From NCBI GenBank assembly GCA_903813345.2, contig CAIIXF020000009.1:19681759-19745758 (forward strand): DNA of 64,000 bases. Reading direction: 5' to 3'. The DNA comes from Owenia fusiformis. Taxonomy: Eukaryota; Annelida; Polychaeta; Sabellida; Oweniidae. The notes below the pieces were generated by a model. It ran no database searches and had not been told where the DNA came from. It was given only the letters and a program-made list of their open reading frames with translations. The position numbers and the translations under genes were made by a program. Position 1 is the stretch's first letter; the number at the start of each line of letters is the position of its first letter. This document shows, piece after piece, positions 1 through 64,000 of the stretch.

Positions 1-76
1 AAATGTGATTGTTTCCATCGGCTGTGGCCGTGTACCACACGCACCATATTCCCAATGCCGTGTACCACACGCACCG

Positions 77-262
77 TATTCCCTAGACTTAGCTGACTGT
101 GATTTCTATCTTTTCCCAACAGTGAAGACAAAATTATGAGGTATCCACTTTGAGGCCAGTAATGAGATCATTCAGGAATTCACACACCACGTCTTTCAGG
201 ACTGGGTGAAAAGGCATAACAAATGCTTACAAAGTACTGGTAACTACTTAGAAATATTATAA
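77..262 (+). pseudogene. mariner/Tc1 transposase C-terminal relic
   Basis: Read in one plus-strand frame, this stretch gives PYSLDLADCDFYLFP, then an in-frame stop, then GIHFEASNEIIQEF and a short tail. This is the usual end of a mariner-type DDD/DDE transposase: the 'P-Y-S-P-D-L-A-P-x-D-[FY]-x-L-F-P' box with the third catalytic acid, followed by 'G..F....E....'. The internal stop and the missing N-terminal two thirds make it a dead relic, and it may be cut by the window edge. The family call is established knowledge; the break is seen directly. Confidence 0.75.
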
Positions 263-1494
263 ATGATGGAAGAATAATGACAGATGCACATTAATGAATA
301 TACTTAATGAAATAATACAACCTAGGCAGTATGTCACATATTCAGCAATGAATACAGTGTCCAAACATCATATAAAATTACTGTTGTTTTTCAAATTTGG
401 TATTTTTTCATATTACTGTTGTTTTTCAAATTTGGTATTTTTTTGAGCTCCACCTTGTCGCGTCACCAGTTACCATGGTAACAAAAATAATAAGATAATG
501 ATGGCATAGAACAATGAAATCTTCGTGAGGTGATCCTATATATTTGGGTTATATTATGTGAAAAAATCAGTAAGAAAGGATAAAAAATGGCAAAAATAGA
601 GCCAACGGTCCAGAAATTCCTGATCACCCCTCGTAAATATAAACATAAATGAAACAAAAAATTACATTTATCAATGCACTATTTATTAAAAGTATACAGA
701 TTTTTCTTTAAACGTTTGAAATACACTTTTTGCCCCGTTGGGCCCAATTGTGAAAGTGTGTTTAATTGGCTAAACCAGTCTGTTATTTTTGTGATTATGA
801 TTTTATAAGTTACATTTCAATAGAAATTGCATTTCATTTTCGATTTCATACATATTGCATATCCGTTCATTTTATGGTTCCACATCTTATTTTGATAGTT
901 TTTGCCAATATGACAATAGATCTTTTAAGATATTGTTCAGTTTCTAATGATTCTTTATGTAATCGGTATGTTCGTAACTTGTTCCCATTTTCTATAATTT
1001 GACGGTACCATCCCCTAATTCATGTTTTAAGGATAGCTTTTCCTGATCAAGAAAACGTTGGGAGAAAATTAAATTTTCCCCTTTGCGTCTGAAATATGTT
1101 AATTATTAATACGGTGATCAAGTTTAATTGACTTTAATAATTTTATTGTGTGAAATTCAAATATTTTCTTATTTAGTTGAATAGACCAAATTTTTGTTTA
1201 TTCTACACATTGGAATCGGCATTTTACATATTATGCACTTAATGTATGTTTTAGTTTACGAAATGTTGTCTCTATTATCTCCCTATATTGTCATGATATA
1301 TACATTAAATACATAGAATGTATGCAATATTTCAAGACAAAATGTTAAGTAGAAACTCTGAAATCGTCTACCTTGATTTGCAGCTTTACTTTTGCAATGA
1401 CCCCATTCCCTATAATGTATGCGTGAACTTATGAAACATAACACATGCAGGACTGAATCCATGGATTTCGACTAGTCACAGTGCATCTAGGTGT
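263..1494. other. AT-rich non-coding stretch
   Basis: I see no exon with family resemblance here. Short open frames exist (for example 766-1002 plus) but they are low-complexity AT-rich readings. A direct duplication of a short T-rich sentence (about 383-402 and 418-437) is the only local structure noted. Exon 2 of the paralogue that begins at 1654 (minus) was looked for in this stretch and not found. Confidence 0.4.
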
Positions 1495-1572
1495 AGCGTA
1501 AAAGTAAACGTCTGAAATATGTCAAGTCTTCAAAATCCAATCAATAAACTACAATATATATGAATTACTTAC

Positions 1573-1654
1573 TTTCACCCGGGCTTTCACCGAACCAATT
1601 AATCATTCCAAAGACTCCACTTAGTCCGACGGTAAAAATGACAACTCTCAACAT
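1573..1654 (-). CDS. orphan signal-peptide exon, paralogue of LU-gene exon 1
   Basis: On the minus strand an ATG at 1654-1652 opens MLRVVIFTVGLSGVFG..., a hydrophobic signal peptide. It is nearly the same as the one that starts the 9781-14261 gene (MLGVVIFTIGLSAVFGAA). The exon closes with a GTAAGT donor at 1572-1567 in phase 1, the same phase as the other gene. Similarity runs from about 1495 (inside the first intron) to about 1735 (5' flank), and a TATAAAAG box lies at the same distance from the ATG. The reading frame is intact and contains a short insert (INWFGESPGE) not seen in the other copy. No following exon was found down to base 1, so the rest lies left of the window or was never duplicated. 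It is either the 5' end of a tandem paralogue or a duplicated exon fragment. Confidence 0.7.
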
Positions 1655-1705
1655 GTTATCCCGATAGTTAGCTAACCGAAGATAACTATGAAACATTCAA
1701 CAATT

Positions 1706-1713
1706 CTTTTATA
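1706..1713 (-). promoter_or_regulatory. TATA box of the orphan exon
   Basis: TATAAAAG on the minus strand, its far base 59 nt upstream of the ATG at 1654. This is exactly the spacing seen for the box in front of the 14261 start codon. Confidence 0.65.
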
Positions 1714-2659
1714 CGCTAGTGCCCTGTCATTCTACATTTTTGGCCCACCCTGTAATTGCATGTAACGGGACTAATGTCACGTTATACTGACATAACAATT
1801 AAAGTTAAACTAACCTACACGTTTACAAAATCATGGAAAACGTATAACCCGATTGTGATTAATTTTCGAATAGTTATGGAGTTGTGGGTGAGTATGACAT
1901 CCATTAATAAATTTACTTTTGGTACTTCATCCAACTATTCATTTCATCTCATTCCATATAGCAATTGTTTATTTCTACTTCTTCAGACTATTGCCCCGAG
2001 CAACATTTTTAAGCGCAATAACCAACACGGGGGATAGTCGTCACGTGACCTTCGCGGTTGATGTTATTCCATGAAGATCGTTTTTCTGGCTTATCGAAAA
2101 ATATTTACACATTGATCGAATAACATCAACATCAACTGGCAGTAGAATAAAAAGTCGAATTCTGTAATTGTATTTTTCAACGGTCTACACGACGAGAACT
2201 GAAACAAAGTATCATTGAAGAGATTCAGAACTCGAGCGACGAAGACAAACTATGAAGGACGCGTGCAGTACTAAATGGGAACTGCAATCATGCCAATGGG
2301 CTAAAACTGAAAGCAGAGAAATTTGGTATACATACTGCAAAGATATTTTCGAACGTCTATATACACCGACAAGGGATATTTAAAGTGCAGAACCGACTGG
2401 AATTTAATTAATACCCCACCGATTCGAACAGTTCAGTGCCATTAATGATATTCTATGAACGCTCCGGTTACACAAAGGCCTAACACTGAGGCCCAGGAAT
2501 ACGTTAAAATGTTTAAAAAGTCCGCTAGTGTACTGAATTGTTATTTTACTTACATGTATAAGAATAAGACTGATTTTTATAAGTTTAATGGATAAGAATA
2601 AGAATATTTTTTTATTAATGGCAGTATACCCGGGCCTCAGGCCTGACACAACTAAATGC

Positions 2660-3996
2660 TATAGATACGACGTCAGATACTGTACATCACGGCGTAACAT
2701 TGTAATTGTTCATTTTACCGACAAAATGCAAAGATTTACGCGATAAATATGCGCAATGCTCCTCCAAGTAATTGCAGGAGTTTTAATATTCGTGGAATCT
2801 TCTTAAAAACTTCAAGTTTTGTTCAGATTAATGTGGTCTTCAATAACATTCTATATTCAAAAAGGTTGTATCACGATATACAGAATTAGAATCACCAGAA
2901 AGTAGACATTTCAAACCCTACCAGTTTTCTTCTTTGTCGCGCTTTTCGGCCCCGCGCTCTCGTTGTCGCACCGTCTTTCTAGACACTTTCAAAGTGCCCC
3001 TTGTCATATTCAACTGATATACACAGACGGGGAGATATTAAGGATTGTTAAATGCATTATTTGTAATTTATTTTAAGTCGAATATTTAGTTTTATTTATT
3101 TAAAGCAATGAATAATAAAGGAGAACATATAATACGCTAACGGCGTAACGTCTTATTTTGTAAAGGCTTCACTTGGGGTTGCGGTAATAAAATGATGTCT
3201 ATCTCAATATACACTGGTTCAAATTAAATGAAATTAATTGTATGTAGTAAGGGGTATATCTAAAAGAACATGCTGAAACATTGAAAAGTTTTGAATGTTT
3301 ATCCCTTAATTAGAAATATTTGAACTCAAAAAATGAAACGTAATTTTGTGAATTTCTCACATGGCTTCACTTCATATTTCTTTCAATTTATGCTTCTTAC
3401 AGACTGAATTTTAATCGAAATGATATAGTTTTTTGATAGAAATATAGAATATGATATGCCTTTCAGGAATCAAAAAATAATAATTCACCTTTCAAACGAT
3501 TTAATGTTTAATTGATCAAAATATATATCTTGTTGGTACGAAATTCTGCCTGTCCACACTTTTTTTGCATAAATATAAGCGTTAAGTTTGCATTGTTATA
3601 TTATGACGTCATCACACAGAATCTGTTTGTCTTTTTCAAAATGGTGAATTTAAATATTGTGAAAATTTGAGAAAGATCCGTAAAGAAATGAAAAAGTTAT
3701 CTTCATTTTTCATTTAAAATTAAAATCATTTTTCTTCAAAATGTTACAGTCCACACCCGGTTTTAGCATAGAAAGTCGCATAATACGGCTTGCGTGATTC
3801 TCATTTAAAAAGTCCCAAATCAGTTATTTGGAATTCTGATAGGCAAAATATTTCATGGACATACGTGTTCAGCTGATGTCGAAAAATTGTAGAAAAATAT
3901 GATTTTGCTGTCGAGATATTGCGGTTTTAAAAGTAAGTACGCATGTAAAAATGCAGTAAAATGCCGCGATGTACAGTATCTGACGTCGTATCTATA
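2660..3996. mobile_element. 1.3-kb element with ~34-bp terminal inverted repeats
   Basis: The arm at 2660-2693 (TATAGATACGACGTCAGATA...) returns inverted at 3963-3996, nearly perfectly matched. The interior of about 1.27 kb is AT-rich and shows no transposase. A clear target-site duplication was not identified, so the superfamily is unassigned. It looks like a non-autonomous DNA transposon. Confidence 0.65.
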
Positions 3997-4002
3997 ACAT
4001 GC

Positions 4003-6360
4003 GTAGTCCCATCTAAATGATTTGTCTTTCAAAGAAAACTAGGATTTGTGGACATGTTTTGCTATCGTGCCATCATACCCCAGTATGTCCTCTGTCAGTC
4101 AAAAAAGTTTGAACCAAAACTCCCCGCGAAAATCAAAAGATCTCACCTGTTGAATACGCCATCTATAGAAAATGTCAAAAATTGTCACTCTGATTTTGAC
4201 AGATGGAGGCAGGTCAAAAAAGTCAAATTTCTTAAAGAAAATGCACCTCAATCACATCAAATCATGTGTTAGAGTTGGTCCATACATACACTTTTTCATT
4301 CATTTACTAGTAATTACCAAAATCCAACCACCGGTGATGCTAATATAATGACAACAATTGGACTATATTCTTGTTTTTTAAATATCTATTTGTCTTCCCA
4401 CTCGGCAGAAGGATTAACAAGTTGTGTGTCCCCAAAGGGATGATTTGATAGCAACGGAAACACAGCCAAGAGAGGGCATCTAGGGCAGCATGCAGCGAAG
4501 GTAATTGGCGCATAAGATACAAGTGATGTCTTTTGAAAACACTTTTTACGAGCAACGCATTTAAAGTTGTACGAAAACCATTGTCAATCTCTCATTAGCT
4601 TGTGCTTAGCACAAATAATAAGTTAAACTCTTTTCTTATTTTGACTACACAGCAAGTGATATTCCCGCACAAAACACGATTCATTTAAAGAAGAAACTGT
4701 CAACCTCTGAAATGTTGTTATTTTCGCTGACTACTAGAATAGTATTTGGACGGCGCAATGAAAAAACCATTGCTGTTTACCAAACTTTATCAACAGGAGA
4801 TCCAAGTCATTTCCATTGTTCTTTCCATTCTCAAAATTCATTTCGTTTTTTCGTTCGTTGCGTACCTTCACTTCTTCTCTGACGTTGTTAAAATAGTTCT
4901 AAAATTCCCAGGGCTCGATCTTAGAAAGCTTCAGAAATTAGTACGATCTGTAATACTTTATCAACAACACCGAAACTGTGATATAACATATATTATAACG
5001 TTTACAAATGATTTTACTATCGAAATTGGTAATATACGTTGTATTTGATGTGTTTTTAGGTAAAAATCTCCGCGGAGCAACAAATTGTAAAATGTCAAGA
5101 TCGATAATCACTGGGATCAACATTACTACACGTTTTCAAGATGGCGGTGTCAAAATTTTCTGAAAACCCTCCAAATAATATTAAGTTAATTTTTCTGGCG
5201 AGTTCACCAATATCATAACTTGTTATCTAGTAACAAGATAGAGAAATATGTAAGAAATTCAATTTTATCGATTAAAACATCACATCGACATGTGGTATTC
5301 GTTTACGAATATGGGGATGACGTCACTTCAAAACGAACTGCATAGCAACGGTGTTAATAAACAATTTCTGACCTTGCAAATTCCTTTAGTATTCGTTTTT
5401 AACAGTTTGTTACGAATTACTAATACTTTTCTTATGAATGAACTCTTACTACATTAGAAATAAACATTTTATAAAACATAACGAATAAAATCAGTAGCAA
5501 ACGCAAAGAAATATATTTTTTGAAGCAGGTCAAAATATTTAGAAGGGTACATTTCGCGGTTATGCATGAGGTAAGGCACAGGAGGTACGGATTGCACTGG
5601 ACGAAAGTCTCGGAGATTGTGTTCTATCGACAAAATCGGGTAGTAATCTACGGTGATCAGTCCATTTAAATTTCACGCTTTTGAACGTCATAGTGTATAC
5701 ATTCAATTCTAATCGATCATAGTACCACCCAGCTACGGATGCTAACGTGTTGACATACTTTTCATAAAAATGCAGAAATGTGTATTGACTTATGTAACAC
5801 TATGCTAGAAACTCTTTTGGAGCAAACCCAAATGCGTACTTTTGGCATCATCGTCGGATCCATAAAATTACGATCCAGTTCATTATAATGAGGTCGGAAA
5901 TTACAGACTCTACCAGTCATACCGCATGGTTTTGATTCATGGGAAAAATATACTCAGTACAGTACAGTGAATATCTTATAGCAGTGTCTAGCAAGTAACA
6001 GCATGTATGTTTTGTTCATAGTCCGTTATAATTAGTTATCCATTAATTTGAGTATTTGACATCTTATTCTTTATATCAGACTGAATATTAAAACACGTCA
6101 TTGGCATGCAATTGCATTTTGATATTTAAATTCAAATGTCTACCCAAAATACTTGTTTTTATAGCATATATCTTAACGTTGTCACAGTTGATGTCATTTC
6201 AGCTACTCAAATCAACTATTTGCGGTGGCCGCACTTCAATAAAAGATAACTTATCCTATGCTTGCGGAGTATTTACCTGGTTTAGATTCCTGCAATTCGT
6301 TTATTTATTAAAATGTAAGGCTGTAATTTTAATGGTGGCCTACCTAGTTGCCAATTTCCT
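4003..6360. other. non-coding stretch, no gene recognised
   Basis: Only short open frames without family resemblance occur. Part of it (about 5150-5280) resembles 17745-17870, both containing 'aagata.agaaatatgt' and 'attaaaacat', so it holds a diverged dispersed repeat. Nothing else can be supported. Confidence 0.35.
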
Positions 6361-6361
6361 A

Positions 6362-6501
6362 TGCCTTGGTCACATTTGCCCCGATTTTCACTACAGCGCC
6401 CGGCCGATTGAGTATTTTGTTCAAAATTGAATACAATATTGAACAAAACACTCAATTGGCCGGGCGCCGGCCGATGGATCGGAGCAAATGTGACCCAGGC
6501 A
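6362..6501. repeat. hairpin MITE, copy 1 (140 bp)
   Basis: Nearly the whole unit is one palindrome. It opens TGCCTTGGTCACATTTGC, turns near 6430-6440, and closes GCAAATGTGACCCAGGCA. It is the same element as 9214-9353. This copy is more diverged in its left arm, and its flanks (CTA / TCA) no longer show a clean target duplication. Confidence 0.8.
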
Positions 6502-6949
6502 TCAATTATTGGCAGGTACCTTAGAGTTTCTTCTACCCGGGGTTTGCCCATGGTATATTGATAGTAAAAATGGGTTTATGGTATTGACACAGTAGCATCA
6601 CGGAATATTGATTTCGATGTGCTTATTCTATAATTTAGTTGCACAATTTTTTGTTTGTTCCTCTATATTTTGCAGCACAATGGTAAATTTATGCAAGCGG
6701 CCAAGAGGTACACATGCGAGAGGCCCGGGAAAAAAGTTCTCTAAACGAGAAAGTTATCTAAAAGCGATTTTTTGAGAACATTTGACTCAATTGATCGTAC
6801 TATTTTGCTTGATGAACTTTCAAACTATGAAATCAACTGTGGAATAGCGGTAACATAGTTATATGACAAAACACCAAGACAGTGTCTCAATCATCGTTCA
6901 TTATTAATCATGGTGTTATCCAGGGATCTGCTTCTTGTTATATTATTTT

Positions 6950-9212
6950 TCTATCAAACACCTGCATAAATCAAGTATTTTATTGAATTTGTCACTATTG
7001 GTGATGACACATATCTATTTTAATCATACAAAACGTTGATATCTATAAATATACAAAACTTGCATAAATATATACATTATCTGATACGTTATTTTTGTAT
7101 ATTTTAACGTTATCCTATTCATTTACATTGAAAACATGGGTCCCAGTGCTATCATTTTTACTTTTTAAGGTATGTTAGAAATTCGATATTTCAACAATGA
7201 CAGCCCTAGTTTGCATTATATACAGTGTGTCTAAAAAAATGTTACTCTTACAAAAAGTTCAATATCTTTCATAATTTTGACTTTTCCCCTAAAATATACT
7301 TACGGGATACCAAAAGACAAATCTTTCTCGAATAATTTGACCATCAGATTCAAAATCTGTCCTTGATTGGCTCCAAAGGACATCTTTTAGTGTCCCATGG
7401 TAAAATCTGACTTGCGCCAACTTCTAAGTGATTGAATGGACCAAACGACAAAGAGGAACAGCTTCTTTAACATTTAACTTTCTTCTGAGTAGAAGCTTGA
7501 CCTTTAACTGAGTCATTCTGCAATTTTCCTATTTGTCTTACATATTATCATTGGGTCTATCCACATAAACATGTGCCCCCCTCAACATGTTCTCCAAAGC
7601 AAATCTGAGGTACCCTTGCCCATGTGCTCATGCATTGTACGAGCATCACATCACATCACATCGTAATATCACACTGATTCCATCAATTATTTTGCAGAAG
7701 TCCATTTAGGTCAATTTGTGATGCTATAAAGCGCTTTAAGAGGCCCTTCAAAAAAATCAAGGGTGTAAAGCGGAATGACCCTGGGGGCCAATCCATTGGG
7801 TAATTCAAAGCTATCTTCTGATTTCCAAAGAGTTCTACCAAAATATCTGCCACAGGCCTTTGCTCCATCCTGTTGCCATCATACACAACAAAATTGAACA
7901 CTATGACAATGAAATATTGTATTTCTATCCAGGAAAGAAACAACTGGATCATTGATCATATCAAGATATCACTGTCCACAGCATTCACACCAAAAAAAGA
8001 ATTGATCACCACATGTCCAACCACTGAGAAGTGGCGCAAATCAGATTTCACACGCGTCTTTAAAATCTGTCATGTGAAGCCAATCATGGATGGATTTTGA
8101 ATCTGATGGTGTGGTTTTATTCGAGAAAGATTGGTATTTTGGTACCTAAGGATATTTTAGGGGAAAAGTCAATTTCATGAAAGATATTGAACTTTTTGTA
8201 AGTGTAATATTTTTTGAGACACACTGTAGTTTTCACCCAAAGTTATTGTGTCAACCAAATTAAACTACTAAGAATTTAAGGAAACCACCAATTAGTCAGT
8301 ACATTCCCTTGTACTGCAAGCTTGATTATTAACAAAATATTTTGAATAAATGTGAAATGCCGATTATAAAATATGCTAATTTGCATATATGTACGATATC
8401 TAATAAGTTATCATTGTATCTTTTAACATTATCTTATATTATCTTTTGACCCTGAAAACATGGGATGTGGCACAACAATTGTGGTGTTATCATTCTTACT
8501 TTTTAAGATTATGGAAGATATTCAATATTTCAATAATGGTCACCAAAATTTCCATAATTAAATAATTTTCTTCTGAAGTTATTTTCGGCAACCAAAATAA
8601 ATCACTAAGGAAACCCTCAATTAGTCAATACTTTCAATTGCACTGCAAGCCTGACAAATAAGATATTTTTAATGAATGCGGTATTTCAATTATAAAATGT
8701 GCTAATTTGCATATATTCATATATATATAATGAATTATTCTTGTACCTTTTGCATTATCTCATTAATTGACAATGATTGTGATGCTATCATTAGTACTTT
8801 TTAAATTATGTAAGAAATTGATCAATAATGGCCGCCCTAATTTGCATATATAATTTCCCCCTAAATTAGTAATTTTTGGCAACCCAATTAAATCAATAAG
8901 GAAACCCTTAATTAGTTCATTAGTCCGTAATTTTCATTGTAATGAAAGCTTGAAACAGAAAATTTGGAATAAATGCGATATTTCAATCATAAAATATGCT
9001 TAGTTGCAATTATGTACAATATCTAATAAGCTCTTCTTGTATATTTTAACAGTATCTTATTCATCAACCCTGAAAACACGAACCTAGACAAAGTAATTAT
9101 GCTGCTATCATTCTTACTTTTCAAGATATCGAAAACAATCAACTTCAATAATGGCCTCGCTAATTAGCCTATATTATTTTCCCCCGAACTAACTTTTTGT
9201 CCAACCCAGCTA
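6950..9212. repeat. about four diverged ~300-320 bp tandem repeat units
   Basis: A sentence containing 'cctgaaaaca', 'gctatcattcttactttt', 'aataatgg', 'ggaaaccc..aattagtca' and 'ataaaatatgct' recurs at about 300-320 bp spacing (for example 'ctaatttgcatat' at about 8378 and 8699, with a weaker match near 8997). The first unit is split by the Tc1-like element 7223-8226; removing that element restores the period (about 319 bp). No coding potential is seen. Confidence 0.65.
7223..8226 (-). mobile_element. degenerate Tc1/mariner element
   Basis: The 1004-bp unit starts CAGTGTGTCTAAAAAAATG and ends with its inverse (...GACACACTG). The inverted arms are about 140 bp and the unit is flanked by TA on both sides (7221-7222 and 8227-8228), the target duplication of Tc1/mariner. 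The minus frame at 7683-7952 includes WPPGSFRFTPLIFLKGLLK. This matches the 'WPPRSPDLTPLDFFLWGYLK' block around the last catalytic acid, with the acid lost. The element is too short for a full transposase and its frames are broken, so it is non-autonomous or dead. It sits inside an older ~320-bp tandem repeat. Confidence 0.85.
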
Positions 9213-9213
9213 A

Positions 9214-9353
9214 TGCCTGGGTCACATTTGCTCCGATTCATCGGCTGGCGCCCGGCCGATTGAGTGTTTTGTTCAAAATTGTATACAGTTTTGACCAGAA
9301 TACTCAATCGGCCAGGTGCCGGACGATGAATCGGAGCAAATGTGACCCAGGCA
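9214..9353. repeat. hairpin MITE, copy 2 (140 bp, TAA duplication)
   Basis: A palindrome with termini TGCCTGGGTCACATTTGCTC and its inverse, flanked by TAA at 9211-9213 and 9354-9356. A 3-bp TWA duplication is typical of the PIF/Harbinger superfamily, so this is probably a Harbinger-type MITE. It is the better preserved of the two copies in the window. Confidence 0.8.
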
Positions 9354-9696
9354 TAAATCTCTTCAGGAAACCCTTATCATCATAAATTAACCAAAAAACA
9401 TCGTGTTTTTAACAATTCAAAGGTTCACTATAGGAATTGTGGTCGTTACACAATTATGAAGTCATGAATGCACATAGTCCATTGAACAACATGGGGGATT
9501 TTATAATATCCCCCTCACTCCTCGAAAGTGGAAATCTAGACATTGGGCTCATATTTTGAGATTAATCTGATTTCGGGCATGCTAGGTAAATTAAAAATCG
9601 ACAAAGAAATCTTGTGATAAGCATGACCTCTACTGGTCCAACCAAATTTTGAACATCTTTCAACAAAATGATTCTTAATTAGGCAGAGTAATACCA

Positions 9697-9702
9697 TTTA
9701 TT
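9697..9702 (-). terminator. poly(A) signal AATAAA of the LU gene
   Basis: AATAAA on the minus strand about 80 nt after the stop codon at 9781, a normal distance for the 3' end of the 9781-14261 gene. Confidence 0.55.
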
Positions 9703-9780
9703 GCAGATTATTAACAATACAATGTGTTTGTCTACAGCGTTCTCTTTCGTCCATAGTTCTTTAAAGCCTAGCATAAATCA

Positions 9781-12700
9781 TTATGGATATCGATTAACTG
9801 CGACTGGTCGTTTGTAAGTTGGACGAGGTTGTTTGTATGGTACACCATAGACTGGTTCTTCGTATGTGGGAGCGACATATACTTGTTTCTTTGGTTTATA
9901 AACTGGTTTCTTGTAAGTAGGGGGAGGGTAGGCTGGTTTTACGTAGTTTTGTTGGTGTTTCACATAGGCCGCTTTGCTACAAACCTTTGTGTAGTCGTCG
10001 AAAGCTGTCCCTGAAACAAAACGTAGATTTGACGATTAAAGTCTATGCTAGCCGTATGACTTAGTATACCGCTACTTGTCAAGGGAATTTTGACTTATAG
10101 ATCACAAGCTAGTCTGTGGGGCCAATGAACGTGAGAAAATACCTCTTGGGTATATCCCGTTATGGTCGTAATGAACCCATGTAATCATGGAATGATTACC
10201 AGGAACACTTCCTTGGAGGAGCCTTGTGTTTGTCCTTCAAATGTCTTGTTCATTCTATAGTGTGTCATTTCAGTTTTAACCAGATTTATATGGAGTTGTT
10301 GATTTTCTTTCTCAGAGATATTTCTTTTTCTTTTTGACGTTTCGTAGGATGTCCATCCCACTTCTTCAGAAATAAAATTAGAAGTGGGATGGACATCCTA
10401 CGAAACGTCAAAAATAAAAATAAAATATCTCTGAGAAAGAAAATCAACAACTTTGTACATTACTACCAGAGAGATGAACATTCATAGAAATAATTATTTA
10501 CATTTCAAGAGGTTGATTACACGACCATTGACCAATAATTAAGTATTCCAGCTAATGTAACAGCGAACAAGTTGAACAGAGAATTCTTCTTCCTTTCCCT
10601 GCAATATGATTGTATTATTTATTTGTAATCATAGGTTTTGTTTTTAATATTGGGCTATACGTAAAACACTTACCATATGGGCAATTCAAATAGAAAGGTT
10701 TGCAACATATACAAGGCTTGGTCTTGCCGGTGTATGGATCAGTCTTATAGTCACAGCCACACTGGATGAAACCATTTTTGTTGTAACTGTCAGGAAACAG
10801 GCCACTTGGATTGTAATCGCATTTTGAGTCGCATGGATCTAAAAAGAGATGTGGACATTTTATGTATATTACTAGTAGTTATAAGTACAGCTTACTCGTT
10901 CATATAAGTTACAGATCCATATCTCATAATATATAATGATAAGGAGAGTTTGTAGTTTATAAAATTTTAACGTTTTTTAAAGTTTTAAATACACTTGTTC
11001 TTTATGGAGCTTTTTTCTGTCTCAGAATCTGATAAAGATCAACCGTGCGACAAGTCAAATCAGATGATGTGATACTGAACCTAACACTAAAATGTAGCAA
11101 AGCGAGAGACACGATAAGTAATTTATTCTTTCGAGGTCGCAAGCGATAAATTCAAATATGAAACGCGGTTGAGGTTTGTGAAATTTTTGGAAAAAAGTCA
11201 AATACAGATAGTAATAATGGTTTTTGATGGATTGGATTATTGTCTGGGAGTACGTAATTAATGGGTTGAATTTGCCATAGGCATCTAGTTCAAAACATAG
11301 CATTACTTTATGCATGCTCATCATATGACATAAATTAATTTTTGTGCTTATCATTAAGCGTACCTCAAATCTGCATTCATCTCATTAGGTTCAGTGATGC
11401 CTTTAAAGAGACAATCAGATCTAGCGGGCTGGCAAACAAAAAATTGTTTCAATTTTAGAATATTTCTGACTCATGTCATTCTTTGTCATGTCTATTTTCT
11501 AAAAATACCCAAATGTGCACACTTTATTTCAGGAAAACTAAAAATAAAAGATCTTTACAATAATGTATTATTTTTCTATAAGAATGGTTACCATTCTTAT
11601 TATTTGGGAGAATTTAAACATTTCCCCCACTTTTGCACTTTGAATCCAAAATAACTTCACCAATTTATAACACGTTGTGAATCTTTTCGGAGATATTGTA
11701 TTTGATATTGTAAGGAATAGTTTGGTAGGTCAATTGTACATATTGCTTGTAACTTTGTCGCCCCTATAGATCTGATTCTGCCTTTAAAAAACTATGTGTT
11801 TTCAAATGACTATTTTTGATTGCTATAGTGACACCGTCCATCCTGCAACGAATCCGGATTTGCGCATTGTTTTATTCTATTGCGATGTATAATTCATATT
11901 TATGATAAAAACATAAAGCATCACCCTTTTCTTCCAAATAGGGAGTTACTATAGCTCAATAAAGCTGAATAAATAGATGCCAGCGCACTTGCTTTTAGTT
12001 GTTTTGATTGGGCTGCCATAGGCGACATTGGTAAAAACTTGCAATAGTAACTTATATGTAATTTCATGATTAATCAAAAAGTTTGGCTGAATTTGTCTAA
12101 ACTCGAATGGCAAACTATGGGATCACCCTGTCAATGTACAATTTGTAGTTTTTAAAGAATTCTAACATTGTATCAATGGAGATTTGGTCAACACTTTTTT
12201 AGAAAAGTTACAAAGTCATAAAAATGATTTAAATAATATAACTGTATAAATCAAAATTACATTTTTTCATGGAACATTTTTCACTGTACCTATTAAAAAA
12301 GGAAAGGTAAGTCATTTAGGGTCTGATATGCAAATCTTAAAATTCAACTAAAAGAGAATTAGCAGGATATCAAAACTTCATAGAAACTTATTTTTCAGAA
12401 TGCTACTAAATCTCAGCTAAACAGTCACAACACAATTGTATTCTTTAATTCGTGTTCACTTTTTTTGCTATCTCTTCTACAAACCATTGTTCAAAATCTA
12501 GAAACCTCGCGTAGTTGGATTTCATTCGATTTTTAATTGGCTCTGAATGATCCCTAGTTTGTTTATGAAAAGTTTAAATTTCTACTTTCAGCTTATATTT
12601 CCCCGTTTCGTTGATGAATAGGGCCAAGAGTATGTATACTTACTGTAAGCAGCTTGTTTGTATTTTGGCTTGTACCCACAGACTCCATAATCACCCAACT

Positions 12701-14261
12701 GTTTCTTGTTACAAAGGTCACCGTCGCAGAAGTACCAGAGGGAATCTCCTTGGTATGCACATTGTTTGTAAGGATCAACACCATAGGGCAAGTTCTCCTT
12801 GTTAGCACAACCACGATACACAACTACAACATGATCGGTAGGAGGTTAAGTATCAAATTAGAAGCACTTGGATAGAGATAATCATTAAATCAACCGAAAC
12901 GATGTGAATGTAAAAATGCGTACACAAGAAAATATTCTAGATTGTCAAAATATGATGTTTCGTTCCTTCTAACCATTAACAGAGGGATTTCCTAACACAC
13001 TTAAACGGTTTATAGAGTTTATAAATCTCTTATGTATATAACTTATAAAGCGTGTGCACTACGTCATCATTTGTTTCACAGCACTCTCCATTCATAAGGA
13101 CCCATCGTTGTTTATAAGTGAGTAATTTCCTATCTCGTTTACTTAGACACACGTGTAGTTATTAGTAGGCCAGGGACTCATAGTGATACTTGGCATAAAG
13201 TCATACTACTTGCAATAACACCTTATAAACAAAAAATTTGGAGGAAAAATTATTCATTTTCGGTGAAAAGAACATTAGAATTGATCGATTAAGAATACAT
13301 CTATTTGTATGAGTACATCTTTTTGTGAAATTTACTTATACTTATAATGTATAGCTATACACATAACATAAGTTATGCTTTCATGTATGAGCGAAATCTC
13401 TCTATTATTGGAAGCATAATAAGATGGTTATTCTTAGATTATTTTAAATTTTCTTGTTTATTTGCTTTTTGTCTTTCGTTATATATCTCTTATTTTTAAA
13501 TGATGATTAAATCAAACGTTTTAATGACTTGACGTACGTCCATTTGGATCCTTTCTTATGAAACACTTTCCGGATTTACATGCCCATTTGTCCAAGGAGG
13601 CAGCATCAGCATAGTCGGTGAGAGCACACGCCAGATAACCAGCGTTGGGGGATACCACATCCCAATAGTTTGGGCGTTTGCTGACGTAACCGGATGGAGC
13701 ATAGTTACAATCGTAGCAACGATCTATAAAATATGGAGATATTCAAAATTAGAAAACGATTGCAATGGCATATGGAATATACCCATATATAAAATTAACA
13801 TTTCGAAAACAAGAGTCAAATTTTAAGTGATAAAATGTTCAAACAGCAAGAAATTTAACTACTACTATTATATATTTATCAAGCTTATTAATTTCTTATA
13901 TACAATGAATACCATATATACAATAAATAGACAGTAACAATAAACTGCTTTCTTAAATATTGTTGAGGTAATTATTGTCAATCATACATCCTCCTCATGG
14001 AGATTATACATTGCATCTATTACAAAACAATACTTTGGTTCAGAACCAATGGCGTTCATGTCTAATGGAGTTCATGTTAAATGGGGCAAATAATATTACA
14101 GCAATATGAAATAAATATCATAAAAGTAAACATCTGAAATCAATATATCAAGTTGTCTTTAAATTCAACAAAATAAAATGTATTAATTACTTACATTCAC
14201 CCTTTTGTGCAGCTCCAAAGACGGCACTTAGACCGATGGTAAAAATGACAACTCCCAACAT
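9781..14261 (-). CDS. secreted LU (Ly6/uPAR) + chitin-binding-like protein with Tyr/Pro/Lys tail
   Basis: Five coding exons: 14261-14195, 13723-13538, 12823-12644, 10838-10674 and 10010-9781. All have GT-AG borders, all introns are phase 1, and they total 828 nt, giving 275 aa. Residues 1 to about 18 are a signal peptide (MLGVVIFTIGLSAVFGAA). Residues 25-123 form an LU domain. It opens CYDC (25-28), has Cys at 55, 71, 76, RGC at 88-90, Cys106, and ends FCDGDLCN (116-123), where the usual CC is FC. Residues 147-210 are a Cys-rich module with GLFPD, CxCC and NCPYGTAFDDYTKVC. This resembles a type-2 (peritrophin-A) chitin-binding domain, but with extra cysteines. Residues 213-275 are a Tyr/Pro/Lys-rich tail (KPAYPPPTYKKPVYKPKK). 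The protein is secreted; a role in extracellular, cuticular, shell or adhesive matrix is inference. Splice sites were called by eye; the frame is continuous across every junction. Confidence 0.85.
10294..10453. repeat. ~160-bp hairpin MITE in intron 4 of the LU gene
   Basis: The left arm (GTTGTTGATTTTCTTTCTCA...GAAGTGGGATGG read inverted) and right arm (10385-10453) are almost perfect inverse copies around a loop near 10372-10384. No open frame is present. It is intronic to the 9781-14261 gene. Confidence 0.75.
11380..11780. repeat. dispersed repeat copy with empty TA target site
   Basis: Direct, diverged copy of 16553-16861 plus 17662-17710. Shared blocks include 'aaaaaattgt', 'tcatgtctattttctaaaa', 'atgtattatttttctgtaa' and 'ggtaggtcaattgtac'. 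At 11731-11745 it runs straight through the point where the other copy carries the 798-bp MITE 16862-17659, so it serves as the unoccupied site. It lies in an intron of the LU gene. Confidence 0.75.
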
Positions 14262-14312
14262 GTTATCCCGATAGCTGGCTAACCGAAGATGACTCCAAAA
14301 CATTTATCATTG

Positions 14313-14320
14313 CTTTTATA
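14313..14320 (-). promoter_or_regulatory. TATA box of the LU gene
   Basis: TATAAAAG on the minus strand, its far base 59 nt upstream of the ATG at 14261. The surrounding about 80 bp are shared with the orphan exon at 1573-1654, which supports this as a real core promoter. Confidence 0.7.
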
Positions 14321-14344
14321 CCCCAATGCTCTGTCATTCTATCA

Positions 14345-15008
14345 CAGATTCGACAATACCATTGACCTTTGACATACCACACAGTGTCACTGTACAGGAA
14401 AGGGGAGTACCTGCCTGATCAGTGATTATGGAAACGTGTTGATGTCACAGAGACGTGACAGAAATCTTCATTTGTTATATTTTTACAGTACTACATTTGC
14501 AAGAGAGGAACAAATCCATCAAGTCTTATTAAATATTCATTGTCTATCAAAAAGCTAAGTGCATTTTATCACCTTATAAGGTAAAAGGGCGTGGAGCTAG
14601 GTTTTGGTGCCACATGATATTCAAAGGGTCTAGCAACTTGTTTAATTAGAATGTCAACACGAAAATAACATGTTATCGGGGCACTATCATGTCCAGTACT
14701 ACTATACAATAACACATTCGTGAGTAGATGATGGCGTTAGAATGATGACAGGTTGTACGCTGTTGTATGTAATGACTGAAGGGGAGCTCATTATCACTAT
14801 CCCAAGAGAATATTATGTATTGTTTTACTGATTTTCATGAGATAAGTGTGTTAATAGAATATATTTGTTGGTATGTGAACCAATCAGCGTACAGTATTTC
14901 TGTATTATGCCTCTGTACAATCTTGGTACAACTGAAGGAATACTCTGGTTTAACAGTTTACCCATGTGATAGATAATACAAAAACGTATGATATTCTCTA
15001 TCTCATAA
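14345..15008. other. spacer between LU-gene promoter and GGH 3' end
   Basis: No coding signal is seen. The stretch should hold the LU-gene upstream regulatory region on the right and the GGH 3' untranslated or downstream region. Nothing more specific can be supported. Confidence 0.35.
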
Positions 15009-15014
15009 TTTATT
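15009..15014 (-). terminator. possible poly(A) signal of GGH
   Basis: AATAAA on the minus strand about 240 nt past the GGH stop codon (15256-15258). It is the most evident signal downstream, but is unproven. Confidence 0.35.
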
Positions 15015-15255
15015 CATTTGGCATGTAAGCATAGTAATAAAATAATGTACAATGTGTATCATTCCAAAGAGTCATTGATAACAGGTGCCAGACGTGGCCT
15101 CAGGCCCGGATGAAAATCTGGCCGAATTGTATTGCACTAATAATCATAGCTCCACATCTCATTGTTCTTTTTACGATTTGTCAGTTAGCCAAATTGTTTA
15201 ACAGCATTGCACGGAAGATATTTTCAAAGCTTTTGAACGACTGCCATACGATAGA

Positions 15256-18200
15256 TCAGGATAGCTGCCGCATAAAATGTGTAGTATTACAAAACCGTGC
15301 CAATGCAGGTTTTTGGAACCAGTCCATGCCGAAGAATGCAGATACTGGCTCAAATGCGAACCTTACAATTGAATGGAAAATGTTGGACGAGCGTTCCACT
15401 GTGCATACTGGAGTTGTACCACCTTTCTTGAAATAATAGTTTATGTTAAATCTATTGTCTTTTATATATACAGGGTTGTAATTGTATATAAGGGCATCCT
15501 GCTCCTTGGTCACATCAGGGAATGTATGTTGACTTTTCCTTGCTGAAAGTAAAATGTAGTTATATTATGAACTTTAAGCCTCAGTTGCTTCGGCAGTCGT
15601 ACGGCGCATTGCAGCTTGCCCACTGGGGCTGCCATACATTTGCCTTGGTATTTGTGAAAAAATATGCTCGTCGAAGAGACTCCCTATGGTGACCGTGCTC
15701 TCACTTTAAAAGGTCGTACGGTAATAGTGTTTTTTCTATCTCCACAAATTCAAAATACGCCGTAATACGACCACCGTAGCAATTGTAACTACTAAAGTTT
15801 TGGACCGTAGAGTTTCCATGGCTGCCGTATAATTGTTATTGATCATGGAAATAATAGAGCGTATGGTCGCATGTAGCAAATGTGACAAAGGTTTTAGTAG
15901 TCATGACTAATTATGAACGGGGACTAATACCAACAGAAAGATGGTAGGAGTGGTGTGTCCATTTATAGAATATATGATTTCAAAAAATTAAAACAAAATC
16001 CCCCCAAAATAGATAAAAATCAAGATTAACCTTTTATTTCATTAACAAGATCCTTTTTAAAATCAACCAAAATTTCCTTTGTACAATTACAATATTGAGA
16101 GACGTAAACATGTTGTGTTTATGTCGTTTTGTTCCAATGAGGTTCGGAAAGATATTTCATTTCACTCTGGAAACATGATACCAAGAACAAAACAAGTGTT
16201 TGAGGTGTTTTCTAAAACAATATAGATGAAGGTATATTTATATTTTTCAAATTATATTGTTACCATTCAAAAGATAACCATTAAATTGACGATGTGTTAA
16301 CTTTTTAGATTTTTTATGACTGGTTTAAGAGAAACGTGTGTTCAAAAAGTTCTCCATATCGATACCACTCCTTTTCATAAGTGGGCCAAAACTTGAGGGC
16401 TATCATTTATTTCACAGCAAAAATATTTTAGGAACCATCAATTTTGAATTTCCAGGTCTCATAAAATAATGTAACTCGAAATATTTGGTTGTCAGAATAA
16501 TTGTGAGAGTCGCAACACTCGGATAGCCCAGAACAGTTTGGCTTCCACATATGTGATATGTTAAAGAGAGAATCGGATCTAGCGAGCAGCCTAACAAAAA
16601 ATTGTCTATTTTTGAATATTTCTGGAATATGCCATTCCTTTTCATGTCTATTTTCTAAAATTTCCCAAAGTGCCTAAAGATTTTTACAGTAATGTATTAT
16701 TTTTCTGTAAGAATGGTCACCATTGTTATTATTTGGGAGAATTTTTCACCCATTTTTGCACTTTGAATCCATTAAAACTTCACCAATTTGTAACATATCG
16801 TGAATCTTTTGGGAGATATTGTATTTGAGATTGTAAGGAAGAGATTGGTAGGTCAATTGTACACTCCCCTCCATAAGTTTGGCAACCTTTTTTCCCCATT
16901 GAACTACGTGTTAAAGCCTCTTTACGTTTGAATTTTTATTTATTTAACCGGCGATGAAATAACATATAACCGAAAATTGATGATAAATTTGATGAATTTT
17001 TGAAAATCGTCATTCCCATGTAATCCAATGAGAAAGGGAGGGTTCGGGGCAAATCAGAAATCAGGATAACTTTTCAGTAAAAGATTCAGCAAAAAATATT
17101 TTTATATAGAAAATTGAATTGTCTAGCTTTTTTTAACACTAAGTGTTTAGTTTATTGGATGAATATTAAAGTTACAGCGCTTCAAAGTCATTTTTGAAAA
17201 TAATTTTTCGCCTCCTGTGTTATTTCAATGGGAGAAGTTTTTTAAAAACAATTTTGACTTTAAAGCCCCATAACTTTGTTGAACCTGAAGAAACATATCA
17301 ATTTTTTGTTAACTAAAGTTAGCAAATTCTATTGCCTGCCTAACTCGTATTTTTTGAAAGGACTCGATGGATGGATATTCTGTCATATGACTTGCGGCAA
17401 ACCTACCATTTCCCATTGGTTAACATGGGAATGTCGATTTTCAAAAATTCATCAAATTCATCATCAATTTTCGACCTATTGTAATTGAGGAAAAAAATTG
17501 AGAAAATTTGGAGGTATTGGAAATAAAGTCAAGTTACGTTTCCATCAATATTATTAAGTTATTCCATCGCCGGTTAAATAAATAAAAATTCAAACGTAAA
17601 GAGGCTTTAACACGTAGTTCAATGGGGAATAAAGGTTGCCAAACTTATGGAGGGGAGTGTATATGTTGCTTGTATTTATGTCACCCCTACAGATCTAATT
17701 CTGCCTTTAAGTAAATGTGTATTGAGATGACATCGTCCCTGATTTCTCAAATCGACAGACAAATGACGTCATTCAATATTTTGTTAATATCTAATTAATA
17801 TTACCCAACATCATAGCTTGTCATTTTACAAGATAAAGAAATATGTGCGAAATATGTTAACATTGATTAAAACATCCCATTCCCAACTGCGTTTGGTATT
17901 AGAAAGATGCTCCAAGATCTAGTTTATTTGCTAGAGGTGCAGTATTGAATTAAAAAACTGTAAATCTGCCGTTATCTATGTTGAGGGTTGAGATGAAATA
18001 TATAATACCAATATAATACAATTAGTATAATATTCCACAATACCTTCATTAACGAAAAAATTTGCCATGTATTGTGCTATTTTCACGCCATCTATCGAGT
18101 GATCTAAATTATAAGTTGGTGTCCAAACGAAAATATTTTTCTCGGGATGCCACTGTACGCCATAAAATGGATACTGATAAGCTGAAAATAAAATGTAGAG

Positions 18201-21200
18201 TGTTAATTGCTAACATTAAAACAGAACAACGAACGCCTATTAGTGTAATATTATTGCTTACACGAGTAAATGTCAGAGTTAAAAATGCCCCGCTAACCTT
18301 CCATGGTTGAAATATACTCTAGTCCGTTCTCATCGACATCGGTAGACATCACCCTATAAAACTGTTTCAGCTTCGAATTTTCATTGAAATTCTACAAGAA
18401 AAGTATATACATTTCAATAGCACACCGGAATATAGTTTTTATACGTCTAACATGTATATAATTCTGTCATAATTTTGTACTTTTATTTTACATTACTGTA
18501 CAAATAAATTGTATCTCCATTTTATTATGGGCAATAAAGATATACAATACAATACAATACAATAGCCTTACTACGGTAAAGTCAGATACCGTTGTCACAA
18601 AAGGCGGACATAACCGTCGCTTCAACTGAAGAGGAGGCAAAACCCCATGATTCAATTGATGACAGACAATTTCCTCCTTCGCCCACCTCTTTTCTCGGAA
18701 ATACTTCCCCTTCATCTTGGTTTTCAAAATTTTCAAATTGACCTAGTTTTAAACCAATCAACGATCGACTCGCTAAACCAATCAGCGACGATGTCATCTT
18801 TGAACCCTGGGGTTTCTCCCCATCTACTTCAACTGTTTAATCACTTGGTTCTCATTTCATGGGATTTTATTGTCGCTAATTCTGTGCATGCATTAAGGTC
18901 TTGTGATAATGTATCATATGAGATCCAATTTTCGATCAATTTGGGTCTTGAATTGCCACAATATAGCGTCTTCGATATCGTCAATGACAACGGAATCTGA
19001 ATTTGAGTAATTTAGAAAGACAACCGCATATGGTAATTACAGTGTCCGTTGTCCCGGTTAAATTAAAGACTTTATTTCAATGGTAGAACATTACGAACTG
19101 TACAATGAGTATAAAGACACTTTAATTGATAACAGTTCCGGAGGAATTTAGTCTAGGTGCTCTATTAAACATGCAGTTCATGAAAATCTAATTGAAGCGA
19201 CGGTTATGTCCGCCATTTGTGACAACGGTATCTGACTTTACCGTTGTCAGGCTATTCCGGGGTGAATAGGTCGATCAGAAATCCATGGTCATGGTAATGT
19301 TTGAAGAACAACCAATACCGAACTAACGGACAAATTGCCAGCTCATCAATATCTAATTGATAATCTTATATATATGCAATAATGGAAATAGTAGCACGTG
19401 ATCATGTCGATCGTATGGCAACCGTGTGGTCACGTTGACGCTATGGCATGACTTTACGACTTGTCTGATTTCTACGGCGATCGTAGTAATGAAAACTTTT
19501 ATTCTGTATGCAATGTCCACAGCGAACATACGTCCCATAAAACAGAAATATTTCTTCTTCGCCCTTCGTAGGTATTCCCTCGATTCCGGGAAACTACGAC
19601 CGCCGTACCCCCGCCGTACCCCATATTTTATTAAGACATTGGAGTCAGCATATCGTACATACAAATGCAAATGTATGTACGGTATAGTTCAACTGCTTAT
19701 CAGAATACTATTAATTATTGTTGGTATAATGTAATGATTAAATTCGCATACCTTAGGTGTTAAACAATATTGATGGAAGTTCGCTGTTGAATTCGTTTCT
19801 GTAAGTATTCTAAGAATATTGCCATCTATACCATGAAATAGTCTACTGTCTTCATACCCTGTAATAAATTACGCAATAGTATTTCAAATCATCATTTTAC
19901 TTGAAAATGTACACATTTGCAGGTTTGCAGCTAGTCCTAGCCTATAATGTCATTAGTGTGGTATGGCATGATATTATGCTGTGATAGAGAATTAGTCCGA
20001 ATATGTAAAACTTTACCAAAGACTGAGAACTTTGAACTATATGTGACAAGATGATCAAGGCATACCTTTGACCAGATCGAGAGATGTTCGTATATTTTCC
20101 GCGCTACAATGCTCTAATATGTTCTTCCCAGCAGTTAATGCAGACAGTAGTTCAAACCCCAGGCACGTGCCCCATATTGGGAAATAGTCCCCGTTATCAT
20201 TTGCCTACAAAGTTACACCGAGACGCAATTATCCCTTCAAGAGCTTAGGACGTTTTCCGAGATACATGTTGAAAATATGTAAGCACACTTTGAAATACAA
20301 TAACTATAAGAAAAAACATTGGTTTGATGATCCCGCCATTCGTTTCAAGCGACGACCAAATATAAGTTGACGTTTTTGCCTCAAATAATAACTGCTCATA
20401 ATTCATTCAAATCAATCCAAAATAGTTAAACTTATCCAAGATACCTTAGTCTCTAGGTTGTTGTGAACTATTCTTTTGGGGTAAGATCGAAAGACCAACA
20501 CAAATGTTGAGTCGGCTGTTTCATTTTTTTGTTTAAATCTTGTAATCATGACGTGGAAATCAAAACGGATGTAATGCACTCTCCAAACTGATTTCCCCAT
20601 TAGAAAAAAATTAATTCGTCTGATTTTTCGAAATGAGTATACTGCTTTTATTATTACATTTTAACAAGATACATGCCCTGAATCGATTGCAAACTTCATA
20701 TTTGCACATTTGATGAGATCACCCTATGCAGACAGAGCCTGTGGGAAATATTGGGTGCGGCGCAAATGAGCGGAGGGTGCGGAGCTAACGGTCATTTTTG
20801 AATTTAAAATTGGGATATTTCTGAAACTAAGCCGTTTTGGGACTTCAAATATACCAAGATATGTGTATTTGACACCAAATATCAATAAAATTGTGAAAAT
20901 AGTAGTGCAATTCATTTTATAGCGACGCAGTATGCCTTAAACATTTCCCAGACCTATATATTTTGAGACTATCCTTTTAATACTGCGTCCCCAGCATTCA
21001 TAAAAAATGGTGTGGACTCAGTATTAAAAGGATAATTTCAAAATATATAGGTCTGGGAAAGGTTTAAGGCACACTGCGTCGCTATAGAATGAATTGCGCT
21101 ACTATTTTCACAATTGTATTGATATTTGGTGTCAAATACACATATCTTGGTATATTTGAAGTCCCAAAACGGCTTAGTTTCAGAAATATCCCAAATTTAA

Positions 21201-24200
21201 ATTCAAAAATGACCCTTAGCTCCGCACCCTCCGCTCATTTGCTCCGCACCCAATATTTCCCACAGGCTCTGTCTGCATAGGGTGGAGATATATCATTTGT
21301 GTCATATTTTGAAATTATTGAATTTTCAATCGATTCAGGTCGTGTATTTTGGTATTTTTATGATAATCAATAGAAACCGATGGCTTCTATTGGGATATGA
21401 TGATATCAACATATTATGTCTATGGAGCACATCCTCATATGTCAAGTCAATACATCCTTGCTGAACTGAATGACCTCAATATCAGATCATGTCGATTCAA
21501 ATGCATAAACATTTCCCAAAGTATTGTGTGACACTGTATTCTTGATGTCACACCTAAAAATGATTCATTCTGACCATGGGGATATTTGCCCATAATTGCA
21601 CTATGTCCTTTGTCCACGTGTCTGTTTTAAAATCACGCGAAAATCTCGATTCGAACAACCTTAATTCTTTAATCTACGTTATAGCTCAATTTATTTCGAT
21701 TAAATACAATTGAAAGAAATGCAAATTACAAATATATACGGTATACTCTACCTTGATAGCGAGATCGTACAATTTTTTGGCTTCGCAGGCAAAATCTGAC
21801 GTCACAATATCTACACCGCCGCCCGGAAACAGTACTCTATTAAAGAATTAAGGGAATTTTAAATTAATATACATTGTTTCACAATCGTACAGAGAAAATA
21901 TAACTTGGGGGATTTCGTTTTCCTTGTATACGACAGTCTCAAATAAGTCATCTTTGAAAGTTGGATTCGCGCCTTTCATTGTTATTAAAACGTTAGATTG
22001 TTTTATCTGGATTTTTAATTCGGTCTAAAGATTATGTAAATGAAGAGGTGATGGTCCAATGTTACCCACCCGGGCGATGTAAACCGTTAGGCTACTTTTG
22101 CCCGCGTGGGTGAGTTCAATGCAACTAGAGAAGATATTTTCGAACTGTATTTTAAAGAGCAGATCCATAGTCAATATCGGGTCAGATGACTCAAATGATT
22201 TAAGCTTCCCGACCAATATGCATAGCGGCGCTCAACGGGATCTGCATTTTCATTAAAGGGAGAATACTAAATTCTAGTTCATTGAATAACTTTTGTCAGA
22301 TAATCTATCCAGTTCAATCTAAAATAATTCAAATCAGAAGTACAATGCCATGACCCTCTTCACAGCCACTCTTTGTATTATCAGAGGTAATGTTATCCCC
22401 CTATCACACCGAACTAGTTTCCAGTCCTACAAAAGTGGTAAAACGGGCTAAATCTGTCTGTGGTCGGGAAATGGCTACTTCATTCATAATCAGTGATTCA
22501 AATCAACTTCTGGTCTGAGCACGGCCCAAAGGCCGTAGAAAGTTGCAGCTACTTTCATTACGTTCGCACACACTTTAAATCCAATTCGACAACGTTTTGA
22601 AGAATGCAGTGACAACTAGTTTTGTGTGATAGCCACTTTTGCTAAATCTTTCATTTAAGCAGTCTATTCCGTCTACATATCGCATTCAAGCAGTTCAATT
22701 ATGTCCTTAATAAGTTTAAATTCATTGGCAATTAGTTCCATCTCGTTCTCAATACGTCCTTATAGTAGGATTGAAGTACGACAGTTCTGTTCGTAATTCG
22801 TCAAGCTCGTCTTAAGTACGTTGTCACTCGATCAGAAACGCGACGACGACCAGAACATTTCCAGCATGATATTGCCATACTTTCACATCAAACTAGTTCT
22901 CACAAGCGTTATCGGATATCGATTGCAATACGTGTGCACACCGACATGGTGCGATCTGAACGAATTGCAAATGAGGTGGATGTATTGAAGACTGTTTATG
23001 AACGAAGTTGCTAATCGTTTTAGACATATTTCCCGACCACATCCCGATTTAGTCCGTGTTACGGCTTTTTCAGAGGATCGGAATGAACGGTTGAGAACTA
23101 GTCTGGTGTGATAGAGGGTGACTCTACTATCACACCAAACTACTTCTCACAAGTTTGCTTGGTTTTAAAAATTTATCTTGTTAATGAAATAAAAGTTTTT
23201 TCTTAATTTTTATCTGTTTTTTTTTTTTGGGGGGGGGGGGTTGTTTTTGCATACTCTTTGTTAAATCAACCAAAATTTCCTTTGTATAACTATAATATTG
23301 AGAGGTCTATAAGAAAATGTTGTATATGCTATTTTGTTCCAACAAGGTTCGGAAAGAGATTTTATTTCATTCTCAAGAGTTGGTAGAAAGGAACAAAAAA
23401 CAATTGCACTAAAAAAAAAAGTTAACAAAAATAGTTATATAAAATACTGTATATATAAATAATTTTTGCATTAAATGACTGTGTTTTTTTACAGAATGAT
23501 TTCAATAATTGGTTTAGAGAAAAATATTGTTGATACCTATCGATATCCTTTGAGGACAATGAATCAATAATTGAAGTCTTCAATATCAGCCTCTATAGAA
23601 TATCTGATTCCAATGAAAATCGCCTTCATGTATTCAGAGATCGTGTCACTAGATGCAAGAAGTGTATCTCATTCGGGGGAGATTATTTTGAAGGCATGTG
23701 CGTGTGAGGCATTTAAAAGACTCTCCATTATGACCCATACGAGAATCAATGAATATGGCATCGACCTTATTACAGACAGTGATCAGCTGCTCCACCCTAG
23801 CTAATTTCAAATCCAGAAACATCTGTATTATTTGTAAATCTCATTCAATTAATAAATAATTTATGTCATCTTACAAGCAATGTTGTATGTATATCCTGTG
23901 AAATTTTCAAGTTAAAATTTCAAAAAACCAAAAAAATTAGAGCACTTGGTAAGAAACGTTCTGATCGGGCCTCGTACGTTTAGATATAACCCTTTGTTCG
24001 AAACCTCTCTATTACCCGTTGATTGACTTGAATATTTCCTCATAGTATTCCTCGCACTCGTCTATTTTAATAGGAACCACTCTAGCACCTGCCATTTCAA
24101 GGTAATTCACGTAGGTATATGGAATGTACGTCTCCCCATACTTCGCACCAGACTTCCCCGTAGACTGGGCCAGCACGCCTAAATGTAGAAAACTGACTCT

Positions 24201-24669
24201 TGAAAGCAATTGAAGAAAAGCGAGCTGAACAAAGAATCAGTGATGCAGAGTCTTGTTAGCAGTAAACATGTTAATCATTTGATCAAAACATGTTGATGAC
24301 ATCCACAGCAAGTTAAATAATAAAAACAATTAATATTGGAAAACATCTCTAGTATTTTATCCATAGCATTCCTCAAAGACAGACTACAGCATTGAAAAGG
24401 GTTTTGAGATCAGATATGTGAAAGGGGTTATTTCTAACAGTCTGTGTTTGGTATTTAACTAATTATTTGAAAGATTCAGAGGTTTACATTAACAAACAAA
24501 CGTTGATCTTCCTAAAATATGTTATGCTATGCTTACCTATTATTGGTCTGAAGTTAAGTGATGGCGAACTACTACTCAATCCAAAACAATAAATATGCCA
24601 CAACACCATACATTTGATACAAAACGTATCGATCTTAAATATCTTGCTCTTCGAATATAAACGATTCAT
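15256..24669 (-). CDS. GGH: gamma-glutamyl hydrolase (folylpolyglutamate hydrolase)
   Basis: Eight coding exons: 24669-24537, 24178-24016, 21836-21752, 20204-20066, 19858-19752, 18391-18298, 18181-18044 and 15542-15256. The 1146 nt read in one frame to give 381 aa. GGH cleaves the gamma-linked glutamate tail of folates in the lysosome or after secretion and belongs to the class-I glutamine amidotransferase-like fold. Diagnostic blocks are RPIIGVLAQ, YLEMAGARVVPI, NGVLFPGGGVDI, the nucleophile in IWGTCLGFE (Cys141), ANFHQY, FISTME-like EYISTME, and GVQWHPEK (His252, Glu254, the other catalytic residues). Met1 precedes a basic stretch; Met21 (MVLWHIYCFG...) is the more likely start of a signal peptide, leaving 361 aa. 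Compared with the ~318-aa human protein, the last exon adds about 50 C-terminal residues after 'INYYFKK'. Introns contain several MITEs (18561-19256, 20720-21284, 22397-23117). Exon limits are by eye, with every phase consistent. Confidence 0.95.
15960..16235. repeat. dispersed repeat, copy also at 23200-23450
   Basis: Blocks such as 'atcaaccaaaatttccttt', 'caatattgagag' and 'ttttgttccaa.gaggttcgg' recur in the same order at about 23265-23360. It is non-coding and lies in GGH intron 7. The second copy carries a T-run then G-run (about 23217-23240). Confidence 0.6.
16862..17659. mobile_element. foldback MITE, TA-flanked, copy 1 (798 bp)
   Basis: It starts CACTCCCCTCCATAAGTTTG and ends with the inverse, with TA on both sides (16860-16861, 17660-17661). 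The terminal arms exceed 100 bp and the interior contains further inverted and direct copies of 'aaaattgatgataaatttga'. The copy at 11380-11780 gives the unoccupied site. The TA duplication suggests Tc1/mariner-type mobilisation. Small open frames in it (17276-17488) recur in the other copy (50276-50485) only because the repeat does. It lies in GGH intron 7. Confidence 0.9.
18561..19256. mobile_element. 696-bp MITE in GGH intron 5
   Basis: Left end AATAGCCTTACTACGGTAAA with 'gataccgttgtcac', 'ggcggacataaccgtcgctt'; the right end 19194-19256 is its inverse. The arms are about 65 bp. It abuts an (AATAC)n microsatellite at about 18543-18560. The interior is non-coding and the target duplication is not clear. 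Confidence 0.8.
20720..21284. mobile_element. foldback element, 5-bp TSD, copy 1 (565 bp)
   Basis: A near-perfect palindrome with arms of about 270 bp. It begins CACCCTATGCAGACAGAGCC and ends with its inverse, flanked by GAGAT (20715-20719 and 21285-21289). It lacks the central 'caagatacac...' segment present in the copy at 28019-28867, so it is an internal-deletion derivative. It lies in GGH intron 3. The mirrored 63-aa open frames (20724-20915 and 21089-21280) are one repeat sequence read on both arms, not genes. Confidence 0.9.
21290..21620. repeat. partial copy of the 31647-32177 foldback repeat
   Basis: Contains, in inverse order, blocks seen at 31740-32040: 'aatcgattcaggtc', 'cttctattggga', 'atgattcattctgacca' and 'ggggatatttgcc'. 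It is truncated and abuts the 20720-21284 element. It is non-coding and intronic. Confidence 0.6.
22397..23117. mobile_element. ~720-bp element with TATCACACC-type inverted ends
   Basis: The left end CCCTATCACACCGAACTAGT matches the inverse of the right end (ACTAGTCTGGTGTGATAGAGGG). The interior has 'gaacgaa', 'atgagatgg' and 'ggacgta' blocks shared with 26990-29310. It carries no transposase. A second abutting start (tatcacaccaaacta at 23128) shows that copies cluster. It lies in GGH intron 2 (between exons 3 and 2). Confidence 0.65.
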
Positions 24670-25429
24670 TTTGTATACGTTTGTTTATTATTTGAAACAC
24701 AACAACTATACCATACAAAGTATTAAGCCGTGATAAAACATGAACTTTATTTAACTCATATATTTAATGGTGGTTATATATTAATGAAATAAGTGAATTA
24801 GAATTTACATATTGCACTTTGAATTCGTATAACACCATTTGATAAGATATCACGAATAATTTTTCTGAGAACAATCTCTCCCGAGAGTCTGAAAAGAATC
24901 TTCTTAATGTTGAAGTGTCTTGTCACGTGTTTTCCAGGGAAACGTTCGTATGTTGTGTTAAGTAATCGACACAAGATGTAGAACTTAGTTGTATGTAATA
25001 ATACATATATATTTAATCATCCATTTTATTTGATTCATAAAGCATTTCGTAATTTTCTCTCCTTGAATAGTAGTTTCCTTTGACTTGTAGTGAAGTCCAA
25101 ATTCAACTCAAAAATATATAATAACTTTAAAATTTCACTTTTAAAAACAAAAGTTAAGCTAAATCATTCCGGGCAAAATAATTGACCTCACAGTGGTTTC
25201 TAACCGTAACAAAAAATTTGGGACATGTCATTGCAATCATATTTTTGATTTAGAAACATGTTTTTACCATTCACCCTTCAGAAGTACGTCTGGGATTCGA
25301 TTTCATCGATACCAGGTTATAAAATCAAACACATATAGACATTGTCATCATAAAGATCTTCATTCAGGTTCAGTATGTTCGGTCCGCGAGTATTTGTGAG
25401 GAGGTTATGCGTTATACAGTGTACAGTAT

Positions 25430-26017
25430 GTCATAACTCATTGGTCAGTATCAAGCGAAAGTAACGGCCGTAACATTCGCATCTAGGATGGCGGACGGTT
25501 AGTGTCGATTTCGATATTTTCATCGAATAAATTAAACCACTTTATAGTTGACGTAATGCTTATATATTTGATCTATGTATATCAGACATGACATGAGAAC
25601 TCTGGAGTACGATCATTTGTTCATATACCATAGGCACCAAGGTAACCAGGATTTGGGTTTTACATAATATACTATAACGTCATGAGAGTTTTTAATGGAG
25701 AGCTAAGATGCCCATTAACCGCGTATTGAAAATTGACATGACAGTTAACGCATCATACATCACCAGTTACCTCCCTAAGCGGATGAAGATATCGTTGAAC
25801 TGTGGCGCCCGCGCACAATATATGAACTAATTATCATACTCCATAGTTTCCATGTCATATAAGCCTTATTTGGTTCAAATATCAAAGCATAACGTCAACT
25901 ATAAAGTAGTTTAATTTAATGAAAACTATAAATATCGAAATCGACAATTATCATCCGACATCTTGGATGCGAAGGCTACGGCCGTTACCTTCGCTTGATA
26001 TTGACCAGTGATAACTA
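25430..26017. mobile_element. ~590-bp foldback MITE between GGH and the discoidin exons
   Basis: The left arm (ttggtcagtatcaagcg, gtaacggccgtaac, attcgcatc...gatgg) and the right arm (inverse, about 25860-26017) match over about 150 bp, including 'tatagttgacgt'. There is no open frame of note. Confidence 0.7.
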
Positions 26018-26477
26018 ACCTTACAACTCGTGGCCTTTTTTAAAAACTGACAAATTGTGAATTGTAAACATTCTGTGATATATAAATCGCATATATGGTT
26101 GAGATGTTCTTATTGCTTATTGTGTATTGCATGTTGATTATCTGATACACTTACCAAGTTCACAAGAATATTCATTATAACACGATTGTTCACAATCATC
26201 AATTTCATTTGACTAGTAGTATTATAATTTTGCCACGACCCGTACCTTAAAAGGTACGTGCAACTGTTGTCATGATCAAGCTTTGATCGCATCGGGATAA
26301 TTGCCTAAAACGTTTTTTTTTTACATTTTTACACATTGAGTGTAATGTGTACGGTCTTCGAGCGCATCCCGTGCTGTTGTTTTCGGTCTTGTTGATATAG
26401 ATTCTGCTCATCTTCAAAGTAGCTTTCATCTTATAAGGTAGAAGGAATTTGAATTCGACGGATTTCCACCTTTTATA

Positions 26478-29400
26478 TCAGCAGCCATATACTTCAACTC
26501 TCAGCCCTATCTTTGCTGTGCCACCCTCTGTGTCATACAGCGATATCGGATACAGTCGCAATACTCGCGCAACAAACGGATGGCTCATCACGTTTGTTTT
26601 GACACCAGTCGAATTGGAGTTTCCTGTGAATACCTGAAAAAGACGCATGAACACTAAATGTAAAATGATTTCAAGATCAATGTCATTACGAAATCGTATG
26701 CAACAATCTATGATAAAATGACACCTATAAGATAAAACCGTGTATGGGCTTGTACGGCATTCACGTGTCACCACCAAGGGGCGGAGAGGGTTGTTTGATA
26801 ATGAGGCAGTGACTTGGGGCAAAATGTTCAATTTCGAGCATTATTCAGCAATGAAAGTGAAAATATAGTAAAATCAAACAATACATTTACGACAAGCAAA
26901 ATTGATGAAGAATGTGTAAATTCAACAATTTTATGCATCACTGTTTTTCGCTTGAACAGTGGTTGTATTTGACGACTAAACTTTGAAGATCGAATGAGAA
27001 ATATTTGTTGTGACAACCTACTAACGTCGGGCTGGACGTACTACGAACGGAACCATCGTACTTTAATCCAACAAGGGACGTTTTTACAACGAGTTGAACT
27101 GTCTGGGGACGTATTGAGAACGAGGTATAACTAATTGCATCTAATTGCACTAATTGTTTTAGAAATATAGCTATCACACTAAGCAAGTTGCCACTGCGTT
27201 CTTCAAAACTGGTTTTAAACTGTGTGTGAACGGAATGAACGTAGGTACAACGTTCTACGGTCTGTTTACGAAGTTCATGGACTTTCCCGGACGGGGAATG
27301 TGATTTGGAATTTTGAATTCATTCAAAACTCGATGGCGACCATACCGTTCTGTAATCAGGTCATGATGACCTTCTAGACTAAGGGACGCGTTATACAACG
27401 TTGCACACCAACGTGGTGCGACCTGAACGAACTGTGAATGAGATGGACGTATTGAAGACTGTTTATGAACGAAGTAGCTAATTAATTTAGACATATTTCC
27501 CGACCATAGCCAGATTGAGCCCTTTTTACGACGTTTTCGTCGGACTGGCAAGAACGGGTAAGAACTAGTTTGGTGTGATAGGGGGGATATTATGGCTTGA
27601 GTAGAACTTATTAGGTAGTTTCCAATGCTTGATTGGCTTTGTATGATCGTATATAGGTTACAACTAAATTGTATGTAGTTTTGAATTTCATACTCGACAG
27701 TTTACGCTTACCCTACTATCACACCAAACTAGTTCTCACTACGTTCTCGAAAACGGGCTTAAACTGTGCACGAGCGGATTTGACGTACTAAGAACCCACT
27801 AAGAACCGTTTGGGATCTGTTTACAAACTTCATGAAACTACTCGAACGAGTTTGTCCTCCAGAACTTAGAGCATGCTCAAAATTTTCTGGTGATCGTCAC
27901 GTTCTGCAATCAGAACGAGTCACAACGTACTTAAGACGACCTGGACGCACTGAGGACACACTACGAACGGAAGTGTCGTACTTCAATCCTACTAGGGACG
28001 TATTACGACGTTGTGTATCACCCTATGCAGACAGAGCCTGTGGGAAATATTGGGTGCGGCGCAAATGAGCGGAGGGTGCGGAGCTAACGGTCATTTTTGA
28101 ATTTAAAATTGGGATATTTCTGAAACAAAGCCGTTTTGGGACTTCAAATATACCAAGATATGTGTATTTGACACCAAATATCAATAAAATTGTGAAAATA
28201 GTAGTGCAATTCATTTTATAGCGACGCAGTATGCCTTAAACATTTCCCAGACCTATATATTTTGAGACTATCCTTTTAATACTGCGTCCCCAGCATTCAT
28301 AAAAAATGGTGTTCAAGATACACTACCCATGCAAATTATTTTTGCATCTTGGAAGCCAGGCAGTATCTGTGTGATTTTATAAAAATTCGGAAATGTTCTT
28401 CAGATATGAGCCCCTCTAAATATTGGGTGCGGAGCTACGTTTATGGAGCTGCTCCGCACCCAATATTTAGAGGGGGCTCATATCTGAAAAAACTTCCGAA
28501 TTTTTATAAAATCACACAGATACTGCCTGGCTTCCAAGATGCAAAAATAATTTGTATAGATAGTGCACCTTGAACATCATTTTTTATGAATGCTGGGGAC
28601 TCAGTATTAAAAGGATAAATTCAAAATATATAGGTCTGGGAAAGGTTTAAGGCACACTGCGTCGCTATAGAATGAATTTCGCTACTATTTTCACAATTGT
28701 ATTGATATTTGGTGTCAAATACACATATCTTGGTATATTTGAAGTCCCAAAACGGCTTAGTTTCAGAAATATCCCAAATTTAAATTCAAAAATAACCGTT
28801 AGCTCCGCACCCTCCGCTCATTTGCTCCGCACCCAATATTTCCCACAGGCTCTGTCTGCATAGGGTGTGTATTCAGGCGTAAATTGCAGCCGTGAGTACT
28901 GAGTACCCCAATCTAGTCCGTTTGTAGCTCGTTCATTCTGTTCGTAGACAGACCCAACTCGACCAAATAACGTCCTTCCCATTTATAAAGGTTCACAGTA
29001 ACATATTAGGACGTATTGAGGACGAGGTACAACTAATTGTCAAATAGTTTAAATAGATTAAGGACGTAATTGAACTGCTTGGATACGTTGTGTAGACGAG
29101 ACAAACTTACAATTTATCCCGATCTAAACTTGATACCAACGAACTGCAGACGGAATAAAGACGAGATAGACGTATTAAAAACTGCTCATGAACGAATTAA
29201 CAAAAATAGCTGTCACACCAGAACCAGTTGTCACTGCGTTCTTCAAAAACGTTGCCGAATCGGTTTTAAACTGTGTGCGAACTGAATGAACGTAGCTACG
29301 TTCAAAATATACATTACTGAATGTATCACCGAATGCGACGCTTTCATAAATCCTTCATGGTTTCATTGATATACAGTAGTATAAAATAATACACCAACCT

Positions 29401-30890
29401 TAGCTTTCTGTTCCATCGTGGCCATTTTATTGGATAAATCAGTGAACGTATCAGTCCTCGTTTTCAGATGTTGCGTAACCGTCATAGTATTACAGCGTGA
29501 ATAACAAACTATGAATCGATATAGGTACGCGTAAATGGGCTATTCATAATTTTTAACATTTCAAGCTACGCACCTGGACTGTTTTATTTTCCTTATAGGA
29601 ACACCAAACAACTTGATCTAGCGTATACTTCAGCACAAATGAAGTCACCCATTTTTTAACCGAGCATCCAGAGCAACCCTAAAAATACACGTATATCTTA
29701 TCAAACTAGCTATCTACGTCACCTTCATCGAGAAACAAACTAGATAAACGTACGCGTCCGATTGTAAACGACCATAATTTTGTTAATCGCCTAAATATAG
29801 AACACAATTGTATGGTATTTTGACAGATTTACGCCATGTTAAACCAAGTGTCAATCGTCCAGTTGTTATACTTTGGTGTTGTGACGGATGTACGCCATGT
29901 TAAACCAATTTGCAACCGTCCAGTTGTTATAGTAGTTATATATTACTTTGGTGTTGTGACAGATGGACGCCATGTTAAACCAATTGTCAATCGTTCAGTT
30001 GTTATACTTTGGTGTTGTGACGGATGGACGCCATGTTAAACCAATTTGCAACCGTCCAGTTGTTATACTTTGGTGCATTGACGGATGGACGTCATGTTAA
30101 GCCAATTTTCAATCGTCCAGTTGTTATACTTTGGTGTTGTGACGGATGGACGCCATGTTAAACCAATTGTCAATCGTCCAGTTGTTATACGTTGGTGTTG
30201 TGACAGATGGACGCCATGTTAAACCAATTTGCAACCGTCCAGTTGTTATACTTTGGTGTTGTGACGGATGGACGTCATGTTAAGCCAATTGTCAATCGTT
30301 CAGTTGTTATACTTTGGTGTTGTGACGGATGGACGCCATGTTAAACCAATTGTCAATCGTTCAGTTGTTATACTTTGGTGTTGTGACGGATGGACGCCAC
30401 TTTAAACCAATTTGCAACTGTCAAGTTGTTATACTTTGGCGTTTTGACGAATGGACGCCACTTTAAACCAATTTGCAATAGTCAAGTTGTTATACTTTGG
30501 CGTTTTGACGAATGGACGCCACTTTAAACCAATTTGCAAACGTCACAGCAGGTGGAGACTAATTTACACTACTAAGTTGTTACATTACATTATTGTAACA
30601 AATACAAAAATTAGACGGACACGCGTTGGTGTTTGGTCTTCGCCAATTTTGAATTAATATTAGAATGTGTTATACCTGGGTATCAATTCGATGAACTGTA
30701 ATATCCGACCCTAAATCAAGTTGCAACCATGAGTTCCAGGGCACGGAACCGTCATCAAATGCAACCCAACCTAGATCATTTCCAAGTCTTGCCTTTGATG
30801 GTTCTCTCTCGGGATTATAAAAACTTGCGGCGAATTCATTATGAGTTTTTGTTCCACCCTCAGAAAACCCAAGTCCATGTACTGTGCAAT
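26478..30890 (-). CDS. discoidin (F5/8 type C) domain exons, 3' end of a secreted protein gene
   Basis: Three exons join in frame: 30890-30676, 29678-29574 and 26633-26478 (stop). Together they give about 157 residues, one whole F5/8 type C domain. Visible blocks are DCTVHGLGF at the start, NSWLQLDLGSDITVHRIDTQ (family 'WLQVDLG....V..I.TQG'), KKWVTSFVLKYTLDQVVW (family 'W.TSY...YS.D...W'), FTGNSNSTGVKTN (family 'F.GN.D......N'), ARVLRLYPI (family 'AR.[LI]R..P') and the terminal LRVEVYGC. The first exon enters in phase 1 and needs one base, probably G for Asp, from an upstream exon. Such domains bind phospholipids or glycans outside the cell. The introns hold a 61-bp minisatellite and the 28019-28867 foldback element. 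The 5' end is probably the PAN exon at 34723-35034. Confidence 0.9.
26990..29310. repeat. mosaic of TATCACACC-family element copies
   Basis: Several partial copies share 'ctatcacac', 'ctgcgttcttcaaaa', 'ttttaaactgtgtg' and 'gaacg.a.tgaacgtag'. Left-type ends occur at about 27169, 27713 and 29210, all in the same direction; a right-type end occurs at about 27560-27586. One copy is interrupted by the 28019-28867 foldback element. No complete transposase is seen. The whole block is inside the last discoidin intron. Confidence 0.6.
28019..28867. mobile_element. foldback element, 5-bp TSD, copy 2 (849 bp, full length)
   Basis: Same termini as 20720-21284 (CACCCTATGCAGACAGAGCC and its inverse), flanked by TGTAT (28014-28018 and 28868-28872). 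The palindrome continues to the centre near 28440, so each arm is about 420 bp. It has no coding capacity. It is inserted into a TATCACACC-family copy, so it is the younger of the two. Confidence 0.9.
29820..30545. repeat. minisatellite, about 12 copies of a ~61-bp unit
   Basis: Units carry GACGGATGGACGCCATGTTA, 'aaaccaattgtcaatcgt', 'cagttgttatactttggtg'. Spacing is 61-62 bp over most of the array, with two alternating variants ('ttgcaaccg' and 'gtcaatcg'). It is located in the discoidin intron between 29678 and 30676. Open frames inside it are repeat translations, not genes. Confidence 0.9.
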
Positions 30891-31646
30891 CTAGGATGAA
30901 AAGAATTGTATTTGATTAAAACCATCCACAGCTTGCTCGCTCCATATCGACCCCTGTGCCAAAAATTTATGATACTTTAAATGTTTGGAAGCTCTGTGAA
31001 TTTCTATATCTCTAGACCAAGTAAACCTTTTAAATACGCGTTTTGTCTTAGTTTGTCTTCCCTATGTGAAGTTATTCATTTTCAACACAGCATCTTCTTT
31101 TTGTAATTAATGAACAACTACATATGCATGTAAGTTTGTGGGTCATAGGAAATATTGCAGAGCTATTTAAAAAGACAATAGATGACGTGTTAAGTTCTAA
31201 AGATTTTGTATGTGAGATATACCCTAAGGCTTCTAATTAACATTTAACTATACAACAGCGTGAATTTGTAATAGCTTAGGCTTGGCTCAAAATAAAAGTC
31301 ACTGATTTTGCAGTTTCAAGTTTTTTAGGTGGGTCCCGACTATGGTATTAATAGTTGATACATTTGGGGGTTGTTTCCATTATGGATGGTTTACACTGTT
31401 TTGTTTTTCTTGCTGGGTTCTGAAAGATTTTTGGTCATTTCCCTTTAGCATTATATTTGTGCGTACATAATATATTGAAGGGAATTGACGATAACCTTGA
31501 TATAAAAAATGTAGATTATATCAGGTATCAAAACTTCTAATAAAAAATCTCTAAAATTAAAAGATTGGTGTCAAAGAAAACTACATGTAAAATAATGAAA
31601 TAATATCGATTTCAAACATGTGTCGATTACCAGCAATTAATACAAC

Positions 31647-32177
31647 TTAAAGGAATATTCCTTACCAAACCATCTCTCTCCTCATATGGTAGCTACAACC
31701 ATATATATGCTTGCCATGTTTAGGAAAACACGCAAAAATGTTTTGATATGGTCAAAGGACAAGGTGCAATTATTGGCAAATATCCCTATGGTCAAAATGA
31801 ATCATTCGTAGGTGTAACATGAAGAATAAAATGTCATATAATACTTTGGAAAATATTAAAGTGCTCGGACAAACATAAGCTGAGATAGGGATCATTTCGT
31901 TCAGTAAGGTTGTATTGACTTACATGGGGCTGTGCACCATTGACTTAACATGAGGATATCAGCAGATTCCAATAGAGGCCATTGGTTTCCATTGATTATT
32001 ACAGAAATACCAAAAATACACTATGACCTGAATCGATTGAAATAAGCACTAGATTTTTAAATGATCAATATTGACCATATTAAAACATTTTCCCATGTTT
32101 TGCTAAATATGGAAACTATATATGATTATAGCTACCATATCAAGAGAGAAAGGGTCTGGCAAGGAATATTCCTTTAA
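31647..32177. mobile_element. ~530-bp foldback MITE
   Basis: It starts TTAAAGGAATATTCCTTACC and ends GGAATATTCCTTTAA. The arms include 'catatggtagctacaaccatatat' and its inverse near 32110-32145. A related truncated copy lies at 21290-21620. It is non-coding, upstream of the discoidin exons. Confidence 0.7.
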
Positions 32178-34635
32178 TCAAAATTCAGTATTTATTTTTT
32201 TATTCCAATAAAAAAATGAATTTGGCACATGTTTGGCACATTGTATGCTTTGATTTCATACTTTAGCGCCTGCACCGTAGGCTACACCCAACATTAAATG
32301 GCTGTTACAACTGTATTATTTATTTGGTCTATTGTATTAGGTGAGGGGACAACAATGGACTTAAGTATCATTACAAGTAACTCAATCGATTGTAATCCAT
32401 CAAATTAATCGATACGTTACAGGCAAAATGGAAAAACAACGTTTATTCCAATCGAAGTAGTTGTCCTTGGGTAAGAGTGGGGGAAGAGAGTGCCGACGAC
32501 TTGACATCAAATCTGATAGTGACGATTTAGCAGATACAAACATTTGGGAACAACACATTGAACTAACAGACCAATGATCAAGTAAGGGAAAGCCCAAATT
32601 TTTAAAACGCAGTTAGAAAAGTGATATCCATTTTGACCAGTCGAAAAAGTAAATTCCAAATAATGATTTAACATCCAAAGACACAGCGTCGAATGAGCAC
32701 GGTCCTCTTTTCCACACTTCGGAAATTATATCTGTTATACAATGGCTTCGACAAATAACAAGTTTCATATTCTTACTAAGAATCATTTCCATTTTAAAAA
32801 ATTACAACGAAAAATGAATAGATAATACTTTAAAATTATTTTATTTGCAAGCACGTTCAGACCATCATTTTTGTTAAAGGACAATGAGATAATTTAATCT
32901 CATCTCTTGAAATCTGTAGAACTGTATTCAAAAAGATTTGAGAAGATAATGCCAAAATGACAAGCGTCTGACAACAATATCAGACTGTCTTTTAAAAAGG
33001 CCTAGAAAGCCTGGCCAGCTCTAGAAACATTTTAAAGGACATATATAATACCGACGCATGATGAAATAAATCTATCACAACGTTCATTCGAATTAAAGAA
33101 TAATTGCTTCCAGACAGTGCCAAAATCTTACCTTGTCTTTCCTTTATAATAATTATTTTTCGAACAAGAGCCATTATGAAGAACCAAATTTCAATGCAAA
33201 GCATAAACCACAATACAGGCGCAAGGAGAATTGGCTTACGTCAGTGATTTGCAAATACTTTTAGACGACCGAAGAATGATTGACGTAATTGCTAGAAGCT
33301 AGTTTCATTAAATCAATCCAAAAGATTTGAACTGATGGCGACTGTGAAGCTTCTTGGTTAAACACACACATGTAGAATTTTTATTGACCTTGACACCATA
33401 CTTGATCAAGAAGTTTTAATCGAGGAAAATAGGATGAAGCAATTTGTCCCAAGGTTCCAATATACCATTGGGAGTTATGAATGCAAGTTTTAAGGATGTT
33501 TGGAGGTTTGCTTGCTACAAAGTTGAAAAATCACCCTTTTCACCAAGTAGTAAAACTTAAAAAAGAATCATAACTTTTCTATTATTTTTTTGTCAATTAC
33601 ATTCTGATTTCAATCTAAATGTCCATTTTTACACATTAAGTGTTCTAAGCAACATGATTGGGATGTTTTACTTAAATTGTTATGCTAACATATTATCTTT
33701 GAAGTCACCACCCAAAGATTTTTGATCACATAAGGTTGAGTATCGCGAAAGAATGTTGGGCCTACTGTTGCCGTGCAGGCAAGGGGAGGGTGGTTATATG
33801 TTGTAAAATAGATTTATCTTAATTGGTCTGCCGTTTGGTACACTCTTCAACCGACCTAATGCTATATATCCGCAATTTGTCAAACTGATTTTGGTGACGC
33901 TAGAAAGTGCGGTGTATGGACGGCCTACAACTTCGAATTCAGAGCGTGACCCTTTCTAACAGGCTTGACAGATATGAAGTGGCGATTTTGGACAATATAT
34001 ATTTCATTGTATGTATATAAATATATATTAATATTCAGAATATATAATATATATTAAACATATCTGTACAAGGTTTGTGAAGTGGTAAGGTATTTATTAA
34101 ATAAGTAAAAATTGTGTTTTATTTTAACCAATTAATATATCACTCGAAGAACAGATTGTATCATGTTAATTCATAAGTTATATTTTAATAAACTGCACAA
34201 GTAAAAACTATATTAAAATATGACCTTGGGTAATTGGGTTGCTTTCCTTGCAGTTACATACATAAATATCGCCCTCGGTGCTACAGTGACTCTACAAAAC
34301 ATCACATTGATTAGTGTTTACATGCAACTTTACAGTCAATCAAATTGTATATTTAATCAATTAAGGAAAGTTTTGTGTATTAATTGACTTTGTACGAGTG
34401 TGTTATATCCTAAATGTTTTCTTTATGTTTTTTTTTGAAGAATATCACATTCATACTGTAAGTAATTATCACTTAGGAACCGTAACCATGTTCAAGTAAA
34501 TATTCAATTTAGAATTCTGTATTCTGAATTTAATACACCTGTTTTTAGTTTAGAACCAAATGTACGGTTCAACACAAACTTTTTAACAATACATGTCAAT
34601 ATAAGCGAGAAAAGTCATACGGTCTTGAAACCATC
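32178..34635. other. presumed intron between PAN and discoidin exons
   Basis: No confident exon is seen. One minus-strand donor of good quality (CAAG|GTAAGA, exon side ending at 33132) closes an open frame that would supply the needed phase 0 to phase 1 link: either 103 nt from 33234 (hydrophobic) or a 10-nt micro-exon. The acceptor is weak in both readings. AT-rich (TATA)n-like sequence occurs at 34015-34065. Confidence 0.3.
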
Positions 34636-34722
34636 TCAAAAATATCGGGTTTGATTTAACCGTTGTTCGATAAATATGTTATCAAAAACAAATCTGAAGA
34701 ATAAGTTCATGAGTATACTTAC

Positions 34723-35034
34723 TTCAGTTGTCCCAAACACCCAACTGTTCTCATCAACAACTTCAAGAGGATGGGAAATATTTTCATCAATCAGCTCACA
34801 CGACTTAGATTCCTCATTAAAGTTGAAGGACGTACATGTTTTTCTATTGTGACAATTTCGAGCACATTGTAAGACATAGGGGGCCGTCAGTACTTGAGAG
34901 GGTACAGCTATAATGTGTTTTCCGTGTCTCAAGTTAATTTGCGATGATTTAATTCCATTCGAGCATGTTGTATATCCCAAAGAAACTATCCATATGACGA
35001 TTAACTTAAGAACACAGTGCATTCTTATTGCCAT
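34723..35034 (-). CDS. signal peptide + PAN/Apple domain exon (probable 5' exon of the discoidin gene)
   Basis: ATG at 35034-35032 opens MAIRMHCVLKLIVIWIVSLG, a signal peptide, followed by a PAN/Apple-type module. Its Cys pattern is CARNCHNRKTCTSFNFNEES then C-ELI, the usual 'C...C....C.SF.Y.....C.L' run, ending NSWVFGTTE. A consensus GTAAGT donor follows at 34722, in phase 0 after 104 codons. PAN domains bind proteins or carbohydrates outside the cell and are often paired with discoidin domains in invertebrate secreted proteins. The discoidin exons lie 3.8 kb downstream on the same strand, but their first exon enters in phase 1, so one more exon must lie between, or the genes are separate. 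Confidence 0.8.
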
Positions 35035-35056
35035 TATAAAAATGTTGATTCTTGTA

Positions 35057-36934
35057 AAGTTATTAATGGAACTCTACACCGAAGTTCCGTAACACATAAA
35101 TCATGCGCACTTGTTCATTTGATCGCCCAATAACAAAGTCAGTCGGTCAAGCCTTGATCATTTCCCGATTAATTTTCATATTATACCTGCATGTCCTTTC
35201 AATTATAAGAAGTGATGACCAATTTTCAGATTTTAGATTTCATTCCAAATCCAATGTTTTTTATTTGACGCTAAACTGTGATGTTTGTTAATGTAAGATG
35301 GTGCTAGGTTGAAAGAGATGGATCAACTCTCTCGCGCTAATCCTGCGCTGAACAAAGAACTTCTTCCAGGATCAGAAAAAACACTTCTTACTGCATCAAT
35401 CATGCAGCACTGAATGGACTACAATTGTATTTAGAAACCATACATATATCATTATGACATATTTATAGAACAAATACTGTAATTTGGCTGTACAAGCTAC
35501 CATAATCATTTATAATCTTACCTGGAAATTATCACTTAGACACAGAGTTTATGATATAGAAATGAATGAGCAGTAGAAGATCTATCAATCTAAGCAACAT
35601 GCCACAATGCAATTTATTGTCTTTTAATTTTACAAACCGGAGAAGTTATGTCCATGGACCCTAATTGATGATGATAAGCCGCTATTAATCGATTTGAATT
35701 AGATTAGAGAAAATAAGTTAAATCACGCCTAGTAGCCCGTTATGCCAATGCTGCTACGTTTTGAAAAATTACGTAATAAGAAGTTTCAAAAATAAGAATT
35801 CCTAGAATTGATCTAGCATAATGGTAGATCATTTGTTTCTGTCAAATTCATGTTAAACAGAATAATTCAAGAATATATAATATCACATTTAAAGTGACTA
35901 CCTTGCTTCAGCGGTAAAATACATACATCTTAACCGTAGTTGTATATACTCATCTCACCATTGTCATTTACCCCGAGCTACATATATAAAACAAAGTAGA
36001 ATTGTTCGAAAAGGTGGTCCAAACTCCAGAAGTCGTCTAGCACTTTCTTTAAATTACCTCCATAAGGCTGAACAGGTTTCATGGTTGAGCCTACTCAAAT
36101 GTTTCCCAATTACTCAGATGCGAGTAGGTAGTTACCAGCTTCGCCACCAGGTGGCTGATTCGGGGGCATTAACATGGCAGGGTATTAAAAAATTCCCTTA
36201 AACTTGAATATGCATCAGTTTTAGTGGTTCACTTTGTTTTGTACCCTTATGTATCTGATAGTTATACAAATTAAAATATGTCCAGTAAAAGAAAATATTA
36301 TCTGCCCAACACAGGAAAAGATACTTCACTTTTTGTGGTTTTACAACATGGGGTCTATGGGGAATCTCCTCGACCTAGAAGTCACATTTTCAAAGAAAAT
36401 TAAGTTGTCAAAGTTGATAAAATCTTTTCAAAACCACATTTCTAAAAGTAATTTTACATGTAGATTCCAAATACGACATCAGTTTGACTGAATTGTGAAT
36501 TTTTAATGACGTAAATCAAGATTATTTCTACTCGCATCTGGGATATTCAATGCCGATGCATACAGTATAGCCTATAGCCTACTCGGATCATTGGAAACAC
36601 AATATGATGAAAAGTCATCGCTGTATTTGAGCTTTTTAAATTATTACACCATTCCCCTCTTATCATATCTAAACAACGTGTCTATTGGGACACATAAACA
36701 TACTAAATCATTCATTATTCGTGTGCGAAGACAGTTTATTGATACAATAAAATTTACAATAGCCAATTGCATAATCATGTCGAAGCTTTGTTAGAAATTC
36801 GAACTATCCCAAGTCTCCAGGGACTTCAGAATTATCAATTTATGTCGGCAGGCCATTTTGCAAATCAATGATTTCTGTTGTTTCCCAACACTCGTAAAAT
36901 AAATAATGTTTATCGCTTTAAATCATATGAGATT
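35057..36934. other. spacer between the PAN exon and the calmodulin-like gene
   Basis: Holds the upstream region of the PAN gene (right of 35034) and the 3' region of the EF-hand gene (left of 36935). Open frames at 36234-36491 and 36591-36794 (plus) have no family resemblance. No element with clear termini is seen. Confidence 0.35.
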
Positions 36935-39900
36935 TCACATCTTTGCTGACATCATAGTGACAAACTCTGGAATTACATAAAATAGCATGGAATGCGTTAT
37001 AAATTGCATTGTACATTACGATAAAGCTTAGGAAGATATTTGGAATTTAAGGCAGTTGTTTTCGTGGAGCACAGTGATAATATGCGTTTTTTAATAAGTC
37101 GTACAGTGTAACTAATTGACATTTAACAAATTCTAAATAGAACATTCATAATTTTCTAATATTTTCAATGATTTTTCTTCAAATATTTTATTTTTTACTA
37201 TCATACCAATTATTTATTAACTTTTTCTCCATCTAAAATGTCACTCGACTTTTTGGCAATTAAAAGTCCCTCCCTGCATTTAGTAGTCATATATTGTCAT
37301 GTGCATAATTTTGAAACCATATCCTAATTATTTCACAAACCCTTTGTTGATTCTGCCATAGTTTCCAATTTGTAAACAGCATTTAGCCTTTTTAATTGGG
37401 AACTTTTTTGAAATTTCCAAAATGGCTGCCATGTGATTCCAGAATTAACATGAGTGTGACGTGACATCACAGTTGCTCGTTCCTAGGTAACAACAAGATC
37501 ACAATTGCTCGTTTCTAGATAGCAACAAGATTTTTGATAAAATGGCACAGAATTACCCTGATTAACACCCTTAAAATCCGATTTTCAAAGAATATATTTG
37601 GAGAAACAATAAAAGGTAAGTGGAATAAATTAGAAGATGGTTTCAAGTTACCACAGAAGTCAATTTGAAACTCAAGAATGCTTTCTTTGACTCATAATCA
37701 CAAAAAAGTCGAGTGACATTTTAGATGGAGAATTTCTTAGTACACATAATTTCAATCACCCAAAACCAATTTCAACCATCCAAAAGGTTTCTGTTGGTTG
37801 TGTAATTTATTATCTTATTCTATAAAGTATATTCCCGGGGGTATATCGGGATTTTAATAGATGTTGTCACGCAATCAATTTCGATCTAATGATTTTCAAT
37901 CAAAGGAATATCATTTCGAGACACTATATTCTAATAATTTCCTGAAATAATATTGCACTGTCAAGAGAAAAGCATTATTCAGATTATTGTGATTGCTATG
38001 GAGATACCTATCACTCTCTGTAATTGACCTGATTATCAAACGTAGTCTATAGTTAGCGAATGCCCAAGTGGATGAGGGCAATAGCCTATGTTAGAGTTAG
38101 TAAAGTTTTAAGAATGAGAACAAGGTTGTTACATGTATGCCTGATACAGGCGTCAATGTTTCACATGTTGCCCTACTTTGCTCATGTTAAAATGTTATAT
38201 AAATATATACCCTCATAATTCACTTGGTTGTCTCCATCAATATCCGCATCTTTAATAAGCTCCTCTACTTCCTCCCGTGTCATGGATTCCCCAAGGCTAG
38301 CCATTACGCTCCTCAACTCAGTGGCACTGATCACACCATCCCCTTATGTAAAATATATAATAACAATGAATTAATGTATATGTTTAAGCTTATATGCCAC
38401 CATGACCTACGTAGACAATAATATTATATAATAGCCAATCGGAAACTATAGTTCAAGTAATAATTATAAAATTCGCATTTGCAAAAAATGACACTTCGAT
38501 TACAAAAACAACTCCCATCACATGAAAGAAAGCAATCTCATTGAAATAAAATGATAAGCATGTTATAAAAAACGAATTGCTATACACTCAATAAACGTCT
38601 CGGTCAATGGCATGGTGAACCTACGTTCTGCGGGCCTACGTAATTTGTACCCACTCTCACCTTCATGATTGTGTTTTAGAAATTGAGCAAACTTTTTAGG
38701 ATTGACTTTTTAAGATCTTTTCCATTTTCATAATCATTATAACAGATTTAAATAAATACGTGTTTACGCGTTATGAACTTGGAGGTTTTGGATACAGGGT
38801 TTATCCCAAGGGATATACGTGTTTATCCCATACTTGGACGTGTTACAGGTACATAAAGCCGGTTTGTAAAATCTTATATTTTCACCAGCGGGCAGATATA
38901 GCTTTTTACAAACCTACTTTATGTACCTATAACACGTCCAAGTATGGGATAATTGTTCATAATTTGTAACGTTCGCGTAATAACTGTAAACGACAATGGA
39001 GAAAACACAGACAATTGGGATCTGTTTGATGGTTTAAAAAAGGGAAGGAGCATCCACTTAATCAATCAAAAAATTCGAGAAAATAAATGTGGGAATATTT
39101 GAGAGAACAGGAAAATCCGCCCACGGCCAAGAAAACAAAACTGGACATGAATATTCTAAAATATTTCCACGATTGAACAATGTGAACCAGATGACAAAGA
39201 TTGGTATGGGATAAACATATTATCCTATAGTCGGTTCAGGATATTGGGTTTATCCCTTGGCCAATATAATATATTTTCCCTCGGGACCTGCGGCCCTCGG
39301 GCAAATATATTATATTTGCCTCGGGATAATCCCAATATCCTGAACCCCATATAGGATAATCTCTATATCTCTCGAGGGACTACAGGGTACCGAGCGGGAT
39401 ACACACATTTCATGAGGGATAAACCCTGTATCCAAATCCTATCATACCCAACAGATGACAGATGTATTCCAGGTCTTCTGAGGTTATGCATTCTCTCAGT
39501 CTTAAAATAGTTTTTAGGTTTTTGAAGTTTTTACACTCGTATATTGCTGAAGCAGATCAATGAATTGATATCAAAATCTGAAATATGTAGTTTAAGTTTG
39601 AAATGTAATCTTTATTTCGTAAATTGAGTAAAACGTCAATTGAGTTCCCTTTTTAGAAGCGTGACCCAGAACCTCGGTAATTAACTAATTATGGTATATT
39701 ATATCATCTATTAACGCATTGAGTGAATTCAGTAATATAACAACCTTCATCATCACAGACACTGGAACAAGAGTTCATCCCCCTCCCACTCACTATGTAT
39801 TAGGTATAAACATTATACAGTGAGTGTGATGGCGGTTAAATCTTCTTCCTGGGCCTGTGCTCATCACTATTGCTTCTATCCATTTACCATCTTTGTCAAA

Positions 39901-42900
39901 CATCTTGAATGCTTGTTTCATTTCCAGCTCCGGGTCCTGCCATGATCCTCTGTATGAGCACATCATTTGGACAAACTCCTCCAGTTCTATGGAACCACTT
40001 CCTGTGGAAGTGAAGTGCATTCGTACAGTAAAATTTTAAGTGTTTTTGAGTACTTTGAATTTGAAAAATAAGCAATCAAATGATCAAATTGAAACAGTTT
40101 ATGTAAATAGAAACATTTATATTTATCCTAACTTTTGTTTATTTTAGTTTTTTTTTTATTTTTATCGTAAATATCAAACACAATAAAAAATTATTTTCAG
40201 CATAGGCGGGACAACAATATTTAATAATTTGTACCACTTGGGTGGCATTTGAGAAATGCTTTAAAAGTTTATATATAGATAAAACCGATTGAATGGATGA
40301 AATACTTTTTGCATTTATTTTCTATTCAACTGACTTGAGAAAATAATGTGATGATTTAAAAATGTAAACTTCTCTTCCTAAAATGGTTGAAAATATTACG
40401 CGGTAAACACGATACAAATATGTATCATATTCCGCAATGAATATGGCATATTCACTTGCGGTGCATGACAGAATCACATGCGGTATATGGTATACACTGT
40501 ACTCCCTTACTAAGGAGAACGTGATACGGAAGTACGCAATTGTCAATTTCATCGATTGAACGAACGGCCATGGGCAAAGGTTTATTATGATCATAATGAT
40601 CACTGCGGAATATGCCATACTAACCTGCCATATACCACAGGTGAGTATGGTTTATTGATCCCTATCACAAATACCGCACAACCATGAATAAATGACATAT
40701 TCCGCGTAACAGAAAATTCAAATATTTGAAATAAGATGAATAGGCTAACCTTTTTCAAAAGTCAAATTACTTCAAAAATGTCTTGAATAATTTTTCATGT
40801 CATGAGAATGAGTGATTTGACTAAACTTTGTACGAGGCTTTTGACAGTTTTTGTTAAAGTTTCAGTTGAAATAAAACTGGATGGGTGTATAAAAAATTAA
40901 CCCTGAGACGTGATTTGCATTAACTATTCTCTTTCAACCACCAATAAGATAACATCAACGTATGCGAATTTCGGATTTACTGTACACCTGAATGTGAAGG
41001 TCTGTGAAGCCTCTAAAATATTATGAGAAACCATGCCTTATCAAAAGAGAAAAGATGTGGAAGCTTTTTGGCCCCTTTACGTCATACCCGAACAGCGTCT
41101 ATAGATATTTGAAAATAGCTAATTATGATTTTAAGGAAATTAGGCTAAGTGGTTGAATCTATTGTCTCACTGTTTGATATGCAGTTGGTCGATTTCAAAT
41201 AAATAGATTTATTTTCGTAGAATGTTGTTGATACCAGAAGCGTTCTTGATGATACGGCGTCTTTACAGTTCTTTATTGTTAGTCTATTGTTTATTTTTAT
41301 TATGACGAAATTAATACTATTTCATGGCTACAACAATCGATCAGGGAATTATAAAGCTTACCATCTGTGTCTACTTCATTAAACATCTCCTGTAGTTGAT
41401 CCTCGTCTATATCTTGTTGTAAAGATGACACTACCGTCTTTACCTCTTCAATGCTAATCCTACCATCTCCATCTTTATCAAATAGCTGGAACGCTTCTTT
41501 TAGGTCTGTAATATGATGTTTAAGTAGTATCATTAATGAATAATTATCAAACAGTTCAAATCGCTTATTTTAGCAAGTAACAGTGAGTAATTTTTTTGTC
41601 TCTGCACTGTGTGACATTTGTGAACAAAATGAATACTCAATTTAACATGCATTCATCTATTGCAATGACACTAAATGTTCAAGCAGTCCTGTTTTAATAT
41701 ATGTGAGGTGAATCCCAACAATCACGATTCCATTCTTGGCAACGATAGACTACCAACATCTGAAAACTTACTTTACCTTAAGATGAAATACTACATATAA
41801 AACCAAACTAGCACAAGAAAAACCAGACTTACAAAGATGGAACAGTAGTGTGAAGAAAGGCATACTTTCAAAGGAAACAAATAGTTACAACGACAGTTGA
41901 AGCCTCCTAAAAAGATTCATATGAGCCCCCTTGCATCATCAACTTCTAAACGTATATTCAAAATGAAAAAACCTCCTCACCAATATGGGGTTTGTAGAAA
42001 AAGTCGGGTACCGGGTAGTAAATCCTCGATGCTGGGTTTAAACTTGGTACCCGGCACCCGGTCGAAAAAAACGGGTACTCAAAAAACGAGAAATACGAAT
42101 ATATAACATAATTAGATCATTAGAAAACATGTAAGATTTGTTTTGAATGTACAAAAATGTGTGTAACTTCCTTCAAAATTGAGCTCGAAGCTTCAAATAA
42201 AAAGCATTTTAAGGCTCTTTTCTTCCTCTGTCATCATGGTCACATTTTCATTGGTTATAGGGGGGGGGGGCGCGATCGCCTATGACATTGTAAGACGTAA
42301 CAATTTGCACTTCAATGGACGTTTCGTCGAAAATTGGGATAACTTAAATTATGATTAATAATCAAAATCTTACACGTTGCATCATGTAAATTAACACACG
42401 TCACCTCTCTGCTAAAGTAACGATAGCTATTTACAGATTTAAATCATAATCAAAACAATTCACGTACCAACATACGAACTATTGAAAATAGAGTAAGATT
42501 GATTTGTCATGTTTTTCATATCGTCTTACAATGTCATAGGCGTAGCGATCGCACCCCTCCCCCATAACCAATAAAAATATGACCATGGTGATAGAGGGAG
42601 AAAAGAGCTTTAGAATGCTTTTTATTTGAAGCTTCTAGCTCAATTTTGAAGGAAGTTACATACATTTTTGTATATTCAAAACAAATCTCACACGTTTTCT
42701 AATGATCTAATTATGTTGTATATTCAAATTTTTCTTTTTTTGGGTACCCGTTTTTTTCGACCGGCTACCGGGTACCAAGTTTGAACACAGCATGGAGGAT
42801 TTACTACACGGTACCCGGTACCCGGTTTTTTCTACAAACCCCACCAATCTGACATCTACCATTATTTCTTTTTTTCGGCACAAGTGTTTCCACAGCAGGA

Positions 42901-45900
42901 AAAGTAACGATGAGTATATCAAATAGATTCAATATGCATTTTGCATTTGCATAATGATTACAAGGGATCTACATGCGAGCATAACATGGTATCTATAACT
43001 ACATGTCTTCGTTTACCTCTTGACTAGCTGTGATCAGTTTATGAAGCATCAATTTAAAAGCATGAAAGAAGACTATTATCACCTTCAAAATATTCTGAGA
43101 TATATTCTTGTTCTGCTTCCTAGTCAACTCGTACCCAAGACAACTCGTACCCAAGACAACTTGTACCCAAGACAACTCGTACCCAAGTCAACTGGTACCC
43201 AAGACAACTCGTACCCACGTTTATTTTCTGTATTATGGGTGCATATAAGAAAACAAATTGAGTCTGTGTCAAAATGTTTAATGTTATAATGTGCCTCAAT
43301 ATTTTTTCTGAATTTAGAAGACATTTTTTCTTAATGGATTAAGCAAAGCATTTTGTTTTAACTTGGATTACCTTTGAAGTGCTTTGAAGGGCTTGTTCTC
43401 AACTTTTTTTGTAATACATATATATAAATGAATATAATTAAAACAGTAATTTTTCAACAAATGAATCAAACAATTAATTTAGCTTATGCATTCAGAGAAA
43501 ATTAATAAGGGAACTTTAATCTGTTAATTTCTTTTCCATTTTGAACTTAATTGGATTATATTTGAACACATGCATGCAAGTTTTGAAAATCTTTATATTT
43601 TTGATAATACCATCATATTTCAAGATGAATTAGATCTGATACTTGTTCCAAACACTCATTAACATACAAAAATACCACTAATATTGTGAACAATGATTAT
43701 GAATATGTGGAATAAACATAAATCTCTTCCCTCGAACATCTGAATCTGTGACCAATATATTTGGTCACAAATTTCAATCGATTTCTTCCAAAAACTCTTC
43801 TACATACTTCAAACTATTCTGAACTGTATGTAACCGTTATAATATGTATATCTATACCCATTCCCAGCCCAACACTTGATTCAAAACAAAAGATATACTT
43901 GGGTACAAGTTGTCTTGGGTACGAGTTGTCATGGGTACGAGTTGTCTTGGGTACGAGTTGTCTTGGGTACGACTTGACTTGGGTACGAGTTGTCTTGGGT
44001 ACGAGTTGACCAGTTACCCTTGTTCTAACATCCCCTCTCTTACCTCACTCGCATTTTCACAATCAAAAGCAAGTTTGGCATGACTATCCAAACACGTACA
44101 CACTCCAAACAGATGATACTAAATAGGTAATCATAATTTTGACGTTTTTTATCAAACAAAGCATGTGTGTAGCGTTATCCTGTAAAAACGATCACTTGGT
44201 GTGTCGTACAAGTTCCATTACCCTGGGGTTACGGAGCAAGATCAAATAACCGGAAAGTGTAACAATAAGTTTTTGTGAAACATCCGAAACATCGACCCAT
44301 ACTACAAACATAAGTAAACATATTCTTATTTATCTTGCAAAAAAGATGTGCAAGGTATGTTTGATCAACTGAAATCAATAACTAAATGACAACAAACCTT
44401 TTTAGCTATATATCAATTAAATATTTGATGATGTTTTTGAATAATTTGAGAGTAATTTTGAGAAGACCCCTTATTACGGAAAGCTAAAGGGGATATACCG
44501 CAGAATTTAAAATTCAATGGAGTTTTAACATGGGAGTGATATCACACACCGCGGCCCAGTCAGATATATTTCTGCGCACTTTATTTATTTAATTCACTTT
44601 GCACAACGCGCCCCTGTAATTCATTCAGTGCGCAATTAAAAATTGTTTATGAGTGATATCGCACACCGCGGCCCAGTAAGATCGATTTCTGCGCACTTTA
44701 TTTATTAACATACTCAAAATATCGCGCTGAAGCTTGTATATGCTGGCGCGATGTAATTATAGTTTTCTGTTAATAAATGCCCAACAAGAAAGGGTAGCAC
44801 AACGAATTCAACTTTTTTCGAAAGACTGCAGACTTGACCTGCGAAATTGTAATTTTGGATCACAGTGATGCCTCTAGAGAGGATATCTATGAGAATTACA
44901 GATTATAGTGCGCAGAATTATAAAGTCAAACTGACCTCAAAATGGTAGTACACAGTGTACACTGCCATCTTTCAATAAAGTAACTACAGACCTTCGTATA
45001 CAAAATACCAGAATGATTGATGTAATACCTGTATACCATTTCTTCTGGGAGAAGGAAAGTTCCTATATGTATTCCATGGCCGTAGCCAGGGGGCCTCACC
45101 CCCCTCCCCCTTGCCAAATATTCGTTCAAAATCATGCAGTTTTTCACCATTCTTAGCACTTTTCGCATGATTTTTTTTGCCATAACTGTCAAAAAGCTCC
45201 CCCCTCTTGGCAAAATCTCCCCCTTGGTAAAACCACTCCCCCAGGTTAATCCAGGATACGGGTCTGTATTCTTAGACGAGATTGTTCAAGAACATAAGGT
45301 AGACATAAGTGTCACCTGTTAAAAGCTAGGAGATCTTTTCTAAGTTATTAAGTCATCAATCAGCAGACTGGTAATTGTATCCCCCACCCACTTCAAACTC
45401 CATACACTAACATACTATTACAATTTTATCTTTGTTTATTTGACTGTAGAAGGTGTACATTCATAGCATTGAATTGCATTTCATTGCATTGTATTGTATT
45501 GTATAGCACATCATTGTATTGTATTGTCCTGCATTTTATTGTATTGCACTGCATTGTATTGTATTGCAGTGCATTGTATTCTATTGCATTATATTGTACT
45601 GTATTGCACTGTATTATATTATATTGCACTGCATTGTACTTTATTGCACTGCATTGTATTGTACTGCAGTGTACTACATTGTATTGCGCTGCATTGTATT
45701 GTATTGCACTGCATTATAATGTATTGCACTGTACCACATTGTGTTACACTGCATTGTATTACACTGCATTGTTTTGAATTGCACTGCAATATATTGCACT
45801 GCACCATATTGTATTGCATTGCATTGCAGTGCACTGCATTGTATTATATTGCACTGTATTGTATTGCACAGTATTGTATTGCATTGTCTTGAATTACACT

Positions 45901-48145
45901 GCATTTTATTACACTGCATTGTATTTTATTGCACTGCATTGTATTGTACTGCAGTGTACTGTATTCTATTGCACAGCATTGTTTTGTATTGCACTGTATT
46001 GTATTGCATTGTATTGAATTGCACTGTATTCTATTGCACTGCACTGAACTGCGATGTATTGTATTGTACTGTATTGTATTGCACTGCACTGTATTGAACT
46101 GCGATGTATTGTATTGCACTGCATTGTATTGCACTGTACCACATTGCATTGCACTGCATTGTATTGAAATGAACTTCATTGTATTGCACTGCACGGCATT
46201 GTTTTGCACTGTATTGCATTGCACTGCATTGTATTGCATTATATTGCACTGTATTGTATTGCATCGTATTGCACTGCATTTTATTGTATTATATTGCACT
46301 ACATTGTATTGTATCATATTGCACTGCATTTTTTGCATCATATAACACTGCTTTGTATTGCATCATATTACACTACATTGTATTGCATCATATTGCACTG
46401 CATTGTATTGCATCATATTGCTCTGCATTGTATTGCATCGTATTGCACTGCATTTTATTGTATTATATTGCACTACATTGTATTGTATCATATTGCACTG
46501 CATTTTTTGCATCATATAACACTGCTTTGTATTGCATCATATTACACTACATTGTATTGCATCATATTGCACTGCATTGTATTGCATCATATTGCTCTGC
46601 ATTGTATTGCATCATATTGCACCGCATTGTATTACATCATATTGCACCACATTGTATTGCATCATATTGCACTGCATTGTATAACATCATATTGCACTGC
46701 ATTGTATCGCATCATATTCCGTATTTACCATTTCGTTACAGTTTTATTACATAAAATGTTATTTATAAGATTATAATTTTCAAACATTGAAAATATTTTA
46801 TACAATATCAATTAAAAGATATGAAATGGCCCAAAATAATATATTTTCAATGGAACCCTTTGCAAGGGTCACTTCAACATAACGCCATGTGTAATCTGTA
46901 TGTATACGCCCTCTTTTAATGAACATTATCTTTGAAACCATATTAGAATCGAATCTGATAAAAGTGCGCATCATGGTCCTGGATGTGCTGCGCGGTAGAA
47001 TCGGGAAATTTCAAAGTTCTCCTCGTTAGAGCCATCAATATTTTCCAAAATTGTCATTTCGCTGGTTCACTCCGCAGTCTTTCGAAAAAAATCAAATTCG
47101 TGGTGCCACGAATTTTTATTCGTTATTTATTCACAGATAATCATTTTTTCATCGCGCACTGAATGCCGGAATTTCTGCGCACTTTATTTTAATTAACTTT
47201 GCACAACGCGGCCCCTGTAATTCATTCAGTGCGCGATGAAATCTATCTGACTGGGCCGCGGTGTGTGATATCACTCCCATGTTAAAACTCCATTCGATTT
47301 TGAATTATGCGCATGTCCCCTATAGCTTTCCGTACCTTATTACAATATGCGATACTCTATATAATGAAAAAGTATAGTCATGCACTATACACATGAAGGA
47401 TGTCCTGGGAAATTTAGCCTTGGGAATGAAGGAATTTTGAGAGATTACCTGTGGTCTCCGATTCAGTTAATTTCCCACTCTAAAAATAAATAAATATACA
47501 ACGTTAGTAAAGTAAATTAATTTTTTCAGATAGTGAAAGAATGTGACCTATTTAACACATATGGTGCACAGACAGGTGACGCACCTCTTGGGCAATTATT
47601 ATGATCAAAGCATAGTCGTAGTTGAATAATATAACAAAATATATGCCCAATAGGCAAAGAAAATCCCAATTATAAAATATTAGAAAATGAAACTCAGACA
47701 AGCACATATTATTTGTTGATGTTAATAAATGTAAAGATTTTATTAAATATGAAACAATCAGTGAGTGAAATGCCAAATAAAAACATAATGATGAAAACTA
47801 AAAATATGAACTTTGATTCAAAGTGCAAAACCCATTATCATACTCACTATTTCTTTGTCGGACTATCTCAAATATAAAAGGAAATAAAAAAGAAAGACAG
47901 TTGTAGGATATTCTGAAAATATTGTGTCACAAATAAATTTCCCGAGACGTTTTCTGTAAAAATTGTCAAGGAGATTGCTCCGCCTGCCTTGTCCCATGCC
48001 TGCCTACTCCCATGCGATAATATGGCAGTTATCCGCATTGTTACAAATGATAAGCTTAAACACAAATTGCAAATACGTCCATCATTATGCTAGTAAAGCA
48101 AATGGATTAGAATAAATCAATTAATTAAAATGTATCACTCACCAT
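36935..48145 (-). CDS. calmodulin-like protein with four EF-hands
   Basis: Seven coding segments: ATG at 48145-48143, then 47862-47848 (15 nt), 47479-47449 (31 nt), 41505-41362, 40001-39888, 38342-38211 and 36966-36935. They total 471 nt, giving 156 aa, with every phase consistent. The N-terminus reads [25 protein letters not shown]. The four calcium loops are [12 protein letters not shown] (26-37), [12 protein letters not shown] (62-73), [12 protein letters not shown] (100-111) and [12 protein letters not shown] (136-147). All acidic ligands are kept; loop 4 has Asn where Gly6 is usual. It ends [10 protein letters not shown], like the calmodulin tail. Differences from true calmodulin (~149 aa) include a longer N-terminus and a linker with [12 protein letters not shown]. 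It is a cytosolic calcium sensor, and could also be classed as troponin-C-like. The four large exons and the last exon are secure. The ATG exon and the 15-nt exon are likely but rest on splice signals alone. Confidence 0.9.
37226..37733. mobile_element. ~510-bp MITE with ~29-bp inverted ends
   Basis: TCTCCATCTAAAATGTCACT at the left end and its inverse at 37704-37733 are perfectly matched through 'cgactttt'. The interior includes a local repeat ('cacaattgctcgtt.cta', at about 37461 and 37500). It lies in the last intron of the calmodulin-like gene. Confidence 0.7.
38785..39445. mobile_element. ~660-bp nested-hairpin element
   Basis: Outer arms: 'ttggatacagggtttatccc' (38790-38809) and its inverse at about 39416-39436. 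Inside are two further hairpins, one around 38818-38952 ('cccatacttggacgtgtta') and one around 39226-39355 ('ggttcaggatattggg'). It has no coding capacity and is intronic to the calmodulin-like gene. Confidence 0.7.
40390..40715. repeat. weak inverted repeat around CCGC/GCGG-rich segment
   Basis: Ends 'attacgcggtaa' and 'tattccgcgtaac' oppose each other, with several 'attccgca' and 'tgcggaatatg' words between (40433, 40450, 40606, 40673). It is probably a decayed MITE; its limits are uncertain. Confidence 0.4.
41987..42843. mobile_element. 857-bp foldback MITE with ~300-bp arms
   Basis: The left arm begins GGGGTTTGTAGAAAAAGTCG and contains 'cggcacccggtcgaaaaaa', 'caaaattgagctcgaagctt' and a G-run before 'cgatcgc'. 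The right arm 42535-42843 is its inverse. A 3' fragment of the same family lies at about 60238-60330. It is in the large intron of the calmodulin-like gene. Confidence 0.85.
43125..44008. repeat. inverted pair of 16-bp minisatellites
   Basis: Six copies of CAACTCGTACCCAAGA at 43125-43218 and seven copies of the inverse (TCTTGGGTACGAGTTG) at 43897-44008 enclose about 680 bp of non-coding AT-rich DNA. The immediately outer bases also match inversely (ctggtcaactcg). This fits a foldback transposon whose terminal repeats have expanded as tandem arrays. Open frames 43124-43324 and 43761-44009 are translations of the repeats. Confidence 0.85.
44476..47333. mobile_element. 2.86-kb hAT-like foldback element
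   Basis: Ends ACGGAAAGCTAAAGGGG and CCCCTATAGCTTTCCGT. Flanks CCCTTATT (44468-44475) and ACCTTATT (47334-47341) differ at one base, suggesting an 8-bp duplication as in hAT elements. Inverted similarity reaches inward to about 44880 and 46990 ('gaaagactgc' words, 'acaccgcggccca'). A further direct repeat of 'ttctgcgcactttatttat' lies inside. No transposase is seen; the core is a pentanucleotide satellite. It is in the large intron of the calmodulin-like gene, close to its N-terminal exons. Confidence 0.7.
45455..46716. repeat. pentanucleotide satellite, ~1.26 kb (TATTG/CATTG/CACTG)
   Basis: An unbroken run of 5-bp words related to TATTG, mostly TATTG, CATTG, CACTG and TACTG. Stop codons are rare in several frames, giving long spurious open frames on both strands that translate as repeats of Cys, Ile, Leu, Tyr and His. 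Towards the right it gains a higher-order unit: 46261-46434 is repeated almost exactly from 46435 to about 46608 (174 bp). It is not a gene. Confidence 0.95.
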
Positions 48146-50100
48146 TTTAATGTAAGTTTTTGTAAAAAACAGTGTGTTCAATCAATGTGTAGACTCTAGA
48201 ATATGTGTCAGATTTTGTTTACCCATGCTCATACATTATTTGGTGTACTAATACTGTACGTAGCTCTGCATATTTTTCATACATTTAAATACCATATGAC
48301 CAGAGGGTAAATTAGTTTTCATTGGCAAACTATCAAATATATGAACCAAATATAATTTATAGACATTTTAACATGTGTTAAGGACATTGAGACCATGGAT
48401 AGCGTTTTAGGGGTTGAGAGCAGGCACATATCATGATACCCACACTAAAACTAAATACAAACAATTGTCCAAGAAATATAATTGAGGGCAAATATCTTCT
48501 CGGCTCATAACATAATATGTATTCTTCCCAATAGTATTGCATATATCTAGCGACATGTTTGATTACCAAAAACCTGATGTCTAGATAAACGATGAGCTTT
48601 GAAATAAAATATTATATATACATAGTTCAGGAGCATACTTAGGTATTTTGATATCGTGTTTGTTATGATATGTTAGATGGACGTGATGCTAATAAGTAAT
48701 AGACAGACACGACATATACAACAATTACTACGCAAAAGGTGTATTCCTTACAAAAATTGTAACACGAATTCCAATGCCAAAGGTGAATTTAGTACACATA
48801 AAAGATTGTTGTACAGAAACACCTTTGTATTTTTTACCTCCAGAATTTTTGAGTAAGCACGCATTTATAAATCAAATCAGCTATCAAAACGTATCAAGCA
48901 CTGGTGGTTTAAGAAGTTAACAGTAGAGACGAAGCTCTCTTTTAAGAAGTGAAGTCAAACGAATGCAAAGGGTAACAGTAGAGTAAGCTTAAGTAGAAAA
49001 TGTTCCGCCCCTAAAACCCCAAAATTGTGAACAAGTTTTAAAAATGTTTGTGCCCAAACTCTAAAATGAACCATTTCTTTTTTTAAACTTTTTAATGGCA
49101 TGAAATAGTGACACAATAATATTTACATATGCTTATTCTGAACAACTTACTTGCTGATATCAAAATAAGCTCCAGAATTAGAACCCCCCAAATAGAAGAT
49201 ACAATGTTAAACAATGACGTTATTCGGTCTTCAAGCAGATGTCAAAAACTTAATTGGTCTTGAAATCTATTGCACCGTGGGGATACATGATGGATCCAAT
49301 ATGATCATCAAGTAATACGTCAACAAAAACGTTAAATTACTTAAACAGTCATGAAATATAACGGAGAATGCGAATTAATTTAAATAACGCAAGAGAATGA
49401 GGAATTTTAGGGTAAATTAAAATTTCTTACTGCGCATAAGAGAAATTGTAAATATAGAGGTCCATGGATAAATCATAACTACAAAGATAGCATTAAAAGA
49501 TGTCAGGTGTACAGGTGTGACAAACAGAACTAGCAACTTAAAGAATAAAATCATAGCAGAGGATGAAGATTGTGAAGTTAAAGTTAGATTTTTTTTATAA
49601 TTTTTTTTATTTCAAAGACTAAGCATGTTAAAGCAATCGCAAAAACAATTACAATACAGTTACATGGTAAACATACATTTTACAATTTTACAATACAGTA
49701 TTGGTTAAGCGTTATTCTTTAAGAAATGTTATAACATTGGCAATCTTTTTTATTTAAAGGAAAAATCATCATTATCATTTGTTTAATTTTGCTTCCATGA
49801 TTTTCCACTTATCGCCTCTGCCAACCCGTTTATCCATAATACAATATTCCTTCACATTACTTATATAACCTTTAAGTGTTGGTTTTAGCATAGCATGTTT
49901 ACACAAATAAACATACCTTTTAAAAATACATAGCATATTATTGATGTATATCACACTTGTTTACTTTACATATCTTAAGTAAAATGAAGTAAAAGTAAAA
50001 AATAATAAAAAGACACAGACGTATGTAAGACAAGTTTTGATGAACCTTACACACAGTTAACGTTTATAAACTAATTGTCCTCGACCGTGGTCTTTGTATG
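48146..50100. other. upstream region of the calmodulin-like gene
   Basis: Should contain the 5' untranslated exon and promoter on the minus strand; neither could be fixed. A T-rich/A-rich tract lies at 49588-49615. No family-like open frame is seen. Confidence 0.35.
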
Positions 50101-50102
50101 TA

Positions 50103-50977
50103 CACTCCCCTCCATAAGTTTGGCAACCTTTTTTCCTCATTGAACTACGTGTTAAAGCCTCTTTACCTTTGAATTTTTATTTACTTAACCTGCGATGAAA
50201 ATACTTATACTATTGATGGAAACGTAATTTGACTTTAATTCCAATACCTCCAAATTTTCTCAATTTTTTTCTAAATTACAATAGGTCGAAAATTGATGAT
50301 AAATTTGATGAATTTTTGAAAATCGACATTCCCATGTTAACCAATGGGAAATGGTAGGTTTGCCGCAAGTCATATGACAGAATATCCATCCATCCGAGTC
50401 CTTGCAAAAAATACGAGTTAGGCAGGCAATTGAATTTGCTAACTTTATTTAACAAAAAATTGATATGTTTCTTCAGGTTCAACAAAGTTATAGGGCTTTA
50501 AAGTCAAAGTTGTTTTTCAAAAAAAACTCTCCCATTGAAATAACACAGGAGGCGAAAAATTATTTTCAAAAATGACTTTGGAGCACTGTAACTTTTATAT
50601 TCATCAAATAAACTAAACACTTAGTGTTTTAAAAAGTTAGACAATTCAATTTTCTATATAAAAATATTTTTTGCTGAATCTTTTACTGAAAAGATATCCT
50701 GATTTCTGATTTGCCCCGAACCCTCCATTTCCCATTGGATTACATGGGAATGACGATTTTCAAAAATTCATCAAATTTATCATCAATTTTTGACCTATTG
50801 TAATTGAGAAAAAAAATTATGAAAATTTGGAGGTATTGGAAATAAGGTCAAATTACGTTTCCATCAATATTATAAGTTATTTCATCGCCGGTTAAGTAAA
50901 TAAAAATTCAAAGGTAAGGAGGCTTTAACACGTAGTGCAATGGGGAAAAAAGGTTGCCAAACTTATGGAGGGGAGTG
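50103..50977. mobile_element. foldback MITE, TA-flanked, copy 2 (875 bp)
   Basis: Same family as 16862-17659: termini CACTCCCCTCCATAAGTTTG and inverse, TA on both sides (50101-50102, 50978-50979). The interior is in the opposite orientation relative to copy 1 and keeps a longer left arm, so the two copies carry different deletions of a longer foldback ancestor. Confidence 0.9.
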
Positions 50978-51592
50978 TACATGTATATGAATCATTATCA
51001 TGGCCTGGGGGCGACTCGGGTGAATGCAGGCTTTTCGATTCTATAAAGATCAATTCGCATAAATGTTTATTACGACCTCTTTGTACCATCCAATAATGTC
51101 TTTGTCTTTTTACTTGTACAGTTCATACGTAGCTATTTGTTGGGGACTTTAAATAACTGCACCCTATTTGTATACTACCTAGTTAGTATTGAATAAAATT
51201 TGTTCTCACGCAGCGGTACAAACTTTACTTAGTACCCCACACAATAATTAGTCACAAACTTTAAAACTTGTTTTGAACACTTTCCCCTTATTGAATCATG
51301 ATGAAATTTCACATGGACAAACTATAAACACTTTCCAACACTCAGATTTTTTTGATTTGCTTGAATTTTAATTTTCAAATTTTTACAGTCATTTAAGATG
51401 AAGCACCAATTTCGCATTTTTTCACATTTTATGCTATATTTATGTATATTTGGCTTAATTCTTTGAGATGTACAAATTGAAACACTTGGATAAACTTTAA
51501 CATCAACAACTTTTTAAGTAATTTTCTACTTACTGTAATATATTACATTACTGTCATATGTATTTCAAATTTTTAATAACTGGTGGATAGCA

Positions 51593-52105
51593 TTATGAGG
51601 ACAGTGGTTCATGTCTTTGTGTAGATTCATATACGCTTTCCGGGCCACTGGAATACATGGCGAGCATGTTTCTCATTTCAAACAGCGCGTCATTGAGAGC
51701 AAGTAAACATTCCTCAAAGGATCGGGGGTCTACAATTGAGTGGCCATATTCACCACAGGGGTTGCCAGGGGGATACCACCATGATACTTTTTGTTGGATG
51801 CTATTGTTGAAGAGCTCACAAGGATTAAGAAGATGGCCCTTTGGAGGTAGCATCACTACCTTTACACCATTTTCTTCTAATTTTACCCTGACTTCAGGAT
51901 TGTAATACTGTTTGCATGGATTCAGGGCCCTCCCTGAGCATCCTAATCTATCCCAAACTAGGGTTGACCCCCTAGGTAAAAGCCGGTGAAGTCCTGGACC
52001 ACCAAGATATCGATTCCTGGCTTCAGATGCAATTGCAAACTTCTTGACCACGGAGTCATCTGCATTCCTCTTTGTGAGAGATACCTTCACAAACTGCGAC
52101 TGTGA
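51593..52105 (-). pseudogene. DDE-superfamily transposase fragment
   Basis: Minus-strand open frame with SQSQFVKVSLTKRN, then LVWDRLGC (second catalytic Asp), VKVVMLPPKGHLLNPCELF (family 'V..LPPY.P.LNP.E', third acid Glu) and PRSFEECLLALNDALFEMRN. There is no first catalytic Asp block and no DNA-binding region, so the N-terminal half is missing. After FEMRN the frame runs into the inverted arm and reads about 24 unrelated residues to a stop, so the C-terminus is also lost on this side. The authentic C-terminus survives inverted at 52141-52335. The fold resembles IS630/Tc1-type DDE endonucleases; the family is not fixed. Confidence 0.75.
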
Positions 52106-52140
52106 TATTACAGCTGAGCATATAATCAGGATTTTGTTTA

Positions 52141-52335
52141 CTTGCTCTCAATGACGCGCTGTTTGAAATGAGAAACAACCCTCATGCCTTTAAGGAATTC
52201 TACAAAAAGAGAGCTACTGGTAAAGATTTCAATAGACGCGTTGCAGGAAGTAAAGTGGCAAGACGGGTGAAAAACAGGAGAAACAGAGCCAAAGATGCCC
52301 GCCATGTATTCCAGTGGCCCGGAAAGCGTATATGA
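52141..52335 (+). pseudogene. inverted C-terminal piece of the same transposase
   Basis: The plus-strand frame starts LALNDALFEMRN, identical to the end of the minus-strand fragment. It then continues NPHAFKEFYKKRATGKDF and a basic KVARRVKNRRNRAK tail, ending FQWPGKRI-stop. The basic tail is the natural end of the protein. It faces the main fragment, so it cannot be joined to it by normal transcription. Confidence 0.75.
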
Positions 52336-53097
52336 ATCTACACAAAGACATGAACCACTGTCTTTATAATGCTATCCACCAGTTATTTAAAATTTGAAAT
52401 ACATATGACAGTAATGTAATGTATGACAGTAAGTAGAAAACTACTTAAAAAGTTGTTGATGTTAAAGTTTATCTAAGGGTTTCAATTTGTACATCTCAAA
52501 GAATTAAGCCAAATATACATAAATATAGCATAAAATGTGAAAAAATGCGAAATTGGTGCTTCATCTTAAATGACTGTAAAAATTTGAAAATTAAAATTCA
52601 AGCAAATCAAAAAAATCTAAGTGTTGGAAAGTGTTTACAGTTCATACGTAGCTATTTGTTGGGGACTTTAAATAACTGCACCCTATTTGTATACTACGGT
52701 AGAAAGCAACTTACTTTTTCACCCATTGGAATACATGTAAAATTGGCAAAGTTCAAATCATAATTTCTCAAATCCCAGCCCATCGAATCCTCGCATCCAT
52801 TCAGATCATGTAGTCCTATTCAAAAACTTCCCGTTCGGTTATATGGTGAAAAAAATATCCCACGAACGAAAAAAGATTTTGCTACATTTATAAGCGAGCA
52901 TTGATTTCTGGGCCTGTAAAAAGCACGTAGGACCTGATTACCCCATTGATTTACTGAGACCGCCAAAAATATAATTCAATTTTTTGGTTCAAAATAATAA
53001 TCTGTCAGCGGTCCCTGACACTCCTACTAGCTATCACCAAACATTAATTGCCAATACATGTACACATATACGTGCCATCTACAAAGTCGGTTGGAAG

Positions 53098-55231
53098 AAA
53101 AGGATGACACCACAAAAGGATGACACCATAAAAGGATGACACCACAAAAGGATGACACTAGTAGAAAAGAGATGACACTTGTAAAATGTTATAAGAAATA
53201 GATGACAATGCATGATTTCTATATTTCATAATCCCTTTGGACCAAATACTTTGCTAAATATAAGAAATTAGCTTTCACTTATGCAAATGATGAAAATGAG
53301 AATAAAGCAAGAAGAACCATTATAGAAGCTAAGATACATTAGGGGTTGAGTTGAAAAAGACTATCATCATTGTACAGTAATGCATATTGTTATTTGAGAA
53401 TTTCAATGATCTGCCATGGTAGTTAATGCAAAAATAGCTACAAGTCTATGGAATCCCAAACTGTCATAATCATAAGCCATTTTGAAATTCAGCTGCCGTC
53501 TAAAACAAATTATTCTTGAGCAGAGGTCCTTTGTCCTCAGCATCAGTATATAAAATTTGAACAAAACCAGTCAACGTGTACTAAGTAATCAAGTATTACA
53601 TCCTTTTATGAAAAATGGTGGCCCTTTTAAAATTCAGGTGCCATATTTCCTCTCCAGCAGAGCTCCTGCGTCCCTAGGCCATGTAGGCTTAAGCATATAA
53701 AATGTGAATCGAATCTATCCACTTGTATTTAAGTTATCAAAGATAACATTTTTTATGAAAATGGTGGCCATTTTGAAACTAAATGACCACATTGAAAATC
53801 TCTTTTTGAGCAGAGCCCCATCGTCCCTCGGCATCAGCATATAAAATTGGAACCAAATCAACTATTCTAGTATTTGAGTTACAATTATAAAACAATAAAA
53901 GTTACAATTTTATGAAAAATGACGGCCATTTTGAATTGCGCAGCCATATTGAAATTCCCTTTTGACAGAGGTCCTACACCTATAAGGCACAAGCCTATAA
54001 ATTGAATCAAAATCAAAAATGAATCAAATCCATCAACTGGTATTTTGTAATCCCTCGGGCAAACAAACGAATAGACAGATGGTTTCTCTATATCCATGCA
54101 AACTTTATTTGGTAGGATAACAAAATGTGTTTCCCCGTATGAAGGCCAACAGAGTTTCCAAATATATCTTGTCAGACTTTTTGAATTTGCAGAATTGCCT
54201 CCTGTCTCCAATTACATCACAAGTAGAATGGTCCGAAGAGAATGGTATCTCATCCATCTAAATAAACCTTTTATATTAGATCTAATTTTTTCTTATTTTG
54301 TTGATATATAATTTGTTGTTGTTCTTATACTAAAAGCAAGATTAATATGCAGACCTTCTTGGGACATGCTTTTCATTATGAAAATATTCAAGAACTGATG
54401 AATTAATTCAACTTACAAACGATTATGTAAATTAAGTCAAGTGTGGTCATTCCCCAAAAATTATAAAGCACTTAGATTGTATGATAAAATAGTTTAAGAA
54501 GTCATCACATGCAATATACTACTTAGATCCATCTTTAGTGTCAACCTTGCAAATAGATAAAATAGATAGTTAAATTACAAGGAAAATAAATGAAAAAGAC
54601 AGAATACAAATAAACTAACGGAACTATTTCATAGTGAAATGAACCTTATATACAGTCCATCACTTTTTCTACGTAATTATTGAATATTTGCTGAAGCTGG
54701 TTTAAAAGTCCATCAAAATTTATCAGGAAGGGAAAATTCATTGACACTCAGATGCATATCTTTAGTGTAACAATAAATGGGCCTCAACAAATTGCACAAG
54801 CATGCAGTAACATTAACCCATATTCACCTTTTAGTATCTTCAATGAGACCACCTTTAAGTATGTTCTTCCAAATAATATATGAAAACTAATATTGGATTT
54901 GAATTTATTTTTGATAGAACACATACATAGCTGGCTGCTAAGGTCAAAGAAAATTTAAAAAGAATTAAAATAAAGCATGTTTCAAAACAATTCCATTGCA
55001 AAACTTGATACTTTATGAACAGGCAAGTGGGACAATCCTGGCGAAACTTGATATTTTATGTACAGGATAGTGGGATAATCCTGGTACACATGATCTTCAT
55101 TGGAGTTTAATAGGTACAAGCGACCTTTAGATGTAAACAAACACATCATAACAAAGAGTGTGCAAAGTTCAATCTAGTGTCATCCTTTTGTAGTGTCATC
55201 TGTTTATAGTGTCATCTTTTTCTTCCAACCG
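53098..55231. mobile_element. 2.1-kb element with 9-bp target duplication
   Basis: Ends CGGTTGGAAGAAAAGGATGA and the inverse, flanked by CTACAAAGT on both sides (53089-53097 and 55232-55240). The subterminal regions hold tandem copies of a GGATGACACCA-type word (about 53115-53175; inverse at 55180-55215). The interior has about four diverged ~145-bp repeats with 'atggtggccattttgaaa', 'gagcagag.tcc' and 'catcag.atataaaa' (53430-54060). No transposase. The 9-bp duplication suggests a Mutator-like (MULE) non-autonomous element. Confidence 0.8.
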
Positions 55232-56159
55232 CTACAAAGTAGCGAACTAGTGTATTAAAGAGACTTTATTGAGACTTCTCTGTGGCATTTTTTCTTTATT
55301 CCTTTTTGTTTTGAATTTTTAACACCATAACATTAACTAACTACTCAATATGCAACTTTTCACCACGTAGAATTTTAAAATATTAAGTTGAAAATTCCAT
55401 TTTTATAATGGAGCTCAATGGGAAAAACTACATAATTTGAATTATTTTCAAACGTAGCGGCGCGATTTTGATAAAATTGACAGATATAATAAATATTGGT
55501 AAGACGAAATGTTTGATGAAAAATGAAGAAAATTCACCGTCCTGGTTACGCAAACTATAGAAAAATCTGAAATAATCTTAAAAACCTGTAAAAATAGATT
55601 GAAGGGGGTGATATTCATTTCTAATGTGCCTTTCACTACTACAGGGTAACCATAATTTTGGTACTGATTTGATTTTTCAATGAAAATCATTTCTATAGTG
55701 TATGGTCAGTTTAAATAATACAATTGCTATATTTCTTTACTGAACAGTGCAATCATTTATTTATTTATCAACAGTAATGCAAACTACTTATTATACAGCT
55801 GGTAAAATATTAAAATAATTCTATTAAAATTAAAGCATTGAGATGATACTTAAATAATAACATATTATATTGATAGGCATATTATATTATAGGATTTAAG
55901 CCAATGACTCAATGCATTGTAGATGATTAAATTTAACATATGTCCTGATTCTAGACGATGAACGAGGGTGGTAGTCCGAATTCAAAGCCTAGACTAGAAG
56001 ACATAAGTGAATTGAAGCATCCACTATTCATTAAATCATGTGCTTTAATTCAATTTCACACATTGCAAAATATTTTTTACAATTTCACTTAACAGAATGA
56101 TATTTTTTCAAAGATATCTTGTACTTTTAGAATCATTTGCTTCAAAGAATTGAACTATG

Positions 56160-56530
56160 GCGGCCTTTACTCGTTATTTTACGATTTTTGCTGTAACTCG
56201 AAAAGTAGTCGAGCGATTTTGTTCATATTTGGTATATGAATACTACAAGCATGGCACACTGTCTAATGACTCTTCTGGTAGAAGGCAGCCATTTTAACGT
56301 ATTTTACTATAACACGGAAAGTAGTGGAGCGATTTTGTTCATATTTGGTATGTGAATACTATAAGCACTGTCTAATGGCTCTTCTGGTAGAAGGCGGCCA
56401 TTTTAACGTATTTTACTATAACTCGAAAAGTAGTAGAGCGATTTTGTTCATATTTGATGCGTGAATACTATAAGCGTGGCACACTGTCTAATGACACTTT
56501 TGGTAGAAGGTGGCCATTTTGAAAAATGGC
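56160..56530. repeat. three tandem ~120-bp repeats
   Basis: Units with 'gagcgattttgttcatattt', 'gtgaatactataagc', 'cactgtctaatg' and 'ggtagaaggcggccatttt', followed by a non-repeated tail with a (ggatggatggacgga) word near 56621-56635. Similar 'ggccatttt' words occur in 53430-54060. It is non-coding. Confidence 0.75.
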
Positions 56531-59500
56531 TGCCATTTTTGCTGTATACTTTGTTTGTAAAAAAAATGCCAGCCATGGCTGTTCGATGGGATTTGCTACA
56601 CTTGCTGTTGTCTAGTTGAAGGATGGATGGACGGACAAATGGAGGGGTCTCTATAGCTTATCCCCTAATTTTCGTTGGATTGAACAATTGTGAATATGGT
56701 TTGTTGGACAAATAAAACTTATTGAATGTCTAAAAGCAAATAATGAAGTGGTAATTTATTTAAAATCTCAAACATGCTTGCTTTGGTCTAGTCACTTAAT
56801 TCCTAAATGTCCCATAATTAGTATCTACATGTATATACCTTATTAGATGCAGTGAAGGAGTTAAATCATTGGGATATGAATAAATCATGCAAAACATATT
56901 TTGTACATATTTCTCATCATTTAGGGTTACCCAGTAGTTTACAAGCTGACCTTTGCAAAATATATTTCACTTACTATCCTCATTCGCTATCACGCTATCT
57001 AGTTTCTTTCCAAATTGGGCTGAATTGCCTGGTTTATTGGTTTTAGCGAACCGTCCATTTCGTCGAACCATCATTTTGCTAAGGTTGTTTGTGATGAATA
57101 TACAATATTCAGTTACATATAACTGTACAGCAACTTTATGCAAGGGAAGGTAATTGTGTGAGAGCACATAAAGTACACCAAGTATTGACCCACTTGTCTC
57201 AGTGAATCTTATAAACAGTGCATAAAGTTTTTTCTATGCAATGATTGGCTCACAGTTACTTATAGTGTAAGTTATTTTATTTCTATACAGTGTGGAATAG
57301 AGTGTATAAACTTTTACAGTTTCAAGCAGGTTTTAGTGTTTTCTGACCAATGATATATTCAGACTTATTCATTTCACGATTATGTAATACTGACCTACAT
57401 ATCTGTATAGCATATCTTTAAGTACTACTCTCAACAAATCTCAAGTAGGTTCTATTGACCCTACCTAGTTAGTATTGAATAAAATTTGCAGGCATGTTCT
57501 AATCAGTGGACTGGCTCCAATTTAGTGGACTCTGTGGCCTTATCCATTGTTTAGTCATTGTGTGGTTAAAATGACTAAAAGGTGGACTGATACAAAGGCC
57601 ACTGTTTTGGTATTTTGATAGGTGAATGACTAAAAAGTGGCTTCAAACTGGAGTATAAAGGGTTAAGTAAAAGGATGGTACTGAGTGATCCAACCCACCC
57701 AAGGTGCATGCCTAATAGAATCATAAAACCTTATCAAGTGATACAATCTGTACCAGACACCATCAACTATTGTATCTTAGTATCCCTTTAAATTTAATTT
57801 TGTCAAAGTAACAATTATCACAAACAATGAAGCTCTGATTTCATAAATTTACATGACCCATTGGCCAAAACAGTCTCGAGACAGCTTAATGTTGAGAGGT
57901 GGGGGTAAACAATGCTAAAAAAATTAATTACAAACTTTTCCACAACTTGCAGTTGGTAAGGGTATATGTGTATCCCAATTTATATAGAATTTTCCCTATT
58001 AAATGATTATGTTGGAGGAGTTTGCAATCATTAGTTTTAAGCTGTGATTTGCAAAAAATAAAAGAACAAGATATAGTTGAATTCTATTGTTGATGAAAAT
58101 TATGAAGTTACGTCATTTTTTGTAAATATATCAGAATCAATAGCATTCCATTGTAAGTTTAAGGCAGAGTAAATCTGGAAGAGCTGAATTACAAGCCTCT
58201 CATACTTTATCTCTAAAATCTAAAATTGGCATGCTTTATAATTTTAGTATGACTACACTTGTATTATATTTGCATAATTTGTCAAACTTAAATTATCCTT
58301 CACATTCTTTTTAATGGGGACAATCTAGCTGACAATCTACCTAACATTCATCTGCACGCCACCTAAATATCTTTGTTGTTTCCCTTACAAATGTTGACTG
58401 TATATTTTGAAAAGTGAAGCTCCTCATGTTATAATGTTGAACCCTGGGGCTGGACAACCAATCTTAACTCAATTTAATTTGGAGAGGGGGGGGGAATGGT
58501 AAAACAATTGATTAAATATACTTACTCTTTTTCCACAACTATCAACTTGTAAGGACAGATGTAAATTCCAATTGATATAAAATGTTCCCTTACTGAAAAT
58601 ATCATAGAAGTTTGCAGTCAGTAGTTCCTTCAGTATATATTTTATGAAAAGGAAAAAAACATATGGCGTAGTGTTGAATTATATTTTTGTAAAATGACCA
58701 ATATAAAACCATTCATTTTTTTTGTTTTGTAACTTTATCAGAATTATTTATCATTCCATTAAAAGGGTTGACTCTTAATGGCAGGGAAATATAGAGGTAG
58801 GTGCGGAATGTCACTTTTATTTGCTAATTTTTCCAGCCCCATGTCATTTGAATGGTAGCTTTTTAAGTTTCGCTTATTCCTATAAAGACTAAATCTGAAA
58901 AATCTGTTATATATATAATTATATTATAATAATAATAATAATAATATAATAATATCAGATAATATTGATAATTATCAAAACTATTGCTAACAGTTATAAT
59001 TTTAGTTACATCAAAACTATCACTTTTATTGATACCTATTTCTAGCAATTGTTTCATAGAAAAGGGCTCGTGTGAAATAAGCAATATCTGATAATTTATA
59101 AAAACAATTGATAATTATCAAATCTATTGCTAATTTTGGTAATTTAACTTTTATCAAAACCATCACTTTTATTTATTATATATTTTTTCGTGTCAAGTGT
59201 GGTTTGCTTCATAATTCGACTAGTGATCCAAATTATCACACTGAAACTTGGATACATGCTGAACTTTAACTTAATATCAATCTGCCATGTCAACTTTAAA
59301 ATTTTCAGGGATGAGTTTAAGCATTCTGGGTAAATGATAAGGCGATCATTTTGAATCTTCCATCCTTGGAAGATTCCAATCTTGTGTGCAAAGAATTATC
59401 TACACGTTTACAGAAGAACCATTTGAAAGATCGAATTCAACTTTTCAGATGTGATTCTTTGTATGAAAATCTCAAACTGATTAGTTTTTGGGCATTCTGG

Positions 59501-59667
59501 CTGATGTTGCCATTTTGATTTTTTTACCTAAAATCTTGTATTTTCAACTGATTAAAGAATTGGGCATTGGGGATAAAAACTCAAGGACCACCCATCGGTA
59601 TGGACATATTGTACACGTTTGTGTTCTTGTTAATAAGTTAGAATGGAAGAAACAACTGGATTAATAT

Positions 59668-60092
59668 ACAGAGTGGGAAATAAGCATTTTTTGTTCCTGG
59701 ACAAATTTGTCCAGTTACTTTGAAACAGACCAGGCAAATTTTTTTGACTGGTCAAAATTTTGACCAGACAGTTTGAAAACACACTGGACAATTTTTTGTA
59801 CTTGGTCAATGTATTAAAAATAAAAAATATACAGTAGAAAGAAACAGAGGGCGGGGGGTATAACATGATTGAAATTGTTAACCTTTGAATTTTATTATTT
59901 TTCATTTGTCAACAACTTATTCCTCAGAATATTTCATATTCTTTCATTTGATGTGTAAAACAAAATTCATGGTCTCATGTCTCAGTAAAATCTATCTGGA
60001 CAATGTTGACCACACAGTTTGAAACAGTCTGGACAAATTTCTTTTCAGACTTGACATTTGTCTGTTGTCCGGTGCTTATTTCCCACACTGAT
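59668..60092. mobile_element. ~425-bp MITE nested in the MULE
   Basis: Ends CAGAGTGGGAAATAAGCA and TGCTTATTTCCCACACTG, with inverted 'ctggacaa' and 'gaccag' words inside. Flanks ATATA on both sides suggest a 4-5 bp (or TA-rich) duplication, ambiguous in this AT context. It is non-coding. Confidence 0.7.
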
Positions 60093-60237
60093 ATAAATAC
60101 CTGCCATCTGGAGATCAGTAGCATATTAATGAGAGAACAAATATATATTATATGAAACAATATTCCATTCCTTGTGATTGATTTGCTTACGGGTAACACA
60201 ATCTCTCCATAGCCTGATAGCCAGAAGGGAATGTGAT

Positions 60238-60330
60238 GGGTCGCATCCCCTCCATAACCAATAAAAATAGAACCATTAGATAATGGAAGAAAAGAGCTTT
60301 AAAATGCTTTTTTAAGCTTCTAGCTCAAAA
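60238..60330. repeat. fragment of the 41987-42843 MITE family
   Basis: 'cataaccaataaaaat', 'ggaagaaaagagctttaaaa' and 'agcttctagctc' match 42560-42645 in order. It is truncated on both sides. Confidence 0.7.
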
Positions 60331-61013
60331 CAGATCTTATTTCTTTGTTTTGCCTTGCTTATGTCACGATTATCCACCCACTTGACTGAAACCCAAAATT
60401 TGGCAATCGTACCCCCCTGACTGAAAGCTGACTACGCCCCTGTTCTCCAATCTACACTAAAATGCCTTCCTCTTGCATGTAACAAAGCTATATTTTAGAA
60501 AAACACCGTCTACTCATCCCGCTACTCATGTTATGTGTGTCTGTGCTTGACCCTTTGTGGTCAAACCTTCTAAATTCCATCTTTTTAATTTGAAAGGAAT
60601 TTAAAAATCCACATATTTTTTATTGTGCTTGGGAAAAGGACTTGATAAATGGAGGGCTTCGTGACATCCCTATCGAACTTCATTTGCTGGGATAATGATA
60701 TTGATAAGTTAAATTCAAATTTAGATATGTATTGCTTGAGGCCATCTTTTAGTCAAAATACTTACAGAAAACCTAAAGTGTGGCCCCATAATGGAGTATA
60801 GAGGGTTAAGTCCACTTTTTAGTAATTTTGTGAAGCAATGTCTAAAAGATGGCCCAGAGTCCAGTCCATCTTTTCTTGGGGCCAGTCCACTGATTAGAAC
60901 ATGCCAAATTTGCAGCGGTACAAACTTTACTTAAGGTATAAGCCTAGCCAGTCGCCGCAATCAAAATATTACCTTACCTCAGAAATGACTCATGGTCATA
61001 CTTAAATAGTTGC

Positions 61014-61023
61014 TATATAAAAT
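61014..61023 (+). promoter_or_regulatory. TATA box of the temptin-like gene
   Basis: TATATAAAAT about 40 nt upstream of the ATG at 61063, a suitable place for a core promoter with a short 5' leader. Confidence 0.6.
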
Positions 61024-61062
61024 AAACAAGGTCGAAAAGAGGCCAGAGCCTGGTTTCAAACA

Positions 61063-61281
61063 ATGGAGTTTAATTTGAGGATGGCGTTGTTTTGTGTTAT
61101 TGCAACACTCTTAATTGCACCCTTGGAAGGATTTCGCTATTTCCAAAATAAGATTCCCAATGGAAACAATATTCCCCACCCATGTAAACCTAACTACGTA
61201 TGGCAGGGAGTGGGCCATAGGAATTCGGCTGGTGGAGGAGAAAGAAACCCATTTGGATTGGCATTTGACGAAAATGGAAAG
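61063..61281 (+). CDS. temptin-like secreted protein, first coding exon
   Basis: ATG at 61063 (a second in-frame ATG is at codon 7) opens a signal peptide, MALFCVIATLLIAPLEGF, followed by the mature start FRYFQNKIPNGNNIPHPC and then WQGVGHRNSAGGG, ERNPFGLAFDENGK. This order (IPNG..IPHPC, W.GVGH.N..GGG.RNPFG.dF) is the N-terminal half of temptin, a water-borne attraction pheromone component first known from the sea slug Aplysia and widespread in molluscs. The frame continues to a stop at 61317, but AAAG|GTAGTT at 61281/61282 is a donor exactly where family similarity ends (phase 0). So the C-terminal half, expected to carry more Cys and an acidic calcium-loop-like stretch, should lie in a later exon. 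None was recognised up to 64000. Confidence 0.85.
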
Positions 61282-61320
61282 GTAGTTAAATCTAGATCAT
61301 CCAACAATATCAAATAATTA

Positions 61321-63768
61321 AAGCATTTTTGTTCATTTGTAAATTAATTAAGTTTGCAATTCAGCTTGCCATTATGTACTCAATCTCTTTTCGTTTTTAA
61401 CGAATAAAATAGTCGCGCTGGAACTAATAATTAGGCCATAATTTCTCATTATGATGTATTTTTGCATCTAGCTTGAAATTTAGTGGTCTGGGATAAGTCA
61501 TTGGGACTTTCAGTGATTTCTTTTTAGCTTTCGCGACTTTTCAGTTTCGTGACTTTTTAAATACAAATACCGAGACCAGGGAATGCCATAGTAAAATATA
61601 TTAAAAAGGCATATTTTATAATGTTATGTCAATCATCCATATTTTTATACTTTTTCATGTGATCAATACACCAGGTCATATAAAAAAAACTAAAAGTATT
61701 CCTGGGCCTCAGTATTAAAGCACATACAGAATTGATTATACTTGTCTATAGACATAGTGATAGATATACTAGTAATTATATTAGTCTACATGTAGTTCAT
61801 TATTTAACGACTTGTAGTTTTGTAGATGTTGTTTTGTATCTTTATTTCCCATAGACCTCTATACGTAAAAAACTGGATACAGTTATTTAACATTTTTAAA
61901 AACTTTTGCTCCTGTAGAAGTTTTGACTTAACGACTTGTATATACTGCATGCTTCGTGCACTTCATCTCAGTTCATTTGTTGTACTGCCATAATATATCA
62001 GATGCTGGCACAGTTTTGCCGGAAGTTTGCAAGAAGTAACTTTTGGCAATGCAGTATGTTAGAGTAACCTAGTAGGTGTAAGAAAATATAAGGTGATGGC
62101 CTTTAAAGTGGTAAAAACAATTTTCACGGCCGAATTGGACTTCAATTCCTACGATTTCAGGGGGTACTATAAGACTATTTCATAACATAAAGGATGTAGT
62201 TGCTATTGTTCTGCTTTCTACAGCACACATTACTAGTCCAAAGATGAATAATATCCTAAAGTTATAGGCTGATATCTGTATTAGTCTCAGAAATATTGCA
62301 ATTAATAGGAAAAAAATACGCAATTTTAGTCATTTTTAAGTCTCACGTATCTTATATTTGTAGCTTCCAGCAAAAGATGGCAGCTTAAATAGCTCAAAAT
62401 TGTTTTCTAAAAACTAATTCAAGCTTTGTTTGATATTGTAATACAATTATAATAATGATAATGTACTATTTATGATTTTTAATATGACTTTATAGTACCC
62501 TACCCCTGGAAAGTGGGCGTGGTCAATGTTATCATTTTGCAGCATACAATTAAAAACTTGTATTGATAGAAAGCAAAGCAATGCATATAAAACATCTTCA
62601 CTTGTTACTTGACAATGTAATTCATTCATTACTAAAATATAGGACTCTACATATTTTATATATACAATTTCAATTTTGTACAATGTATCATAATGAAATC
62701 TAATAGGCTGTTTCAATTTACAAACTTTTTCTCGGATCACCCTTACCTTTTGACAAAATGATCTACTATATGACCAATAGCCACAAAAAATAGCAGAACT
62801 GATCAACGTTTAACCCCCCCCCTACCCCTATGTTTGTTTTGTATGGGGTCCGCCACAATGCAACAAGTCCATTTTCAGTGCTTACTATCACATGGAATAT
62901 AAGTCACAATGTTTCCACAATATCTGGGCAATGAGATAGTGCCATTAAGAATATGTATGCCCAGATTCAAGATCATGGTGTAAATGCTTGCCGATCTATC
63001 GGCTTTCAAAAATGAGGAAAGCTGTCTTGAGTGCCGTTTCAACTAATTTTGAATTAAAACTGCTACTTATGAATTTTTTTCTCAACAACTGTGATTTGGT
63101 TAGAGTCCAAACGCAGGATATCAAGACATAGTGCTACCAAATTCTGGTATTGAAAATTTCAGAGCTCTAGATCAAGTATTCATATCTGCATGGACTCTTA
63201 AAAAGACACAAAATGCAGTCAGATATCGCGAAAAAATGTGACAAAATGCACTATTCAGAACAATTTATCTCTTAAATTTTACTTTTATTTACCATAATTT
63301 CTGATTCTGCCTCTAGTTAGTAATACCAATAATACATATGAGTAGACTTAAGGTTATAGTAAGTGTAGTTACAGATTTATTAGCATCTAAAAATGGGAGA
63401 AGCAGTGTAGCAAGTGCAATTTTCACCTATAATTCATAATATTAAACTGCAGCTTTCAGGAATTTCTTCTCTAAAACAAGAATTCCATGAGACCCCAAAA
63501 GACAGGATTCCATATCACTGTACCACCAAATATATATGAGAGTAGTTTCAGGAGGTTATATCAAATAATCATTGAACCATTGACACCTAAAAATATGCAA
63601 AATACAGTCAGAAATGGTGAAATTGTGATTGTGAAAAAATGTATGTATTCTTAACAATTTTTTAACTAAACTGTATTTTATTTAGAACTGAAACTTGAAG
63701 TGCTTACTAGGAGTTACATCTAGTTATTATTTATTAAGTGACTTCAGCATCCGGATTGATATAATTAT
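61321..63768. other. probable temptin-like intron or downstream region
   Basis: No second exon was found. Loosely repeated wording occurs near 63190-63240 and 63590-63650 ('aaaatgcagtcagatat' versus 'aaaatacagtcagaaat'), suggesting a diverged repeat. A C-run is at 62813-62822. Nothing else can be supported. Confidence 0.3.
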
Positions 63769-63911
63769 AGGATATCCTATGATTTTGAGGAATATCATTT
63801 TTATCTACGAGGTGATATTAATATCTACACGAGAGAGCAAAGCGAACGAGTGCATATATCAATATCACCGAGTAGATTAAAATGATATTCTGAAAAAATC
63901 ATAGGATGTTC
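63769..63911. repeat. ~143-bp hairpin
   Basis: 'ggatatcctatgattttgag', 'aatatcattttta', 'ctacgaggtgatatt' on the left are inverted on the right ('aatatcaccgagtag', 'aaaatgatatt', 'aatcatagga'). It is a small MITE-like palindrome without coding capacity. Confidence 0.65.
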
Positions 63912-64000
63912 TTATTATCCTACACTTACAAGGAGTGTACTGAATGTATAATATCATTGTAAAATGAATTTCATGCCAAATAGAGTCCATTTGGCGGGAA

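Follow-up and report, generated by a model that had tools for sequence, protein, structure and literature searches.

A multicopy family of candidate structural proteins joining an LU head, a CBM14-like module and a variable tail in the tube-dwelling annelid Owenia fusiformis

The window analysed here (the whole 64,000-nucleotide stretch of contig CAIIXF020000009.1) encodes a 275-residue protein in which a signal-peptide-like start is followed by an LU (three-finger) domain, a Cys-rich CBM14-like module and a tail rich in Tyr, Pro and Lys. The protein belongs to a family of about 20. Judged from its sequence, the balance leans somewhat towards a structural role after secretion, in an extracellular material that contains chitin and is most likely the Owenia dwelling tube. 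The molluscan setting of the sequence-only reading (shell, mantle, foot, byssus) is inapplicable, the source being a tube-dwelling annelid. With the contig labels taken as chromosome names in text order (1, 10, 11, 12, 2 ...), the genome's 38 Forkhead matches fall on chromosomes 1, 2, 3, 5, 6, 7, 8, 11 and 12, in tandem groups on 5 and 7 and as a pair separated by 30 kb on 11; the pattern described for O. fusiformis is the same, with Fox genes on those nine of its 12 chromosomes, foxQ2 in tandem on 5 and 7, and foxC closely linked to foxL1 on 11 (PMC9539403). Three matches to the annelid erythrocruorin linker family agree with this origin. Of the matrices that the earlier reading suggested, shell and byssus fall away in an annelid genome, where a tube, cuticle or chaetae would apply instead, and the matrix role itself is still something that we infer.

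The gene lies on the minus strand. When the GT/AG options around the earlier exon boundaries are compared, its longest product is the 275-residue chain of five exons, which confirms to the residue the gene model given earlier. Its features are as follows.

14313..14320, minus strand: TATA box TATAAAAG; its first base is 59 nt upstream of the ATG
14195..14261, minus strand: exon 1, carrying the ATG and the signal-peptide-like segment (residues 1-22 with part of 23)
13538..13723, minus strand: exon 2, opening half of the LU domain, which begins at 13721
12644..12823, minus strand: exon 3, remaining half of the LU domain (YRGC ... GDLCN ... C)
10674..10838, minus strand: exon 4, bulk of the CBM14-like Cys-rich module (146-199 in full, 145 and 200 in part)
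9784..10010, minus strand: exon 5, last part of the CBM14-like module, as far as 9979, then the tail rich in Tyr, Pro and Lys at 9978-9784 (residues 211-275)
9781..9783, minus strand: stop codon TAA
9697..9702, minus strand: poly(A) signal AATAAA, about 80 nt downstream of the stop

All four introns are GT-AG and in phase 1. We divide the protein into a predicted signal (residues 1-23), the LU domain (24-144), the CBM14-like module (145-210) and the tail (211-275). The signal-peptide-like start was called by hydropathy and a -3/-1 rule check; the best 10-residue hydropathy is 2.63, and the cleavage candidates follow residues 16-18. Sixteen paralogues with a complete first-to-last-exon chain support the joining of the exons, sharing as they do the order of the parts and the phase-1 introns. 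A pseudogene reading of the window gene is ruled out by the open frame, splice sites, TATA box and poly(A) signal.

LU domains start with Cys-x2-Cys, contain ten cysteines and close with Cys-Asn. In all 20 members the LU head has 10 Cys, a CxxC start and GDLCN; compared with the canonical pattern, the Owenia LU lacks one Cys and carries one after the Cys-Asn, a position also occupied in LU-only relatives. Seven LU representatives of the 20 members were compared with profiles (E <= 0.1), and all seven matched QVR (u-PAR/Ly-6-like) and DUF7622, while five matched DUF753. The best E values (7.1e-4 for QVR and 2e-4 for DUF7622) come from matches that, like all the others, are below the Pfam curated cut-offs, and a zinc-finger profile with no relation to LU was matched by two representatives as well (best E 0.0038). 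The full-length window protein matched DUF7622 only (E 7.5e-4). Among the longer chains of four paralogues (one without its first exon; maximum E 10), LU families were found in one and CBM_14 in one (E 8.4). None of six hand-typed reversed controls matched the LU or CBM14 families (0/3 for LU sequences, 0/3 for modules), and one gave a weak match to YbcO (E 0.05). A PDB profile search with the LU domain returned nothing LU-like; its two aldolase chains (E 0.72) are irrelevant. The LU domain earlier placed at residues 25-123 is thus supported by its cysteine pattern and by recurrent QVR, DUF7622 and DUF753 matches, all of them below curated cut-offs and weak or missing at full length.

CBM14 domains usually contain six cysteines, whereas the module has nine in 19 of the 20 members, and by its sequence we regard it as CBM14-like and divergent. 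Ten of the 12 module sequences scanned (loci L032 and L013 included) matched CBM14, the best with E 1.8e-4 and 22.0 bits against a Pfam cut-off of 22.1. The window module itself gave E 0.0055 and 0.0069 against CBM_14 in two scans, and the L031 module gave a weak laminin-EGF match in place of CBM_14. The PDB profile search with the module yielded three hits. A 25 kDa polyphenol-binding protein (E 0.64) and a chitotriosidase chain (E 0.91) ranked highest, neither of them significantly; both are proteins with CBM14-type domains. An AlphaFold model of exon 4 alone had two strands and a mean pLDDT of 50.3 and was not used. The chitin-binding-like module proposed at residues 147-210 accordingly recurs as CBM14 matches across the family (10/12), at scores below the cut-off, and is absent from the full-length scan of the window protein.

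The family was sought by a six-frame search of the 498.26-Mb assembly (525 contigs) with the window protein as query. The 88 matches, grouped by place, correspond to at least 21 loci with a CBM14-like module on seven chromosomes (C1, C5, C7, C8, C9, C10 and C11). LU head, module and C-terminal stretch occur together at 20 of these loci, and the first exon was found in 17 of the 20, the window gene included. A second query sequence revealed no further full members in the same genome. Locus L032, with module and tail only, is outside the counts over 20, and L013, L030 and L031 are also outside those over 17; the spliced-aligner placements of the last intron of L032 and the first exon of L031 were not trusted. 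One weak extra match was seen at C7:6686256 (E 0.16).

All introns of the 17 genes with a first exon are in phase 1, and 16 of these genes have TATAWAWR 48-80 nt upstream of the ATG (shuffles: mean 0.33, maximum 3). Exon arrangement varies within this common scheme: seven paralogues (L014-L020) carry exons 2 and 3 as a single exon, module and tail share a single exon in six genes, and the five-exon plan of the window gene is common to three others. Recent segmental copying was rejected as an account of the dispersed genes, whose likeness in filtered pairs (>=250 bp, >70% identity) is mostly confined to exons and their edges. Likeness beyond exons was seen in the C9 tandem copies, in L027/L029 (C1, C5), in L018/L019 (C1, C11; from the third exon to the tail) and in L032 with L027/L029. 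The tandem neighbour of the window gene, L013, lies just outside the window; its first exon was not found by the filtered search of the stretch examined, and it has lost one Cys. Together with a long branch and a pair dN/dS of 0.38 against the window gene, this makes L013 look like a decaying copy.

LU domains without the module were also read elsewhere in the genome, from frames as they stand rather than from checked gene models. On C2 (chromosome 10), L043 has two LU domains, separated by mucin-like Thr/Pro/Ala repeats, and an end rich in His, Pro and Tyr, and L044 is an LU frame with a His-rich end. Two of the LU loci on C5 (chromosome 2) have LU exons and no low-complexity tail in the stretch examined.

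A different role for a three-finger protein near chitin is known from insects. Retroactive, which is proposed to touch chitin by loop aromatics and without which Knickkopf does not reach the cuticle, is predicted to be membrane-anchored and is localised within epidermal cells, as described in the available text of PMC3561106. The Owenia proteins would share with it a predicted three-finger fold and a putative tie to a chitin matrix, and might similarly act as chitin chaperones or traffic factors rather than as structural parts. However, they have no C-terminal hydrophobic anchor, the best 15-residue hydropathy near that end being -1.16 in the window protein and not above 0.17 in any of the 17 genes examined, and about 20 copies, mostly with repetitive tails, do not suit such a factor, which makes this role highly improbable. 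Retroactive is not known to have a chitin-binding module or a tail.

Tails vary within the family, with lengths from 6 to 202 residues. That of the window protein (65 residues) consists of 17% Tyr, 20% Pro and 15% Lys, with a net charge of +11, and it contains the VKPAYPPPTYK noticed earlier. Its six P-x-Y motifs compare with a shuffle mean of 2.14, and 8 of 1000 composition shuffles reach six. P-x-Y exceeds composition shuffles (<=12/1000) in 14 of 19 tails, L026 being outside this comparison; the exceptions are L025, L027-L029 and L031. Repeat types include (KAPEPAY)n, (YEAEPT)n, PSYQAPAY and HMPSYPQPK as well as His-rich stretches, and the tails of L023 and L027-L029 are 19-33% His. Besides the window tail, those of L013 (+9) and L030 (+8) are basic, whereas that of L017 is acidic (-7). 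Since the L026 tail has 6 residues and the L031 tail is Tyr-poor, a cross-linking tail would not be needed by all members.

Tyr is the better kept residue in aligned tails. In four pairs of our own choosing it is retained at 33 of 34 sites, compared with 98 of 128 for other residues (Fisher p 0.006), and Glu is more changeable than the remaining residues. In the window/L013 pair, Tyr is retained at 9 of 12 sites and other residues at 33 of 51.

The resemblance of the window tail to mussel foot protein-1, on which the sequence-only reading remarked, comes down to shared P-x-Y spacing and one KPAYPPPTYK. Against the mussel decapeptide the tail has a local score of 67, reached by 6 of 2000 shuffles, and the L017 tail scores 73, reached by none of 300. 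Because this acidic tail outscores that of the window, the likeness points to spacing and not to descent. Homology was rejected on the same score and for want of a decapeptide array; the two proteins also belong to different phyla.

Selection was measured as dN/dS on the LU and module part, for pairs with dS of 0.03-0.9 only. Values are 0.000-0.067 within L014-L020 (21 pairs), 0.000-0.151 within L021-L026 (15 pairs) and 0.036-0.061 within L027-L029 (3 pairs), compared with 0.20-0.26 in the three cross-subfamily pairs listed. For instance, the heads of L015 and L016 differ by 23 synonymous and no non-synonymous changes, and those of L021 and L022, on separate chromosomes, by 11 and none. Purifying selection on the heads of these three main subfamilies is thus very strong, and the tails are variable. 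The window gene is comparable only with the apparently decaying L013, dS against all other members being above 2 or undefined (saturated); in the tree its branch is short (0.025) and that of L013 long (0.149).

This distribution of change bears on whether the family serves in defence, as secreted antimicrobial lectins multiplied in an immune expansion. A multicopy, secreted-type, Cys-rich protein with a carbohydrate-binding-like module would suit such a function, as would the four tails with high His content. Immune expansions, though, usually have fast-changing binding parts, and here the heads of three subfamilies are almost frozen while the tails vary more. P-x-Y tails are also not a known feature of lectins, and we consider a defence function improbable.

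The cysteine count is a further constant. LU and module together hold 10 + 9, an odd 19, in 19 of the 20 members (10 + 8 in L013), and the tails hold none. Because the count is odd, the mature protein should contain one unpartnered cysteine. It is probably in the module rather than the LU domain, since the LU-only relatives also carry the Cys after Cys-Asn.

The genome contains candidate enzymes for a chitinous, Tyr-oxidising matrix: profile searches gave 14 tyrosinase matches and 20 chitin-synthase matches, the latter with a profile that also fires in 4 of 14 control genomes. The chitin synthesis pathway has been reconstructed with O. fusiformis included (PMC9977687), and the related O. collaris is described as inhabiting a tube that bears sediment grains and is lined in a plywood-like manner (PMC4375521). 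Among the literature matches listed, in the text available, no statement on chitin in the Owenia tube was found. The chitin-binding-like module and the chitin-synthase matches would suit any chitinous product, and annelid chaetae are described as forming through chitin release (PMC4705615); the family could therefore belong to the body cuticle, chaetae or gut lining instead of the tube. As regards chaetae, many copies with different tails would better suit a bulk secreted polymer, a weak argument, and we rate these other chitinous materials together as rather unlikely.

If the proteins are structural parts of the tube, the CBM14-like module, the LU head or both would hold them on chitin, and the extended tail would be the cross-linking or space-filling part. 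Tail Tyr (as DOPA or dityrosine), Lys and His could form links to neighbouring chains, and the unpartnered cysteine might join two chains or couple to oxidised Tyr. Mixing members with different tails would then allow the material to be tuned.

Several known systems share parts of this design. The tube proteome of the vestimentiferan Paraescarpia contains chitin-binding peritrophin-A proteins, a group expanded through tandem duplication (PMC8476170). The Owenia family is likewise multicopy and has a CBM14-like module resembling the peritrophin-A (ChtBD2) type, in a divergent nine-Cys form; for the vestimentiferan proteins the domains named are LamG, VWA and others, and the available text of the same source mentions neither an LU domain nor a P-x-Y tail. 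QVR (quiver)-type LU proteins are similar in the head, where the window LU, with its 10 Cys and GDLCN end, matches profile positions 2-86 of 86 at a score below the curated cut-off; unlike them, the Owenia LU has no C-terminal anchor and is fused to the CBM14-like module and tail. The sandcastle-worm cement proteins Pc-1 to Pc-5 and Sa-5 are likewise secreted annelid proteins that contain repeats; in Pc-1/2 some of the Tyr is converted to DOPA, and Sa-5 is His-rich (PMC12621633). The repeats of Pc-1/2 are, however, Gly-rich, no LU or chitin-binding module is noted in the available text, and the words "chitin" and "peritrophin" are absent from its main text. Among the open-access matches listed, no title or abstract opening names the combination of LU, CBM14-like module and tail, or Owenia tube proteins. 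The parts are of known kinds; novelty appears to lie in the chain, in its number of copies and in the conservation of an odd cysteine.

We also put forward, tentatively, a more specific possibility, namely that Owenia, on one of the first annelid branches, makes its tube from a polymer system of its own. LU three-finger heads would here be structural instead of receptor- or toxin-like, the CBM14-like module would be a clamp on chitin, and interchangeable Tyr-, His- or Glu-rich tails would link the chains. The family-wide unpaired Cys might serve as a dedicated inter-chain or cysteinyl-DOPA link, and sister genes might supply LU heads joined by mucin-like spacers.

Palaeoannelida are placed as the sister group of the remaining annelids (PMC8647411). 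If the structural reading is true, the family would supply candidate components of tube construction in this lineage, and the question could be put of whether the tubes and cements of annelids have a single origin or several. An LU fold would then be seen to serve a structural polymer as its recurring head, and the members would offer a naturally occurring set of different tails attached to one conserved anchor, which could be compared for adhesion and stiffness.

Upstream of the family genes, TAATTA recurs: in the 300 nt 5' of each of the 17 members with a found first exon, window gene included, it occurs 31 times at -300 to -80, spread over 13 of these genes, where shuffled sequence gives 5.8 on average, the occurrences not being independent because the gene copies are related. 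By eye, a CATCC element also recurs close to the TATA box in several family genes; in this comparison of upstream stretches it was absent from the window gene.

The tandem neighbour of the window gene, L013 (contig C9:19675900-19682000), lies just beyond the edge of the window. Tail pN/pS between L013 and the window gene equals 0.70, and L013 is evolving rapidly. One cysteine is missing from its CBM14-like module, and its first exon was not found in the examined stretch.

Other features of the window are as follows.

9213-9354: long hairpin (arms of both hairpins, 89-96% complementary)
10294-10452: long hairpin, in intron 4 of the window gene
34639-35073 (-): open frame with PAN domain match (E 2.8e-9)
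43125-43217: array of 16-nt unit CAACTCGTACCCAAGA
43898-44008: array of the same unit, in opposite orientation
45458-46718: 1.25-kb array of CATTG-derived repeats
51596-52147 (-): weak DDE_3 match (E 0.019)

Both hairpins look like small mobile-element remnants, and the DDE_3 match is weakly suggestive of a transposase. The PAN-domain frame has a signal-like start, as judged by eye.

On chromosome 10, the related loci L043 and L044 have LU frames with His-rich ends, and those of L043 include mucin-like Thr/Pro/Ala repeats. These two loci are predicted to be a further group of LU genes, matrix-like in character and distinct from the main family.
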